From contig CP015606.1 in assembly GCA_002284915.1 (NCBI GenBank), positions 744,001 through 808,000 of the forward strand: DNA of 64,000 nt, given 5' to 3'. Positions within the stretch are counted from its first letter, which is position 1. Each line of letters opens with the position of its first letter. Source of the stretch: Actinobacteria bacterium IMCC26077 (lineage in GTDB: Bacteria > Actinomycetota > Actinomycetes > Nanopelagicales > Nanopelagicaceae). Shown here piece after piece: positions 1 through 64,000 of the stretch. The notes under the pieces were generated by a model, which had not been told where the DNA came from, searched no databases, and saw only the letters and a list, made by a program, of their open reading frames with translations. A program made the translations under genes and the position numbers.

Positions 1-2039
1 ACAATCAATCCAGGAAGCCTTCCATCGAGCATATCTTTGATGCGTGAATGTTGACGATCAGAGAATGCAAAAGATGCAAAAGAACGCGCATATTGCAGCT
101 GCATATCGCTGCCCTCTTTAGCTTGTTCCAGAAGTATCTCAACGCCATTGGCAACTTGTTCGCGAACTTTGTCGCGGTTCTCGTCGCAGGCGTAAAGTTC
201 AACGGCGGTTCCCAACTGCATAAGCGTCATTGATACAACAGATACATCCTTTTCAGAAGCGAGACCGGTCACCGCCATTGGTACATATTCACTTGCGCTG
301 AGTTCACCATCGCGGAGCATGTCCCATGTTGCTGACCAGCAGAGCGCACGAGTGAGCGGTTCTTCGACTCCAGAGAGATTCGCAATCAGCGTCTTCACCG
401 ATTTCGCATCGAATCGAATCTTTCCGTACGAGAGATCACCATCGTTGATCAGAAGAAGGTCTCCCTCTTTCTCTCCGATAAAGGCATCAATCGAAGTTTG
501 GCTTCCGATGACATCGAGTTCATGGCTCTTGCGGCGAACCAACTTCGCGCCTACCAAGTCGTAAATGCCAACTGACATTCGATGTGGTCGTAGCTCCTTG
601 GATCCAGCGGGCATCTTTGGTGGCTCCTGCTTCACTTCGAAGGCGGAGTATTTCCCGTCGGTAACGGCAAATTCTGGGCGCAACGTGTTGACGCCAGCGG
701 TGCAGAGCCAAGTGTCGACCCATGGTTTGAGATCGCGCCCACTCGTCGCTTCAAGTTCGACCAGTAAGTCTTTTAACGTGGTGTTCTTCCAGGCATGTTT
801 GGCAAAGTACTTCTTGAGCGCTGCTACAAAGTTTTGTTTACCTACGTGTGCGACGAGCTGTTGGAGTACTGATGCACCTTTGGCGTAGGTGATGCCATCG
901 AAGTTTGTGCGAACCGCTTCTAGGTCGTGCATATCAACGACGATTGGGTGGGTAGAAGAGAGCTGATCTTGACGGTATGCCCAGTTTTTTCGCTCGGCAT
1001 TGAATGTGGTCCATGAATTCTTGAATTTCGTCGCATCTGCAAGCGCGGTATATGAGGCCCACTCGGCAAAGGATTCGTTGAGCCAGAGATCATCCCACCA
1101 AGACATAGTTACTAGATCGCCAAACCACATATGCGCCATCTCGTGCAGAATCACATTTGCGCGCCAGTTGTAATTCTTGTCAGTAACCTTGCTGCGGAAT
1201 ACAAAATAATCTTCGGCGAAGGTCACACAGCCGGCATTCTCCATTGCACCTGCATTGAACTCTGCCACTGCCAATTGATCGTATTTATCGAATGGATAAG
1301 CGAGTCCAAATTCACGTTCGAAATATTCAAAACCTTGCTTGGTGATAAGGAAGATTTCGCTGGCATCAAGATGCTTAGCAAGTGACTTGCGGCAATAAAT
1401 GCCAAGTGGAACTTCCTTCTCGCCTTTGTAGACATCAAACTCTTTGTGGTACGGACCCGCGACCAGTGCCGTGATGTACGTCGACATCACAGGCGTCGTG
1501 GTGAACGCAGTTCGTTTTTTCTTCTCGGCGAGCGCTTCGGAGGTTGCCACTGGATTATTTGAGATGACCTCCCAGTGATCTGGTGTTATCGCGCTCAGCG
1601 TGAAAGTTGCTTTGAGGTCTGGTTGGTCGAAGCAGGCATACATTCTTCGCGCATCTGCGACTTCGAATTGGGTGTAGAGGTAGACCTCAGAATCTGCTGG
1701 GTCGACGAAGCGATGTAGTCCTTCGCCGCTGACGGAATAGATTGCTTCAAGGTCGACTATCAACGTGTTCTCGGCAGCGAGATTGGTCAGGTGGAGACTC
1801 TCGCCATCGAATGCCGAAGAATCTATAGCGACGCCGTTGAGAGTTGCGCTGTACAACGATTTACCCACAGCATCGATGAATGTGTCCGAGCCAGGTTTGC
1901 TGCTGCGAAACTTCACCGTGGTTTTGGCGCGGAAGGTCTCAGCTCCGGTCGTGAGGTCGAGGTCGACCTGATAACTCTCGACGGTGATGTGAGCAGAGCG
2001 AGCGAGGGCTTCTTCGCGAGTGAGATTGATTCCGGGCAC
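1..2039 (-). CDS. pepN: Aminopeptidase N, M1 family (C-terminus cut by window edge)
   Basis: This is a zinc-dependent cytosolic aminopeptidase that removes N-terminal residues from peptides. Reading leftward from GTG at 2039, the frame is open for 679 codons to the window edge; full M1 enzymes have about 850 residues, so roughly the last 170 are missing. The N-terminus (PGINLTREEALARSA) matches actinobacterial PepN. The exopeptidase motif GAMEN is at residues 264-268, the zinc motif HEMAH at 299-303, and the third ligand Glu lies in LNESFAEW near residue 322, giving the usual HEXXH-x18-E spacing. The GTG start is chosen because AAGGAG lies 7 nt upstream; an ATG five bases earlier is too close to that ribosome-binding site. 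It is divergent from trmB. Confidence 0.95.
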   Translation of the reverse strand, partial: MPGINLTREEALARSAHITVESYQVDLDLTTGAETFRAKTTVKFRSSKPGSDTFIDAVGKSLYSATLNGVAIDSSAFDGESLHLTNLAAENTLIVDLEAIYSVSGEGLHRFVDPADSEVYLYTQFEVADARRMYACFDQPDLKATFTLSAITPDHWEVISNNPVATSEALAEKKKRTAFTTTPVMSTYITALVAGPYHKEFDVYKGEKEVPLGIYCRKSLAKHLDASEIFLITKQGFEYFEREFGLAYPFDKYDQLAVAEFNAGAMENAGCVTFAEDYFVFRSKVTDKNYNWRANVILHEMAHMWFGDLVTMSWWDDLWLNESFAEWASYTALADATKFKNSWTTFNAERKNWAYRQDQLSSTHPIVVDMHDLEAVRTNFDGITYAKGASVLQQLVAHVGKQNFVAALKKYFAKHAWKNTTLKDLLVELEATSGRDLKPWVDTWLCTAGVNTLRPEFAVTDGKYSAFEVKQEPPKMPAGSKELRPHRMSVGIYDLVGAKLVRRKSHELDVIGSQTSIDAFIGEKEGDLLLINDGDLSYGKIRFDAKSVKTLIANLSGVEEPLTRALCWSATWDMLRDGELSASEYVPMAVTGLASEKDVSVVSMTLMQLGTAVELYACDENRDKVREQVANGVEILLEQAKEGSDMQLQYARSFASFAFSDRQHSRIKDMLDGRLPGLI

Positions 2040-2125
2040 GTCATGGCTCCTTATAAGGGGGTGAACGAGGCCACTATCCAACCACCAGAGTGAGAAATCT
2101 GTCCCATTGGTGGCACCCTTGCCCT

Positions 2126-2806
2126 ATGGAGCGCACCGAGAATTCAGGGCACCCCCATTCGATTCGAACCTACAAGTTACGAGGGGCGCGCATCACCCCT
2201 GCCCAGGAAGGTGCAATCGAGCGCTTAGGTGAGCGATTTATCCTCAAGGTGGATAACGGAGCAATTGATACGCGCTCTCTTTTTCCGAACGCCAAGAAGC
2301 GCGTGCTGGAGATTGGTAGCGGCATGGGCGAGGCCACTGCGCAAATGGCGCAAGCTGATCCCGATACCGGTGTCATCGCCATTGAGGTGCATAAGCCAGG
2401 AGTGGGTTCGCTGCTCTGGCGGATCGAGAAGATGGGGCTTCAGAATCTTCGTATCGTCCATGGTGATGTCAAAGAGCTGCTACCCGCCACATTCCTGGAT
2501 GAGAGTTTTGATGAGATAAGAATTTATTTCCCTGATCCGTGGCAGAAGCTGCGCCACCACAAGCGTCGACTTCTGCAAGGAGAATTCATTCCATTGCTTG
2601 CGAGGAAATTGGATTTCAATGGCAAGTTGCACATCGCGACTGATTGGCAACCATACGCCGAACGGATTGCGGGAGAGTTCGCGAAAGTACCTGAGTTTGT
2701 CGGCGGCAAGGTAGAGCGACCGACAAATCGACCACTAACTCGTTTTGAAGAGCAAGGGTTGAGCAAAGAACATCAAGTAACGGATTTCTTCTACTACAAG
2801 CGGTAG
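2126..2806 (+). CDS. trmB: tRNA (guanine-N7-)-methyltransferase
   Basis: TrmB makes 7-methylguanosine at position 46 of the tRNA variable loop, using S-adenosylmethionine. The 226-residue product has the SAM-binding motif VLEIGSGMGEA and the TrmB-diagnostic stretch IRIYFPDPWQKLRHHKRR, then a C-terminal TRFEEQG segment. I chose ATG 2126 over the in-frame ATG at 2090, because homology-like sequence begins only after 2126 and no ribosome-binding site precedes either codon. A CACCCT hexamer ends 6 nt before 2126, so a leaderless mRNA is possible. It is divergent from pepN and convergent with rpiB, whose stop codon is 4 nt away. Confidence 0.93.
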   Translation: MERTENSGHPHSIRTYKLRGARITPAQEGAIERLGERFILKVDNGAIDTRSLFPNAKKRVLEIGSGMGEATAQMAQADPDTGVIAIEVHKPGVGSLLWRIEKMGLQNLRIVHGDVKELLPATFLDESFDEIRIYFPDPWQKLRHHKRRLLQGEFIPLLARKLDFNGKLHIATDWQPYAERIAGEFAKVPEFVGGKVERPTNRPLTRFEEQGLSKEHQVTDFFYYKR

Positions 2807-2810
2807 CACC

Positions 2811-3275
2811 TTACAGCGGTGGAAGTTTCTTACTCTCTTCATATTCGCTAATCATGTCGATGCGACGTGTATGTCGATCTTCGTTCGAATAATCAGTGGC
2901 AAGGAAGGCGTCGACGATTTCGAGCGCCTCTTTCTCAGAGTGCATGCGCTCGCCAATTGAGAGGACATTGGCGTTGTTATGTTGCCGTGCCAGTTTTGCG
3001 ATCTCTGGTTTCCATGCCAGGGCTGCGCGGATTCCAGCTACTTTGTTTGCCGAAATTTGTTCGCCGTTTCCTGATCCACCGAGAACGATGCCGAGAGCTC
3101 CAGGTTCAGCTGCGACAGCCTCTGCTGCTCGGAGACAGAAGACGGGGTAATCATCGAGCGCTTCATATTCGAATGGACCATGGTCGACAACTTCATGGCC
3201 ATTGAGGTGAAGATGGCTGATGATGAGGGTCTTGTATGCGAATCCGGCGTGATCACTGGCGATATGGATTTTCAT
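2811..3275 (-). CDS. rpiB: Ribose-5-phosphate isomerase B
   Basis: RpiB interconverts ribose 5-phosphate and ribulose 5-phosphate in the non-oxidative pentose phosphate pathway. The 154-residue protein begins MKIHIASDHAGF, the phosphate/sugar-binding start of the LacA/RpiB family, and carries GGSGNGEQISANK. In that loop the mycobacterial enzyme uses Glu (GNGEQ) as general base where E. coli RpiB uses a Cys, so this is the actinobacterial subtype. HNNANVLSIGERM follows, as expected. There is no Shine-Dalgarno sequence (the start is preceded by CCCCCC). A GAGTAT hexamer ends 6 nt before the ATG, consistent with leaderless transcription. Confidence 0.95.
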   Translation of the reverse strand: MKIHIASDHAGFAYKTLIISHLHLNGHEVVDHGPFEYEALDDYPVFCLRAAEAVAAEPGALGIVLGGSGNGEQISANKVAGIRAALAWKPEIAKLARQHNNANVLSIGERMHSEKEALEIVDAFLATDYSNEDRHTRRIDMISEYEESKKLPPL

Positions 3276-3300
3276 GGGGGGATACTCTCAGAAAATCGAT

Positions 3301-3335
3301 GAGGCGCGGTGGATTTTCTGCTCCACGCGCGCCTC
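3301..3335 (-). terminator. Terminator-like hairpin after the secreted Met/Lys-rich gene
   Basis: A strong stem is formed by 3301-3313 and 3322-3335 (13 pairs, one bulged base, 8-nt loop). It lies 30 nt downstream of the stop of the minus-strand gene ending at 3365. On that strand it is followed by ATCGATTTTC, only a weak T-run. A smaller inverted repeat, ATTAGG/CCTAAT (3340-3345 and 3354-3359), precedes it. It probably separates that gene from rpiB. Confidence 0.6.
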
Positions 3336-3364
3336 ACCTATTAGGGGGTTCTACCTAATCGATG

Positions 3365-4096
3365 TTATGCAGCCTTCTTCGTAGTTGTCGTTGTGGTCTT
3401 AACCTGCTTTACGACTACTTTGCCTTTGCTCTTTGCGCTGGTTGCGCCAGTGCTTGCTGCAGGTGAAGCAGCTGGCTTCGGTGCGACGACTGCGCCCTTG
3501 CCCTTCTTGCCCATTGCACCAGGAGCTTTATGGATGCTTGCAACTTGAGCTGCGATTCGCTCAGCGAGTCCGGTCTTCTGTTGCGTAGCTTGTTCTGCCG
3601 TGAGTCGACCTGCTGCTACTGCAGCGTCAATGCGATCAGTTGCCTCTTTCACAAGAGCTGCAACGAGTGCATCTTTCTTCGCTCCTGCGATTGCAGCGAG
3701 CGTCTCGCCGGCCTGGAGTCGAGTTTGGATATCAGCCCATGCAAGTCCGACTGTGTCAGCGATCAACTTCTCGTGTGCGGCCTTTTGAGCTTCAGCTGCT
3801 GCTTTAGCGGCGGCTGGTGCGTTGACGAGCGCCTTGGAAATTGCGTCTGATTGAGCTTGGGTGATGGTTCCTGCTTTGACTAGATCTGCGAGAACTGCGG
3901 CGACGCCATCAATTCCACCGCGTGGTCCCATTCCGAAATCTCCATCGTTATCACCCATGGGGCCACCTTTGTGCATTCCACCTTTTGGTCCGCCCATTGG
4001 TCCACCCTGGATGTCCTTGGCGAAAGCGGTTGCGCCTGTGCCGAGGGTGAGAGCCGCTACTGCAGCTACTGCAGTGAGCTTGATGCTCTTCTTCAT
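3365..4096 (-). CDS. Secreted Gly/Met/Lys- and Ala-rich protein of unknown function
   Basis: No family is recognised with certainty. The 243-residue product starts at ATG 4096, with AAAGGAG 8-9 nt upstream; the longer frame to 4231 lacks such a site. MKKSIKLTAVAAVAALTLG is a clear Sec signal peptide with likely cleavage after AFA. The mature protein opens with a short Gly/Met/Lys/His-rich tract (GGPMGGPKGGMHKGGPMG). Next comes an Ala-rich, probably helical region with two related elements (AGTITQAQSDAI and AGRLTAEQATQ) that resemble short helical repeats of secreted bacterial proteins such as DUF2680. It ends in a low-complexity basic tail with six consecutive Thr. It is probably extracytoplasmic; binding of metal, polysaccharide or nucleic acid by the basic/Met-rich segments is only a guess. 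Confidence 0.75.
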   Translation of the reverse strand: MKKSIKLTAVAAVAALTLGTGATAFAKDIQGGPMGGPKGGMHKGGPMGDNDGDFGMGPRGGIDGVAAVLADLVKAGTITQAQSDAISKALVNAPAAAKAAAEAQKAAHEKLIADTVGLAWADIQTRLQAGETLAAIAGAKKDALVAALVKEATDRIDAAVAAGRLTAEQATQQKTGLAERIAAQVASIHKAPGAMGKKGKGAVVAPKPAASPAASTGATSAKSKGKVVVKQVKTTTTTTKKAA

Positions 4097-4217
4097 GTAG
4101 TACTCCTTTTGATCATCGTTCATCAGGGCCTCGCACCCTGCTGATACCCAGAAGGTTGCCCCTGCTCTCTGTGGAGAGTAGTCAGGAAGTCTTAGAGGCG
4201 TTTGTGAATATTGGGCG

Positions 4218-4236
4218 GATTCTTGCGACAAGAATC
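4218..4236. promoter_or_regulatory. Perfect inverted repeat, possible operator
   Basis: GATTCTTG-CGA-CAAGAATC is a perfect 8-bp inverted repeat with a 3-bp spacer. It sits in the 300-bp space between the divergent secreted-protein gene (start 4096) and the collagen-like gene (start 4397). No T-run follows and it is not at a gene end, so a protein-binding site is more likely than a terminator. The rest of 4097-4396 shows only a short CAGGG/CCCTG hairpin near 4120 and no clear consensus promoter. Confidence 0.45.
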
Positions 4237-4396
4237 AGAGGATTTTGTTGGGCTTTAGGGGGCGAAAGTCCTGATTTTGGGCGGTTTCTGACGGTTGCCT
4301 ATCCAATGCAAGGGGTTTTCACTGTCTCTTGGAACTCAGGTGGCTCTCAGTTTCACGGCCGAGATTTCCCATTGCACCTGGGTCGTGGAGGCCATC

Positions 4397-5575
4397 GTGA
4401 GCATTTCAACTTCCCCTGCAATCAATCCGGTAGGTCGGACTATCTCGTTGATGATTGTGATTTCGAGTGTGTTGGTTTTCGACACTAGTGCTTCATTTGC
4501 GACAAGCTCGAAGAACAAGACGATTAAATCAAATGTTGTGAAGAGTGCGAAACGAAGTAACGTGTCGACAGTTATTAATACCTTGTTAAATGGCATTGGC
4601 GCACCGAGTGCATCGATTGGGATCAACGGAGATTTCTATATCGATACGATCACAATGAATATTTATGGTCCGAAGAAAAAGAATGCGTGGCCAATTCCGA
4701 AAAGTTTGATCGGACCTCCGGGTGTAGCGGGAATACCTGGTAAGCAAGGAGCAAACGGAAAAGATGGGCGCGATGGCGTCAATGGCAAAGATGGAATCAA
4801 CGGAAAAGATGGTGAACGCGGCGCAGCAGGTGCTACGGGCGCACCGGGCGCATCCGGCGAAGGAGCAGGAGTTCCTGGCCCTGTAGGACCAGCTGGCCCT
4901 GCGGGACCGGCCGGTCCTACAGGTGCAACAGGCTCAGCAGGTGCATCTGGCGCTGCTGGCGCAACGGGAGCTCAAGGCGAAGTTGGTCCGCGTGGATTGC
5001 AAGGCATCCAAGGTATTCAAGGCGAGACCGGTCCAAGAGGTTTACAAGGTTTACAAGGAGACGTCGGTGCGACGGGAGCAGCAGGTGCTGCCGGCGCTCA
5101 AGGTATTCAAGGGATTCAGGGAGTAACCGGGGCAACAGGACCAGCCGGACCAGTGAAAGTGTTCTTGTCGGATCTTACGTTCGTTGGTTTGTTGAGCGGG
5201 AATCCCGGTACTACAAAAAATGCTGCCGATTTCGGTTCTTTAGTCACGGGGAAGAAGTACTTGTTGACTGCTTACGTTTACGCTATTTCAGATTTAACGA
5301 GCCTTCCACCGCTAAGCGTGAGTGTTTCGGCGGTTGGCGCGAGCGTTACTCCTGTAGTGAAATTTTCGACAACATACGGTCATACCTACCGAAGTTCAAC
5401 CGACAGGGAAGAGTCTGGTGTTTCGGTAGTAGCAACAATCAATGGCGCTTCACTGGTGGGCGCCGATTATCAATTGCGACTGGGCGTCACCTGTGGGACC
5501 AACACTTCGGGAGTTGGGTCTGGTTTGGATCTTGCCGGCTATTACCTCCTACAGGAGGTTAGTGAGATCAATTAG
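4397..5575 (+). CDS. Secreted collagen-like (Gly-X-Y repeat) protein
   Basis: The 392-residue product has a collagen-like triple-helix region. The start is taken as GTG 4397, because GGAGG (4387-4391) lies 5 nt upstream and translation from there gives a good signal peptide (basic n-region, TISLMIVISSVLVF core, cleavage after ASFA). The open frame extends back to 4295 without such signals. A spacer of about 80 residues is followed by 49 Gly-X-Y triplets (4712-5155) broken once by an extra Ala. The first block is charged (GKD, GRD, GER); the later blocks are Pro/Ala/Gln-rich (GPA, GIQ, GLQ). A C-terminal domain of about 140 residues, probably beta-rich, may serve as a trimerisation or binding head. 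It is likely surface-exposed or secreted; no sortase motif or membrane anchor is visible. Confidence 0.85.
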   Translation: MSISTSPAINPVGRTISLMIVISSVLVFDTSASFATSSKNKTIKSNVVKSAKRSNVSTVINTLLNGIGAPSASIGINGDFYIDTITMNIYGPKKKNAWPIPKSLIGPPGVAGIPGKQGANGKDGRDGVNGKDGINGKDGERGAAGATGAPGASGEGAGVPGPVGPAGPAGPAGPTGATGSAGASGAAGATGAQGEVGPRGLQGIQGIQGETGPRGLQGLQGDVGATGAAGAAGAQGIQGIQGVTGATGPAGPVKVFLSDLTFVGLLSGNPGTTKNAADFGSLVTGKKYLLTAYVYAISDLTSLPPLSVSVSAVGASVTPVVKFSTTYGHTYRSSTDREESGVSVVATINGASLVGADYQLRLGVTCGTNTSGVGSGLDLAGYYLLQEVSEIN

Positions 5576-5655
5576 AAAGTTGGGTTCAAGAGTTTCTGAA
5601 TCAAAAACAGGTAATGTCTGGACTCTGAGACACTCGAGGCGAGGAGGGCGGTTGG

Positions 5656-6345
5656 ATGAGCGGCGAACAGCACCGACCTTCAAACGAAGACAAAGCGCAC
5701 GCCGACCTTGAGTACTTTGCGAAGTTATATAGCGCTCACGATGAGTCTGGCGAACCCCAACAAACCAAGATAGATAAATTGCGTGATGGTCTGTTGGTGA
5801 AGCTGTATAAGAAATATGGAAGAGTTCCGCTCAATCAATCGAAAGTTTTAGATGTTGGTTGTGGCTATGGCTGGCTGCTCGATTATTTTGATGGCGCAGA
5901 AAAGCTTGCGGGAGTAGATATCGCTCATCATGCTGTCGAAGTGGCGGCGAAGCGAAAACCGACTCGACACTTTAAGCAAGGGAACCTTGAACAACCTATT
6001 CCTTTCCAAGAGAGTTTCGATTTAGTGCTTGCCATTAATATCATCGAACATTTAGAGAAACCAGAAGCGGGAGTGCAATCGATTTCAGGGGCATGCCACA
6101 AGGGTTCGATTGTCTTGGTGCATATGCCAACAATTGCTAATGCCCTAACCAAGTGGGAGTACTCGAAGCTTTACGACTCAGATCCGACTCACATTTACCG
6201 ACCAAGCGGAAAAACTGTTCGGAAAATTTTCGAGGCAAATGGATTCAATACTCTTCGAGATAGTTACCTGCCCCACTATCCAGCGTGGGCAACAAAGATC
6301 TACCCGTTACATCCGGCATATCTAGCAGTTTTCGAGAGAAGATAA
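5656..6345 (+). CDS. Class I SAM-dependent methyltransferase
   Basis: The 229-residue protein has a Rossmann-type methyltransferase core. Motif I is VLDVGCGYGWLLDYF near residue 60, an acidic residue follows (GVDIAHHAVE), and motif IV-like FDLVLAINIIEHLEKP lies near 120. This is the Methyltransf_11/12 pattern seen in enzymes acting on small molecules, quinones or sugar chains; the substrate cannot be read from sequence. GAGGAGGG lies about 8 nt before the ATG. It sits 80 nt after the collagen-like gene on the same strand, so the two may be co-transcribed. Its base composition looks slightly more AT-rich than the following catabolic genes. Confidence 0.8.
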   Translation: MSGEQHRPSNEDKAHADLEYFAKLYSAHDESGEPQQTKIDKLRDGLLVKLYKKYGRVPLNQSKVLDVGCGYGWLLDYFDGAEKLAGVDIAHHAVEVAAKRKPTRHFKQGNLEQPIPFQESFDLVLAINIIEHLEKPEAGVQSISGACHKGSIVLVHMPTIANALTKWEYSKLYDSDPTHIYRPSGKTVRKIFEANGFNTLRDSYLPHYPAWATKIYPLHPAYLAVFERR

Positions 6346-6364
6346 CTAGTTAGGAGAGCGCAAC

Positions 6365-7426
6365 ATGACATCAGCACCAACGAAGATGCGAGTAGCAGCG
6401 GGACAACATCCCGATAACGATCGCGAGTATCTGGATTTCGCTCGCCAACTCGGCTGCCCCGGCGTCTCCTTCCAGACTCCGAAGATCAAAGGAACTGTGC
6501 GTTGGGAAGCGCAAGACATCATCGACTTCCTCAAGCCGGCGCGTGATCTAGGTCTGTATGTCGAATCGATTGAAAACGTTCCTAATCACTTCTTCGACAA
6601 AATCATGGTTGGAGTCGAGGGACGTGAAGAGCAGTTAGAGAATATGAAGCACACCATTCGCTCACTCGGCGAAGCAAAGGTGCCAATCCTTGGTATGCAC
6701 TGGATGCCGCAGATTGTGTGGCGAACCGACATGGGACACTACGGCCGAGGCGATTCATACGTCTCTGTCTACGACCACGCCATCGTCGAAGATCGCACCC
6801 GAGATAGCGAAATCTGGGTTGCTCGTCGCGATGAACAGAACCCTGACCTCAAAGACACTTTCACTCGCGGCTCGTTTGTACCGCTACCCATCAACACGCT
6901 GACACATGAGCAGATGTGGGCCAACTTCGAATGGTTCATTAAAGGAATCATCAAGACCTGCGAAGAGTCCAATGTCATCATCTCTTTCCACCCTGATGAT
7001 CCACCAGCGCAAGAACTTCACGGCATCGCACGAATCCTTACCAGCGTAGATAACCTCGAGCGTGCGATGAACATCGTCGATAGCCCTAACCTCAAACTCG
7101 AACTCTGCCTTGGCACCGTCTCAGAAATGGACGGCGCAAACTCGGTGATGGATGCGGTCAATCGATTCGCGCCTCGAAACAAGATCGCCTACATCCACCT
7201 ACGCGATGTACAGGGCACCTTCCCGAAGTTCCAAGAGTGCTTCCTCGGAGAAGGAAACTACTCAGCGCACGAGGTCATCAAGGCGCTCCACAAACACGGC
7301 TTCACCGGATCCATCCTCGACGACCACACGCCAAGCCTCACCGGTGATAGCGCCTACGGACACCGCGGCCGAGCACACGCCATTGGCTACATCCAAGCCC
7401 TTATCGAAGTGGTGACAGGTAAGTAA
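6365..7426 (+). CDS. Mannonate dehydratase-like sugar acid dehydratase (UxuA family)
   Basis: UxuA dehydrates D-mannonate to 2-keto-3-deoxygluconate in hexuronate breakdown, using a TIM barrel and Mn/Fe. The 353-residue product shows the family signature HPDDPP at about residue 209, IHLRDVQGTFPKFQE near 278 and a late acidic/His segment ILDDHTPSLTG near 318, all expected at the metal site. AGGAGAG precedes the ATG. The gene is followed after 10 nt by an M81/MlrC-like hydrolase gene, an unusual partner, and no other hexuronate genes are visible. The substrate may therefore be a different sugar acid, so I leave the symbol blank. Confidence 0.8.
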   Translation: MTSAPTKMRVAAGQHPDNDREYLDFARQLGCPGVSFQTPKIKGTVRWEAQDIIDFLKPARDLGLYVESIENVPNHFFDKIMVGVEGREEQLENMKHTIRSLGEAKVPILGMHWMPQIVWRTDMGHYGRGDSYVSVYDHAIVEDRTRDSEIWVARRDEQNPDLKDTFTRGSFVPLPINTLTHEQMWANFEWFIKGIIKTCEESNVIISFHPDDPPAQELHGIARILTSVDNLERAMNIVDSPNLKLELCLGTVSEMDGANSVMDAVNRFAPRNKIAYIHLRDVQGTFPKFQECFLGEGNYSAHEVIKALHKHGFTGSILDDHTPSLTGDSAYGHRGRAHAIGYIQALIEVVTGK

Positions 7427-7436
7427 AGTAGCAAAC

Positions 7437-8909
7437 GTGAAAATCGCTCTTGGTGCCTTCTCTATCGAGAGCAACAGCTTCGCGCACGGGCAAACCACTC
7501 TCGATGATTTCAAGAAGCAGATTTTTTTCGTCGGCAATGAGATAACTCGCGACTGCGCCGGACCCACAGTCGAACTTGCTGGCGCATGGGATGTATTCAC
7601 TCAAGCTGGCGTGGATATCGTTCCAACATTGGTGGCAACGTCATCGCCGCGGCCCCCGGTCACTGATGATGCTTTCGATGTCATAAGCGACGGAATCGTC
7701 AACGCAATTCTAAGCGATGTCGATGGCGTATATCTCTCACTTCACGGCGCCTCTTATTGCCAAGGCGATGACGACCCCGAGGGAACTTTGCTTGAGATGG
7801 TGCGTAAAAAAATCGGCCCCGACAAGCTCATCAGCATCAGCCTTGATCTGCACGCCTACTTCACGAAGAAGATGCTCGCTTATGCCGACATCGCAACGGC
7901 ATATCGCACGGCGCCACACATCGATCTCTACGAGACCGGAGCACGCGCTGCCCAACTTCTTGTTGACGCGATTAAGAACGGAATACGTCCCAAGGTCTAT
8001 CGCGCTGAAGCGCCGATGATCACCTCTGCAGAACGCCACGACAACACCAAAGGGCCCTTCAAAGAGCTCATCGACCTCTGCAGAAAAGCGGAGGAGAACG
8101 AAGGAATCCTCTCGGTCTCACTCCTTGCCACCCAACCTTGGCTCGATGTCGAGGAACTTGGTTGGAAAGTCATCGTCACCACAACCGGCAGTGACGTTGA
8201 TGGTCAACTGATTGCAGATGAAATTACGCGGGCTGCATGGGATAGGCGAGAGCAATTTATGGAGACTGTGGCACTCCCACCCCCTGAGGCGCTCCATCAA
8301 GCGGTGACTTCCTCGGGGCTTTGCGCAGTATCTGACTTAGGCGATGCGACCAACGGCGGCAGTCCGGGAGATAGCACCGTCTTATTACGGGAAGCGCTTC
8401 GCTCCAAAGACTCAGGAACATTTATTCTGTCGGTTGCTGATGCAAAGGCTGCTGAGAGCGCATATGCAGCGGGAATTGGAAAAGAGATCACGCTCGCTAT
8501 CTGCGATGGCGCACCAGGGGAGTACAACGAGCGGACCACTATCACTGGAATCATCGAGAAAGTGGCCAATAAAAAAATTCAATACACCCATCCAGCAGCG
8601 GGCGGATCGCTCGATGACCCTGGCCAATCTGCTCTGATTAAAATCACGACAAGTGCTTTGACTACGTATCTGGTTCTTCATGCAAACCCAGTACGAGTGA
8701 TCGACCCGGTGATTTACGAACTCTTCGACCTTGATGTTCGTGAATTCTCGGCCGTCCAAGCCAAGTCACCTAATGGATTCAAGGTGGGCTTTGCGCGAGT
8801 CACAACCGACTATCGATTAGCCAATACCGAAGGGCCCACTAGCGCGGATTTGTTTACGCTGACTTTTAATAAACGACCCAAGCCGCTATTTCCCTTTGAG
8901 AGGATATGA
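7437..8909 (+). CDS. M81 family metallopeptidase / MlrC-like protein
   Basis: The 490-residue protein matches the MlrC family (DUF1485 N-terminal domain plus MlrC C-terminal domain), named after the enzyme that degrades linearised microcystin products. The N-terminus MKIALGAFSIESNSF is typical. SISLDLHAY near residue 137 and YRTAPHIDLYETG near 159 are probable metal-site segments, and DLGDATNGGSPGDST near 301 is the characteristic glycine-rich motif of the C-terminal domain. It starts with GTG 10 nt after the UxuA-like gene and is almost certainly in the same operon. Most family members have unknown substrates; the neighbour suggests a sugar-acid conjugate or amide rather than microcystin, which is inference. 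Confidence 0.85.
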   Translation: MKIALGAFSIESNSFAHGQTTLDDFKKQIFFVGNEITRDCAGPTVELAGAWDVFTQAGVDIVPTLVATSSPRPPVTDDAFDVISDGIVNAILSDVDGVYLSLHGASYCQGDDDPEGTLLEMVRKKIGPDKLISISLDLHAYFTKKMLAYADIATAYRTAPHIDLYETGARAAQLLVDAIKNGIRPKVYRAEAPMITSAERHDNTKGPFKELIDLCRKAEENEGILSVSLLATQPWLDVEELGWKVIVTTTGSDVDGQLIADEITRAAWDRREQFMETVALPPPEALHQAVTSSGLCAVSDLGDATNGGSPGDSTVLLREALRSKDSGTFILSVADAKAAESAYAAGIGKEITLAICDGAPGEYNERTTITGIIEKVANKKIQYTHPAAGGSLDDPGQSALIKITTSALTTYLVLHANPVRVIDPVIYELFDLDVREFSAVQAKSPNGFKVGFARVTTDYRLANTEGPTSADLFTLTFNKRPKPLFPFERI

Positions 8910-8930
8910 GGATTCGCTAGGGAAGAAGAG

Positions 8931-9004
8931 TGGAGCGGGTGACCGGGATCGAACCGGCACAGCTAGCTTGGAAGGCTAGAACTCTACCATTGAGCTACAC
9001 CCGC
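8931..9004 (-). tRNA. tRNA-Gly (anticodon TCC)
   Basis: Read on the minus strand, this gives a full cloverleaf: acceptor stem GCGGGTG pairs with CACCCGC, anticodon stem CTAGC/GCTAG has loop CTTCCAA (anticodon TCC, reading GGA), and the T-loop is TTCGATC. The 3' CCA is encoded (TGG at 8931-8933). Length is 74 nt including CCA. Confidence 0.97.
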
Positions 9005-9040
9005 GTTTTTGGCGCGTTATCGCATTGCGACTTCAGGCCC

Positions 9041-9046
9041 TAGACT
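9041..9046 (+). promoter_or_regulatory. -10 box of tRNA-Pro
   Basis: TAGACT fits the TANNNT pattern and lies 14 nt before the tRNA 5' end. No good -35 is visible at the expected distance. Confidence 0.4.
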
Positions 9047-9060
9047 ACTGCCTTCATCAA

Positions 9061-9133
9061 CGGGGCGTAGCGTAGTGGCTAGCGCGCCTGGTTTGGGACC
9101 AGGAGACCGGAGGTTCGAATCCTCTCGCCCCGA
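9061..9133 (+). tRNA. tRNA-Pro (anticodon TGG)
   Basis: A cloverleaf is formed with acceptor CGGGGCG/CGCCCCG, D-arm GCGT/GCGC, anticodon arm CCTGG/CCAGG with loop TTTGGGA (anticodon TGG), and T-arm GGAGG/CCTCT. The discriminator base is A and CCA is not encoded, unlike the tRNA-Gly 57 bp away on the other strand. Confidence 0.96.
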
Positions 9134-9193
9134 CAAGTCACTGCTAGACCGAGTACCTCAGCATAAGTATCTGAAAATAAAAGGAGCCCGTTC

Positions 9194-10477
9194 GTGAAGA
9201 GCGCCGTAGAGATTCTTAGCCCCACCCGCGTTCGCCTCACCATCGATGCCCCATTCGCTGACCTCGAGCCACACTTTGCGAAGGCGTACAAAGAGATCGC
9301 CAGCAAAGTCTCCATTCCAGGTTTCCGCAAAGGCAAGATTCCTGCAGCGCTAATTGATCAGCGGGTAGGTCGTGCAGTGGTTCTTGATGAAGCCATCAAC
9401 ATCGCGCTACCGCAGCTTTACATCTCTGCGGCACAAGAACATGACGTTCGCGTTCTCGGTCGCCCAGAAGTAGATATCAAAGAGCTCGTGGATAACGAGA
9501 AACTTTCATTCACCGTTGAAGTTGATGTCCGCCCAAAGCTTGAGCTACCCAATCTCGATGGCATCAAGCTCACTGTCGATGCAGTAGAGATCACTGACGC
9601 TGAAATCGACGAGCAAGTTGAATCACTACGAATTCGTTTTGGCACGCTCACCACAGTCGAAAAGAAGGTCGAGAACGGAGACTTCGTCTCCCTCAATCTC
9701 ATTGCTCGAGTGAACGGCGAAGTTGTCGATGGTGGAACCGCCAACAACATCTCCTATGAAGTTGGCAGCGACAAGATGCTCCCGAGACTTGATGACGCGC
9801 TCCAAGGAATGAATGCCGGCGAGACGAAGACTTTCCAAACCGAACTCTTCGGTGGCGAACCAGGTTCGGGTGGCGAGGTTGGCGATGTCGAAGTCACCCT
9901 CAATGCAGTGAAGAAGCGTGAGCTGCCAGCGCTCGATGATTCATTCGCCGCTCTTGCTAGTGAATTCGAAACACTCGACGAGCTACGCGCTGATTTCAAG
10001 ACACGCCTCGAGCGCGTCAAAGCCCTTGAACAAGGCGCTCAAGCCCGTGATTTACTCGTGGAAGAACTGCTCGCGAAAGTAGAGATCCCGATCCCAGAGA
10101 GCTACGTCCTCGCTGAGACCGAAGAACACCTCAAAGGCGAAGGACGTGAATCCGACGATGCACACCGCGCCGAGGTCGATTCCGATCTTCGCAAGTCACT
10201 CAAGAACAACTTCCTGCTCGATGCAATCGTCGATCAAGAGAAGGTAGAGGTGGGCGAAGAGGAGCTCAGCGAATTCATCGTCCGCACTTCCATGCGCTAT
10301 GGCATGGCCCCCGATCAGTTTGCCAATGAGGTAGCCAAAGCTGGCCAGCTCTCATCACTTGTTGCCGATGTCGCACGGAGTAAAGCGCTCGCCGTAGTCC
10401 TTGGCCGCGCTGCAATTGTCGACAAGAACGGCAAGAGCGTCGATATCGAAGCGCTCCGTCCACAACTCCAGAAGTAA
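9194..10477 (+). CDS. tig: Trigger factor, ribosome-associated chaperone and prolyl isomerase
   Basis: Trigger factor binds ribosomal protein L23 at the exit tunnel and shields nascent chains. The 427-residue product has the ribosome-docking signature GFRKGKIP near residue 43, a central FKBP-like isomerase domain (about 155-235, starting GDFVSLNLIARVNGE) and a helical C-terminal substrate-binding region. It starts with GTG 9194, with AAAAGGAG about 8 nt upstream. It precedes the clpP1-clpP2-clpX block, the usual arrangement, which places folding and proteolysis side by side. Confidence 0.97.
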   Translation: MKSAVEILSPTRVRLTIDAPFADLEPHFAKAYKEIASKVSIPGFRKGKIPAALIDQRVGRAVVLDEAINIALPQLYISAAQEHDVRVLGRPEVDIKELVDNEKLSFTVEVDVRPKLELPNLDGIKLTVDAVEITDAEIDEQVESLRIRFGTLTTVEKKVENGDFVSLNLIARVNGEVVDGGTANNISYEVGSDKMLPRLDDALQGMNAGETKTFQTELFGGEPGSGGEVGDVEVTLNAVKKRELPALDDSFAALASEFETLDELRADFKTRLERVKALEQGAQARDLLVEELLAKVEIPIPESYVLAETEEHLKGEGRESDDAHRAEVDSDLRKSLKNNFLLDAIVDQEKVEVGEEELSEFIVRTSMRYGMAPDQFANEVAKAGQLSSLVADVARSKALAVVLGRAAIVDKNGKSVDIEALRPQLQK

Positions 10478-10502
10478 GCCGCAATTTTGCCGGCCCTAAA
10501 TA

Positions 10503-10516
10503 AGCTCTGAGCGAAC
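10503..10516. promoter_or_regulatory. ClgR-like operator upstream of clpP1
   Basis: AGCTCTGAGCGAAC resembles the actinobacterial ClgR operator core (CGCY-NAN-RGCG plus flank WWS): the right half is exact, while the left half and centre each have one mismatch. It lies about 78 bp before the clpP1 start in the 116-bp tig-clpP1 spacer. ClgR activates clpP genes in several actinobacteria. The assignment is tentative. The same spacer also has the 8-bp palindrome GTAATTAC near 10560. Confidence 0.3.
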
Positions 10517-10593
10517 AAGGGTCACTTTCTGGAAGTAAAAGCCGCAACTCGTTGTTAGGGTAATTACATTACTTACGAGAAAGCAGGCACACC

Positions 10594-11220
10594 GTGGGAC
10601 TAATAACCCCAGATAGCCCAGTAGCGCGTGGTGCGCGAGCGGGTGGTCAACTCGATGACGAGGTCTACCACCGTCTACTCCAAGAGCGAATCATCTTCCT
10701 TGGTTCCGTCGTTGAAGACTCGATGGCAAATGCAATCGCAGCGCAGCTGCTCTTGCTCGCCGCCGAAGATTCCGAAAAAGACATCTTCCTGTACATCAAC
10801 TCACCGGGCGGTTCTATCAGCGCAGGTATGGCGATCTACGACACGATGCAATACATCAAGAACGATGTCGCAACGGTAGCGATGGGGCTCGCCGCATCGA
10901 TGGGTCAATTCTTGCTATGTGCAGGTGCACCCGGAAAGCGTTATGCGCTCCCACATGCCCGCATCATGATGCACCAACCTTCAGGTGGTATCGGCGGAAC
11001 AGCAAGTGATATCAAGATTCAAGCAGAACAGATGGCGGCCACGAAGAAATCTATGGCAGAGCTGATCGCATTCCATACCGGCCAAACGCTCGACACCATT
11101 CAAGAAGATTCCGATCGCGATCGCTGGTTCACTGCAGAGCAAGCGAAGGAGTATGGATTCGTCGACCACGTTGTCCGTTCGGCTCGACAAGTTTCTGGAA
11201 GCGGAGGAACTCAGCGATGA
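10594..11220 (+). CDS. clpP1: ATP-dependent Clp protease proteolytic subunit 1
   Basis: This is a serine protease subunit that assembles with a second ClpP into the mixed tetradecamer typical of actinobacteria. The 208-residue product has the catalytic Ser in GLAASMGQF (about residue 102), His in [11 protein letters not shown] (about 127) and Asp in EDSDRDRW. The oxyanion/handle segment [12 protein letters not shown] is intact. It starts with GTG, with AAGCAGG upstream. Its stop overlaps the start of clpP2 (ATGA), implying translational coupling and balanced subunit production. Confidence 0.96.
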
Positions 11221-11852
11221 GAGAGAACCAATCACCCATGGAGATAACTAATCGCTATGTCCTGCCGGTCATCGAAGAGAAGACTTCGTATGGATTCAAA
11301 CGTATGGATCCCTACACAAAACTCTTCGAAGAGCGAATCATCTTCCTTGGCACTCCGATCGATGACACGGTCGCCAATGATGTGATGGCCCAGCTGCTCA
11401 CTCTCGAATCAATGGATCCAGATCGCGACATCATGCTCTACATCAACTCACCAGGTGGCTCATTCACCGCGCTCACCGCGATTTATGACACGATGCAATT
11501 TGTCCGTCCAGACATCATGACAATCTGCCTCGGTCAAGCTGCATCTGCCGCTGCGGTCATCCTCACCGGTGGCACCAAAGGCAAGCGTTATGCATTAGAG
11601 AACTCGCGCATCCTGCTCCACCAACCATCCAGTGAGGGTGGCGGCCAGGGTTCCGATATCGAGATTCAAGCAAAAGAGATCATGCGGATGCGCGACCTGC
11701 TCGTCGATATGTTGGCCAAGCACTCTAATCGCAGTCCGGAGCAGATCACCAAAGATATCGACCGCGACAAGATTCTTACCGCGCAAGAAGCTGTTGAGTG
11801 GGGCCTGATCGATCAGGTGCTCTCCACCCGTAAGGCCAATTCCGGAAAGTAA
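11217..11852 (+). CDS. clpP2: ATP-dependent Clp protease proteolytic subunit 2
   Basis: The second ClpP paralogue has 211 residues, with catalytic Ser in GQAASAAAV (about residue 111), His in [12 protein letters not shown] and Asp in KDIDRDKI. The start ATG overlaps the clpP1 stop and has GGAGG 9 nt upstream; an ATG at 11238 ([10 protein letters not shown]) is an alternative, since N-termini are processed in this family. In actinobacteria ClpP1 and ClpP2 form separate rings and both are generally needed for activity. Confidence 0.95.
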
Positions 11853-11892
11853 TTCCGCCCGGTAGTCCTCTAATAGCGAACAGAAATCAACG

Positions 11893-11920
11893 ATAAAACC
11901 CCGCGCAAGTCGGGTTTTAT
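11893..11920 (+). terminator. Hairpin terminator after clpP2
   Basis: ATAAAACCC (11893-11901) pairs perfectly with GGGTTTTAT (11912-11920), with a 10-nt loop. The 3' arm itself ends in TTTTAT, as in rho-independent terminators. It separates clpP1P2 from clpX, which has its own -10 four bases downstream. Confidence 0.8.
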
Positions 11921-11923
11921 CCG

Positions 11924-11929
11924 TACCCT
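11924..11929 (+). promoter_or_regulatory. Probable -10 of clpX
   Basis: TACCCT fits TANNNT, the same hexamer seen at the rplU promoter, immediately after the clpP2 terminator. It implies a 5' leader of about 30 nt that contains the clpX ribosome-binding site GGAAGGGAG. Confidence 0.5.
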
Positions 11930-11967
11930 TTACTCATAGAAGTTCGACAGCCGGAAGGGAGTGCACC

Positions 11968-13230
11968 ATGCCACGAATTGGCGAGAGCAGCGAATTGCTC
12001 AAATGCTCCTTCTGCGGAAAGTCTCAAAAGCAGGTCAAGAAACTTATCGCCGGCCCGGGCGTCTATATCTGCGATGAGTGCATCGAACTCTGCAACGAGA
12101 TCATCGTCGAAGAGCTCTCAACCGCAAGTGCGGTATCTCTCCAAGAGCTACCCAAGCCACACGAGATTTTTGAATTCCTCAATCAATATGTGATTGGCCA
12201 AGATCGCGCCAAGAAATCACTCTCAGTTGCGGTCTATAACCATTACAAGCGAATCCAAGGCGGCGAAAGCTCTCGCGAAGGCGCCGTCGAACTTACAAAG
12301 AGCAACATCTTGCTCCTTGGCCCAACGGGTTGCGGCAAAACTCTTTTAGCACAAACGCTTGCTCGGATGCTCAATGTTCCATTTGCGATTGCCGATGCAA
12401 CAGCGCTCACCGAAGCGGGATACGTTGGCGAAGATGTCGAGAACATCTTGCTCAAATTGATTCAAGCAGCCGACTTCGATGTCAAACGCGCTGAGCGCGG
12501 CATTATCTACATCGATGAAATCGATAAGGTCGCACGTAAGAGTGAGAATCCATCGATTACTCGCGATGTTTCTGGAGAAGGTGTGCAACAAGCGCTCTTA
12601 AAAATCATTGAAGGAACGACTGCATCCGTCCCACCTCAAGGCGGCCGCAAACATCCTCATCAAGAATTCATCCAAATCGACACTACCAATGTCCTCTTCA
12701 TAGTGGGTGGCGCATTCGCCGGTCTAGACAAGATCATCGATTCGCGTATGGGTGGTAAGGGTCTGGGATTCAATGCCACCCTCCAAACGGCCGCTGATCG
12801 CAATGCGAGTGATGTATTTAGCAATGTGCTTCCCGAGGACCTACTCAAGTTCGGCATGATCCCTGAGTTCGTTGGTCGTCTGCCGGTAATAACGAGCGTC
12901 GATGCGCTCGACCATGATGCGCTGATGCAGATTCTCACTGAGCCAAAGAATGCGCTCACCAAGCAGTATCAAAAGCTCTTCGAGCTTGATGGCGTTGAAT
13001 TGGAATTCACTCCTGAGGCGCTCACCGCGGTTGCAGAACAAGCAATCAAACGCGGCACAGGGGCTCGCGGATTGCGGGCCATCATGGAAGAGGTCTTGCT
13101 CACGGTGATGTTCGATACCCCAAGTCGCAAGGACGTCGCCCGGGTCATCATCAATGCAGAATCTGTCACTGAGCAAGCTCCGCCAACCTTGGTCCTTCGT
13201 GAAGATGGGGAAGCCGAGAAAAGCGCCTAA
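11968..13230 (+). CDS. clpX: Clp protease ATP-binding subunit ClpX
   Basis: ClpX is the AAA+ unfoldase that feeds substrates to ClpP. The 420-residue product has the N-terminal zinc domain (CSFCGK ... CDECIELC), Walker A GPTGCGKT near residue 116, the pore loop GYVGED, Walker B IIYIDEID, an RKH loop (GGRKHPHQ) and the ClpP-docking LGF tripeptide (GKGLGFNA). All catalytic elements are present. The ATG has GGAAGGGAG upstream. Confidence 0.97.
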
Positions 13231-13241
13231 GATTCTCTGTT

Positions 13242-15839
13242 ATGGCAGCCGATCAAGAATTACCAACCCACTTTTCGCCTGCCGACCTCGAGGCGCCGCT
13301 CTACCAAACCTGGCTCGACAAGAAGTATTTCGCCGCTGATGCACAATCTGCGAAGAAGCCATTCTGCATTGTCATTCCGCCACCAAATGTCACAGGTAGT
13401 CTCCATATCGGCCACGCTCTCGATCACACCTTGCAAGACACCCTTACCCGTCGACGTCGGATGCAGGGATATGAAGCGCTTTGGCTCCCGGGCATGGACC
13501 ATGCCGGTATCGCTACACAAAATGTTGTTGAGAAGCAGCTTGCGCAACAGAATAAATCTCGACATGACTTAGGACGAGAAGATTTTGTCAAGAAAGTCTG
13601 GGAATGGAAGAACGAATCCGGGGGAGCAATTCTCGGACAGATGAAACGGTTGGGCGATAGCGTCGATTGGAGTCGCGAACGCTTCACAATGGACGAAGGG
13701 CTCTCGCGGGCAGTCCTAACGATCTTCAAACGCTTATACGAAAAGGAATTGATCTACCGCGCCGAACGGATTATCAATTGGTGTCCACGTTGCCTCACCG
13801 CCCTCAGTGATATCGAGGTAGAGCACAGCGATGATGAGGGTGAATTCGTACAAGTTCGTTATGGCGATGAAAATCTAAACATCACCGTTGCGACTACACG
13901 TCCTGAGACGATGCTTGGCGATGGTGCTGTCGCTGTCCATCCTGACGATGATCGATATAAACATATGATCGGCAAGGAAGTGCTCTTGCCTCTAGTTAAC
14001 CGAATGATTCCGATCATCGCTGATGAATTAGTCGAACCAGAATTTGGCACCGGTGCAGTGAAAGTGACTGCTGCACATGATCCAAACGATTTCGAGATGG
14101 GTCGTCGACATAATGTGCCAATGATTGTCATCATGAATGAGCACGGGATCATGGAAGGCACTGGCACTGAGTTTGATGGGATGGATCGATTCGTTGCTCG
14201 AAAAGCCGTCGTAGAACGGTTACGAGAGATGGGGCGGGTGGTAGCCGAAAAGCGCCCATATGTTCATGCCGTTGGCCATTGCTCGCGTTGTGATACGACG
14301 GTCGAGCCTCGATTATCGATGCAGTGGTTCGTCAAGGTCGCACCGCTGGCTAAAGCAGCAGGGGATGCTGTTCGAAATGGTTTAGTAAAGATTGAGCCTG
14401 AAGCATTGGCCCCGCGTTATTTCGAGTGGGTCGACAATATGCACGATTGGTGCATCTCGCGCCAACTCTGGTGGGGGCATCGAATCCCAGTTTGGTATGG
14501 GCCCAATGATGAAGTTCTCGTTGTCGGTCCTGACGAGATGGCGCCTGATGGTTGGATCCAGGATCCAGATGTATTGGATACCTGGTTCTCATCGGCTCTC
14601 TGGCCATTCTCCACGCTTGGTTGGCCTGAGGAGAGCGCCGACCTCAAGAAGTTCTATCCGACAAGCGTGCTCGTCACTGGCTACGACATCCTTTTCTTTT
14701 GGGTCGCGCGGATGATGATCTTTGGATTGTTTGCCATGGATGGTGTGCCACCATTTCACACGATTGCTCTGCACGGTTTAGTCCGAGACAAATTTGGCAA
14801 GAAGATGAGTAAGTCGCGTGGAAACACCATTGATCCACTCGAATTCATGGATAAGTACGGTGCAGATGCCTTGCGATTCTCGCTCGCACGTGGCGCAAAC
14901 CCTGGCACTGACCAAGCTCTTGCTGAGGAGTGGGTCGCTGGATCACGAAACTTTGCGACCAAACTGTGGAATGCCTCGCGCTTTGCTTTGATGAATGGCG
15001 CAACCACTTCACGCCCGCTACCTGAATCAAAAGCTCTCTCTCAAATCGATAATTGGATAATTTCCCGCTTGCACCAGACCATCAAAGAGGCAGATGGATA
15101 TTTCGAAGAATTCGAATTTGCGAAAGCTTGTGATGCGATTTATCACTTCGCATGGGATGACTTCTGTGATTGGTACTTGGAGCTTTCAAAATCTGCAATT
15201 ACGCATGGCGGCGCTCAGGCTGAAAATGCGCAAGCCGTGATTGGGCATGTCCTCGATAACCTCTTGCGGATACTTCATCCCGTGATGCCGTTTATCACCG
15301 AAGCGTTATGGAAGCGCTTAACAAGTGGTGAATCACTAGTAATCGCAAAGTGGCCAGAGCCGCAAGTAGGGCGAATTGATGAGCAGACCAATGCCGCGAT
15401 GGAAGAGGTAAAGACGCTCATAACTGAAGTACGTCGTTTCCGAAATGATCAGGGCGTTAAGCCATCAGCTCCGATACCAGGGCGTTTTGTTGGACTTGAG
15501 CAGAGCGCACTAGCGCCATTCGAACAGGCAATCAGAGGCGTGCTCCGCATTACTTCGCCGGAGAGCTCATTTACGCCATCGGGTTCCATTCTGGTCGGTT
15601 CCATGCGCTGCGAATTCGATCTCTCTGGAACTGTTGACGTTGCAGCTGAACGCGCACGTCTGCAGAAGGATCTTGCAACTGCCGAGAAAGATCGCGAGAC
15701 AGCCAGGGTCAAACTCGATAACGGCGATTTCATGGCCAAGGCGCCTGAGAAAGTTGTCGCTACCATCAAAGCTCGACTTGAAGAGTGTGATCGAGATATT
15801 GCTCGAATCACCGAACAGCTCAGCAAACTTCCTGGTTGA
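13242..15839 (+). CDS. valS: Valyl-tRNA synthetase
   Basis: This enzyme charges tRNA-Val. The 865-residue class I enzyme has HIGH in NVTGSLHIGHALDH (near residue 55), the editing-domain motif TTRPETMLGD near 218, KMSKS in FGKKMSKSRGN (near 521), an anticodon-binding helical domain and the C-terminal coiled coil (AAERARLQKDLATAEKDRE). It starts 11 nt after clpX without a visible Shine-Dalgarno; TAAGAT, formed at the clpX stop, lies 8 nt before the ATG and could be a -10. No T-box leader fits in the short gap. Confidence 0.97.
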   Translation: MAADQELPTHFSPADLEAPLYQTWLDKKYFAADAQSAKKPFCIVIPPPNVTGSLHIGHALDHTLQDTLTRRRRMQGYEALWLPGMDHAGIATQNVVEKQLAQQNKSRHDLGREDFVKKVWEWKNESGGAILGQMKRLGDSVDWSRERFTMDEGLSRAVLTIFKRLYEKELIYRAERIINWCPRCLTALSDIEVEHSDDEGEFVQVRYGDENLNITVATTRPETMLGDGAVAVHPDDDRYKHMIGKEVLLPLVNRMIPIIADELVEPEFGTGAVKVTAAHDPNDFEMGRRHNVPMIVIMNEHGIMEGTGTEFDGMDRFVARKAVVERLREMGRVVAEKRPYVHAVGHCSRCDTTVEPRLSMQWFVKVAPLAKAAGDAVRNGLVKIEPEALAPRYFEWVDNMHDWCISRQLWWGHRIPVWYGPNDEVLVVGPDEMAPDGWIQDPDVLDTWFSSALWPFSTLGWPEESADLKKFYPTSVLVTGYDILFFWVARMMIFGLFAMDGVPPFHTIALHGLVRDKFGKKMSKSRGNTIDPLEFMDKYGADALRFSLARGANPGTDQALAEEWVAGSRNFATKLWNASRFALMNGATTSRPLPESKALSQIDNWIISRLHQTIKEADGYFEEFEFAKACDAIYHFAWDDFCDWYLELSKSAITHGGAQAENAQAVIGHVLDNLLRILHPVMPFITEALWKRLTSGESLVIAKWPEPQVGRIDEQTNAAMEEVKTLITEVRRFRNDQGVKPSAPIPGRFVGLEQSALAPFEQAIRGVLRITSPESSFTPSGSILVGSMRCEFDLSGTVDVAAERARLQKDLATAEKDRETARVKLDNGDFMAKAPEKVVATIKARLEECDRDIARITEQLSKLPG

Positions 15840-15844
15840 TTTCA

Positions 15845-17179
15845 ATGTCGGGGGATATCACAGCGCGCCTTGCGGAGATCACGAAAGAGCTTGATGCTCG
15901 ATGGCCCGAAAGTCGAATAGAGCCTTCACTCGATCGAATTCGATTACTCCTCGACTATTTAGGAAACCCTCAAAACACTTTCCGATCAATTCACATTGCA
16001 GGCACAAACGGCAAGACCTCTACCTCTCGGATGATTGATTCACTCCTGCAATCTTTTGGAATTCGCACCGGGCGGTATACCAGTCCCCATCTCGAGGATA
16101 TCCGCGAACGAATCTCGCTCGATGGTGAGGTAATCACGCCAGAATTCTTTGTTTATACCTACGAAGATATCAAGCCCTGCATCGACCTGGTCGATGCGCA
16201 ATCTGAACATCCACTCTCGTATTTCGAAGTTCTGACCGCGATGGCATACGCCGCATTCGCAGATGCACCGATTGATGTTGCCGTCATTGAATGTGGCATG
16301 GGTGGTGCGTGGGATGCAACAAACGTTATCGATTCAGATGTGGCCGTAATGACGCCTATTGGTCTCGACCATCAGGAATATCTTGGAGAGACAATTGGCG
16401 AGATCGCGCAGACAAAGTCGGGCATCTTTCGCTCAGGGAAACCATCGGTGCTTGCCCATCAAAGTCGCGAGGCAGCCGAAGTCTTGATTCGCGAGGGCGC
16501 GAACATTGAATCCATTCCACTCCGTGAAGGCCTCGATTTTGCCCTTCTGCATCGCGATGTAGCCGTTGGCGGCCAACTGCTTTCGATCCAAGGCATTGGG
16601 GGCACTTATGACGAGATCTTTTTGCCGCTACATGGTCGACATCAGGCATCGAATGCAACTCTGGCGCTCACGGCGGTTGAGGCATTTTTAGGCGGTGGCG
16701 CAGATCGTTTAGATGTCGATGTAGTTCGAGATGGGTTCGCTAACGTCTCTTCACCAGGTCGATTAGAGGTAGTCCATAGAAATCCCACGATAATTCTCGA
16801 TGCGGCGCATAATCCCCATGGAGTCATTGCGCTACGCGAAGCAATCAGCGAAGAATTTTCCTTCGATAAGTTAGTTGCAGTAGTGGCAATTCTGGGCGAT
16901 AAGGATGTCGCCAATTTTCTTAGTGAACTCGCACATGTGGTTGATGAAGTTATCGTCACAGAGAGCACATCGTCACGCGCAATGCCGACTGAGGAATTGT
17001 TCACTCTTGCAAACGAGATTTTTGATGAGGGACAAGTCTCTTCAGCAGGTTCCATCAAACGTGCCATCGAGTTGGCAATCGATCGCGCCAGCCATCCCAC
17101 TCAGTCGGTGGGAATTCTGATTACCGGTTCGGTCGTGACCGTTGGCACGGCACGTACGTTGCTCAAGAAGGGCGAGTAA
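15845..17179 (+). CDS. folC: Bifunctional folylpolyglutamate / dihydrofolate synthase
   Basis: FolC adds glutamate to dihydropteroate and to tetrahydrofolates. The 444-residue Mur-ligase-type enzyme has the P-loop IAGTNGKTST near residue 58, the folate/metal region GMGGAWDATNVI near 150, and DAAHNPHG near 320 in the C-terminal domain. ATG 15845 is used; a TTG at 15836 overlapping the valS stop is also possible. No strong ribosome-binding site is visible, and 5-nt spacing from valS suggests coupling. DUF4233 and ndk follow, as in many actinobacteria. Confidence 0.95.
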   Translation: MSGDITARLAEITKELDARWPESRIEPSLDRIRLLLDYLGNPQNTFRSIHIAGTNGKTSTSRMIDSLLQSFGIRTGRYTSPHLEDIRERISLDGEVITPEFFVYTYEDIKPCIDLVDAQSEHPLSYFEVLTAMAYAAFADAPIDVAVIECGMGGAWDATNVIDSDVAVMTPIGLDHQEYLGETIGEIAQTKSGIFRSGKPSVLAHQSREAAEVLIREGANIESIPLREGLDFALLHRDVAVGGQLLSIQGIGGTYDEIFLPLHGRHQASNATLALTAVEAFLGGGADRLDVDVVRDGFANVSSPGRLEVVHRNPTIILDAAHNPHGVIALREAISEEFSFDKLVAVVAILGDKDVANFLSELAHVVDEVIVTESTSSRAMPTEELFTLANEIFDEGQVSSAGSIKRAIELAIDRASHPTQSVGILITGSVVTVGTARTLLKKGE

Positions 17180-17181
17180 AA

Positions 17182-17502
17182 ATGCGAGTACTTGGATCGA
17201 GCGTTCTGGTCATGGAAGCGTTGACCATGGGTTTTGCCCTGTTGATTGCCATGAATTCGTCGGACAGTTGGGTGTTAGCTCTCGGCGGAGCGGTGGCGAT
17301 CTTGCTCCTGCTCACGCCGGGTCTGCTTAGGCGTAGGGCTGGTTGGATTCTTGGTTCGATCTTGCAGGTGCCGATGGTCGCGTTTGGCAGTGAGGTTTTT
17401 GCGATGTATTTCCTCGGTGGGATTTTTGCGCTCCTCTGGATAGCCGCAATCGTCGTTGGCCGGGCAGGGGAGGCAGCTCGCGCTCGTCTGACCCCTCAAT
17501 GA
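17182..17502 (+). CDS. DUF4233 small membrane protein
   Basis: This 106-residue hydrophobic protein has about four predicted membrane segments (VLVMEALTMGFALLIAM; WVLALGGAVAILLLLTPG; ILGSILQVPMVAFG; MYFLGGIFALLWIAAIVVG). Position and composition fit DUF4233, a family of unknown function that almost always follows folC in actinobacteria. It starts 2 nt after the folC stop and is followed by ndk with its own promoter-like box. Confidence 0.8.
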   Translation: MRVLGSSVLVMEALTMGFALLIAMNSSDSWVLALGGAVAILLLLTPGLLRRRAGWILGSILQVPMVAFGSEVFAMYFLGGIFALLWIAAIVVGRAGEAARARLTPQ

Positions 17503-17507
17503 GCCGT

Positions 17508-17513
17508 TAGGCT
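17508..17513 (+). promoter_or_regulatory. Leaderless promoter -10 of ndk
   Basis: TAGGCT ends exactly 6 nt before the ndk ATG, and there is no ribosome-binding site. This is the spacing expected when transcription starts at the A of ATG. Confidence 0.6.
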
Positions 17514-17519
17514 GTAGCC

Positions 17520-17936
17520 ATGGAACGGACTTTGGTATTGGTTAAGCCGGACGGGGTCCGTCGCAATCTTGTCGGAGAGGTCATAGCCAGAATCGAACGC
17601 AAGGGCTATTTCGTAACCAACATCCGAATGCTTCAAGCAGACCGCGCATTACTTGAACAGCACTATGCCGAGCACATTGGGAAACCATTTTATGAGCCGC
17701 TCGTTGAATTCATGCTCTCTGGTCCGATTGTGGCTCTCATTGCTGAAGGCAATCGCGTGATCGAAGGTTTTCGCTCGCTCGCTGGAGCAACTGATCCAAC
17801 GGTCGCGGCGCCGGGAACGATTCGTGGGGATCTCGCTCGAGATCAAGGAACGAAAGTTGTTCAAAATATTGTGCACGGTTCAGATTCAGTTGAATCTGCT
17901 GAACGCGAGATTTCACTCTTCTTCGGAGGTAAGTAA
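17520..17936 (+). CDS. ndk: Nucleoside diphosphate kinase
   Basis: Ndk transfers the gamma phosphate between nucleoside di- and triphosphates through a phosphohistidine. The 138-residue protein starts [13 protein letters not shown], has GTIRGDLA and the active-site His in [13 protein letters not shown] near residue 118. The length matches the family. It is probably leaderless, and its stop overlaps the mreB start by one base (TAATG). Confidence 0.97.
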
Positions 17937-18967
17937 TGGCAAAGACGATGTCGTTTATCGGTCGCGACATGGCAATCGATCTAGGAACGGCAAACACCTT
18001 GGTTTATGTCCGCGGTAGAGGCATCGTGCTCAATGAACCAAGTGTTGTTGCTATAAACCAAGATACCGGCGGGATTCTCGCTGTCGGGCTCGAGGCAAAA
18101 AAGATGATTGGCCGCACTCCTGGAAATATCGTCGCCATTCGCCCGCTAAAAGATGGCGTGATCTCCGATTTCGATACAACTGAGCGAATGCTTCGTTACT
18201 TCATCCAGAAAGTCCATAAGCGACGTCACTTTGCCAAACCACGGCTGGTTGTCTGTGTTCCTTCCGGAATCACCGGCGTCGAGCAACGTGCAGTGAAAGA
18301 TGCTGGCTATGCAGCAGGTGCGCGCAAGGTTTACATCATCGAAGAGCCAATGGCTGCTGCAATCGGCGCCGGACTTCCGATCCACGAACCAACGGGAAAC
18401 ATGGTCGTGGATATCGGTGGCGGTACCACCGAAATCGCCGTGATTTCGCTAGGCGGAATCGTTACAGTCCAATCGATTCGAGTGGGCGGCGATGAACTTG
18501 ATCAGGCGATCATCACGTGGATCAAGCGCGAATACTCACTGCTATTAGGTGAGCGCACCGCAGAAGAGATCAAGATGGCAATCGGATCAGCATTCCCAGC
18601 AGTCGGTGAACCTGACGCTGAAATTCGAGGTCGCGACTTGGTCACTGGTCTTCCAAAGACAATCTTGGTAACAGCTGAAGAGATTCGTAAGGCAATCGAT
18701 GAGCCAGTTTCTCGAATCGTTGAAGCGGTAAAGACAACATTAGATAGCTGTCCACCAGAGTTATCCGGTGACATCATGGATCGCGGAATCGTGCTCACCG
18801 GTGGCGGCGCATTGCTGCATGGCCTTGACGAGCGTCTTCGTCATGAAACGGGCATTGCCGTGCATATTGCAGAGAACCCATTAAACGCAGTGGTTATGGG
18901 AACTGGTCGCTGTATCGAAGAATTCGAAGCTCTCGAGAAGGTTCTTATCTCCGAGCCTCGCAGATAG
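17936..18967 (+). CDS. mreB: Rod shape-determining protein MreB
   Basis: MreB is the bacterial actin that positions elongation-mode wall synthesis at the membrane. The 343-residue product has phosphate loop 1 [12 protein letters not shown], phosphate loop 2 [12 protein letters not shown] and the adenosine motif [10 protein letters not shown]. The start overlaps ndk and has GGAGG about 8 nt upstream. The mreBCD-PBP2-rodA set implies a rod-shaped, laterally elongating cell, unlike actinobacteria that grow only from the poles. Confidence 0.97.
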
Positions 18968-19004
18968 CAGCCACGCCATCGTCGGCTGAAAGTGAGGTGA
19001 AGCG

Positions 19005-19961
19005 TTGGCAGCACCAGATAAATCTCGCTCGCGATTCTTCCTCATCGCACTTCTTGTCACAGCATTGATTATCGTGACTCTAGACCTCCGCGGGAGCGTT
19101 CCAGGGGCGACTTTTCGTGGAATAGCGAACTCAGTTCTCTCGCCAGTGCAATCCTTCTTCCGCTTCTTCTATAACCCAGTGAGCAACTTCATCTCAGAGG
19201 CATCCAATCTTGGGCGCACCGCTGATCGAATTTCTGCTTTAGAGGAGAAAAATTCGGCACTCGAAGAGCAGCTGAGTCGATTGAAGTTCGCACGTCGAGA
19301 GCTCGATCAACTAAAAGATGTCATCGATCTTGCTGGTGCAGGAAGATATGAAGTGGTGGCCGCGCGGGTGATTGCCGCAGGCTCAGCTGCAGGATTCTCT
19401 CGAACTATCGAACTCGACGTTGGAAAGCGCGATGGCATCGATGTCGATATGACAGTTATTGCTGGCGCGGGCCTCGTGGGGAGAGTTATTTCGGTTAGTG
19501 AGGCAAGCTCGATAGCGCTGCTTCTCGATGATGAGACTTTTAAAGCTGGTATCCGGATGGAAGGTAGCGGCATCCTTGGGGTGATTTCAGGCACTGGTAA
19601 TTCCGAACTCGCACTCACTCTCTTTGACTCTTCATCACCATTAACGGTGGGAGATCGAATGGTTGCGCGCGGAAGTAGCAGCAGCCGGCCCTTCGTTCCG
19701 GGGGCGCCAGTGGGCACGGTGATCTCAGTCGATCAAAGTTCCGGAACATTGACTAAAACCGCGCTCGTACGACCTTTCGTCAATCTAAATGCGCTTGAGG
19801 TGGTCGCAGTAGTAACTGGAAAGGTTCGAGTCAATCCCCGTGATTCCTTACTTCCACCAGCGCCGCGACCAACTCCAACGCCAACGGTCACGGTCTATGT
19901 CACGCCTACCCCAGAACCATCAGCAACTCCCAGCGGCAAGAAAAAGAAGAAGGAAAGTTAG
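19005..19961 (+). CDS. mreC: Rod shape-determining protein MreC
   Basis: MreC is a bitopic elongasome scaffold. The 318-residue product has an N-terminal membrane helix (FFLIALLVTALIIVTLDL, residues about 9-26), a coiled coil near 70-105 (ISALEEKNSALEEQLSRL), the paired beta-barrel domain, and a Pro/Thr-rich C-terminal tail of about 40 residues ending in KKKKKES. It starts at TTG 19005 with GTGAGGTG about 9 nt upstream. The tail lies outside the conserved domain and is probably flexible. Confidence 0.93.
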   Translation: MAAPDKSRSRFFLIALLVTALIIVTLDLRGSVPGATFRGIANSVLSPVQSFFRFFYNPVSNFISEASNLGRTADRISALEEKNSALEEQLSRLKFARRELDQLKDVIDLAGAGRYEVVAARVIAAGSAAGFSRTIELDVGKRDGIDVDMTVIAGAGLVGRVISVSEASSIALLLDDETFKAGIRMEGSGILGVISGTGNSELALTLFDSSSPLTVGDRMVARGSSSSRPFVPGAPVGTVISVDQSSGTLTKTALVRPFVNLNALEVVAVVTGKVRVNPRDSLLPPAPRPTPTPTVTVYVTPTPEPSATPSGKKKKKES

Positions 19962-19963
19962 CA

Positions 19964-20476
19964 GTGCGCAAAACTCTTTTCTTTCTCCCGATTGCAATAT
20001 TGGCATTAGCTCTTCAGAATGCAGTGGTTGCGCGGATCCCATTTCCATTCGCCGATCCATCAATTTTTCTCATCGTTGTTCTCGCGTGGGCATTCCTTGA
20101 AAATCCAGAATTTGCTGCCCTTCAAGGATTTCTCTCGGGCCTACTTCTTGATCTCAACCCATTGTCAGTCGGTTTGATTGGTCACTGGGCTTTCGTGCTT
20201 GCCGCGGTTTGTTATGGAACCTCAGAGATGGGGGTACAGCTCCGTTCAAGTCGACGCGCACCTCTTACTTTGACAGTAACCGTTACTGGCGCGCTCTTAC
20301 TTGCAATGATTCTCTTTGCAATCACTAGTTGGTTAATTAGTGCTGAGCAGGGTCTTTCATTCTCTCGAACTGCACCTGGGGTCTTGCTCTGGTCGGCAAT
20401 TTTTACACCACTACTTTCGCCTGTGATCATTCGCCTCTCCCGGGTGGCACAGGGGATTGGCGCTAGCAATGGGTGA
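19964..20476 (+). CDS. mreD: Rod shape-determining protein MreD
   Basis: MreD is a small integral membrane partner of MreC. The 170-residue protein is strongly hydrophobic, with about five membrane segments. It starts with GTG 2 nt after mreC, with AAGGAAAG upstream, and its 3' end overlaps the start of the next gene by 8 nt, so translation is coupled through the operon. Primary sequence is poorly conserved in this family; context carries most of the weight. Confidence 0.9.
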   Translation: MRKTLFFLPIAILALALQNAVVARIPFPFADPSIFLIVVLAWAFLENPEFAALQGFLSGLLLDLNPLSVGLIGHWAFVLAAVCYGTSEMGVQLRSSRRAPLTLTVTVTGALLLAMILFAITSWLISAEQGLSFSRTAPGVLLWSAIFTPLLSPVIIRLSRVAQGIGASNG

Positions 20477-22571
20477 TCGATCCCGCTACGCAACTATTTT
20501 CGTTCAGATACTTCTCTTCTCATTGATTGCTGCGTTATTAGGCAGACTTTTTTATCTTCAGGTGGCTGCCACTGAAAAATACCAAGACGCAGCGTTAGAC
20601 ATTCAAAGTAGAAATATCGTCACTCCTGCTACTCGCGGAATGATCCTCGACAGTGGCGGTAAGCCACTTGCACTTAATCGAGTTGGCCTTGTCATCACCG
20701 TCGATCGGTCAATCCTTGATAAAGAAGAAGATCGCGGCGCCGCATCGCTCAAAGCAACCGCAAAAGCACTGAAGATGTCCTACGAAGAGGTCTTTGGAAA
20801 AACTCGACTCTGCGGTGAAAAGGTTGATCGGGCACTGACGGGTGGCGCGAGATGTTGGAATGGTTCTCGATACCAACCAATTCCGATCGCAATCGATGCG
20901 AGCGAGGAGGTTGCGCTTTCAATCGTCGAGCATGCCGAGCGTTATCCGGGAGTGAGCGCATCGCCACAAGGATTCCGCTTCTACCCAGGAACTGAAGGAG
21001 TCAATGGCGCGCACATATTGGGTTATGTCGGCCCCGTGAGCGAGAAAGAATTAGCTAATAGCTCTCCGAAGAAATATTTCCTCAATGAGTATCTAGGAAA
21101 AGCGGGCTTGGAGAAAGTCTACGACGATGAGTTGCGCGGTACACCGGGCGTGAAAACAATCGTCGTCGATCGCAAAGAGTCGGCAACGAGCGTCTTGAAG
21201 GAGAGTAGACCGATACCAGGTAACCACCTTGTCACCAGTATCGATGCCAAACTTCAGGCAGTTGTAGAGCGCGAGTTGGTCGCCGCTATTTACCGAGCTC
21301 GTTCGGGCACTGTCGATAAAAAAGGCGCGCGAAAAGCTGATGCCGGTGCCGCTGTTGTGATGGATGTGAAGACAGGGCGCATCCTGGCGATGGCTTCGTA
21401 TCCCACCTATGACCCGAATATCTGGGAGCAGGGAATCACTGCCAAACAAGCTAAAGATCTGTACAGCGCACAAACTGGAGTGCCCGCGCTCTCACGCGCG
21501 CTGCAAGGAACCTTTGCGCCAGCCTCCGCCTTCAAAGTTGTTTCGGTCGCTGCCGCAGCAAAAGCGGGATATGACCTCAATGGTAAATATGACTGTCCCG
21601 CGGAATTTCAGGTAGGTAATCGAACTTTCCGTAATTATGAGAGCAAAGGGGCAGGCCGGATTTCGTTAGAACAAGGAATCGCCATTTCATGCGACACGTT
21701 GTGGTATCAAATTGCATACAACGAATGGTTGAAAGATGGCGGCTTGCGACCCAAATCGAATCCAAAGGATTATTTCTATAAAGCTGCAGCGGGTTTTCAC
21801 CTTGGCAAGAGAACCGGAATCGATCTCCCGTCAGAATCGGCAGGGCGCCTTGCTGATCGGCAATGGCGTGAGCGGTGGTATGAGCGAAATAAGGATTTCT
21901 TCTGTAACTATGAGAAGCGCGCTAAGAAGTCACAACTGACTCCATATCTGATTGCAATAGCAAAAGAGAATTGCGTTGATGGCGCCAAGATTCGCGCCGG
22001 TGACGCTGTGAACTTTGCCATTGGTCAGGGTGACACCACGATGACACCGCTACAAATGGCGCAGATCTACAGCGCAATCGCAAATGGCGGAACTATGTGG
22101 AAGCCGACTGTGGGCAAAGCAATCATCACTCCGGAGGGCAAGTTGGTCTCAGAGATAACCCCAGAAAAAATTGGAAAGCTACCGCTGTCGAAGAAGACGC
22201 TCGCTTTCTTGAAGAAGTCGTTGCGAGCGGTAGTGACTTCCGGAACTGCAAAGTGGCGCTTTGATGGAATGCCTGTGGCAGTTAGTGGCAAGACGGGCAC
22301 CGGTGAGGTGTATGGCAAGAACCTAGATGGCTCAAGTAAAGACACCACGTCCTGGTTTGCCAGCTTCGCTCCCTCTGATGCGCCTAGGTATGCAGTGGTG
22401 ATGATGGTGAGCCAAGGAGGAACAGGTTCCGGAACTTCCGGGCCATCGGTACGGCGAATCTATGAGGCGATTTTTGGTGTCCAAGGTCAAAAAGTTATTC
22501 GCGAGCAAGCAATATTTCCCTCAGCACCGCCATCACAAATTCCACGAAAGCCAGTGGTGACTAAACCATGA
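20469..22571 (+). CDS. mrdA: Penicillin-binding protein 2, elongation transpeptidase
   Basis: This class B PBP cross-links peptidoglycan during lateral growth, in complex with RodA. The 700-residue product has an N-terminal membrane anchor (FVQILLFSLIAALLGRLFYL), a pedestal/dimerisation domain from about residue 45 (TPATRGMILDSGGKPLA) and a transpeptidase domain with SxxK as SAFK (about 354), SCD (about 407, the usual PBP2 form of SxN) and KTG in SGKTGTGEV (about 608). ATG 20469 inside mreD is preferred; an upstream TTG at 20457 lies too close to its ribosome-binding site. Confidence 0.95.
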   Translation: MGDRSRYATIFVQILLFSLIAALLGRLFYLQVAATEKYQDAALDIQSRNIVTPATRGMILDSGGKPLALNRVGLVITVDRSILDKEEDRGAASLKATAKALKMSYEEVFGKTRLCGEKVDRALTGGARCWNGSRYQPIPIAIDASEEVALSIVEHAERYPGVSASPQGFRFYPGTEGVNGAHILGYVGPVSEKELANSSPKKYFLNEYLGKAGLEKVYDDELRGTPGVKTIVVDRKESATSVLKESRPIPGNHLVTSIDAKLQAVVERELVAAIYRARSGTVDKKGARKADAGAAVVMDVKTGRILAMASYPTYDPNIWEQGITAKQAKDLYSAQTGVPALSRALQGTFAPASAFKVVSVAAAAKAGYDLNGKYDCPAEFQVGNRTFRNYESKGAGRISLEQGIAISCDTLWYQIAYNEWLKDGGLRPKSNPKDYFYKAAAGFHLGKRTGIDLPSESAGRLADRQWRERWYERNKDFFCNYEKRAKKSQLTPYLIAIAKENCVDGAKIRAGDAVNFAIGQGDTTMTPLQMAQIYSAIANGGTMWKPTVGKAIITPEGKLVSEITPEKIGKLPLSKKTLAFLKKSLRAVVTSGTAKWRFDGMPVAVSGKTGTGEVYGKNLDGSSKDTTSWFASFAPSDAPRYAVVMMVSQGGTGSGTSGPSVRRIYEAIFGVQGQKVIREQAIFPSAPPSQIPRKPVVTKP

Positions 22572-23722
22572 CGCTACTCAATAACAAACCTCGACGTCCC
22601 CGCTTCGAACGAGTAGCAATTGTCGATCGATTCGATATTCCACTTCTGGCAGCGGTTGCAGCGCTTCTTGGAATCGGAATCCTTCTGGTTTATGCAGCTA
22701 CTCGAGATTGGTTTGCCTCATTCGGTGGAGATCCTGAGTATTACTTGAAACGGCACGCACTTAATATCATTATTGGATTGCTACTTGCATTTGGCACTAC
22801 CTTGATTGATTATCGATTGCTTCGCGCATACACACCATTCCTATGGGCAGCAGCAGTACTGGGCCTGATTGCAGTGCTCATTCCCGGAATTGGTGCCACA
22901 GTAAATGGCGCGCGCGCCTGGATTGCACTTCCCGGCGGGTTACAGATTCAGCCGGCGGAGTTAGCGAAGATTGCAATCATTGTTGGGATGGCCATGGTGT
23001 TGGCGGAGAAGCATGATGGCTATGAAGAGCCACAAGCCATCGACGTCTTACAAGCGCTTGCCGTTGCAGCGATTCCGGTGCTTTTAATCGTCATGCAACC
23101 TGACCTTGGCACGACGGCAATCATTGGCGCATCAGTGGTGACGATGATTGCAGTATCTGGAGCACAATTACGTTGGAGCGTTGGCCTGCTTGCTCTCGCC
23201 GGGATAGGTGCATTTGTTGCAATCAAGTTAGGTGTAATCGCTCAATATCAATTAAATCGCCTCCAATCTTTTGTCGATCCGACAGCGGATCCCCAAAGCA
23301 CGGGCTATCAATTACGGCAGGCGCGAATCACTATCGGTTCGGGAGGACTTTTTGGGAAAGGGCTCTTCAACGGTCCACAAACAAATGGCCGGTTTGTTCC
23401 CGAACAGCAGACCGACTTCATCTTTACAGTTGCTGGTGAAGAATTAGGTTTTGTTGGTTGCGCAATTATTGTTGCGCTTTATGCAGTCATCCTGTGGCGC
23501 GCATTTGTAATTGCGCGAAGAGCAAATGATCTCTTTGGTCGACTCGTCTGCCTTGGTGTGACCGCATGGTTTGGTTTTCAGATCTTTGAGAATATTGGGA
23601 TGACCCTTGGCCTGGCGCCAATGACCGGCGTGCCACTGCCGCTGCTCTCCTATGGAGGCTCGAGCATGTTTGCGACCTTGATTGGTATAGGACTTTTGCT
23701 CAATATTCGCGCTCGGAGCTAG
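22568..23722 (+). CDS. rodA: RodA, SEDS peptidoglycan glycosyltransferase
   Basis: This SEDS family polymerase extends glycan strands for elongation. The 384-residue membrane protein has about ten helices and the family signatures GARAWIALPGGLQIQPAEL, DLGTT and the C-terminal GVPLPLLSYGGSSM. Its ATG overlaps the mrdA stop (ATGA), matching the one-to-one partnership of RodA with PBP2. An FtsW function is less likely given the mre neighbours. Confidence 0.95.
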   Translation: MTLLNNKPRRPRFERVAIVDRFDIPLLAAVAALLGIGILLVYAATRDWFASFGGDPEYYLKRHALNIIIGLLLAFGTTLIDYRLLRAYTPFLWAAAVLGLIAVLIPGIGATVNGARAWIALPGGLQIQPAELAKIAIIVGMAMVLAEKHDGYEEPQAIDVLQALAVAAIPVLLIVMQPDLGTTAIIGASVVTMIAVSGAQLRWSVGLLALAGIGAFVAIKLGVIAQYQLNRLQSFVDPTADPQSTGYQLRQARITIGSGGLFGKGLFNGPQTNGRFVPEQQTDFIFTVAGEELGFVGCAIIVALYAVILWRAFVIARRANDLFGRLVCLGVTAWFGFQIFENIGMTLGLAPMTGVPLPLLSYGGSSMFATLIGIGLLLNIRARS

Positions 23723-23748
23723 GTATCTGCCATACTTAGGGGGACCGC

Positions 23749-23856
23749 AGCCTCGATGGCTTTGCTGATCTCAATCAGCTAAGAAAATTCGGTGGCGCGA
23801 CCAAAGATTTTTAAGGAAACCGAGTTACAACGAGAATTGTTCTACTTCGGTAGAAC
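23749..23856 (+). promoter_or_regulatory. Structured 5' leader of rne
   Basis: The 150-nt spacer before rne contains three hairpins. AGCC/GGCT is at 23749-23752 and 23758-23761; GCTGAT-CTCA-ATCAGC is at 23764-23779; and a perfect 7-bp stem GTTCTAC-TTCG-GTAGAAC is at 23839-23856, a C(UUCG)G tetraloop ending 16 nt before the ATG. A -10-like TACTTA lies just upstream near 23733. No T-run follows any stem, so these look like leader RNA structure rather than terminators. Confidence 0.6.
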
Positions 23857-23872
23857 GTGAAATGAGCAGAGC

Positions 23873-26155
23873 ATGGCTGCACCAGCGCGTAAACGCGTTC
23901 TTAAAAAAGTTGCCGCAAAGAAGAGCAGTGCGAGCGATTCCACCTCCGAAAGCAAACCGGCCAAGGTAACCAAGGCCGCTAAATCTGCTGAGAAGACAAG
24001 CGCCAAGTCGAGCAAGAAGAGCGTGTCAGCTCCAGAAGTTCCAGCTCCGAAAGAGACTCCGACCCCGACGCCAAAAGCTAAAAAAGGCGTCGTCCCGGTT
24101 CCAATATTCCAAGCACCAGCGAGAAAAGAGTCGAGCAAACCCGCCCGTGAGCCAAAGGTACCTAAGGCAGGAAAGAGCGAGGCCGCACCAAAAGATTCCA
24201 CTACAGCAAATAGCGCTGCACCAAGTGACGGCGGCGAAGGTGGCACGGAGAGTCAAGCTGGCCAATCTGGTGAATCGCGTTCGCGCCATCGCAACCGCAG
24301 ACGAGGTGGGCGAGGTCGAGGACGTAATCGCCAGCAGGATCAGAGCGGGTCAACATCTGGCGTTGATGACGAAGATTTTGAGAGCGAATCTGGCGCGAGT
24401 GAAGATGGTGGTGCAACCCATCGCCGCCGACGTCGTCGAGTAGCAGGCGCTGGCGCAACCGAAGAACAGACAATCGTTGAAGATGGAATTGTCACAACTA
24501 TCAAAGTTCGTGAACCTAAGCGACGCTCAGAACGAGGAAATGACTCTGAGTCATCAACTCGCGTGGATAAGCGCGGGCGCCGTCGTGACCGCGACCGTGA
24601 CCGCGACCGCGAGCATCCCCGCTCATTCCACGGCAACCGTCGCCCCGCAGTAATCACCGAGTCAGAGTTCCTGGCCCGACGAGAGAACGTTGATCGCACG
24701 ATGCTCGTTCGCCAGACCGGGGATCGAACTCAAATCGCTGTTCTCGAAGATAAGATTTTGGTGGAGCATTACGTCAATCGCGCATCGAGCACCTCATATG
24801 TTGGAAATGTCTATCTCGGTCGCGTGCAGAATGTACTTCCGAGCATGGAAGCCGCATTCGTCGACATTGGTAAGGGACGTAACGCCGTTCTCTATGCCGG
24901 CGAAGTCAATTGGGATGCTGCCGGATTAGCAGAGGGAACCCCGCGAAAGATCGAATTCGCGCTCAAGTCAGGCCAACCTGTTCTCGTCCAAGTGACGAAG
25001 GATCCCATCGGTCAAAAGGGCGCTCGACTCACCAGCCAGATATCTCTTCCTGGTCGCTACTTGGTCTACGTACCTGAAGGTGGGATGAGCGGAATTAGTC
25101 GCCGCCTTCCAGAGAATGAACGAACCCGCCTTAAATCTATTTTGAAGGGACTCGTCCCCGATGAAGCAGGAGTCATCGTACGGACCGCAGCCGAAGGAGC
25201 ATCCGAAGAGGAGCTCACTCGCGATGTCGCTCGTTTAAAGGCGCAGTGGGAAGTTATTGAGCAGAAAGCAAAGGATCCAAGCGCGAGCGCTCCGTCGCTG
25301 CTGTACGCAGAGCCTGACCTAAACATCCGCGTTGTTCGCGATATCTTCAATGAAGATTTCCGTTCGCTCCATGTCCAAGGAGATGATGCTTGGGATGAGA
25401 TCAATAGCTATTTAAGTTTCGTCGCTCCTGATTTAGTACAGAAGATCTCCAAATGGCATAAGCCAAACGATATTTTCTCGGAGCACCGAGTAGAAGAACA
25501 ATTGGCAAAAGCGTTAGATCGAAAGGTCTATCTCCCTTCAGGTGGTTCGTTAGTTATCGACCGGACTGAAGCAATGGTGGTAATCGACGTCAACACCGGA
25601 AAGTTCATCGGCAAAGGTGGCAATCTTGAAGAGACTGTTACCAAGAACAATCTCGAGGCAGCCGAAGAGATTGCACGTCAATTGCGCTTACGTGACCTCG
25701 GCGGAATCATCGTGGTTGACTTTATTGACATGGTCTTAGAATCAAATCGAGATATGGTCCTCCGTCGTCTTACCGAATGTCTTGGTCGAGATCGAACTAA
25801 ACATCAAGTCGCCGAAGTTACTTCGCTCGGATTGGTGCAGATGACTCGTAAGCGAGTTGGACAAGGTCTGATCGAAGCATTCTCAACGACATGCGAGAGT
25901 TGTCATGGGCGGGGAATCCATATCCATATGGATCCGGTTCCAATGGCAGCGCACTCTCGCCAGCAGGAGGAGAGCCACGAAGACCTTGCTGATGATGTCG
26001 ATGGATCCGAACGGGAGATGGTCGATGAGCCAGAGGAGAAGCTCGAGAGCTCCGCACTGGTCATCGTTGATACCCCCGTCCAGAGCCCAGTTTCGAGCGG
26101 GCGACGCGGTCGCCGTCGAGTCAGTAGCGGCGGGGTTATCACCCCTTCAGTTTGA
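23873..26155 (+). CDS. rne: Ribonuclease E/G family endoribonuclease
   Basis: This enzyme cleaves single-stranded AU-rich RNA for mRNA decay and rRNA/tRNA processing. The 760-residue product has about 280 N-terminal residues of low-complexity Lys/Ala/Pro then Arg/Gly-rich sequence, as in other actinobacterial RNase E proteins. The S1 domain follows (TSYVGNVYLGRV, near 305), then the catalytic Asp pair in IDVNTGKF (about 570) and VDFIDM (about 614), and the zinc-link CESCHGRG (about 673). These spacings match E. coli D303, D346 and C404-C407. A short acidic then basic tail follows. The catalytic core is complete; the basic arm probably binds RNA or partner proteins. Confidence 0.95.
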   Translation: MAAPARKRVLKKVAAKKSSASDSTSESKPAKVTKAAKSAEKTSAKSSKKSVSAPEVPAPKETPTPTPKAKKGVVPVPIFQAPARKESSKPAREPKVPKAGKSEAAPKDSTTANSAAPSDGGEGGTESQAGQSGESRSRHRNRRRGGRGRGRNRQQDQSGSTSGVDDEDFESESGASEDGGATHRRRRRRVAGAGATEEQTIVEDGIVTTIKVREPKRRSERGNDSESSTRVDKRGRRRDRDRDRDREHPRSFHGNRRPAVITESEFLARRENVDRTMLVRQTGDRTQIAVLEDKILVEHYVNRASSTSYVGNVYLGRVQNVLPSMEAAFVDIGKGRNAVLYAGEVNWDAAGLAEGTPRKIEFALKSGQPVLVQVTKDPIGQKGARLTSQISLPGRYLVYVPEGGMSGISRRLPENERTRLKSILKGLVPDEAGVIVRTAAEGASEEELTRDVARLKAQWEVIEQKAKDPSASAPSLLYAEPDLNIRVVRDIFNEDFRSLHVQGDDAWDEINSYLSFVAPDLVQKISKWHKPNDIFSEHRVEEQLAKALDRKVYLPSGGSLVIDRTEAMVVIDVNTGKFIGKGGNLEETVTKNNLEAAEEIARQLRLRDLGGIIVVDFIDMVLESNRDMVLRRLTECLGRDRTKHQVAEVTSLGLVQMTRKRVGQGLIEAFSTTCESCHGRGIHIHMDPVPMAAHSRQQEESHEDLADDVDGSEREMVDEPEEKLESSALVIVDTPVQSPVSSGRRGRRRVSSGGVITPSV

Positions 26156-26181
26156 CCTGCAGGGGAGCCAATCCCTACCCT
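26152..26181 (+). promoter_or_regulatory. Promoter of rplU-rpmA
   Basis: TTGACC (26152-26157, overlapping the rne stop codon) and TACCCT (26176-26181) are separated by 18 bp. This is one of the best -35/-10 pairs in the window, as expected for ribosomal protein genes. The predicted leader is about 55 nt. Confidence 0.75.
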
Positions 26182-26241
26182 TAGCAGGCTCGGTTGAGCG
26201 AGAAATCTAGGTAACGCCCCAGGGGTATCAAGGAGAGAGTC

Positions 26242-26544
26242 GTGTACGCAATTGTTAAGGCTGGCGCACGCCAGGAGCGGGTAACCGTCGGCGAGGTCCT
26301 CGATATCGATCGAGTGGAAGCCGCCGTAGGTGCGACCGTCTCATTGCCACTTCTTCTTGTTGTCGAAGGTGGAAAGATTTCCACCCCAGGAGCAGGATCC
26401 ACTGTCAGCGCTGAGGTTCTCGATGAGGTCAAGGGACCAAAGATCGACATCCTTCGCTACAAGAGCAAGACCGGCTATCGTCGACGTCAAGGATTCCGTG
26501 CGAAGAAGACTCGCATCAAAGTCACGGCAATTAACAGCAAGTAA
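26242..26544 (+). CDS. rplU: 50S ribosomal protein L21
   Basis: L21 binds 23S rRNA in the large subunit. The 100-residue protein starts with GTG (VYAIVKAGARQERVTVGEV), with AAGGAGAG about 7 nt upstream, and ends with the conserved KSKTGYRRRQGFRAKKTRIKV segment. It is followed after 19 nt by rpmA, the universal pairing. Confidence 0.98.
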   Translation: MYAIVKAGARQERVTVGEVLDIDRVEAAVGATVSLPLLLVVEGGKISTPGAGSTVSAEVLDEVKGPKIDILRYKSKTGYRRRQGFRAKKTRIKVTAINSK

Positions 26545-26563
26545 GTAGAGAGAGAGTTACGAG

Positions 26564-26815
26564 ATGGCAAGTAAAAAAGGTGTCTCCTCGACCCGCAATG
26601 GTCGCGACTCCAATCCACAATTCCTTGGCGTGAAGCGCTTTGCTGGTCAAGTTGTCCGCACCGGTGAGATTCTTGTTCGTCAACGTGGCACCCACTTCCA
26701 CCCAGGGGCCAATGTAGGGCGCGGAAAAGATGACACCCTCTTTGCGCTCGCCGCAGGTTCCGTTTCATTTGGCACTGCACGTGGCCGTCGCGTTGTGAAT
26801 GTTCTCCCTCAATAA
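26564..26815 (+). CDS. rpmA: 50S ribosomal protein L27
   Basis: L27 reaches toward the peptidyl transferase centre. The 83-residue protein begins [16 protein letters not shown] and contains [19 protein letters not shown]. The N-terminus is of the direct type, without the cleavable extension seen in Firmicutes. AGAGAG precedes the ATG, and a strong terminator follows. Confidence 0.98.
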
Positions 26816-26832
26816 TCAACGGACTTATCTTT

Positions 26833-26863
26833 AGCGGGTCCGCATACGGGCCCGCTTTTTTTA
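26833..26863 (+). terminator. Rho-independent terminator after rpmA
   Basis: A 10-bp stem (AGCGGG-T-CCG with CGG-G-CCCGCT, one T-G pair, CATA loop) spans 26833-26856 and runs directly into a stretch of seven T. This is a textbook intrinsic terminator, and the clearest in the window. Confidence 0.93.
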
Positions 26864-26893
26864 TTCAGAAGTAGAAAGAGGTGAATAGACCAG

Positions 26894-28321
26894 ATGTCAG
26901 CAGTTACTTTCATAGATCAAGCGCGCTTATTAGCTCAAGCAGGTAGCGGCGGTAATGGTTGCGTCTCGGTCCATCGCGAGAAGTTCAAACCTTTAGGCGG
27001 TCCAGATGGTGGCAATGGTGGTCGAGGTGGCGATGTCATTCTCGTTGTCGATCCCAGTGTGACAACGCTCTTAGATTTTCATTACAGCCCACACCGAACT
27101 GCTACTTCAGGTCGCCATGGCCAAGGTGGACATAAAGATGGTCCGCAAGGCGACGATTTAGTTCTCCAAGTTCCCGAGGGAACGGTTATCCGAGACACCT
27201 ACGGAAATGTCGTCGCCGATCTACTCGGCGTTGGCACTCGTTTCGTGGTGGCGCGCGGTGGCGCAGGTGGTTTAGGAAATGCTGCGCTTGCCTCATCAAG
27301 ACGTCGCGCACCTGGTTTTGCGCTCCTTGGTGAGCCTGGTGAAAAAGTTGATTTAACGCTCGAGCTGAAGAGCGTCGCTGACATCGCTTTAGTTGGCTAC
27401 CCATCAGCAGGGAAATCATCGTTGATTGCTGCGATCTCTGCTGCTCGTCCAAAAATCGCTGAGTACCCCTTTACTACCCTCGTACCCAACCTTGGCGTTG
27501 TCGAAATTGGCGAGCATCGCTTCACCGTCGCCGATGTGCCTGGACTTATTCCAGGCGCGAGTGAAGGAAAAGGACTTGGTTTGGAATTCCTCCGCCATGT
27601 TGAGCGCTGTTCAGCATTGGTACATGTCCTCGATTGCGGCACGCTCGAGAGCGATCGTGATCCAATTCGTGACTTTGAAGTCATCGAAAATGAGCTCGCT
27701 GCTTATGGTGGACTGCAAGATCGACCACGAATCGTCGCACTCAATAAAATCGACTTACCTGATGGTCGCGCTATGGCCGAGATGGTCTCGGATAACTTGC
27801 GCGCCCGAGGTCTCGAGGTCTATCCCATATCAGCGGCGACCCGGGAAGGTATTCCGGAATTGCTCTACGCGATGGCTGCTCTCATCAATCGCAAGCCAAA
27901 AGAGAGCGTCGAGGCGCCGCGCATTGTGCTTCGCCCGAAGGCTGTCGATGATCTTGGCTTTGCCGTCCGCAAGGAGAAGAACGGTCGCTTTGTGGTGACG
28001 GGCGAGAAACCAGAGCGCTGGGTACGCCAGACAAATTTCAGTAATGAAGAAGCAGTTGGTTATCTCGCCGATCGATTGGCTCGACTGGGCGTCGAGAAAG
28101 AGCTCTTCAAGTTGGGTGCCGAGCCAGGGTGTGAAGTGATGATCGGCGAAGGCGAAGATTCCACTCGCTTTGAGTGGGAACCGACGATTGAGGCTGGCGT
28201 TGAGCATTTCCATACCCGGCGTGGACACGATGTCCGGGTTGAGACGGTCCAGCTAGGGCTGCACAAGGCGAGCGAAGATAATCTTTCCGAAGAGGATTGG
28301 AGTGAGGATGATGCGCAGTGA
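26894..28321 (+). CDS. obg: Obg/CgtA GTPase
   Basis: Obg is a ribosome-assembly and stress GTPase of the 50S subunit. The 475-residue product has the glycine-rich Obg fold (residues 1-160, with [10 protein letters not shown]), the G domain with G1 GYPSAGKSS (about 168), G3 DVPG and G4 NKID, and a C-terminal OCT domain (about 345-425) with an acidic tail. AGAGGTG lies upstream of the ATG. proB overlaps its 3' end. Confidence 0.96.
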
Positions 28322-29423
28322 AGTTTCACGAGCCAAACGCATCGTCATCAAGGTTGGTTCGTCATCTTTAACCGGTAGCGCGGGAGCAGGTCTGGATACC
28401 GGGGCGGTCGATCGACTAGTTGACGCTGTTGCCAGTGCAAAGGCTCGCGGTCTCGATGTACTCGTGGTTACCTCTGGAGCAATTGCCGCTGGTTTAGCGC
28501 CGTTGGGTCTGAAATCCAGGCCAAAGGAGTTAGAGCTCCAACAAGCCGCTGCATCGGTAGGCCAAGGACTGTTAATGCATCGATATACCGAATCCTTTGC
28601 TCGACATTCAATCACTGCTTCGCAAGTGCTCCTGACTAGCGAAGATATTGTGCGTCGAAGCCACTATCGAAATGCGCAGCGGACGCTTGATCGATTGCTC
28701 ACCCTTGGTGTTGTCCCGGTTGTTAATGAGAATGACACTGTTGGAACCTCTGAAATTAGATTCGGTGATAATGACCGCCTAGCAGCGCTCGTTTCCCATT
28801 TAGTGCAAGCTGATTTACTCATCCTGCTCTCGGATATCGATGCTCTCTATGACGCCCCACCGACATCACAACATGCTAAGCGAATTGCCGAGGTGAGCGA
28901 TTTTGCAGCGCTAGCTAGCGCTGAGATTGGTGGCGCAGCTAGCGCCGGAGTTGGTAGCGGAGGGATGACAACTAAAGTCGAAGCAGCTCGAATTGCAACG
29001 AGCGCGGGTATTGCAGTCGTTCTTACCTCGTTAGCAAATGTCCAGGGAGCCGTTGATGGTGCTGAAGTAGGAACTATTTTCCATGCCGGCTCGCATCGAG
29101 CGCCATCGCGTGCGCTCTGGATCGCTCATGCATCAACACCAAAAGGCGCATTGCTACTTGACGAAGGCGCAGCAAAAGCCATTCTGGAGCGCGGCACTTC
29201 GTTGCTCGCGGCGGGGGTTAGAGCGGTTACCGGAGATTTCGCCGCTGGCGATGTCGTGGATTTGGTCGACCCCACTCAAAAGGTAATCGCACGTGGATTG
29301 GTGGCTTTTGATAGCGACGAAATTCCACAATTACTCGGAAAGAGCACCAAGGAGTTGGCGGCAACGTTTGGTGCTGAATACGAGCGCGAGCTGGTTCATC
29401 GCGACGATTTAACTCTTATTTAA
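28308..29423 (+). CDS. proB: Glutamate 5-kinase
   Basis: ProB phosphorylates glutamate in the first step of proline synthesis. The product, about 371 residues, has an amino-acid kinase domain ([40 protein letters not shown]) and a C-terminal PUA domain from about residue 270. Start choice among GTG 28302, ATG 28308 and ATG 28311 is open; GGAG at 28299-28302 favours one of the two ATGs. It overlaps obg by 14 nt. proA lies 1.2 kb downstream, beyond an oppositely oriented hydrolase gene. Confidence 0.94.
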
Positions 29424-29430
29424 AACGGAT

Positions 29431-30582
29431 TTAACGACGCAATGCGAGCCGATACATCACTTCGGTAGCGGGGCCTTCATTCGAATCATTGAGATCATCG
29501 CTTAATTTCACTATGACGGTCTTGGTCTCAGGGACAATCAACACATGTTGACCGTGTAGTCCAAGGAGCATCGAAGTGTTCGGATATGGATGCCAAATTT
29601 GAGCGCCATAGCCCCAATTTCGATCTAGCGTGACAACTGGTGTTGCCAGACGGGCGTTCCAGATTGACGGAATAATGGAAGTGCCGTTTGCCAGACCGTT
29701 ATCAAGGATTAGTTGACCAACGAGTCCATAATCGCGCGCAGCAGCATTAAAGCAACAGAATGTCTTCTCTTGTCCATCAAGGTGATCAACCCCCCAAGTT
29801 GCACCATACTTAGCGCCGAGAGGCTGCCAAATGTTCTTGGCGAAATAATCAGAGACTCGTTCGCCCGTTACTCTCTTAATTACCATGCCTAGCATTTGCG
29901 TATCGATACTTCGATATTCAGCAGCTGAACCTGGTTCAAACTTCATCTTTCGGTTGTTTCCCATGAACCAATCGAGGTCAGTGGTGGCATACATCTGAGC
30001 GATGGCAACGCCCCAACCGCTGGGCCCAGAAGGGTAATTGTCAGTAACGCCGACGCCGCTGCGCATATCGAGAAGTTGATTGATAGTGAACTCGTCGAAT
30101 GTTGTGCCATTCTTGAATTGTGGAAAGAAGTCCACAAATTTATCGCTCTCATTGATCTTGCCTTGACTAATCAGTTGGCCAATCATGATTGACGTTAGTG
30201 TTTTGGCAACTGAATAGGACGGGAAGAGGAATTTCTCATCGAATCCCTCTTTGTACCACTCGTAAGAGATCACACCATTACGGATCACGAGAAAAGCATT
30301 GGCCGCTGTTGTATCGAGGAATTCTTGGAACGATATTTGTTCGCCATTAAACGAGACCTTGGTGGGTAACTCTTCCGTTGCCGTGCTCCACAGTTTGGGG
30401 GATTGAGCTGGTGGGATGTAGTGCGAAGGCATCAACTTGGGTGTCGCATGGGCAGGGGCAAGACCGAGGCGAATCGCTGCGATTGGCTCTGGATAGTGGA
30501 CTAAGCGCATGAAACTAAAGAGGAGGAGATAGAGCGCAAGCGCCGAGAGGAGGAAGCGTCGAAGCCATTTGACGAGGAACAT
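29431..30582 (-). CDS. Membrane-anchored serine hydrolase, beta-lactamase/class C esterase family
   Basis: The 383-residue protein has an N-terminal membrane helix (LLSALALYLLLFSFM) and a serine-hydrolase domain of the AmpC/EstB type. Nucleophile motif SxxK is SVAK (in SYSVAKTLTS), the second motif is YRS in EYRSIDTQ where YxN is usual, and a late LHGQH may be the HxG-like motif. Substrate is unknown; a peptidoglycan peptide, ester or beta-lactam is possible. The frame stays open to 30942, but that part lies antisense inside proA and is not credible. ATG 30582 is taken because TACGCT ends 7 nt before it. It is convergent with proB (7-nt gap) and divergent from proA. Confidence 0.82.
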   Translation of the reverse strand: MFLVKWLRRFLLSALALYLLLFSFMRLVHYPEPIAAIRLGLAPAHATPKLMPSHYIPPAQSPKLWSTATEELPTKVSFNGEQISFQEFLDTTAANAFLVIRNGVISYEWYKEGFDEKFLFPSYSVAKTLTSIMIGQLISQGKINESDKFVDFFPQFKNGTTFDEFTINQLLDMRSGVGVTDNYPSGPSGWGVAIAQMYATTDLDWFMGNNRKMKFEPGSAAEYRSIDTQMLGMVIKRVTGERVSDYFAKNIWQPLGAKYGATWGVDHLDGQEKTFCCFNAAARDYGLVGQLILDNGLANGTSIIPSIWNARLATPVVTLDRNWGYGAQIWHPYPNTSMLLGLHGQHVLIVPETKTVIVKLSDDLNDSNEGPATEVMYRLALRR

Positions 30583-30589
30583 ATTGGTA

Positions 30590-30618
30590 AGCGTATCCGA
30601 GTAAAGATTCGTTAGGCT
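30590..30618. promoter_or_regulatory. Overlapping two-way promoter for proA and the serine hydrolase gene
   Basis: On plus, TAGGCT (30613-30618) ends 7 nt before the proA ATG. On minus, TACGCT (30595-30590) ends 7 nt before the hydrolase ATG. The two hexamers are 17 bp apart, so each occupies the -35 position of the other. Neither gene has a Shine-Dalgarno sequence. Confidence 0.55.
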
Positions 30619-30625
30619 ATCAACC

Positions 30626-31879
30626 ATGATTGCCAACCTTTCGAGCGCAGCGCGAAAAGCCGGGGTCGTATTAGCCCATGCCTCCCGCGCACAGAAAGAT
30701 GATGCAATTGAGGCAATCGCTGTCGCGCTACTGGCGCGGGAAAGTGAGATTCTCGCTGCCAATAATGACGATGTCATTCGTTCGCGCAGTGAGGGAATCT
30801 CTGAATCGTTGATAGATCGCTTGATGCTCAATAGCGCTCGAATTGCGGGCATCGCAGGTGGCGCTCGGAAAATTAAAGCCCTTCCCGATCCAATTGGGGT
30901 CATCAAACGGGAGCGCACGCTGCCCAACGGCCTACACCTCAAGCAAGTCTCAGTTCCATTTGGGGTCGTGGGGATGGTTTACGAAGCTCGCCCCAATGTC
31001 ACCGTTGATGCCGCAGTGATTCTTCTCAAATCCGGTAATTGTGCGCTCCTTCGTGGATCATCAAGCGCGGCAAAATCCAATGAGATTCTCGTCTCCATTA
31101 TGCGTGATGCAGTAGCAAGCGTTGGTCTGCCAGCAGATGTGATTCAACTAGTTCCCTCTACAGATCGCTCGAGTGTGACCGAGTTACTCCATGCGCGCGG
31201 CTTAGTAGATTTAGTAATTCCACGAGGAAGCGCTGCGTTGATTCGAACTGTGGTGGATGAGGCAAAGGTCCCAACAATCGAAACCGGCGCTGGGGTTTGT
31301 CACGTCTACGTAGATAAAGATGGCGACTTGGCAAAAGCGCTGCCGATTCTAATCAACTCGAAAGTGCAACGTCCGAGCGTCTGCAACGCCGCTGAAACTC
31401 TTCTTGTGCATAGCGAGATTGCTGACACATTCTTACCAATGGCGCTCGATGCATTGAATTCAGAGCACGTTGTACTCCATGGCGATGCAAAGACAGTAGA
31501 GGTGGCGAGGAAACTTGGCATCAATGCATCTTTAGCGCGGGAGGAGAACTGGTCGACTGAGTATGGCGTTCTCGAAATGAATGTCCGTGTGGTCGACAGC
31601 GTCGATCAAGCAGCTGAACATATTCGCAAATACGGGACTAACCACACCGATGCGATAATCTCGGAAAATCCCCGCGCTATCGAGAGCTTCATCAATCAGA
31701 TGGATGCGGCAGCAGTAATGATTAACGCCTCCACTCGCTTCACCGATGGCGAAGAGATGGGCTTTGGCGCCGAGATTGGAATCTCAAATCAAAAGGCGCA
31801 TGCGCGAGGTCCGATGGGGCTTGAGGAGATGACGACGACGACCTGGATCGTGACCGGGACTGGTCAGATTCGCGGGTAG
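30626..31879 (+). CDS. proA: Gamma-glutamyl phosphate reductase
   Basis: ProA reduces glutamyl phosphate to glutamate semialdehyde with NADPH, the second step of proline synthesis. The 417-residue protein of the aldehyde dehydrogenase superfamily has the catalytic Cys in ETGAGVCHVYVD (near residue 218), the family segment YEARPNVTVDAAVLLKSGN in slightly varied form, and the C-terminal GPMGLEEMTTTTWIVTG. It is probably leaderless. Its stop codon TAG forms the first bases of the gatC -10 box. Confidence 0.96.
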   Translation: MIANLSSAARKAGVVLAHASRAQKDDAIEAIAVALLARESEILAANNDDVIRSRSEGISESLIDRLMLNSARIAGIAGGARKIKALPDPIGVIKRERTLPNGLHLKQVSVPFGVVGMVYEARPNVTVDAAVILLKSGNCALLRGSSSAAKSNEILVSIMRDAVASVGLPADVIQLVPSTDRSSVTELLHARGLVDLVIPRGSAALIRTVVDEAKVPTIETGAGVCHVYVDKDGDLAKALPILINSKVQRPSVCNAAETLLVHSEIADTFLPMALDALNSEHVVLHGDAKTVEVARKLGINASLAREENWSTEYGVLEMNVRVVDSVDQAAEHIRKYGTNHTDAIISENPRAIESFINQMDAAAVMINASTRFTDGEEMGFGAEIGISNQKAHARGPMGLEEMTTTTWIVTGTGQIRG

Positions 31880-31882
31880 GCT
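31877..31882 (+). promoter_or_regulatory. Leaderless promoter -10 of gatCAB
   Basis: TAGGCT begins with the proA stop codon and ends 6 nt before the gatC ATG. The arrangement is identical to that upstream of ndk. Confidence 0.6.
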
Positions 31883-31888
31883 TTGGGT

Positions 31889-32197
31889 ATGGCTGGAAAA
31901 TCCCGGATCTCCCGCGATGAGGTCGCTCGCATCGCTGCTCTAGCCCGGATCACGCTAGGCGATGATGAACTGACACATCTGGCAGGCCAGATCGATGGAA
32001 TTCTCGATGCCGTTGCCGTAGTGCAAGAAGCGGCTGGCACCGATGTGCCTGCTATGTCACACCCATTAGAGATCTCCAATGTGACCCGTCCGGATCTCAT
32101 TCGGCCAAGCCTCACTCCGGAGGAGGCGCTTAGCGGCGCACCGGCGAGCGAAGAATCACGTTTTCGCGTACCTCAGATCTTGGGTGAAGAGGCATGA
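31889..32197 (+). CDS. gatC: Asp-tRNA(Asn)/Glu-tRNA(Gln) amidotransferase subunit C
   Basis: GatC stabilises the GatCAB complex, which amidates mischarged Glu-tRNA(Gln) and Asp-tRNA(Asn). The 102-residue protein contains the typical [22 protein letters not shown] helix and a C-terminal [13 protein letters not shown] 31889 is used rather than an in-frame TTG six bases earlier. Its stop overlaps gatA (ATGA). Confidence 0.95.
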
Positions 32198-33684
32198 GCG
32201 AACTCGTTCGAAAGAGCGCGGCTGAATTAGGCACGTTAATTGCGCAGGGCGAACTTTCATCGCGCGAAGTGACGCAAGCGCATCTTGATCAAATCGCTCA
32301 GACAGACTCTGCAATCCACGCCTTCTTGCATGTTGATGTTCAGGGCGCGTTAGCCCAAGCAGATCACGCCGATAAGAGCAGAGGCGAAAGCAACTCACCG
32401 CTTCACGGTGTGCCACTGGCCCTCAAGGATGTCTTAGCGCAAAAGGGAGTTCCCACGACATGTGGTTCGAAAATCCTCGAAGGATGGCGGCCACCTTACG
32501 ACTCAACAGTGGTCGCTAAATTGAAAGATTCGGGAATTGTCATTCTCGGTAAGACAAATATGGACGAGTTTGCGATGGGTTCCTCAACAGAGAACTCCGC
32601 GTACGGACCGACTCGAAATCCTTGGGACACCAATCGCATTCCCGGTGGATCTGGTGGTGGTTCTGCAGCTGCGCTCGCTGCGATGCAGGCGCCACTTGCA
32701 ATCGGAACTGATACCGGTGGATCGATTCGACAACCTGCCGCAGTCACGGGAACTGTTGGAGTGAAGCCAACGTACGGCGGCGTCTCTCGTTACGGGCTTG
32801 TCGCCTTCTCCTCGAGTTTGGATCAAGCAGGCCCATGCGCTCGCAACGTTCTCGATACCGCCTTACTGCATCAGGTGATTGCTGGTTATGATCCCAAAGA
32901 TGCAACGAGTATCAATGCGCCAGTCCCTGATGTCGTTGCAGCTGCAAAGCGCGCCGATGTAAGGGGGATGAAGATCGGCGTAGTCAAAGAGCTCTCCGGC
33001 GATGGATATGAAAAGGGAGTCGCTGATCGATTTGCAGAATCTCTTGCAATACTTGAATCGCAGGGCGCCGAGATCATCGAAGTCTCTTGTCCAAATTTTA
33101 AATTCGCATTAGGTGCTTACTATTTAATTGCTCCGAGTGAAGCTTCTTCGAATCTCGCTCGCTTTGATGCGATGCGTTATGGCCTTCGCGTCGGCGATGA
33201 CGGCGCGCGAAGTGCTGAAGAGGTGATGAGCCTTACTCGTGAGGCCGGATTTGGTCCTGAAGTGAAGCGGCGAATCATTCTTGGCACGTACGCACTCTCT
33301 GCCGGTTACTACGAAGCTTTCTATGGGAGCGCGCAAAAGGTTCGCACTCTCATTACACGTGATTTCGCCGCTGCGTACGAGAAGGTCGATGTACTGGTCT
33401 CGCCAACTACACCTACCGTCGCATTCAAGATCGGTGAGAAGAGCGATGATCCTGTGGCGATGTATCTCAGTGACGTGGCCACCATCCCAGTAAATCTTGC
33501 AGGCGTCGCATCGATGAGTTTGCCGGCAGGCTTATCTGAAGGCTTGCCCGTGGGTTTCCAAATCATCGCACCTGCAATGCGCGACGATCGCCTGTATCAA
33601 GTTGGGGGTGCACTTGAGCGTGAGCTGCATGCCAAGTGGAACGGCCCATTGACCAATCAGATTCCAGATTTGCAGGTGCGGTAA
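32194..33684 (+). CDS. gatA: Glu-tRNA(Gln) amidotransferase subunit A
   Basis: GatA is the amidase that releases ammonia from glutamine. The 496-residue protein has the Ser-cisSer-Lys triad: Lys in [12 protein letters not shown] (about residue 75), cis-Ser in GSGGGSAAA (about 152) and nucleophile Ser in [10 protein letters not shown] (about 176). It overlaps gatC by 4 nt and gatB by 1 nt, so the three subunits should be produced together. Confidence 0.97.
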
Positions 33685-35186
33685 TGGCGCTCTCATACGA
33701 TGACGTAGTCGCGAGGTATGAGCCATCACTTGGCCTTGAGGTGCATGTCGAGCTCAATACTGAAACAAAGATGTTCTGTGGCTGCGCCACCGTATTCGGC
33801 GCACCGCCAAACACTCAAACCTGCCCGGTCTGCCTCGGCATGCCTGGTGCGTTGCCAATGGTCAACGAGAAAGCGATTGAGAGCACCATTCGGATTGGTT
33901 TAGCGCTCAATTGCGCCATTACGCCGAAGAGTCGCTTCGCTCGGAAGAATTACTTCTATCCAGATATGCCGAAGAACTTCCAGATTTCGCAATATGACGA
34001 GCCGATCTGCACCAATGGGTATCTCGATGTCGAGGTTGAAACCGATGAAGGCGCTAAAACTTTCCGAATCGAAATCGAACGCGTGCATATGGAAGAGGAC
34101 ACCGGAAAATCGCTCCACGTCGGCGGTGCGACCGGACGTATCCATGGCGCCGAATACTCGCTCCTTGATTACAACCGCGCTGGTATCCCGCTAGTTGAAA
34201 TCGTGACCAAGGTGGTATCCAGTACTGGTAAGTACGCGCCAGAGGTAGCCAAGGCATATGTAAAGGAGCTTCGCGACATCTTGCGCTCCCTAGGAGTGAG
34301 CGATGTCAAGATGGAGCAAGGTTCACTTCGCTGCGATGCAAACGTCTCGCTAGCGCCTATTGGATCTGGAAAATTAGGAACGCGCAGTGAGACGAAGAAC
34401 GTCAACTCACTTCGCTCGGTTGAGCGTGCAGTCCGCGGTGAAATGATTCGCCATGCAGGATTGCTCGATAAGGGTGAGCGCGTTGTTCAAGAGACGAGAC
34501 ATTTTCAAGAAGATACCGGGGCTACCCGTTCGGGGCGCTCGAAGGAGCAAGCCGAGGATTACCGCTACTTCCCAGAACCAGATCTCACTCCAGTAGCTCC
34601 TGACGCAACGTGGATTGAGAAATTGCGAAGTGAGTTACCAGAGAAGCCTTCAGTCCGGCGCGCTCGCCTGCAGGCGCTCTGGCAAGTGCCAGATAAAGAG
34701 ATGGCTGCGATGGTTAATGCGGGCGCTGTTGATCTTGTTGAAGAGACAGTCGCACTAGGGGCTGATCCCACGAAGGCTCGTGGCTGGTGGCTGGGTGAGA
34801 TTTCTCGTCTTGCCAATGAAGCTGAAGTCGAATTAAGCAGCGTAAGTATCTCTCCGAAAGAGGTCGCACGTATCGTTGAATTGATTGGCGCCGGTGAATT
34901 GACCGACAAACTTGCGCGACAGGTAGTTGCTGCAGTCATCGCGGGCGAAGGTGATCCAGATTCGGTTATTGCAGCGAAGGGAATTAAAGTTGTCTCCGAT
35001 GAAAGTTCTCTGATTGCAGCTATTGAAAAGGCGATCGCAGATCAACCGGAGACTGCCGAGAAAGTTCGGAATGGTCATCTTCCAGCAGCCGGTGCGCTCA
35101 TTGGTGCAGTCATGAAAGAGACTAAAGGCCAAGCAGATGCTGCGCGGGTGCGCGAGCTTCTACTTGGCCAATTAGGTCAAGCGTAA
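33684..35186 (+). CDS. gatB: Asp/Glu-tRNA amidotransferase subunit B
   Basis: GatB binds the mischarged tRNA and transfers the amide. The 500-residue protein has [18 protein letters not shown] at the N-terminus (metal-binding Cys pair continued by CPVCLGMPG), the kinase-like core and a C-terminal YqeY-type tail. ATG 33684 overlaps the gatA stop (TAATG). The longer frame upstream lies within gatA and is ignored. Confidence 0.97.
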
Positions 35187-35192
35187 ATTGAT

Positions 35193-36644
35193 TTAGTGGA
35201 CTACTGCGCCACCTTCATTTTCGACAACAGCTTCCTTGCCGATTTTAATAAATAGCGCAAGTACCACCGCTCCAACGACGAGCAAAGCTGCGCTCACTGT
35301 GAACGCAACGGTGAAACCGTGCGTTAAACCAAAGAGCGGTGACTTTGTCGCATTAGCCGTCATATAAGTGGTGCTGGCAGTTGCGGCAACGGTATTAAGT
35401 AGCGCAGTGCCAAGCGAGCCACCCACTTGTTGACTGGTGTTGATGAGCGCACTGGCCACTCCAGCATCTCGATTACCGACGCCATGCAGCGCAGTGGAAG
35501 ATAGTGGGATAAAGACCAGCGCCATACCGCTACTCATGATCAAGAGAGCAGGAAGCACGTGGGTTACATATGAAGTTTCCGGAGTTATCTGTGTCAGATA
35601 GATCAGACCCACTGCAGCAGCGAGTAGTCCAGGAACCATCAAAGGTCGTGGTCCGACCTTGGGAAGGAGCTGTGATGCCACGCCGGCAAAGACGATGATT
35701 CCGGCGGTAAATGGCAAGAATGCAAATCCAGCTTTGAGTGGCGTATAACCCAGGACTGATTGTAAGTAGATGCCCAAGAAGAGGAACATCGAGAAGAGGC
35801 CAGCGCCAACAACTAATGATCCGAGATAAGAACCACCGCGATTTCGCTCACTGATTACCCGTAGCGGCATGAGTGGATTCTTAACTTTATTCTCGATAAC
35901 GAAGAAAGCTACGAGCAGGATCGCAGCGACTACCAAGAAGGTAATTGTGATATTCGCTGACCATCCTTTAGTTGCAGCTTCATTAAATCCATAGACAAGA
36001 GCGAAGAGGCCAGCACATGCCGTTAATGTTCCCGGCAAGTCGTAGCTGTGGTCGCCGCCAGCTTTGGATTCGTGGACATATTTGAATGCGAGCAAACCAG
36101 CGATCAGCGCAATTGGCGTGTTCACGCCTAAGCACCAGCGCCATGAGAAGTACTCGGTAAGGGTGCCGCCAAGAATCAAACCGATTGCCGCGCCACCACC
36201 AGAGATTGCGCCATAGACACCGAAAGCGCGAGCGCGTTCTTTCGGGTCAGTAAAGGTCACGCTCACAATCGAGAGCGCTGCAGGTGCCAGAAGGGCACCG
36301 AAGACACCTTGGAGGCCGCGTGATGCGAAGAGCAAGCCTTGCGTGGAGGCGATGCCACCAAGAGCTGAGGCGGCAGCGAAGCCAAATAGCCCGACGATGA
36401 AGATCTTCTTTCGCCCCACGAAATCGGCTATTCGCCCTCCAAGTAGTAGGAGTGAGCCGAAGGCAAGGGTGTAGGCAGTGACGACCCATTGCTGATTTGC
36501 ATCGGTGATGCCCAGGTCAGCTTTTGCACTCGGGATTGCGATGTTCACGATGGATGCATCGAGGACGACCATCAATTGGGCGATTGCGATGACGAAAAGG
36601 GTGCGCCATCTGTCGGGAGCAGGGGTAGTTACAGGGTCAGTCAT
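35193..36644 (-). CDS. MFS drug/metabolite exporter, DHA2 (EmrB/QacA) family
   Basis: The 483-residue protein has about 14 membrane segments. Segment 1 carries the DHA2-type VVLDASIVNIAIPS, where the Asp is typical of proton-coupled multidrug exporters; motif A is GGRIADFVGRKK, and motif C-like sequence occurs in segment 5. It probably exports small hydrophobic or cationic compounds; the substrate is unknown. It converges on gatB (6-nt gap) and diverges from ilvD, from which it is separated by 107 bp. Confidence 0.88.
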   Translation of the reverse strand: MTDPVTTPAPDRWRTLFVIAIAQLMVVLDASIVNIAIPSAKADLGITDANQQWVVTAYTLAFGSLLLLGGRIADFVGRKKIFIVGLFGFAAASALGGIASTQGLLFASRGLQGVFGALLAPAALSIVSVTFTDPKERARAFGVYGAISGGGAAIGLILGGTLTEYFSWRWCLGVNTPIALIAGLLAFKYVHESKAGGDHSYDLPGTLTACAGLFALVYGFNEAATKGWSANITITFLVVAAILLVAFFVIENKVKNPLMPLRVISERNRGGSYLGSLVVGAGLFSMFLFLGIYLQSVLGYTPLKAGFAFLPFTAGIIVFAGVASQLLPKVGPRPLMVPGLLAAAVGLIYLTQITPETSYVTHVLPALLIMSSGMALVFIPLSSTALHGVGNRDAGVASALINTSQQVGGSLGTALLNTVAATASTTYMTANATKSPLFGLTHGFTVAFTVSAALLVVGAVVLALFIKIGKEAVVENEGGAVVH

Positions 36645-36739
36645 AGGTATCAGTCTCTCTAGTTGTGAAGTGCCACACGCAAATGCGCAGGGTATAACGG
36701 TAACAGCGAGAACGTTGGCGCCCGCTTGGACATTCCCCG

Positions 36740-36745
36740 TACTAT
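36740..36745 (+). promoter_or_regulatory. Leaderless promoter -10 of ilvD
   Basis: TACTAT ends 6 nt before the ilvD ATG. A weak -35-like TTGGCG lies 19 bp upstream. There is no ribosome-binding site. Confidence 0.55.
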
Positions 36746-36751
36746 CGCCTT

Positions 36752-38452
36752 ATGACGAAGAACACAGGTGATAACCCGAATAACCCGATGAAGCCTCGCT
36801 CTGCCACGGTCACCGATGGCATTGAGCGCGCACCAGCGCGTGGCATGTTACGCGCGGTGGGAATGGGTGATGAGGATTGGGTCAAGCCGCAAATTGGCAT
36901 CGCCTCTTCGTGGAATGAGATCACCCCGTGCAATCTCTCGCTTGATCGTCTAGCAAAAGCTTCCAAAGAAGGAGTGCATCAAGCAGGAGGATTCCCACTG
37001 CAATTCGGAACGATTTCAGTCTCTGATGGAATCTCTATGGGGCATGAAGGAATGCACTTCTCACTCGTATCACGTGAGGTAATTGCAGATTCTGTCGAAA
37101 CTGTGATGGAAGCTGAACGACTAGATGGCATGGTGATGTTCGCAGGTTGCGACAAATCACTTCCGGGAATGATGATGGCAGCGGCACGCCTTGATGTGGC
37201 AGCAGTCTTCGTCTATGCAGGTTCTACTCTGCCAGGAAATGTCGATGGCAAAGATGTCACCATCATCGATGCCTTTGAAGCTGTTGGTGCATGTGCGCGC
37301 GGTTTGATCACCTCTGATCAAGTAGATCGCATCGAACGTGCAATCTGTCCGGGCGAAGGCGCATGCGGTGGCATGTATACCGCTAACACCATGGCATCAA
37401 TCGGTGAGGCAATCGGATTATCGTTGCCAGGATCGGCAGCGCCACCGGCAGTAGACCGCAGGCGCGATGATTACGCGAAGAAATCCGGAATGGCTGTTGT
37501 TGAATTGATTCGACAAGGCATCACCACTCGCGACATTCTCACTAAGAAGGCGTTCGAGAATGCGATTACCATCTTGATGGCTTTAGGTGGCTCAACCAAT
37601 GCGGTGCTTCACTTGATGGCTCTAGCACATGAAGCAGATGTCGATCTCGAGCTAGAGGATTTCCACCGAATCGGCTCAAAGGTTCCACTCCTTGGCGACC
37701 TCAAACCCTTTGGTCGTTATGTGATGAGCGATGTCGATAAAGTTGGCGGCATTCCAGTTGTACTTCGCGCACTTCTTGATGCGAACTTACTCCACGGCGA
37801 TACCTTGACCGTTACCGGTAAGACGATGGCTGAAAACTTGGCCCACATCTCCCCACCAGATCCCGATGGTGAAATCTTGCGCGCGACCAAGAATCCGATG
37901 GACACCACAGGTGGCATCACCATCTTGCACGGCTCGCTCGCCCCTGAAGGTGCGGTCACTAAAACTGCCGGAATTGGTATAGAAACATTCGAAGGTCCAG
38001 CTCGAGTTTTTGAACGCGAACGTGAAGCGATGGATGCGCTCGAAAATGGCACCATCCAAGCTGGCGATGTTCTCGTCATTCGCTACGAAGGTCCTAAAGG
38101 TGGGCCAGGTATGCGGGAGATGTTGATGATCACAGGCGCGATTAAGGGCGCTGGGCTCGGCAAGAGCACGATGCTCCTTACCGATGGACGCTTCTCCGGT
38201 GGCTCCACCGGACTATGCGTTGGACATATCGCGCCGGAAGCGGTCGATGGTGGCCCGATTGCATTCGTTCGCGATGGCGACATCATCCGGATCAATACCA
38301 AAACCCGTGAGCTAGACCTACTCGTCTCTGCGGCCGAACTTGCCGAGCGGAAGAAGGGATGGGCGCCGCTGACCCATCGCTACCGCAGAGGAGTCTTGGC
38401 CAAATACTCCAAACTGGTGGGTTCGGCCTCCAAAGGTGCAGTCTGCGACTAA
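36752..38452 (+). CDS. ilvD: Dihydroxy-acid dehydratase
   Basis: IlvD makes the keto acids that precede valine and isoleucine. The 566-residue protein has the Fe-S cluster cysteines in TPCNLSL (about residue 54), GCDKSLPGM (about 130) and [11 protein letters not shown] (about 204), and C-terminal GRFSGGSTG. It is transcribed separately from the ilvB operon; a small CCCC/GGGG hairpin near 38470 is the only terminator-like sign after it. Confidence 0.97.
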
Positions 38453-38493
38453 CGCCACAGCCTCGCTCTCCCCTCGTGGGGGTCAAGTAGGGG

Positions 38494-38523
38494 TTGACGG
38501 TTCTCGCCTTTTGGCGGGAGAAT
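38494..38523 (+). promoter_or_regulatory. Promoter of the ilvB leader
   Basis: TTGACG (38494-38499) and GAGAAT (38518-38523) are 18 bp apart. GAGAAT ends 6 nt before the leader-peptide ATG, so the leader transcript probably begins at that ATG. This is the only leaderless promoter in the window with a strong -35. Confidence 0.65.
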
Positions 38524-38529
38524 AGGGCC

Positions 38530-38574
38530 ATGGCAACCGCCGTAATTATTGTGGTTAGGCAGCGCGCGATCTAG
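38530..38574 (+). CDS. ilv operon leader peptide
   Basis: A 14-codon open frame encodes [14 protein letters not shown]. Residues 5-9 are Val-Ile-Ile-Val-Val (codons GTA ATT ATT GTG GTT), the end products of the operon that follows, and another Ile codon precedes the stop. It is too short for ordinary gene finding. Position directly behind a promoter and before two hairpins is the arrangement of a ribosome-mediated attenuator, as known upstream of ilvBN in other bacteria, including corynebacteria. The peptide itself probably has no function beyond sensing Val/Ile-tRNA charging. Confidence 0.75.
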
Positions 38575-38594
38575 CGTCATTACAGATCGTGCGC
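38562..38594 (+). promoter_or_regulatory. Leader hairpin 1 of the ilvB attenuator
   Basis: 38562-38572 pairs with 38584-38594 over 11 bp (one G-U pair), with an 11-nt loop. The 5' arm covers the end of the leader peptide, including its stop codon, so a translating or stalled ribosome would decide whether it forms. Confidence 0.65.
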
Positions 38595-38595
38595 C

Positions 38596-38623
38596 ATCCC
38601 TCAGTGGAATCACTGAGGGATTT
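38596..38623 (+). terminator. Leader hairpin 2, putative attenuator terminator of ilvB
   Basis: ATCCCTCAGT (38596-38605) pairs perfectly with ACTGAGGGAT (38612-38621), with a 6-nt loop, 36 nt before the ilvB start. Only TT plus CGC follows, so the T-run is poor. It may be a weak terminator or may act on translation. Two SD-like TAGTAGGG copies follow at 38629 and 38639. Confidence 0.55.
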
Positions 38624-38657
38624 CGCATTAGTAGGGACTAGTAGGGGAGAAGTGAAG

Positions 38658-40396
38658 ATGGCTGAGGAGATGACTGGCGCGCAGAGCTTGATCCGTTCTT
38701 TGGAGAACGCTGGCGTCGATGTCATGTTCGGAATCCCTGGCGGGGCGATCCTGCCTGCATACGACCCGATCTACGACAGCAAGATTCGCCACATCCTTGT
38801 TCGCCATGAACAGGGTGCAGGCCATGCTGCAACCGGTTACGCGCAAGCAACTGGTCGCGTGGGCACGTGTATTGCCACTTCTGGTCCAGGTGCAACGAAC
38901 CTCGTCACGCCAATTGCCGACGCACAGATGGATTCAGTTCCGATGGTTGCGATCACAGGTCAAGTTCCTTCGAGCGCAATCGGTACTGATGCATTTCAAG
39001 AAGCGGATATCCGCGGCATCACGATGCCCATTACTAAACATAATTATTTAGTAACTCGTGCAGTCGATATTCCACGTGCAATCGCAGAGGCGTATCACAT
39101 TGCAGCAAGTGGTCGACCGGGCACAGTTCTTGTTGATGTTGCTAAAGATGCGTTGCAGGAGAAGGTTAATTACGAATGGCCGAAGAATATCGATCTACCC
39201 GGCTATCGAGATCATTCACAGCCAGTTCCACAATCAATTCGAGATGCAGCAGCGCTCATCGCACAATCGGTGCGACCAGTCTTGTATGTTGGTGGCGGAG
39301 TTATAAAAGCAAATGCTCACAAGGAGCTTCGTGCGCTCGCCGAATTAGTTGGCGCACCAGTTGTGACAACTCTTATGGCGCGCGGTGCCTTCCCGGATAG
39401 CCATCAACTACACGTTGGAATGCCAGGAATGCATGGCAGCGTTGCCGCGGTTACCTCGTTGCAAAAAGCTGATTTGCTCATCACTCTTGGCGCGCGTTTT
39501 GATGATCGAGTTACTGGAAAGCTTTCAACATTCGCCCCTGGCGCAAAAGTTATTCATGCAGATATCGATCCCGCTGAAATCGGAAAGAATCGCCATGCAG
39601 ATGTTCCAGTAATCGGTGATGTTCGATTGACGATGGCGCAATTACTTCCTGCAGTAAAGGCAGAATTCGCAAAAAGCCAGCCCGATCTAACGCCATGGTG
39701 GAAGCAGGTTGAGGGATGGCGCACCACCTATCCCGTTGGCTATGACGTGCCCTCAGACGGTTCGCTCTCACCGCAATATGTCATCGAGCGACTTGGCAAA
39801 ATTTCCGATCCCGACACGATCTACACCGCAGGTGTAGGTCAGCATCAAATGTGGGCATCGCAATTTATCAATTATGAGAAGCCACGCACATGGCTCAACT
39901 CAGGCGGCCTTGGCACGATGGGCTATGCAGTTCCTGCAGCGATGGGTGCAAAAGTTGGCGCTCCTGATACCACCGTTTGGGCTATTGATGGCGATGGGTG
40001 TTTCCAGATGACCAATCAAGAGCTCGTTACTTGTGCCATCAACAACATCCCCATCAAAGTTGCATTGATCAACAACGAGAGCCTTGGAATGGTTCGCCAA
40101 TGGCAGACCCTTTTCTACAACCAACGGTATTCAAATACCGACTTGCACTCAAAGCGTGTTCCAGATTTTGCAAAGCTTGCCGATGCCATGGGTTGCATCG
40201 GACTTCGCTGCGAGCGACCAGAAGATGTCGATAAGACAATCGAAGCTGCGATGGCAATTACTGATCAGCCAGTCGTTGTTGACTTTAATGTCTTCCGCGA
40301 TGCGATGGTCTGGCCGATGGTTGCTGCTGGCACATCAAATGACGACATCATGATTGCGCGTGAATTAGCGCCTGACTGGGATTCACAGGAGCTCTA

Positions 40397-40397
<1 letters not shown>
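38658..40397 (+). CDS. ilvB: Acetolactate synthase large subunit
   Basis: This TPP enzyme makes acetolactate or acetohydroxybutyrate, the committed step of Val/Leu/Ile synthesis. The 579-residue product has the catalytic Glu in [14 protein letters not shown] (about residue 53), FAD-domain sequence [11 protein letters not shown], and the TPP motif beginning GDGCFQMT and ending NN. ATG 38658 is preceded by GGGGAG; the frame is open back to 38589 across the leader hairpin, which is not coding. It overlaps ilvN by one base. Confidence 0.97.
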
Positions 40398-41959
<1,562 letters not shown>

Positions 41960-41960
<1 letters not shown>

Positions 41961-43546
41961 TGAGCAAACCAGTAGTCCTAATTGCTGAAGAGTTAAGCCC
42001 GGCGACCCTTGAAGCGCTTGGACCTGACTTTGAGGTACGCAATTGCAACGGTGCTGATCGCGCTGAGCTTTTAGCTGAACTCGCTAAAGGCGTCTCGGCA
42101 GTTCTTATTCGCTCCGCCACGAAAATGGATAACGAAGCAATCTCTGCTGCTAAGGGGCTAAAAGTCATTGCTCGCGCTGGAGTTGGGCTCGACAATGTTG
42201 ATGTTCCTGCAGCTACTGCCGCTGGCGTGATGGTCGTCAACGCTCCAACATCGAATATCGTCAGCGCTGCAGAGTTGGCAATTGCCCTAATTCTTGCCAG
42301 CGCTCGATTCATCTCACCTGCACACGCCGCGCTTCGGATTGGCAAGTGGGCGCGCTCGAAGTACACCGGTGCAGAGCTGTTTGAGAAGACGCTCGGCATT
42401 GTTGGCTTTGGTCGCATTGGTCAACTTGTTGCTCATCGAATGCAAGCCTTTGGTATGAAGGTCATTGCATACGATCCGTATCTGCAACCGGCTCGTGCTG
42501 CACAACTCGATGTGCGCTTAATTGATCTCGATACGTTGTTGGCTGAAAGTGATTTCATCACGATCCATCTTCCTAAGACCAAAGAGACGGCAAATCTCAT
42601 CGGCACTGAAGCGCTAAAGAAAGTGAAACCAACAGTTCGAATCATTAACGCAGCTCGTGGTGGCGTTCTTGATGAGGAAGCGTTATATGAAGCGCTCAAG
42701 TCGGGGAAAGTCGCTGGAGCTGGTCTTGACGTCTTTGCGACCGAACCTTGCACCGATTCACCGCTATTCACTCTTGATAACGTCGTCGCGACTCCACACC
42801 TGGGAGCCTCAACAGATGAGGCGCAAGAGCGCGCTGGCATCGCAGTTGCGATTTCAGTTCGTAAAGCACTCGCAGGTGAACTTGTTCCTGATGCAGTAAA
42901 CGTGAAAGGCGGCGCCATCGCAGAAGATGTTCGCCCGGCTTTGCCTCTTGTTGAGAAATTGGCACAAGTTCTCTTTGCAATCGCGGGGGAGTCGCCAGTC
43001 TCAGTTGATGTAGAAGTTCGTGGCGAAATTGCTGGTGAAGATTGTTCGGTCCTTGCGACAAGTGCGCTTCGTGGCATTTTGAGCGGTTCTGGCGTCAATG
43101 ATGTCACCTACGTCAATGCCCCTTCCTTGGCGCAAGAGCGCGGGCTTGTTGCGACTGTTACTACTACTGGCGATAGTCCAGACCATAGAAATATGGTCTT
43201 TATCTCTGGCGCACTCTCGAGTGGCGAGCGCGTTTCGGTGGCCGGAACCTTGATGGGCATTAAGCGCGTCGAGAAGATTGTTGAGATCGATGGTCTTGAT
43301 GTCGACGTCGCATTCTCAGATCACTTACTTTTCCTTAGCTATACCGATCGCCCTGGTGTTGTTGGGGCGGTAGGTAACGCGCTAGGAGCTTTAGGAATCA
43401 ACATCGCAGGTATGCAAGTTGCCCGTAACCAACGTGGAGGAGAAGCACTCATGGTCCTTACTGTCGATTCGGCTATTCCAGCCGATGTCCTTGCCAAAGT
43501 TGCGAAGGAAACATCTGCTACCGCTCGATTTGTGACGTTGGTGTAA
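41960..43546 (+). CDS. serA: D-3-phosphoglycerate dehydrogenase, long ACT-domain type
   Basis: SerA starts serine synthesis by oxidising 3-phosphoglycerate. The 528-residue protein has the NAD motif [12 protein letters not shown] (about residue 153), the catalytic Arg and Glu regions ([13 protein letters not shown]), His in [12 protein letters not shown] (about 281), then the intervening ASB domain and a C-terminal ACT domain ([16 protein letters not shown]) for serine feedback, as in the mycobacterial enzyme. It is embedded in the branched-chain operon by a TAATG overlap with ilvC. Confidence 0.97.
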
Positions 43547-43548
43547 CC

Positions 43549-44583
43549 ATGGCCCAAGCACAGAAGATTGCCGTTGTCGGTGGCGATGGAATTGGTCCTG
43601 ATGTCATCAATGAAGGTTTGAAAGTCCTTGATGTTGTTGCTAAGAAGCATGGCCTCTCTTTTGAGACAACCAATTTTGATTTGGGTGCTGCGCATTATCA
43701 CAAGACCGGTGAGGTCTTGCACGATTCAACGATGGCTGAGATTGCAAAGCATGATGCAATCTTCCTCGGCGCGGTCGGCGACCCCACGGTGCAGAGCGGA
43801 GTGCTCGAGCGTGGTCTTCTGCTCAAAATGCGATTTGCTTTCGATCAATACGTCAACCTTCGCCCAGCGAAGTTGTATCCCGGAGTGACCTCACCATTAG
43901 CGACGAAGGATCCGATTGACTTCCTCGTCGTCCGTGAAGGTACCGAGGGTCCATACTCGGGTGCTGGTGGAACTCTTGCCCCTGGCACACCTCGCGAAGT
44001 AGCCACCGAAGAGAGCATCAATACTCGCTCCGGAGTTGAGCGCGTGATTCGTTATGCATTTGAACTATGTATTGCCCGCGGCCGCAAGAAGGTCACGATG
44101 GTTCACAAAGACAACATCATGTTGCACTCAGGTGCGTTGTGGAAGCGAACCTTTGATGAGGTCAAGAAGGAGTATCCGAATATCAAAACGGATTACTTCC
44201 ATGTTGATGCTGCGGCGATGTTCTTCGTCACTGATCCCGCTCGTTTTGATGTAGTCGTCACCGATAATCTCTTTGGCGATATCCTCACCGATATCTCTGC
44301 TGCTATTACTGGTGGAATTGGATTGGCTTGCTCAGGCAATATCAGTCCGAATCCGAAGTTCCCTTCGATGTTCGAACCGGTCCATGGTTCAGCTCCAGAT
44401 ATCGCTGGTAAGAACATTGCCGATCCAACTGCAACCATCCTCTCGCTTGCGATGATGCTCGAGCACCTTGGACATTCACAAGCTGCTGCTGAGGTCAATG
44501 CTGCAGTTGCGAAAGATCTAGCAACTCGCACCACAGGTCGTTCCACTACTGATATCGGTTCTGCGATTGCAGCGCTGATCTAG
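43549..44583 (+). CDS. leuB: 3-isopropylmalate dehydrogenase
   Basis: LeuB oxidises 3-isopropylmalate in leucine synthesis and can act on 3-methylmalate in the citramalate route to isoleucine. The 344-residue protein has [34 protein letters not shown] in split form, and the metal/NAD region [19 protein letters not shown]. It begins 2 nt after serA. leuA, leuC and leuD are not in the window. Confidence 0.95.
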
Positions 44584-44602
44584 TTCACCTGAAGGACAGA
44601 CG

Positions 44603-45688
44603 ATGAAGATCCAACTAAAGCCAAGTGCCACACCAGTTCCTGATGCCGTGCGCACGGAGCGGGTATCGGCACCTGGTTTTGGTAGGTACTACACCGACAA
44701 CATGGTGGTCGCGAACTGGACTGAGGCGACTGGTTGGAGCGATGCCGAGTTAGTTCCGTACGCGCCCATCACTCTAGATCCAGCGACCGCGGTCTTTCAT
44801 TATGGGCAAGAGATCTTCGAAGGATTGAAGGCCTATCGCCAAGCTGATGGCGGCGTCTCGCTTTTTCGCCCTGAGGAGAACGGTGCACGGTTTGCCCGTA
44901 GCGCAAAGCGCATGGCGTTGCCGGAACTTGCTGTTGAAGATTTCGTTGCCACTGTTGAAGCGTTGGTCAAACAAGATGCCGGATGGGTGCCGAACAATCC
45001 TGGTGAGTCGCTCTATATTCGCCCATTCATGATTGCTTCGGAAGTTGGCCTTGGTGTTCGTCCGAGTAATGCGGCGATGTATTTGTTGATTGCCACTCCC
45101 GCTGCCGCATACTTCAATGCTTCAAAACCAGTCTCGGTTTGGATCTCGACCGAATATGTTCGCGCTGCCCCCGGTGGTACGGGCGAGGCTAAATGTGGCG
45201 GTAACTATGCGGCATCTCTCGTTGCGCAGAAAGCTGCAGCGAAAGAAGGGTGCGATCAAGTCGTTTGGCTCGATGCTGTCGAGCGTAAGTGGGTCGAAGA
45301 GATGGGCGGGATGAACCTCTTCTTCGTTAAGGGAACGGGTGATAAGGCCACCATCTTCACGCCATCGCTTACCGGAACTTTGTTGCCAGGTATTACTCGA
45401 TATTCGCTGCTCACCGTAGCCAAGGATCTTGGTTATAACGTCGAAGAGGGAATGCTCTCTGTGGATCAGTGGCGTGCCGGTGTTGCTAGCGGAGAGATCA
45501 CCGAAGTCTTTGCTTGTGGTACCGCTGCTGTGATCTCAGGAATTGGTGAGGCCAAGAGCGCGCATGGAAACTTCACGATTGGTGATGGCAAGCCCGGTCC
45601 AATCACGATGAAACTCCGTGAGCATCTATTGGGAATCCAACATGGGACTGTTGCTGATAAGCACGGTTGGATGAAGCGCGTTCTCTGA
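44603..45688 (+). CDS. ilvE: Branched-chain amino acid aminotransferase
   Basis: IlvE performs the final transamination to Val, Leu and Ile. The 361-residue class IV PLP enzyme has the typical FHYGQEIFEGLKAYR near residue 57, GTGEAKCGGNYAASL (PLP Lys about residue 209 in this region) and EEMGGMNLFFV. GAAGGAC lies upstream of the ATG. Its stop overlaps the cimA start (TGATG). Confidence 0.96.
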   Translation: MKIQLKPSATPVPDAVRTERVSAPGFGRYYTDNMVVANWTEATGWSDAELVPYAPITLDPATAVFHYGQEIFEGLKAYRQADGGVSLFRPEENGARFARSAKRMALPELAVEDFVATVEALVKQDAGWVPNNPGESLYIRPFMIASEVGLGVRPSNAAMYLLIATPAAAYFNASKPVSVWISTEYVRAAPGGTGEAKCGGNYAASLVAQKAAAKEGCDQVVWLDAVERKWVEEMGGMNLFFVKGTGDKATIFTPSLTGTLLPGITRYSLLTVAKDLGYNVEEGMLSVDQWRAGVASGEITEVFACGTAAVISGIGEAKSAHGNFTIGDGKPGPITMKLREHLLGIQHGTVADKHGWMKRVL

Positions 45689-47286
45689 TGGTCACTCAGC
45701 CTCAAGGCGATGCGTTTCACATCTATGACACCACGTTGCGCGATGGTGCGCAGCAAGAGGGTTTGAATCTCTCGGTCCACGACAAGATGACCATTGCCAA
45801 GCATTTGGATGATCTTGGGGTAGGTTTCATCGAAGGTGGCTGGCCAGGAGCTAATCCCCGCGATACCGAGTTCTTTGCCCGTGTTGCCAAAGAGATGAAA
45901 TTTAAGAATGCACAGTTCGTGGCCTTCGGTGCGACTCGTCGCCCCAATGTAAAGGCGGCCGATGATGAGCAAGTACGAGCGCTCTTGGATTCACAGGCGC
46001 CAATCATCACTGTCGTTGCCAAGTCGCACGATCGCCATGTCGATCTTGCGCTCAAGACCTCACTTGATGAGAACTTGGCGATGGTGCGCGAGACGATTGC
46101 GTTGATGGTGAAGGAAGGGCGACGCGTCTTCCTCGATGCTGAACATTTCTTCGATGGCTATCGCGCCAATAAAGCGTATGCGCTAGAAGTGGTTCGGGTG
46201 GCGATGGAGGCGGGGGCAGATATTGCTGCGCTCTGCGATACCAACGGCGGCATGTTGCCCACGGAAATTGCCGATGTCGTCTCTGATGCGCTTGCGGTCA
46301 CCGGTGCTCGCGTGGGTATCCATTGCCATAACGACACCGGGTGCGCGATTGCTAATTCACTCGCAGCAATCGATGCCGGTGCGACCCACGTTCAGGGCAC
46401 GCTCAATGGTTATGGTGAGCGAACCGGCAATGCGGATTTAGTTTCAATTATTGCCAACTTAGAACTCAAGTATCGCAAGCCAGTTCTCCCTGAGGGACAC
46501 TTGCGCGAGGCGTTCCGAATCTCACATGCCGTTGCTGAAGTTACCAACATTGCACCGAGCCCACGTCAGCCATATGTTGGCATCTCGGCATTTGCGCATA
46601 AAGCAGGGTTACATGCTTCGGCAATCAAGGTTGATCCTGCGCTCTATCAGCACACCGAACCAGAATATGTCGGCAACGATCGACGGATGCTCGTCTCCGA
46701 TATGGCAGGTCGTGCATCGGTTGAACTCAAGAGCCAAGAGATGGGCATCGATGTCAGCGCTGATCGCGAACTCGTCGGCAAGGTCGTCGAGCGCGTCAAA
46801 GAGCTCGAGATGCGCGGCTATACCTTCGAAGCGGCCGATGCGTCCTTCGAATTACTTCTCCGTGAAGCGAAAGCCGGCGAGAAAGTTCGTTATTTCACAG
46901 TTCTTGAGTGGTCAACCAATGTCGAGCGACGCCCGGATGCTTCAGTGATCTCGCGCGCTACCGTAAAGATCAAAGCTCGCGATAAAGAATTCATTACTGC
47001 AGGTGAAGGCAATGGTCCGGTCAATGCGATTGATAATGCGCTTCGAAAAGGTTTAGAGAGTATTTATCCCGAGTTAGCTGCCCTTGAATTAACTGACTAC
47101 AAAGTTCGAATCCTCGAAGGTCGCCAGGGCACCAGCGCGGTGACGCGTGTGCTCGTTGAAACTACCGATGGCGAGGGGGAGTGGACCACCGTTGGCGTCC
47201 ACGAGAATGTGATTGCCGCCTCTGAAATGGCGCTCGAAGAAGCCGTTACCTACGGTTTGCTCAGAAAAGGAATAAAACCTGAGTAG
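45688..47286 (+). CDS. cimA: (R)-citramalate synthase
   Basis: CimA condenses pyruvate and acetyl-CoA to citramalate, a threonine-independent entry to isoleucine. The 532-residue protein starts its HMGL-like barrel with YDTTLRDGAQQEGLNLS, the CimA/LeuA signature, has HCHNDTGCAIANSL and GERTGNADL, and ends in an allosteric LeuA-type dimer domain (from about residue 385). The DGAQQEG form and GYTFEAADASFELL segment point to the CimA branch rather than isopropylmalate synthase. ATG 45688 overlaps the ilvE stop; the frame upstream lies within ilvE. Confidence 0.92.
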   Translation: MVTQPQGDAFHIYDTTLRDGAQQEGLNLSVHDKMTIAKHLDDLGVGFIEGGWPGANPRDTEFFARVAKEMKFKNAQFVAFGATRRPNVKAADDEQVRALLDSQAPIITVVAKSHDRHVDLALKTSLDENLAMVRETIALMVKEGRRVFLDAEHFFDGYRANKAYALEVVRVAMEAGADIAALCDTNGGMLPTEIADVVSDALAVTGARVGIHCHNDTGCAIANSLAAIDAGATHVQGTLNGYGERTGNADLVSIIANLELKYRKPVLPEGHLREAFRISHAVAEVTNIAPSPRQPYVGISAFAHKAGLHASAIKVDPALYQHTEPEYVGNDRRMLVSDMAGRASVELKSQEMGIDVSADRELVGKVVERVKELEMRGYTFEAADASFELLLREAKAGEKVRYFTVLEWSTNVERRPDASVISRATVKIKARDKEFITAGEGNGPVNAIDNALRKGLESIYPELAALELTDYKVRILEGRQGTSAVTRVLVETTDGEGEWTTVGVHENVIAASEMALEEAVTYGLLRKGIKPE

Positions 47287-47289
47287 TCT
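47284..47289 (+). promoter_or_regulatory. Leaderless promoter -10 of the Ig/cadherin-like gene
   Basis: TAGTCT begins at the cimA stop codon and ends 6 nt before the next ATG. It suggests the secreted protein is transcribed on its own and not only by read-through from the amino-acid operon. Confidence 0.5.
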
Positions 47290-47295
47290 TCGCTG

Positions 47296-49227
47296 ATGCT
47301 GCGGACCAATCGATCAATTGCACCAATAAGCCTCGCCTTGGCTGTACTGGCCTGGGGGACACCAATGGCTGCTGCGGCGGTACCTACTGCGACCTTTGCA
47401 CCAGCGACTGGAGCTGTGAACATCGCGCTCAATGCGAACATCACCATCACATTTAGTGAAGCGGTGCGGAAAATCGATGGCACTGCACTATTTGCTGATG
47501 ATCTTGAAACCCTTGTCACTCTTAAGGTGACAAACGCTGCGGGCGCTGATGTGGGCTTCCAACCATTTATCAACGCCGGCAAGACAATCATCACCATCAA
47601 TCCGGCGGCGGATTTGAATCCATCACAGGCATATTACGTAGCGATTGGTGCAACGGTTGAAAATGCAACCGATGAAGCAATCGCTCCGACTGCAATCACA
47701 TTCACCACAGGACCGCTCACTGAGATTACTGGCACAAGTGATGGATTCGGAGACTTTAGTGTGACCGCAAATGAGAATGTCGCTATCGGGGCAACGGTCA
47801 CAACGATCACTGCACAGGGCGCGGGTACTCCCAGCTTCTCTCTCGGTACAACTCTGGACTTCGCTAAATTTTCCATAGTTGCAGCAACAGGTGCGTTGAG
47901 TTTTACAGAATCGCCTAATTTCGAAATTCCGACAGACAGCTCTGCAAGTGGGTTCAACACCTACAGGACGAATGTGAGAGTCCGATATGACAGCAATACC
48001 CCTGCAGACGCCACGGATGACACGCAAGAAGTTGAGCTCATACAAGTCACAGTGGTAAATGTTGATGAATTTGACCCAGCCATAACCAGCAACGGGGGCC
48101 AGGCAACGGCGGCAATTACGATTATTGAGGGAGCAACCGATGTCACCACGCTTACCGCTACCGGCGATGGGACGCCGGTTTTTTCCTTGAATGGCGGTGC
48201 GGATGTCGCCTTGTTTGCGGTTACAGGAGCAGGTGCGCTCACTATCACTGCGCGCGACTTCGAAACACCGCAAGACTTGGGCGCGACCGCTGGGAACAAC
48301 ACGTATGTGGTCGTAGTTCGAGCGACGGATGCTGATAATGAGACTGTCGATCAGACCTTGACTATCACGATTGCCGACGTCGATGAAGTTGCGCCGACGC
48401 TCTCTGCTGCAGGAATTTCGGGCGCGACATCTTCAGGTGGCACCCTAACCTTCACTTCGAGCGAGGTAGGGACTTATTACTACGTGATTCAAAATTCAGC
48501 GGGCGCCGATCCTGCAGATGCAGCTGCTGTAGAAACGGGCGCGAGCGCATCTGCTGCCGCCCTGGCGGCTGCTAATCCGATTCCGATTGCGGGCTTGACC
48601 GCGAGTACGAACTATGAAGTGTTCGTCATTGTTAAGGATGGTGCAGGTAATCGTTCTGCAGTTGTCACACTGAATTTTGGTACGCTGGCAGCTGTCGTTG
48701 TTGCACCGCAGCCTCCGCCAAAGACTCCCGAGCAGATTGCAGCCGAGATTGCAGAGCGCAAAGCCGCGGAAGAGCGTTACGCCGCTGAGGTCGCGGCCGC
48801 TGCACGTGTTGCTGCAGAGAAGGTGGCCGCTGAACAGAAGGCGCGGGTAGATGCGGCAATCAAACTTGATGTCGAAATCAAAGAGGCAGGTGCTGCGGCA
48901 GTTGTTGCGACAAAAGCTCAATTGGCTCCGCTCAAGAGCGCCAATTCACAATTAGCAAAAGCGCTCACGGAATTGGATGCGTTGCTTCAGCCAACCCGCA
49001 TTGTCGTAACGCCCCTGGTGGATCTCTCGCCAAAATTTGCCGGCGTGCGCGTCAATATTCAACGAGAAATTACGAGATCTGGAAAAGTCATTCTCATTAA
49101 TGCCGGAACCATCACATTAGATGCCCAAGGGAATGCGAGGTTGCCAAAATCTCTCGGGATCACCAAAGGATTAAAGCTGCGCATCACGCTTAAAGACCAG
49201 GTACTCTCGCGATTCACCGCAAAATAG
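47296..49227 (+). CDS. Secreted multidomain protein with Ig-like and cadherin-like repeats
   Basis: The 643-residue product has a signal peptide (ISLALAVLAWGTPMAAAA). A SbsA-type Ig-like domain follows (Big_5; about residues 30-140; GAVNIALNANITITFSEAV). Then come two cadherin-like beta repeats (about 150-265 and 265-370), each ending in a VxVxNVDE or ITIADVDE linker, and a third beta domain (about 375-470). An Ala/Glu/Lys-rich probable coiled coil (about 475-560) and a short C-terminal beta segment complete it. The domains resemble surface adhesion proteins or enzyme accessory modules. No sortase motif or C-terminal membrane helix is seen. Composition is rich in Ala, Thr and Val. Exact function is unknown. 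Confidence 0.83.
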   Translation: MLRTNRSIAPISLALAVLAWGTPMAAAAVPTATFAPATGAVNIALNANITITFSEAVRKIDGTALFADDLETLVTLKVTNAAGADVGFQPFINAGKTIITINPAADLNPSQAYYVAIGATVENATDEAIAPTAITFTTGPLTEITGTSDGFGDFSVTANENVAIGATVTTITAQGAGTPSFSLGTTLDFAKFSIVAATGALSFTESPNFEIPTDSSASGFNTYRTNVRVRYDSNTPADATDDTQEVELIQVTVVNVDEFDPAITSNGGQATAAITIIEGATDVTTLTATGDGTPVFSLNGGADVALFAVTGAGALTITARDFETPQDLGATAGNNTYVVVVRATDADNETVDQTLTITIADVDEVAPTLSAAGISGATSSGGTLTFTSSEVGTYYYVIQNSAGADPADAAAVETGASASAAALAAANPIPIAGLTASTNYEVFVIVKDGAGNRSAVVTLNFGTLAAVVVAPQPPPKTPEQIAAEIAERKAAEERYAAEVAAAARVAAEKVAAEQKARVDAAIKLDVEIKEAGAAAVVATKAQLAPLKSANSQLAKALTELDALLQPTRIVVTPLVDLSPKFAGVRVNIQREITRSGKVILINAGTITLDAQGNARLPKSLGITKGLKLRITLKDQVLSRFTAK

Positions 49228-49282
49228 GCTTACGCTTAATCTTCTAATCTAGCGCTTGCTCGGCAAATCCATCTGAGACTAG

Positions 49283-49288
49283 TAACCT
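49283..49288 (+). promoter_or_regulatory. Leaderless promoter -10 of xerC
   Basis: TAACCT ends 6 nt before the xerC ATG, with no ribosome-binding site between. Confidence 0.55.
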
Positions 49289-49294
49289 CGTCTT

Positions 49295-50200
49295 ATGCTC
49301 GCTGAGAAACTATCTCAATATGAGGAGCATCTGCGCCTGCAGCGAAACCTCTCTGAGCACACCATTCGCGCCTACATCGGCGATCTCACCGCGCTCTTCG
49401 ACCATTGCGTAACGCTAGGCATCTCAGCCGTCGATCAACTCACCTTGCCAGCGATTCGCTCGTGGCTCGCTTCACAACAGAGCACGGGGGGAGCGCGCAC
49501 CACAATCGCGCGCCGAGCGGTATCAGTGCGCACCTTTACTGCGTGGGCATTTAAGAATGGGCTGCTCTCTCACGATGTTGGCGAACGATTAGCAACCCCG
49601 CGCTCACAGCGCACCCTTCCCACCGTGCTCACCGTCTCCGAGACTGAAGAGGTCTTTAATTCGATGGAGAGTGCGATTGGCGAAGAGACCGATGCGCATG
49701 CAATCAGAAATATTGCGGTGGTGGAGTTGCTTTACAGCACCGGTATCCGCGTCTCAGAGCTATGTGGTCTTGACTTAGAAGATATTGACCGCGCCCGAAA
49801 CACGATTCGAGTTTTCGGAAAAGGAAGAAAAGAGCGGACCGTGCCACTAGGGGCGCCAGCGCTCAATGCGCTCGACCGGTGGATCAACCAATCGCGAGGA
49901 AAGTATCTGGGCAGCACCTCTGGCCTTGCACTTTTCTTAGGTGCGCGAGGAAAACGAATTGATCCGCGAACAGTCCGGGAAGTTGTCTACACCGCGCTCC
50001 AAGCGCTGCCGAATGCACCACGAGTTGGCCCACATGGTCTGCGCCATAGCGCCGCGACTCACTTACTTGAACGTGGCGCAGATCTTCGAACAGTGCAGGA
50101 GATTTTGGGCCACGCATCGCTAGCAACAACACAGATCTACACCCACGTCTCGGAAGAGCGATTGAAAGCCGCGTATAACCAGGCGCATCCGCGGGCTTGA
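49295..50200 (+). CDS. xerC: Tyrosine recombinase XerC
   Basis: XerC resolves chromosome dimers at dif together with XerD. The 301-residue protein has an N-terminal SAM-like core-binding domain (residues 1-90; LSEHTIRAYIGDL) and the catalytic set: Arg in STGIRVSELCGLD (about 151), Lys in VFGKGRKERTVP, HGLRHSAATHLLERG (about 247), His in LGHAS and the nucleophile Tyr in TTQIYTHV (about 281). Chromosomal context next to rpsB is the usual housekeeping position in actinobacteria, so it is not a phage integrase. Confidence 0.93.
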   Translation: MLAEKLSQYEEHLRLQRNLSEHTIRAYIGDLTALFDHCVTLGISAVDQLTLPAIRSWLASQQSTGGARTTIARRAVSVRTFTAWAFKNGLLSHDVGERLATPRSQRTLPTVLTVSETEEVFNSMESAIGEETDAHAIRNIAVVELLYSTGIRVSELCGLDLEDIDRARNTIRVFGKGRKERTVPLGAPALNALDRWINQSRGKYLGSTSGLALFLGARGKRIDPRTVREVVYTALQALPNAPRVGPHGLRHSAATHLLERGADLRTVQEILGHASLATTQIYTHVSEERLKAAYNQAHPRA

Positions 50201-50207
50201 TTTTCAC

Positions 50208-50762
50208 CTAACTAAAGCGCGGTAGTAAAACAGCCCGACCGAGATGTTTCATCGGATTCGAATATTTTTCGCCGATCCGTTCACCCCAATGTAAACAGGG
50301 CTTGCCACAGTGAAAAATTGGCGCCACGCGCGCGAAGTTCGTGCCGCGCGCAACAACAGTCCCCAGCGTGAAATCGGTGCTCGCTGGTAGATAAGTAGTG
50401 CGCCGTAAAACCAACTGATCCATATGAGTCAGTACGACAATCGGAATCTGATTGACCGTTCCGATATAAGAGATCACGCCATCATGCGGTGCACGAATCT
50501 CTTCGCCAAAGGTTGCAGCGAAATCCACCCCCATATGCGCGCTCGATCGCCTCGCGATCGCGCCGCGTTTCTCGCTCTTGCCCTTCGGGTGATAGCCGGT
50601 GATCACAGGACGTGAGCCAGGTAAGGGCGAGAGCCATGGTTGGTTCGATTGGCTGTCGCGAGCCGTGGTCGGTAGCGCCAGGCCAGAGAGGAAGGTGGTC
50701 GTCGCAAGGGTTGCGATCGCCGCCCACTTGGCGGCAGCAGGGAGAGGGGAGCGGGTGGTCAT
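50208..50762 (-). CDS. Secreted M23 (LytM)-type protein
   Basis: The 184-residue product has a signal peptide (AAKWAAIATLATTTFLSGLALP) and a compact M23 domain. Zinc ligands His and Asp are in SAHMGVDFAATFGEE, followed by IRAPHDGVISYIG. The late motif is CLHWGER where canonical enzymes have HxH, so the third zinc ligand His is kept but the catalytic His is replaced by Cys. It may be a weak hydrolase or a non-catalytic wall-binding activator. ATG 50762 is preferred, since the upstream 40 codons lack a start signal. It is convergent with xerC and divergent from rpsB. Confidence 0.82.
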   Translation of the reverse strand: MTTRSPLPAAAKWAAIATLATTTFLSGLALPTTARDSQSNQPWLSPLPGSRPVITGYHPKGKSEKRGAIARRSSAHMGVDFAATFGEEIRAPHDGVISYIGTVNQIPIVVLTHMDQLVLRRTTYLPASTDFTLGTVVARGTNFARVAPIFHCGKPCLHWGERIGEKYSNPMKHLGRAVLLPRFS

Positions 50763-50843
50763 AGCCGCGGATAGTGGCAAGAGGCCGCACCGTCCCTCAC
50801 CCTTAGGGGCGAATCTGGGGAAGTTTCGGGGCTGTGGGTCAGG

Positions 50844-50849
50844 TAGGCT
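50844..50849 (+). promoter_or_regulatory. Possible -10 of the rpsB transcript
   Basis: TAGGCT here is not followed by an ATG at 6 nt, so it would produce a leader of nearly 190 nt before rpsB. No clear -35 is visible. The 281-bp space between the M23 gene and rpsB shows no other gene. Confidence 0.35.
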
Positions 50850-51001
50850 TACCCCAGCACCGAGTAAAACCGGTGACTTCACGCAAATCGAGCCCCTTCA
50901 CTACCTCGGTCCGCGCGCGAATAGCGATGCGGTCCATATCGAAGGGCGCCGGCTCGAATTGCTAGAGGTAGAGATCAAATTGATTCCTACCAACAACCGA
51001 G

Positions 51002-51024
51002 TGCGCAAGGTTTTACCTTGTGCG
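51002..51024 (+). promoter_or_regulatory. Leader hairpin just before rpsB
   Basis: GCGCAAGGT (51003-51011) pairs with ACCTTGTGC (51015-51023) around a TTT loop, with one internal G-U pair and an outer T-G pair. It ends 6 nt before the rpsB ribosome-binding site AGGAG (51030-51034). Without a T-run it is more likely a translation-control element than a terminator. Confidence 0.5.
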
Positions 51025-51043
51025 GAATTAGGAGCGCGCAACC

Positions 51044-51826
51044 ATGGCGGTTGTCACCATGCGAGAACTCCTCGACAGCGGCGTCCACTTTGGACATCAA
51101 ACCCGTCGATGGAATCCAAAGATGAAGCGTTACATCTTCACTGAACGTAACGGTATTTACATCATCGATATCCAACAATCACTTGCCTTGATCGATCAGG
51201 CATATGCCTTCGTCAAGGACACCGTTGCCCGCGGAGGACATATCCTCTTTGTCGGAACGAAGAAGCAGGCTCAAGAGCCGATCATCGAACAGGCTAAGCG
51301 TGTTGGCATGCCTTACGTAACAGAGCGTTGGCTCGGTGGCATGCTCACCAACTTCAACACCGTTGCAAAGCGAATCGATCGCCTCAAGGAGCTCGAAGCT
51401 CTCGAAACGAACCAAGATCAAATCCGCACGAAGAAGGAACTCCTCATCTTCCGTCGCGAGAAAGATAAGTTGAAGAAGAACCTCGATGGTATTCGCAACA
51501 TGTCGAAGCTTCCTTCAGCGATCTGGGTTGTAGATACTAAGAAGGAGCACCTTGCAGTCCAAGAGGCGCACAAACTTGGCATCCCGGTCATCGCGATTCT
51601 TGATACCAACTGTGATCCAGACGAGGTCGAATACAAGATTCCAGGTAACGATGATGCGATTCGTTCGGTCGCTCTACTTACCCGCGTCATCGCAGATGCA
51701 GTCGTCGCAGGTATGCAAGCTCGCCAGGCAACTAACAAGCCAGAGCCAGCTGCAGCAGCGGTTGCCGATGTCGCAGCAGAGCTCGAAGCAGCAGCACCTG
51801 CTGCCGCCGAGACCCCAGCTAACTAG
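51044..51826 (+). CDS. rpsB: 30S ribosomal protein S2
   Basis: S2 completes small-subunit assembly and is needed for S1-like functions at the mRNA path. The 260-residue protein has [22 protein letters not shown], the metal/rRNA region [10 protein letters not shown] and [13 protein letters not shown], with an extra Ala/Glu/Pro-rich tail of about 30 residues typical of actinobacteria. AGGAG lies 9 nt before the ATG. It is followed by tsf, a near-universal pair. Confidence 0.98.
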
Positions 51827-51863
51827 TTATTGCTCAAGCCATCCGAGAAGAGAGCGTAGATAC

Positions 51864-52691
51864 ATGTCGTACACAGCAGAAGATGTAAAGCGCCTGCGCG
51901 AACAGACCGCCGCAGGAATGTTGGATTGCAAGAAAGCCCTCGATGAGGCTGGCGGCGATTTCAACAAAGCAGTAGAGATCATCCGCGTTAAAGGTCTCAA
52001 GGGCGTCACCAAGCGCGAAGGTCGTGCGACCTCCAATGGTCTAGTCACAGCAAAGGTCGAGGGCGACTCAGGTGTCATCCTCGAACTCAACTGCGAGACC
52101 GACTTCGTTGCCAAGGGTGAGCGTTTCCAAGCGCTCGCCGAGGAATTGGTGGGCAAGCTTGCCGCATCGAACGTCAGCGATACTGAAAGCTTCCTCGCTT
52201 CGGATTTCGGTGGCGGCAAGAGCGTGCAGGCACATATCGATGAAGCGAACGCCACTTTGGGTGAGCGCATCGCGCTTCGTCGTGTGGGTGTACTCAAAGG
52301 TTCGCCTGTCGTTGCTTACCTGCACAAGACCAGCCCCGACTTACCACCACAGGTAGGCGTGCTCCTCCAACTAAGTAAGGCAGCAGGGGATATTGGCAAG
52401 GATGTCGCGCAACATATCGCCGCGTTCGCACCGCAATATGTCACGCGTGAAGAGGTCCCAGCAGATGTGATCGAGAACGAGCGTCGAATCGCTGAAGAGA
52501 CTGCTCGGAACGAAGGTAAGCCAGAGGCTGCCCTCGCCAAGATCGTCGAAGGGCGCGTCACAGGCTTTGTCAAAGAGGTAAGCCTCGTCGAGCAAGCCTT
52601 TGCCAAGGATCAGAAGAAATCAGTCGCCCAGGTGCTCAGCGAAGCTGGGACATCAGCCACCGCCTTCTTCCGTTTCCGCGTCGGACAGTAA
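51864..52691 (+). CDS. tsf: Elongation factor Ts
   Basis: EF-Ts exchanges GDP for GTP on EF-Tu. The 275-residue protein has the N-terminal UBA-like domain ([22 protein letters not shown]), the core signature [15 protein letters not shown] and two coiled/dimerisation halves. ATG 51864 is correct by homology; an open frame extends backward through rpsB in another frame and is not coding. The ribosome-binding site (AGAAGAGAG) is weak. Confidence 0.98.
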
Positions 52692-52704
52692 GACAATAGT
52701 GACC

Positions 52705-53412
52705 ATGACCTACTCGAGAGTCCTCCTAAAACTCTCGGGTGAGGTCTTTGGTGGCGGCACCGGCATCGGCGTTGATCCCGATGTTGTACAAGGAATCGCA
52801 AAACAAATTGCAGATGTTGCCCGTTCGGGAACTGAGGTAGCAATCGTCGTTGGTGGTGGAAATTACTTCCGCGGCGCCGAACTCCAACAACGCGGCATGG
52901 ATCGTGCGCGTGCCGATTACATGGGAATGCTCGGCACAGTGATGAACTGCCTTGCACTCCAGGATTTCTTGGAGAAAGAGGGCGTACCCACTCGCGTGCA
53001 AACTGCAATCCATATGGGACAAGTCGCAGAGCCATACATTCCACTCCGCGCAATTCGTCACTTGAACAAAGGGCGCGTGGTGATCTTTGGCGCTGGCGCC
53101 GGAATGCCCTTCTTCACAACAGATACCGTGGCCGCTCAACGCGCTCTGGAGATCAAAGCCGAAGCGCTCTTGCTCGCAAAGAGCGGGGTCGATGGCGTTT
53201 ATTCGGCAGACCCACGTAAAGATAAGAGCGCAACCAAATACGAAAAAATTTCATTTGATGAAGTCTTGAGTAAATCGCTCGCTGTTGCCGATGCTGCTGC
53301 ATTTAGCCTCTGCCGTGAGAATAATCTGCCTATCATCGTCTTTGACTTGATGAAGACTGGAAATATCGCCCGAGCCGTTCGTGGCGAATCAATCGGGACG
53401 CTCGTCTCCTAA
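52705..53412 (+). CDS. pyrH: UMP kinase
   Basis: PyrH phosphorylates UMP to UDP for RNA and wall precursor synthesis. The 235-residue amino-acid-kinase fold protein has [22 protein letters not shown], the UMP region [14 protein letters not shown] and the ATP loop [16 protein letters not shown] 52705 is chosen; GTG 52699 is in frame and possible. A GACAAT box ends 7 nt before the ATG and there is no ribosome-binding site, so an additional leaderless transcript may arise here. Confidence 0.96.
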
Positions 53413-53423
53413 GGAGTTATGGA

Positions 53424-53990
53424 ATGTCAGAGTTAGTGAATGAGATCCTCAAGGACTCAGATTCGAAGATGGATAAGGCAGTAGAGGTAGCGCGTGATGA
53501 TTTTGGTGCGATTCGCACCGGACGAGCACATCCATCGATGTTCGCCAAGATTATGGTCGATTACTACGGAACCTTCACTCCGCTCGCACAGCTTGCTTCG
53601 GTGCAGGTGCCAGAGGCGCGGATTGCGGTAGTAACCCCCTACGACAAGGGTGCGATGGCGATTATCGAAAAGGCGATTCGTGAATCAGATTTGGGAGTCA
53701 ATCCAGCATCTGATGGCGGCGTCATTCGAGTGAACTTCCCGCAATTAACGGAAGATCGTCGTAAGGAATTTATCAAGGTCGCTCGGAACAAAGCCGAAGA
53801 GTCACGGGTATCGGTGCGCAACATCCGTCGCCATGCGAAGGAAGCGCTCGAGAAACTTGAGAAAGATGGCAAAGTCGGCAAGGACGATGTCGCTCGCGCT
53901 GAGAAAGAGCTCGATAAGCACACCAGCGCCCATGTCGCGAAGATTGATGACTTGCTCAAGCATAAGGAGACCGAACTTCTCGAAGTTTGA
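53424..53990 (+). CDS. frr: Ribosome recycling factor
   Basis: RRF splits post-termination ribosomes with EF-G. The 188-residue protein has the three-helix/beta-domain layout: FGAIRTGRAHPSMF near residue 33, TPLAQLASVQVPEAR, and the long helices LTEDRRKEFIKVARNKAEES and NIRRHAKEALEKL. AAGGAGT precedes the ATG. It lies 11 nt after pyrH. Confidence 0.98.
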   Translation: MSELVNEILKDSDSKMDKAVEVARDDFGAIRTGRAHPSMFAKIMVDYYGTFTPLAQLASVQVPEARIAVVTPYDKGAMAIIEKAIRESDLGVNPASDGGVIRVNFPQLTEDRRKEFIKVARNKAEESRVSVRNIRRHAKEALEKLEKDGKVGKDDVARAEKELDKHTSAHVAKIDDLLKHKETELLEV

Positions 53991-54007
53991 GAGTTCGCGC
54001 CACTGGC

Positions 54008-54844
54008 ATGTCTGACCTCCACTCACTCAATGAGGCGATAAATACGAGGGCAGGGCGAAAGCTGCTGCCATCTATCGGTGTGGGCATCGTCATCCTCGCG
54101 TTAGTGATTGGCTCACTCAGCTTCTTTGAGCGAATTCTCTTCGTGGCACTTGCTTTGGCATTCGTCTACCGAGGCATCTGGGAGATGGATCGCGCACTCT
54201 CACCTGCCAACATTGATATTTGCGGCTCGCTTTACTTTTCGGCAACCGTCATCTTCCTTGCCGCATGGTTTGAAGGGGTCGCGGGTATCGCAGTTGCGAC
54301 AGCTTTGACCATTCCGTTTACCTTGGTGGCAATCCTTACTCGCGGGCCAAAGGATTTTGTACGTAATGCTTTTGCGAGCATCTTTACGCTCGCCTACATT
54401 CCATTTCTCGCCTCGTTCTTATTGGTAATGGCGAAAGAAGATGATGGTCTGCGGCGCATCATGACTCTTGTGGTCCTCGTAGCCTGCAACGACACCTTCG
54501 GTTACATCTTTGGGGTACTACTGGGCAAACATAAAATCGCGCCGACAATCAGCCCGAAAAAGAGCTGGGAGGGCTTGGTTGGTTCGATTCTCTTCACCGC
54601 TACTGGTGGTTCGTTGATGTTTAGCACCTACTTCGATCAAGCATGGTGGGTGGGCGCGCTCGTTGGTTTAGGCGCCGTGGTTACCGCGACCTCGGGTGAT
54701 TTCATCGAGAGCGCCATCAAACGTGATTTAGATCTGAAGGATATGGGTGCGCTCCTGCCTGGCCATGGTGGCGTGCTCGATCGCCTTGATTCAGTACTCC
54801 TTACCTCCCCATTTATCTGGGCTATTTTGAATTTAGTTGGGTAA
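54008..54844 (+). CDS. cdsA: Phosphatidate cytidylyltransferase (CDP-diglyceride synthase)
   Basis: CdsA makes CDP-diacylglycerol from phosphatidic acid and CTP for phospholipid synthesis. The 278-residue membrane protein has about eight helices and the C-terminal family signature ESAIKRDLDLKDMGALLPGH followed by GGVLDRLDS, complete with the metal-binding Asp residues. ATG 54008 is taken; a TTG overlapping the frr stop is in frame but no ribosome-binding site supports it. Confidence 0.95.
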   Translation: MSDLHSLNEAINTRAGRKLLPSIGVGIVILALVIGSLSFFERILFVALALAFVYRGIWEMDRALSPANIDICGSLYFSATVIFLAAWFEGVAGIAVATALTIPFTLVAILTRGPKDFVRNAFASIFTLAYIPFLASFLLVMAKEDDGLRRIMTLVVLVACNDTFGYIFGVLLGKHKIAPTISPKKSWEGLVGSILFTATGGSLMFSTYFDQAWWVGALVGLGAVVTATSGDFIESAIKRDLDLKDMGALLPGHGGVLDRLDSVLLTSPFIWAILNLVG

Positions 54845-54847
54845 GTG

Positions 54848-55957
54848 ATGGCCGATAGACCGTTGATTATCGATGTCGCACCGGTAACGAAGAAACCACC
54901 GAAACATTTTGCTGACCTCACTCCAGAAGAACGAGTAACGGCTGTAAAAGAATTGGGCGAACAAGGGTTTAGGGCGAAACAACTTTCCAATCATTACTTT
55001 GCTCGACATAGCGATGATCCCAGCGAGTGGAGTGATATCTCGCCAGCGATTGCGATCAAACTTTCGCAAGAACTCTTCCCGCAACTTCTTACGTTGGTAC
55101 GCACTATTGAATGCGATGGCGGCAAGACGCGCAAGGATCTTTGGAAGATGCATGATGGGGTGTTGGTAGAGAGCGTATTGATGCGCTATCCCGATCGAGC
55201 GACGCTCTGCATCTCGTCGCAAGCGGGATGTGGAATGAACTGCCCCTTCTGTGCCACTGGCCAAGCTGGTCTTACCCGTAACTTGAGCGCCGGCGAGATC
55301 ACTGCGCAAGTATTTGAAGCGACCAAAGCCCTTGAGGCCGGAAAGATGGGGGAGCCCACGCGCCTGTCGAATATCGTGTTCATGGGCATGGGCGAACCAA
55401 TGGCGAATTACAACGCGGTGATGCGCTCGATTCGAAATATCACCTCTCCTGCCCCCGATGGATTTGGGATTGGCGCTCGTTCAGTGACGCTCTCCACGGT
55501 TGGCCTAGTCACTGGAATCGAGAAGTTAATTCAAGAGAAGATTCCCGTCACGTTAGCTGTCTCCTTACACACTCCAGATGATGAACTTCGTGACACATTG
55601 GTGCCAATCAATACTCGATGGAAGGTTCGCGAGGTACTTGCGGCCGCTGATGAATATGCGAAGACCACTGGTCGTCGCTACTCGATCGAATATGCATTAA
55701 TTCGCGATGTTAATGATCAAGCATGGCGGGCAGATCTGCTCGGTCGTATGCTCAAGAATAAAAATGCGCACGTAAATTTGATTCCACTCAACCCCACACC
55801 CGGTTCTAAATGGACTGCATCGCGCCGCGAGGATGAGAAGGCATTCGTGGCGAAGTTGGAGAGCTATGGCGTTCCGGTGACTGTTCGCGATACCCGAGGG
55901 CGAGAGATCGATGGCGCTTGTGGGCAATTAGCTGCCAGCGAAGCAGCGAAGAGTTAG
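54848..55957 (+). CDS. rlmN: 23S rRNA/tRNA adenine-C2 methyltransferase, radical SAM
   Basis: RlmN methylates A2503 of 23S rRNA and A37 of some tRNAs. The 369-residue protein has the radical-SAM cluster motif in [12 protein letters not shown] (CxxxCxxC, about residue 127), GMGEPMANY and the second half [11 protein letters not shown]. The conserved resolving Cys occurs in GACGQLAA near the C-terminus, the partner of the mechanistic Cys pair. ATG 54848 or GTG 54845 could be the start. Its stop overlaps the minus-strand oxidoreductase by 4 nt. Confidence 0.96.
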
Positions 55958-57243
55958 ACCCGAATAAAAGAATTGAGCGCCTTCGCAATAAGTGAAGGGC
56001 GGCGCGTGAAGGCTTCCTCGCGATCGGCAAGATCAGTGGCCAGCACGCTGCCATTTACCCCTAGCCAGCGGAGCGGTTCTGGTTCCCACATCGGGTTCTG
56101 CCAATTGACGTGAGGCAAAGTAGTGATCGGATGATCGCGTTCAAGCACCAAGTGCGCGAGGGTCTTACCTGATAAATGGGAGAGCGTGACGCCATCTCCT
56201 GAATAGCCACCGGCTCGCGCAATCCCAGAAGCTTTATCCCAAGAAATATATGGATGCCAATCACGCGGAATCGAGACTGCCCCGCCCCAACGATGGGTGA
56301 ATTTCGTCTTCTTCAACACGGGAAACCAATCGCGAACAAGTTCCATGATCTCTTGATGAACGCGGTGATCCATCTCGTGTTTAGCGCGCAAGCGTGAACC
56401 AAAGAGATATCGGGCGCCACGTCCACCCACGGCAAGGCGATTATCGAGAGTGCGTTGTCCATAGTTCACCAGATGGAGCGCCTCAGAGAAGGTCTCCCGA
56501 TGCGCTAATCCGATTTCACTCCACAGCTCATCGCTCAATGGTTCAGTTGCCACCATTAATGAATAGACAGGTGCATGCGAGCGCGGGTTCTGCGAGAAGA
56601 CTTCTGTTGCTTTGATGATAGTTGTGGCGCGAACGCTGCCATCTTTACTCTTAACTAGATTTGGCTCGATAGTGAGGGCGCGACTCTGTTCGTAAATAAT
56701 TACGCCCAATTTCTCCACCTGCTCAGCGAGCGCTCGCACGAGACGGCCAGGGTGAATCACGGCACAATCTGGGGTGTAGAGGCCGCCCAAAGCTCCCTTC
56801 ATGCCAAGTCGACCGAGCAGAGCACCTTTAGAGAGATACGTTTCATGCGGGGCGGTTGATTCTTGGATTCGAGCCAGTTGTGCTTTATTCCGCGCGACGG
56901 TGATGGTGCCGCTTTTTACAAAGCCAACTTCCGGTGCAAGGTCGTGGGCAAAGGCACCAATCTCATCGATAGAGGTAAGTAGATGTGGTCGCACTTCTGA
57001 ATAGCCTTGGGTAGTTGGATAGAGCGCCGAACACCAGCCACCATTTCGTCCACTCGCACCAAAACCGATGCGCTCTGCCTCGAGAATAACGACTCGAAGG
57101 GTGGGATCGAGTTTCTTTAAGTAGTAGGCGCTCCATAAACCGGTGAACCCGCCGCCGATGATGGCAACATCTGCATCTATGTTGGTTGTTAACCGCTCAC
57201 GCTCTCTCGAGTTGTAGAGCAGGGTGTCATCCCAAAGATTCAT
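55954..57243 (-). CDS. FAD-dependent amine/amino acid oxidoreductase (DAO family)
   Basis: The 429-residue flavoprotein has the dinucleotide motif [16 protein letters not shown] near residue 27, [17 protein letters not shown] (the DAO family FAD loop) and a C-terminal [20 protein letters not shown]. Together with the neighbouring aminotransferase, aldehyde dehydrogenase and polyamine-type transporter it resembles PuuB-like enzymes that oxidise gamma-glutamylputrescine or other amines. No glutamylputrescine synthetase gene is visible here. The start ATG 57243 overlaps the stop of the preceding gene (ATGA) with GAAGG upstream; an earlier ATG at 57261 lacks support. Confidence 0.85.
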
Positions 57244-57908
57244 GTTCGACCTTCGGGCCATCGCTCCAGGTAATCGGGGAGTGGGAGAGGGGTGGTCATG
57301 CGCGGATCCGGAATCGGAGTTCCATATTTATGTTCAATCGGAATATTCCCCGCCCATACTGGCCACGACAAATCTGCTTCGTCATCAGCGGGAAACTTCG
57401 AGGAGATCTTGACGCTCGCTTCATCCATCGGCAAGGACAAGATTGTTGTCTGTCGAATTTCATCATCATTCATAGGACGGAGAGTTGCTCTTCGCTCTGG
57501 AAGTAGATGATCAGTGAGCGCATCGAAAGCGCGAATTTTCTCATCGCCTTCGAGCTCGCGCGCGACTCCAAGGATGAGGGCACTTCGATAATTCATCGAT
57601 GATTCGAACGCTGAACGCGCCAATACAAGTGCATCGATATGGGTCACCGACACGGCGCACGGGGCGCCACTTGCGAGAGTCTTGAATAACCGTGATGCCT
57701 TCGAGCCATGCAATAAGAGCGCATCGCCATCGCGGGCAATCGCCACGGGAATCACGAATGGTTGCCCATCCTGAACGAAACCAACATGGCCGACTAACGC
57801 CGCATCAAGTATCTGATGGAGGACTTCGCGGTCTTTCACCTCTTTATGCGGCACCCGATGAAGGGTTGTTCGTTTGGTATCCCCGAGCGGCTTACTCTCA
57901 GATGACAT
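57240..57908 (-). CDS. PPOX-class (pyridoxamine 5'-phosphate oxidase-like) flavoprotein
   Basis: The 222-residue protein has the split-barrel FMN-binding fold of the NimA/Pyridox_ox_2 type: VPHKEVKDREVLHQILDAAL at the N-terminus, VGFVQDGQPFVIPVAIARDG, LLLHGSKASRLFKTL, and SAFESSMNYRSALILG, a conserved substrate/flavin region. Biochemical role is unknown; such proteins reduce or oxidise varied small molecules. It overlaps the upstream aminotransferase (TAATG) and the downstream oxidoreductase (ATGA), so it is translationally tied to the amine catabolic genes. Confidence 0.82.
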   Translation of the reverse strand: MSSESKPLGDTKRTTLHRVPHKEVKDREVLHQILDAALVGHVGFVQDGQPFVIPVAIARDGDALLLHGSKASRLFKTLASGAPCAVSVTHIDALVLARSAFESSMNYRSALILGVARELEGDEKIRAFDALTDHLLPERRATLRPMNDDEIRQTTILSLPMDEASVKISSKFPADDEADLSWPVWAGNIPIEHKYGTPIPDPRMTTPLPLPDYLERWPEGRT

Positions 57909-59326
57909 TAAAAGATCAGCTCGCAAGCCTCAGTGAGCACCGAGCGCAAGATGCCTTCAATCTCATCGAAATGGGTTTTATTAGCAATCAGTGGTGGCGC
58001 TAGCTGAATTACCGGGTCGCCACGATCATCAGTCCGGCAATATAAACCAGAGTCATAGAGTTTCCTCGACAAGAATCCTCGAAGGAGCTTCTCGCTCTCA
58101 TCAGCATTGAAGGTCTCGCGAGTTGATTTATCTTTCACCATTTCAATCCCATAGAAGAAGCCAGCGCCACGAACATCGCCTACTATCGGCAAGTCGTAGA
58201 GCTTCTCGAGCGTAGCGTAGAAGTTCCCTTCATTCTCGCGAACGTGCTCGTTAATCTTTTCTTTTTCGAAGATATCCAGGTTAGCAAGTGCAACTGCAGC
58301 GCCAACAGGGTGGCCACCGAAGGTGAAGCCATGCAGGAAGGCATTGTTATCCTTCAAGAAAGGTTCATAGAGTCGATCGCTGGCGATCATTGCGGCCATC
58401 GGGAAGTAACCAGAGGTCATTCCCTTGCCACAGGTGATGATGTCAGGGGTAATGCCATAAAGCCTTGAAGCGAAGTAATCGCCGATACGACCAAAGGCGG
58501 TGATGGTCTCATCGCAGACCATCATCACATCGTATTTATCGCAGATCTCGCGGACTCGTTCGAGATAACCTGGTGGAGGCGGGAAGCATCCACCGGAGTT
58601 CTGCACCGGTTCCACAAATACGGCCGCAACGGTGTCGGGGCCTTCGAAGTTGATCATCTCTTCGATGCGGTTAGCAGCCCATTGTCCGAATTCCATGTAA
58701 TCGGCGCGGTGATTCAATGGTGCGCGATAGAAGTTGGTATTTGGCACTTTGTGATGTCCGGCAATGAGCGGTTCGAAATACTGCTTCGCTGCCGGAATGC
58801 CAGTTATGGAGAGCGCTCCCTGCGTGGTGCCGTGATAGGCGATAGCGCGAGAAATCACCTTATGTTTAAGAGGTTTACCTGTCATCTTGTAATACTGCTT
58901 GATCAACTTGATTGCGCTCTCGACCGATTCGCCACCTGTAGCTGAGAAGAAGACGTGGTTCAAACCTTTGGGCGTAAACGAGGTCAAGCGCTCAGCTAAT
59001 TCAATCGCTGGTGGGTTGGCATAACCCCAAAGCGGGAAGTATGAGAGTTGGCGCATCTGCTTTGCAGCAGCTTCGACAAGTTCCTCGCGGCCGTGACCGA
59101 TTTGCACAGTGAATAGACCTGCTAGACCATCAAAGATCTTCTTATCGCGGTCATCCCACACGTACACACCTTCGCCGCGTGTGATGATTGGAATTGATCC
59201 GCCTTGTTCGTAATTGCCCATCCGCGAGAAAGCAAGCCATAGATTCTCTTTTGCACGCGCAGACCAATTCTCATGATGTTCATCATCATGATAAAGAACG
59301 ACGTCTACTTCACTTGTTGTTGCCAT
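57908..59326 (-). CDS. Class III PLP aminotransferase, putrescine/omega-amino type
   Basis: The 472-residue protein is an omega-aminotransferase like SpuC or putrescine:pyruvate transaminases. It has GLAGLFTVQIGHG, the phosphate-binding FSATGGESVESAIK, the PLP Asp in CDETITAFGRIG, the PLP Lys in CGKGMTSGYFPM (about residue 300) and FTFGGHPVGAAVAL. Context (aldehyde dehydrogenase, polyamine ABC importer) favours a diamine or polyamine as donor, producing an aminoaldehyde; this is inference. It lies 3 nt after the Lrp-type regulator in the same operon. Confidence 0.87.
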   Translation of the reverse strand: MATTSEVDVVLYHDDEHHENWSARAKENLWLAFSRMGNYEQGGSIPIITRGEGVYVWDDRDKKIFDGLAGLFTVQIGHGREELVEAAAKQMRQLSYFPLWGYANPPAIELAERLTSFTPKGLNHVFFSATGGESVESAIKLIKQYYKMTGKPLKHKVISRAIAYHGTTQGALSITGIPAAKQYFEPLIAGHHKVPNTNFYRAPLNHRADYMEFGQWAANRIEEMINFEGPDTVAAVFVEPVQNSGGCFPPPPGYLERVREICDKYDVMMVCDETITAFGRIGDYFASRLYGITPDIITCGKGMTSGYFPMAAMIASDRLYEPFLKDNNAFLHGFTFGGHPVGAAVALANLDIFEKEKINEHVRENEGNFYATLEKLYDLPIVGDVRGAGFFYGIEMVKDKSTRETFNADESEKLLRGFLSRKLYDSGLYCRTDDRGDPVIQLAPPLIANKTHFDEIEGILRSVLTEACELIF

Positions 59327-59329
59327 GAT

Positions 59330-59791
59330 TTAGGTTCCCCAGTTATATAGCTGTTTTTGTAGTTTGAGATATACGAAGCTTTCGGTGCTTCGTACTGAAG
59401 GTATTGCTCGAATTCGTTGGAGTAGTTCCAACAAATGTTCATCGTCATCACAGATTGCCTCAACGAGAATGTCGAAGTTTCCTGCAGTGACCACCACGTA
59501 ATCGACTTCGCGGTATTTGCCGAGTTGATCGGCGACAGTGGTGATGTCACCTTCCACGCGAACCCCGATCATCGCCATCCGAAAGGAGCCAACGGTTAAT
59601 GGATCGGTGACTGCGACGATCTGAATCACACCCGACTCAACGAGCTTCTGCACCCGTTGCCGGACGGCAGCCTCAGAGAGCCCCACGGCCGAGCCGATTG
59701 CCGCGTAGGGCTTTCGACCATCGCCTTGGAGCTGCTCGATGATCGCCTTGGAGGCCTCATCGAGGTGAACCGAGCGGTTCTTCTGTCGCAT
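59330..59791 (-). CDS. Lrp/AsnC family transcriptional regulator
   Basis: The 153-residue protein has an N-terminal helix-turn-helix (LDEASKAIIEQLQGDG ... AAIGSAVGLSEAAVRQRVQKL, residues about 8-55) and a C-terminal RAM/AsnC effector domain (VRVEGDITTVADQLG, VVVTAGNFDILVEAICDD). These regulators form octamers that wrap DNA and sense amino acids or related amines. ATG 59791 is preferred, with GAGAGGGTGG upstream; a longer frame to 59827 lacks support. It heads the minus-strand amine operon and probably controls both divergent units. Confidence 0.9.
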   Translation of the reverse strand: MRQKNRSVHLDEASKAIIEQLQGDGRKPYAAIGSAVGLSEAAVRQRVQKLVESGVIQIVAVTDPLTVGSFRMAMIGVRVEGDITTVADQLGKYREVDYVVVTAGNFDILVEAICDDDEHLLELLQRIRAIPSVRSTESFVYLKLQKQLYNWGT

Positions 59792-59834
59792 GATCGCCAC
59801 CCTCTCATGCCTTGCCCCCTTTAGCAACTGAATC

Positions 59835-59878
59835 CGTAGGTTTTTGCCCTCTTGAGTACGAATTTCGTAGCTTTTTGC
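59835..59878. promoter_or_regulatory. Phased direct repeats and palindrome, putative Lrp/AsnC sites
   Basis: CGTAGGTTTTTGC (59835-59847) and CGTAGCTTTTTGC (59866-59878) are 31 bp apart, close to three helical turns, and each is preceded by GAAT. The second copy overlaps the palindrome ACGAA-T-TTCGT (59859-59869). They lie between the divergent asnC-type and aldehyde dehydrogenase genes. Confidence 0.55.
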
Positions 59879-59956
59879 TCACAATTCGAGCCATATCGCA
59901 CCCTGGCTCGCAGAGCTGCCTGGAGCTCCCGCTAGCCCGCGGGGCGGGGCGGCGCG

Positions 59957-59962
59957 TACGCT
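59957..59962 (+). promoter_or_regulatory. Leaderless promoter -10 of the aldehyde dehydrogenase gene
   Basis: TACGCT ends 6 nt before the ATG. It lies in a very G-rich stretch (from 59940) with no Shine-Dalgarno at the right distance. Confidence 0.55.
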
Positions 59963-59968
59963 CACGCC

Positions 59969-61396
59969 ATGAAAACCCTCACCAATTTCATTAATGGCGA
60001 GAGCGTTCCCTCCACCTCCGGACAGACTCAAGATCTGACAAACCCTGCAACTGGCGAAGTCTTCGCTAAGGCACCGGTCTCCAATAGCGCAGATGTTGAT
60101 GCAGCGATGAGCGCTGCTGCAGCTGCCTTTGAAACGTGGCGCGATTCCACTCCGGGCGAGCGACAGCGCGCAATCAACAAGATTGCCGACGCTATCGAAG
60201 CGCGCTCAGAGGAATTAATCCGAATTGAATCGGAGAACACTGGCAAGCCGATTGCAGTTACCCGCCAAGAAGAGATTGGGCCGATGCTCGATCAAATTCG
60301 CTTCTTTGCAGGTGCAGCGCGAAATCTCGAGGGGCGATCTGCTGCGGAATATATAAAGGGTCACACCTCTTTCATTCGACGCGAGCCAATTGGTGTGTGC
60401 GCGCAAGTAACGCCTTGGAATTATCCGATGATGATGGCAGTCTGGAAGTGGGCGCCAGCAATTGCTGCAGGCAATACTGTGGTTTTGAAACCAAGCGACA
60501 CCACTCCAGTCTCCACGCTCTGGATGGCTGAGTTGATGCAGGAATTCCTCCCCGAGGGTGTTATCAATGTCATTACTGGAGATCGTGAAACTGGACGACT
60601 TCTCGTTGATCATGAAATTCCCCAGTTTGTCTCCATCACTGGCTCAGTCCGTGCAGGTATGGAAGTCGCGCGGGAGGCGTCGAAGGATTTAAAGAAAGTT
60701 CACCTAGAGCTCGGCGGTAAAGCGCCTGTTGTGATTTTCGACGATGCAAATCTTGAAGCTGCGTGCGAGTGGATTGCGGTCGCCGGGTATTTCAACGCTG
60801 GCCAAGATTGCACCGCCGCCACGCGCGTCATCGTCGAGGCAAGCGCCTACGACGATGTAGTCGCGCTTCTTACCGAGCAGGCGAAGAACAACATCAAAGT
60901 TGGTATGCCTGATGAAGATGTGCTCGTGGGGCCGGTGAACAACGCGAACCAGTTAGCTCGCGTGAAAGGCTTCCTCGAGCGCGTTCCTGCGCATGCGCGA
61001 GTCATGGCCGGTGGTAGCCAAGTAGCTCGTCCAGGCTATTTCTGGACCCCAACGGTCGTCGCAGATCTCAAGCAAGATGATGAGATGATCCAGAACGAAA
61101 TTTTCGCTCCCGTCATCACAATTCAGAAGTTCACCGATGAGGCCGAGGCAGTTCGCATGGCCAACGGCGTGAAGTATGGCTTGGCCTCAAGCGTCTGGAC
61201 CAAAGATCATGGTCGGGCGATGCGGATGGCAAAAGCCTTCGATTTCGGCTGCGTCTGGATTAACACCCACATCCCGATGGTGGCTGAAATGCCCCACGGT
61301 GGCTTCAAGCACTCTGGCTATGGCAAAGACTTGTCGAGCTATGGATTCGAGGATTACACCCGAATCAAGCATGTGATGACTAATCTACAGGCATAG
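59969..61396 (+). CDS. Aldehyde dehydrogenase, probable gamma-aminobutyraldehyde dehydrogenase
   Basis: The 475-residue NAD(P)-dependent enzyme has TPWNYPMMMAVWKWAPAIAA (oxyanion Asn), KPSDTTPVSTL, SITGSVRAG, general-base Glu in LELGGKAPV (about residue 247), catalytic Cys in NAGQDCTAATR (about 280) and NEIFAPV. The GQDC form and length fit the PatD/YdcW and PuuC-like group that oxidise 4-aminobutyraldehyde to GABA. With the divergent aminotransferase and oxidoreductase this would complete putrescine breakdown. Substrate assignment rests on context. Confidence 0.88.
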   Translation: MKTLTNFINGESVPSTSGQTQDLTNPATGEVFAKAPVSNSADVDAAMSAAAAAFETWRDSTPGERQRAINKIADAIEARSEELIRIESENTGKPIAVTRQEEIGPMLDQIRFFAGAARNLEGRSAAEYIKGHTSFIRREPIGVCAQVTPWNYPMMMAVWKWAPAIAAGNTVVLKPSDTTPVSTLWMAELMQEFLPEGVINVITGDRETGRLLVDHEIPQFVSITGSVRAGMEVAREASKDLKKVHLELGGKAPVVIFDDANLEAACEWIAVAGYFNAGQDCTAATRVIVEASAYDDVVALLTEQAKNNIKVGMPDEDVLVGPVNNANQLARVKGFLERVPAHARVMAGGSQVARPGYFWTPTVVADLKQDDEMIQNEIFAPVITIQKFTDEAEAVRMANGVKYGLASSVWTKDHGRAMRMAKAFDFGCVWINTHIPMVAEMPHGGFKHSGYGKDLSSYGFEDYTRIKHVMTNLQA

Positions 61397-61439
61397 TTTT
61401 ATTACCTGCTGAGCAACGACTCAAGGGAAAGGGAAAGCC

Positions 61440-62633
61440 ATGACCGACAAACTCTCACCAGAGACCCGAGCGCTAATTAAGGCGCAGCTCACTCGGCGAC
61501 GATTTCTCGCCGGAGCGGGAGCAGTCGGTGCAACTGCAGTACTTGCCGCATGTGGTGGTGCAACAAAAGAATCTGGAAGTGCCAGCGAGAGCGCGGCGGC
61601 AGAAGCTTCCGGAACGGTACGGTGGGCAAACTGGCCTGCATACCTAGATTTCGACTCCGCTTCCAAGAAGTACCCTTCGCTCGAAACTTTTATCGCAGCG
61701 TCAGGTATCGATGTTGTCTATAAAGAAGATGTGAACGATAACGATGAGTTCTACGGCAAAGTTCAAGGTCAGCTCAAACTCAACAAAGATATTGGGTACG
61801 ACATCGTAACCTTGACCGACTGGATGGCCGGCCGCTGGATTCGTCTTGGATATGCACAAGAGTTCGATGAAGGTGCCATCCCCAATAAAGAGAATATTCT
61901 CCCGACGCTAGCAAATGTCGGATTCGATCCCGGTCGCAAGAGTTCGCTCACATGGCAATCAGGCTTTGCTGGGTTTGGTTGGAACAAAGAGCTTTTGCCT
62001 GGTGGCATCAAGAGCCTGGATCAACTCTTTGACAAGAAGAACAAAGGGCGCATCGAAGTTTTAAGCGAGATGCGCGACACGATGGGCATCATCCTTCAAT
62101 ATCAAGGCGTTGACCCTTCGCAGCCCTTCACCGAAGATCAATTTATGAATGCAATTGCATTCCTGGAAAAACAAGTTGCCGATGGCATGATTCGCCAGGT
62201 CAAGGGCAATGATTATCTCGAAGATATGGTCAATGGCGATGCAGTCGCGGTCATTGGTTGGTCGGGGGATATCTTCTCCCTCTCCAATGAGAACGATGGC
62301 AAATTCGACTTTGCGATTCCAGAGTCCGGCGGAACATTATGGAGCGACAACACCATGATTCCGACAACATCGAATAATAAGAAGAACGCCCAAGCGGTGA
62401 TCAACAACTATTACGATCCAGCGGTAGCTGCACAGGTCGCTGCGTATGTAAATTACGTATGTCCTGTAGTGGGAGCTCAAGCAGAGATGGAAAAGATAGA
62501 TTCAAAACTTGCTAATAGCCCATTCATCTTCCCTGATGATGCCACTCTGGCGAAAGTTCGAGTATTCCGTCCACTCTCCCCAGAGGAAGAGACTACGTTC
62601 GCCGAAGCTTTCGCGGCAGCCTCGGGCAATTAG
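61440..62633 (+). CDS. Polyamine-type ABC transporter substrate-binding lipoprotein
   Basis: The 397-residue PotD-like protein has a twin-arginine-type N-terminus (TRRRFLAGAGA, residues 18-28) joined to a lipobox LAAC with Cys38, implying Tat export and lipid anchoring. The mature part starts GTVRWANWPAYLDFD, as in spermidine/putrescine binding proteins, and includes YDIVTLTDWMAGRWIR and GDAVAVIGWSGDIF. GGGAAAGGG precedes the ATG. potA- and potB-like genes follow in an operon. Confidence 0.93.
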   Translation: MTDKLSPETRALIKAQLTRRRFLAGAGAVGATAVLAACGGATKESGSASESAAAEASGTVRWANWPAYLDFDSASKKYPSLETFIAASGIDVVYKEDVNDNDEFYGKVQGQLKLNKDIGYDIVTLTDWMAGRWIRLGYAQEFDEGAIPNKENILPTLANVGFDPGRKSSLTWQSGFAGFGWNKELLPGGIKSLDQLFDKKNKGRIEVLSEMRDTMGIILQYQGVDPSQPFTEDQFMNAIAFLEKQVADGMIRQVKGNDYLEDMVNGDAVAVIGWSGDIFSLSNENDGKFDFAIPESGGTLWSDNTMIPTTSNNKKNAQAVINNYYDPAVAAQVAAYVNYVCPVVGAQAEMEKIDSKLANSPFIFPDDATLAKVRVFRPLSPEEETTFAEAFAAASGN

Positions 62634-62635
62634 TA

Positions 62636-63736
62636 ATGGTAGATATGGCTTCATCTGCAACGGGTGACCTCAATCTTCGGAATATTACGAAGAGTTTTGG
62701 TGATTTCGTCGCGGTGGATGACCTGACTCTTACTATCCCAAAAGGTTCCTTCTTTGCGCTTCTTGGCCCATCTGGCTGCGGCAAAACCACAACCTTGCGA
62801 ATGATTGCAGGGTTGGAAGAGCCAACATCAGGTTCAATCTCCATTGGCGAGTCTGATATCACACATACCAAGCCATACAAGCGTCCAGTAAATACCGTCT
62901 TCCAGAATTATGCGCTCTTTCCTCATCTAACTATCTTTGAGAACGTTGCATTTGGCCTTCGACGTCGGGGGCAAAAAGATGTGAAAGATGCGGTTGAGAA
63001 GGTGTTATCGCTTGTCGAGCTTGGGCATTTGAAAGATCGAAAGCCTGGCCAACTCTCGGGTGGTCAACAGCAGCGGATTGCCGTTGCCCGAGCCATAGTG
63101 AATCGGCCAGCTTTGCTCTTACTCGACGAACCACTTGGTGCGCTCGACTTAAAGCTTCGACGCCAGATGCAGATCGAGCTTAAATGGATTCAAACCGAGG
63201 TAGGAATCACATTCGTGCATGTCACACATGATCAAGAAGAAGCTATGACGATGGCGGACACCATCGCCGTCATGAATAAAGGGCGAATAGAGCAGATGGG
63301 TTCACCAGTCGAGTTGTATGAGAATCCTGAAACTGTCTTTGTCGCAAACTTCCTCGGGCAATCAAATCTGATTGAGGGACACGTTCAATCTGATAGCGGC
63401 GCTGAGACATCGGTAGATGTTCACGGTTCGCGAATCCTCTTGCCGAGTTCGCGGAATAGAGGAAAAGAGCAGAAAGTTCTCGTCGGAGTTCGCCCAGAGA
63501 AAATCAATATTCATACCTCATCTACGAGTGCCGGCAAAAATGCGCTTGAAGGTGGCGTCGTCACTGACATCTCTTTTGTTGGAGTGAGTACGCAATATCA
63601 AGTAGAGATGCCGTGGAAGCAAGAGATAATGGTTTTTGAACAGAATGATGGCGGCGCTCCAAATATCCGCAAGGGTGATCGAGTGACTCTGACTTGGGAA
63701 CCGCATTTCACATTTGCGCTAAGTCCTGAAAGCTAG
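62636..63736 (+). CDS. potA: Polyamine-type ABC transporter ATP-binding protein
   Basis: The 366-residue ATPase drives uptake through the PotBC-type permease. Walker A is GPSGCGKTT (about residue 42), Q-loop QNYALFPHLT, signature LSGGQQQR (about 139), Walker B LLLLDEPLGALD and switch His in VTHDQEEAM. A C-terminal TOBE domain (VGVRPEKINIH; VSTQYQVEMP) follows, as in PotA. It starts 2 nt after the binding-protein gene; ATG 62645 is an alternative start. Confidence 0.93.
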   Translation: MVDMASSATGDLNLRNITKSFGDFVAVDDLTLTIPKGSFFALLGPSGCGKTTTLRMIAGLEEPTSGSISIGESDITHTKPYKRPVNTVFQNYALFPHLTIFENVAFGLRRRGQKDVKDAVEKVLSLVELGHLKDRKPGQLSGGQQQRIAVARAIVNRPALLLLDEPLGALDLKLRRQMQIELKWIQTEVGITFVHVTHDQEEAMTMADTIAVMNKGRIEQMGSPVELYENPETVFVANFLGQSNLIEGHVQSDSGAETSVDVHGSRILLPSSRNRGKEQKVLVGVRPEKINIHTSSTSAGKNALEGGVVTDISFVGVSTQYQVEMPWKQEIMVFEQNDGGAPNIRKGDRVTLTWEPHFTFALSPES

Positions 63737-63748
63737 TCGGGTTTATTT

Positions 63749-64000
63749 ATGGCGATTGCCCACGTAGCACCGACCCCCGGCGGCAACTCCACTCCTGAGA
63801 GCGCGAATCGCTCGGGAAGGAAGATGCCATATTTACTCCTCTTGCCAGGAATGCTGTGGTTGATCATTTTCTTTATTTTGCCGCTCGTGAATTTGGCGGA
63901 AACTTCGACTAAGACTCGCGCTGCTTCGCAAGAGACTGGCGAGTTCATCCAAACGTGGCGGTTTGCAAACTACCTTGATGCCTTCAAGGAGTATCAACCT
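63749..64000 (+). CDS. potB: ABC transporter permease, PotB-like (cut by window end)
   Basis: Eighty-four codons are visible before the window ends. A charged N-terminus (MAIAHVAPTPGGNSTPES) is followed by the first membrane helix (MPYLLLLPGMLWLIIFFILPLVNLAETS) and the start of the periplasmic loop, ending FANYLDAFKEYQP, as in PotB permeases. It begins 12 nt after potA. A second permease (PotC) is expected beyond the window. Confidence 0.85.
   Translation, partial: MAIAHVAPTPGGNSTPESANRSGRKMPYLLLLPGMLWLIIFFILPLVNLAETSTKTRAASQETGEFIQTWRFANYLDAFKEYQP

Follow-up and report, generated by a model that had tools for sequence, protein, structure and literature searches.

In the window (the whole stretch of 64,000 nucleotides analyzed, from Actinobacteria bacterium IMCC26077), the leader preceding ilvB is very probably a ribosome-mediated transcription attenuator of the ilvBNC operon that responds to branched-chain amino acids. 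It is a member of the known actinobacterial ilvB leader-peptide attenuators, represented in Corynebacterium, Mycobacterium, and Streptomyces. Ribosome-mediated attenuation had been proposed in the first-pass annotation of this DNA, and the proposal is well supported by the conserved peptide, promoter, and hairpins P1 and P2, together with published experiments on homologous leaders. The anatomy, conservation, and geometry of the leader are visible directly in the genomes compared. As in other attenuators of this class, a short frame with a run of Ile/Val/Leu codons precedes ilvB, a hairpin at the frame end lies next to a terminator, and the frame lacks a ribosome binding site and, judged by the promoter position, opens the transcript or begins right beside its start. 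The elements of the locus are the following:

38494..38523, plus strand: promoter, with the -35 sequence TTGACG at 38494-38499, an 18-nt spacer, and the -10 sequence GAGAAT at 38518-38523; supported by the placement of TTGAC in relatives.
38530..38574, plus strand: leader peptide frame of 14 residues, predicted to be leaderless, with the transcript start predicted at or next to its A; supported by conservation and by IlvL of S. lividans.
38542..38556, plus strand: control codons GTA ATT ATT GTG GTT (Val Ile Ile Val Val), a branched-chain run kept in relatives.
38562..38594, plus strand: hairpin P1, the presumed antiterminator, with arms 38562-38572 and 38584-38594; supported by folding, covariation, and geometry.
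38596..38621, plus strand: hairpin P2, the terminator hairpin, of 11 bp; supported by folding, covariation, and the five to seven U residues directly 3' of it in most relatives.
38622..38629, plus strand: weakened U-tract UUCGCAUU 3' of P2, from the sequence and comparison with relatives.
38644..38649, plus strand: ribosome binding site GGGGAG of ilvB, from the sequence.
38658..40397, plus strand: ilvB, encoding the acetohydroxyacid synthase large subunit, followed by the ilvN, ilvC, serA, leuB, and ilvE-like frames.

Upstream of the leader and on the same strand lies ilvD, ending at 38452; the names ilvD, ilvN, ilvC, serA, leuB, and ilvE-like are those we presume from the translations and general knowledge. 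The end of ilvD is only about 40 bases 5' of the leader promoter (interval 38452-38530), so transcripts reading through from ilvD would also meet P2; on such a transcript the leader frame would be 5' extended and no longer leaderless. The search of the window against Rfam returned two tRNAs and no other family, ilvB-OMG included, at the gathering score, and the permissive search of the leader gave matches at chance level only. Those sole Rfam matches are divergent tRNA genes at 8934-9004 (minus strand) and 9061-9133 (plus strand). In the literature search no paper linking Nanopelagicales or acI bacteria with leader peptides was found.

The leader frame reads ATG GCA ACC GCC GTA ATT ATT GTG GTT AGG CAG CGC GCG ATC TAG (38530-38574). 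It is exactly the 14-codon frame described in the first-pass annotation, its run of five Val/Ile codons occupying 38542-38556. Its conservation was followed in 130 ilvB upstream regions, taken from whole genomes and 80 named contigs; the close relatives that bear a name are Candidatus Nanopelagicaceae or Nanopelagicales and similar freshwater actinobacterial MAGs. Three or more Ile/Val/Leu codons in a row occur in a short frame in 116 of them, and in 106 of the 130 TTGAC is additionally found 35-37 nt 5' of the frame start, so that the check for a conserved Val/Ile peptide before ilvB in relatives turned out positive. The combination of frame and TTGAC at that spacing occurred in none of 650 dinucleotide shuffles and in 0.4% of random 400-base segments of the window. 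In this first count a start codon was accepted if any start fitted the promoter spacing; therefore, in a second count the start was chosen blind to the promoter, and TTGAC was still placed at -37 to -35 in 76 of 107 regions (50 of 70 by distinct peptide), with no other single offset exceeding 8. These counts are not independent, because near-identical loci are included, many of them from Streptomyces, and some genomes were sampled twice. Within the genus, synonymous and non-synonymous codon changes were too few to be compared. A conservation of the frame, the promoter, and their spacing that extends over the class and lies well beyond chance leaves hardly any room for the reading of P1 and P2 as a plain terminator of ilvD transcripts with an incidental small frame, even if ilvD ends on the same strand at 38452 and hairpins between genes are common.

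The promoter, noted earlier as TTGACG and GAGAAT separated by 18 bp and placed 6 nt before the frame, is indeed there: TTGAC lies at -36 and GAGAAT at -12 to -7 of the ATG, with 6 nt between the latter and the start codon at 38530. This arrangement is conserved class-wide, and most leader start codons of the relatives are preceded by xANNNT at about -12 to -7. With the spacing between promoter and start codon constant throughout the class, transcription most likely initiates on the start codon of the leader frame. Locus L047, from a Streptomyces relative, encodes MRTRILVLGKRVG, which is identical to IlvL of S. lividans, for which RNA sequencing shows leaderless transcription and behind which a terminator is reported (PMC8079986); in C. 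glutamicum the transcript of the ilvB leader starts 1 nt from the leader start codon (PMC11857589). The leaderless start suggested by the first reading is thus supported by the conserved promoter position and by both of these species; what does not hold is its description as unusual, as this is the arrangement of the whole class. A 21-nt exact copy of GAGAATAGGGCCATGGCAACC (38518-38538), located elsewhere in the genome of the window (G000, C1:1163134-1163154, L141), is the start of hisI; as a second leader it was rejected, as it has its own ribosome binding site and no leader frame, and the copy is probably due to chance.

Several loci depart from the common plan. In L011, L015, L017, L055, and L057, all of one genus (g6), P1 and P2 precede ilvB and TTGAC lies upstream, yet a frame with three Ile/Val/Leu codons in a row was not detected; the leader there may be degenerate or coded in a different way. 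Locus L003 (3240-3420, minus strand, in genome G001 of the same genus as the window) is devoid of the leader promoter, the peptide frame, and the 5' arm of P1: the end of ilvD joins the 3' arm of P1 and P2 directly, and the ilvD frame continues into P2. Either the sensor was lost by deletion in nature or the sequence is misassembled, G001 being a metagenome-assembled genome 85% complete.

The two hairpins follow one another closely. In P1, 38562-38572 pairs with 38584-38594 to give 11 bp including one G-U pair, and its 5' arm consists of the end of the leader frame and the first base of the stop codon, as had been stated before for an 11-bp hairpin. The second hairpin is perfect as then described, its length being 11 bp and not 10 (38596-38606 with 38611-38621, loop GAAU). 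The 131-nt leader folds at -52 kcal/mol against -35.5 kcal/mol for its shuffles (z of -5.0; none of 200 shuffles reached it), the folding check thereby showing a leader far more stable than its shuffled versions. In an alignment of 25 distinct leaders the P1 and P2 helices are paired in 88–89% of cells, in comparison with 25–51% when the partners are slid. Two-sided changes of GC to UA or AU are found in P1 of L009, L060, and L038, within the coding part, and P2 shows a two-sided change of CG to UA in the genus of the window. The shuffle control is clearly exceeded in paired cells and covariation score, the two measures that, according to the tool's own warning, are inflated by kinship of the sequences, and less clearly in the numbers and types of pairs. 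A possible extension of P2, UGCG/CGCA (38590-38593 with 38624-38627), was rejected for lack of conservation: in relatives whose tail is UUUUUUCAUU or UUUCUCAUU this pairing is impossible.

A covariance model of P1 and P2, built mostly on sequences of the window's family, reaches 78.5 bits in the window; among 101 genomes from that family it detects the element in 95. Outside the family, matches before ilvB were obtained in Kribbella, Nocardioides, Blastococcus, Jiangella, and others, mostly with E < 0.001; the match in Streptomyces is weak (L047, E of 0.003). The genome of the window, a single contig of 1.55 Mb, contains one strong match only, and the weaker additional ones look like ordinary terminators.

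P2 is followed in the window by UUCGCAUU, in which four T residues occur within 8 nt if the last U of the stem is counted. The earlier remark that no T-run follows the second stem is thus correct as regards a full tract and overlooks a weakened one. In most relatives five to seven U residues stand immediately 3' of P2, and the tract is interrupted in the genus of the window and in several other genera (AUUUCGCAUU; UUUCGCAUU); hence, P2 is read as an intrinsic terminator, with a weak tail in the window's genus. A strict terminator pattern run over 297 genomes of the class gave two matches, the pattern being too narrow. The weakened tract UUCGCAUU could also be accounted for by Rho-dependent termination gated by leader translation, with P2 acting in this genus only as a barrier at the 3' end; for actinobacterial leaders that lack a terminator, a part for Rho has been proposed (PMC1262725). 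This is nevertheless unlikely, as the same interrupted tail stands behind a strong P2 in several related genera, and the P2 stem carries in the genus a compensated change of C-G to U-A, as expected if the hairpin itself acts.

The U residues behind P2 in most relatives also bear on a purely translational scheme, in which the leader would mask or unmask the ilvB ribosome binding site with no stop of transcription. It was raised in the first-pass annotation for the sequence TAGTAGGG, which occurs twice in the window (38629-38636 and 38639-38646), and the predicted fold contains a weak hairpin spanning 38622-38648; moreover, translation attenuation by leaderless frames is known for mycobacterial cysteine genes, in the work cited in PMC13236596. 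Apart from the terminator-like U residues, the masking idea fails on the lack of conservation of the duplication: neither it nor the weak hairpin is kept in the closest relatives, L002, L004, and L050 of the same genus, and relatives differ widely in how far ilvB lies from P2. We regard masking as very improbable, and the earlier proposal is not supported. The duplication is accordingly given no function.

The manner in which the ribosome could act on P2 is less obvious. Attenuators of the E. coli trp and ilv type possess a leader ribosome binding site and a long 2:3 alternative pairing; they resemble the leader of the window in their control codons and in the choice between hairpins by ribosome position, and differ from it in that binding site and in the long 2:3 pairing. 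No such extended antiterminator, sequestering the 5' arm of the terminator, was found here. With a simulated ribosome placed on the stop codon or on any one of the control codons, no equilibrium antiterminator appeared in the window sequence, the probability of P2 being at least 0.98 at every position; in most relatives it is at least 0.8, with a few lower single values, the rows of L039, L041, and L049 concerning a wrongly picked hairpin. Folds of truncated transcripts hinted that P1 reaches slightly into the P2 arm, but capture of the 5' arm of P2 by upstream RNA amounts to 1.17 nt compared with 1.27 nt for shuffled arms in 77 distinct leaders, and against this control a general P1/P2 overlap of 2–5 nt does not hold up. 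With P2 always formed and capture not above that of shuffles, no sequence-encoded antiterminator is visible; the earlier failure to find a convincing alternative pairing is confirmed and, in these energy models, extends to the whole family.

What is conserved instead is the geometry. In 76 leaders, with the transcript cut two bases into P2, the end of P1 lies within 2 nt of P2 in 74, a figure to be read against the 67% of shuffles that also do so, as the cut favors P1 ends near P2. In 53 of the 76, P1 starts 7 or 8 nt past the base that opens the last branched-chain codon, and the two features together are found in 68% of leaders and 9% of shuffles; the mean energy of P1 is -19.7 kcal/mol in leaders versus -10.1 kcal/mol in shuffles. 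The P1 geometry is the same whether the stop codon lies within P1 or 5' of it, and even the 17 leaders of the latter type mostly retain the spacing between the last control codon and P1. These are L030, L031, L033, L064, L065, L067, L068, L069, L071, L073, L078, L108, L110, L118, L120, L126, and L128. In both types the 5' arm of P1 lies under a ribosome that has reached the end of the frame, and stalling on the earlier control codons leaves the arm free. The RAI with which the peptide ends in other leaders is conserved, seemingly as a by-product of P1. P1 is probably an antiterminator through adjacency or a very short overlap, and not through long alternative pairing.

Within the same attenuator, P1 might serve mainly as a pause hairpin, holding the polymerase until the leaderless ribosome loads, with the choice made by very short pairings at the base of P2. 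The authors of the C. glutamicum study ascribe a pausing role to the first hairpin, and the antiterminator and terminator overlap there by 3 nt only (PMC11857589); in the window, stalling on the first control codons allows AGG:CCU (38557-38559 with 38599-38601) to form atop P1 in a transcript ending within P2. This variant is possible, but a less probable one, for capture of the P2 arm does not exceed that of shuffled arms in the 77 leaders, and the +7/+8 geometry fits gating of P1 itself by the ribosome. As not even a 3-nt overlap is general, steric hindrance by adjacency may be considered. Somewhat more tentatively, it might be extended to the Actinomycetes as a whole: an antiterminator P1 sharing no sequence with the terminator, whose base, abutting P2, hinders the closing of P2 in the RNA exit channel, with P1 gated by the ribosome from a fixed 7–8 nt past the first base of the last control codon.

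In the preferred reading the ribosome would gate P1; where the transcript starts, that the frame is translated, that P2 terminates, and in which direction P1 acts are inferred by analogy with C. glutamicum and M. tuberculosis. RNA polymerase would begin on the A of the leader ATG or right beside it, and the ribosome would initiate on the leader without a Shine-Dalgarno sequence. With ample charged tRNA-Val and tRNA-Ile it would reach the UAG and cover the 5' arm of P1, so that P1 would not form, P2 would fold, and transcription would stop. When charged tRNA is scarce, the ribosome would stall on GTA ATT ATT GTG GTT and leave P1 largely free; P1 formed against the base of P2 would then let the polymerase continue into ilvB, weakening P2 by a very short overlap or by steric adjacency at the RNA exit channel. 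Besides the lack of a visible sequence-encoded antiterminator, two features count against this best explanation: the interrupted U-tract, and the position of P1, about 4–6 nt of whose 5' arm would lie under a ribosome halted at the last control codon if the footprint extends about 12 nt beyond the A site. Additionally, mutations of candidate ilvB control codons in S. coelicolor had no regulatory effect, according to the citation in PMC1262725, which counts against any simple scheme.

Among the characterized systems, the ilvBNC attenuator (ilvB-II motif) of Corynebacterium (Morbach 2000, as cited; Narunsky 2023, PMC10272879; 2025, PMC11857589) has, like the window, a branched-chain-rich frame at the transcript start without a ribosome binding site, a hairpin at the frame end, and a terminator hairpin followed by ilvB. 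The peptides differ; in Corynebacterium the antiterminator and terminator share a 3-nt boundary and a U-run follows, whereas in the window P1 and P2 are adjacent without strict overlap and the U-tract is weakened. In C. glutamicum the Val codons are needed, the terminator is proven, and a three-hairpin model has been put forward (PMC11857589). The IlvL attenuator of ilvBHC in S. lividans (PMC8079986) shares the leaderless peptide, branched-chain codons, hairpins, and ilvB, and differs in a full U6 tract and in a longer P1 region, with about 40–56 nt from the stop codon to P2 in contrast to 21 nt in the window. For ilvB1 of M. tuberculosis a terminated transcript of about 120 nt and a translated frame were reported, and induction is lost when LVVI is replaced by AAAA; it is proposed that the antiterminator cannot form while a ribosome occupies the stop codon, and that a ribosome stalled at LVVI allows it (PMC13236596). 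By description, not by sequence, that leader resembles the one in the window, with a branched-chain frame, an antiterminator from the frame end, and a terminator; its translated LVVI frame, induced on branched-chain inhibition, belongs, unlike the leader of the window, to a mapped and tested system. The candidate leaders surveyed by Seliverstov in 2005 (PMC1262725) likewise have Val/Ile/Leu runs and frames overlapping hairpins before ilvB; that survey covered named cultured genera, the window's family not being among them.

For specialists the interest lies in the comparative geometry and not in the finding of an attenuator as such. The 77 distinct leaders provide a comparative test absent from single-species studies, and the comparison shows a fixed P1-P2 adjacency and a constant spacing to the control codons, an encoded overlap being absent; an unclear actinobacterial mechanism thereby becomes testable by simple spacer insertions. 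A studied control element of actinobacteria is now extended to a mostly uncultured lineage with small genomes, and the attenuator is kept in about 94% of the genomes of this family, although such genomes are thought to shed regulation.
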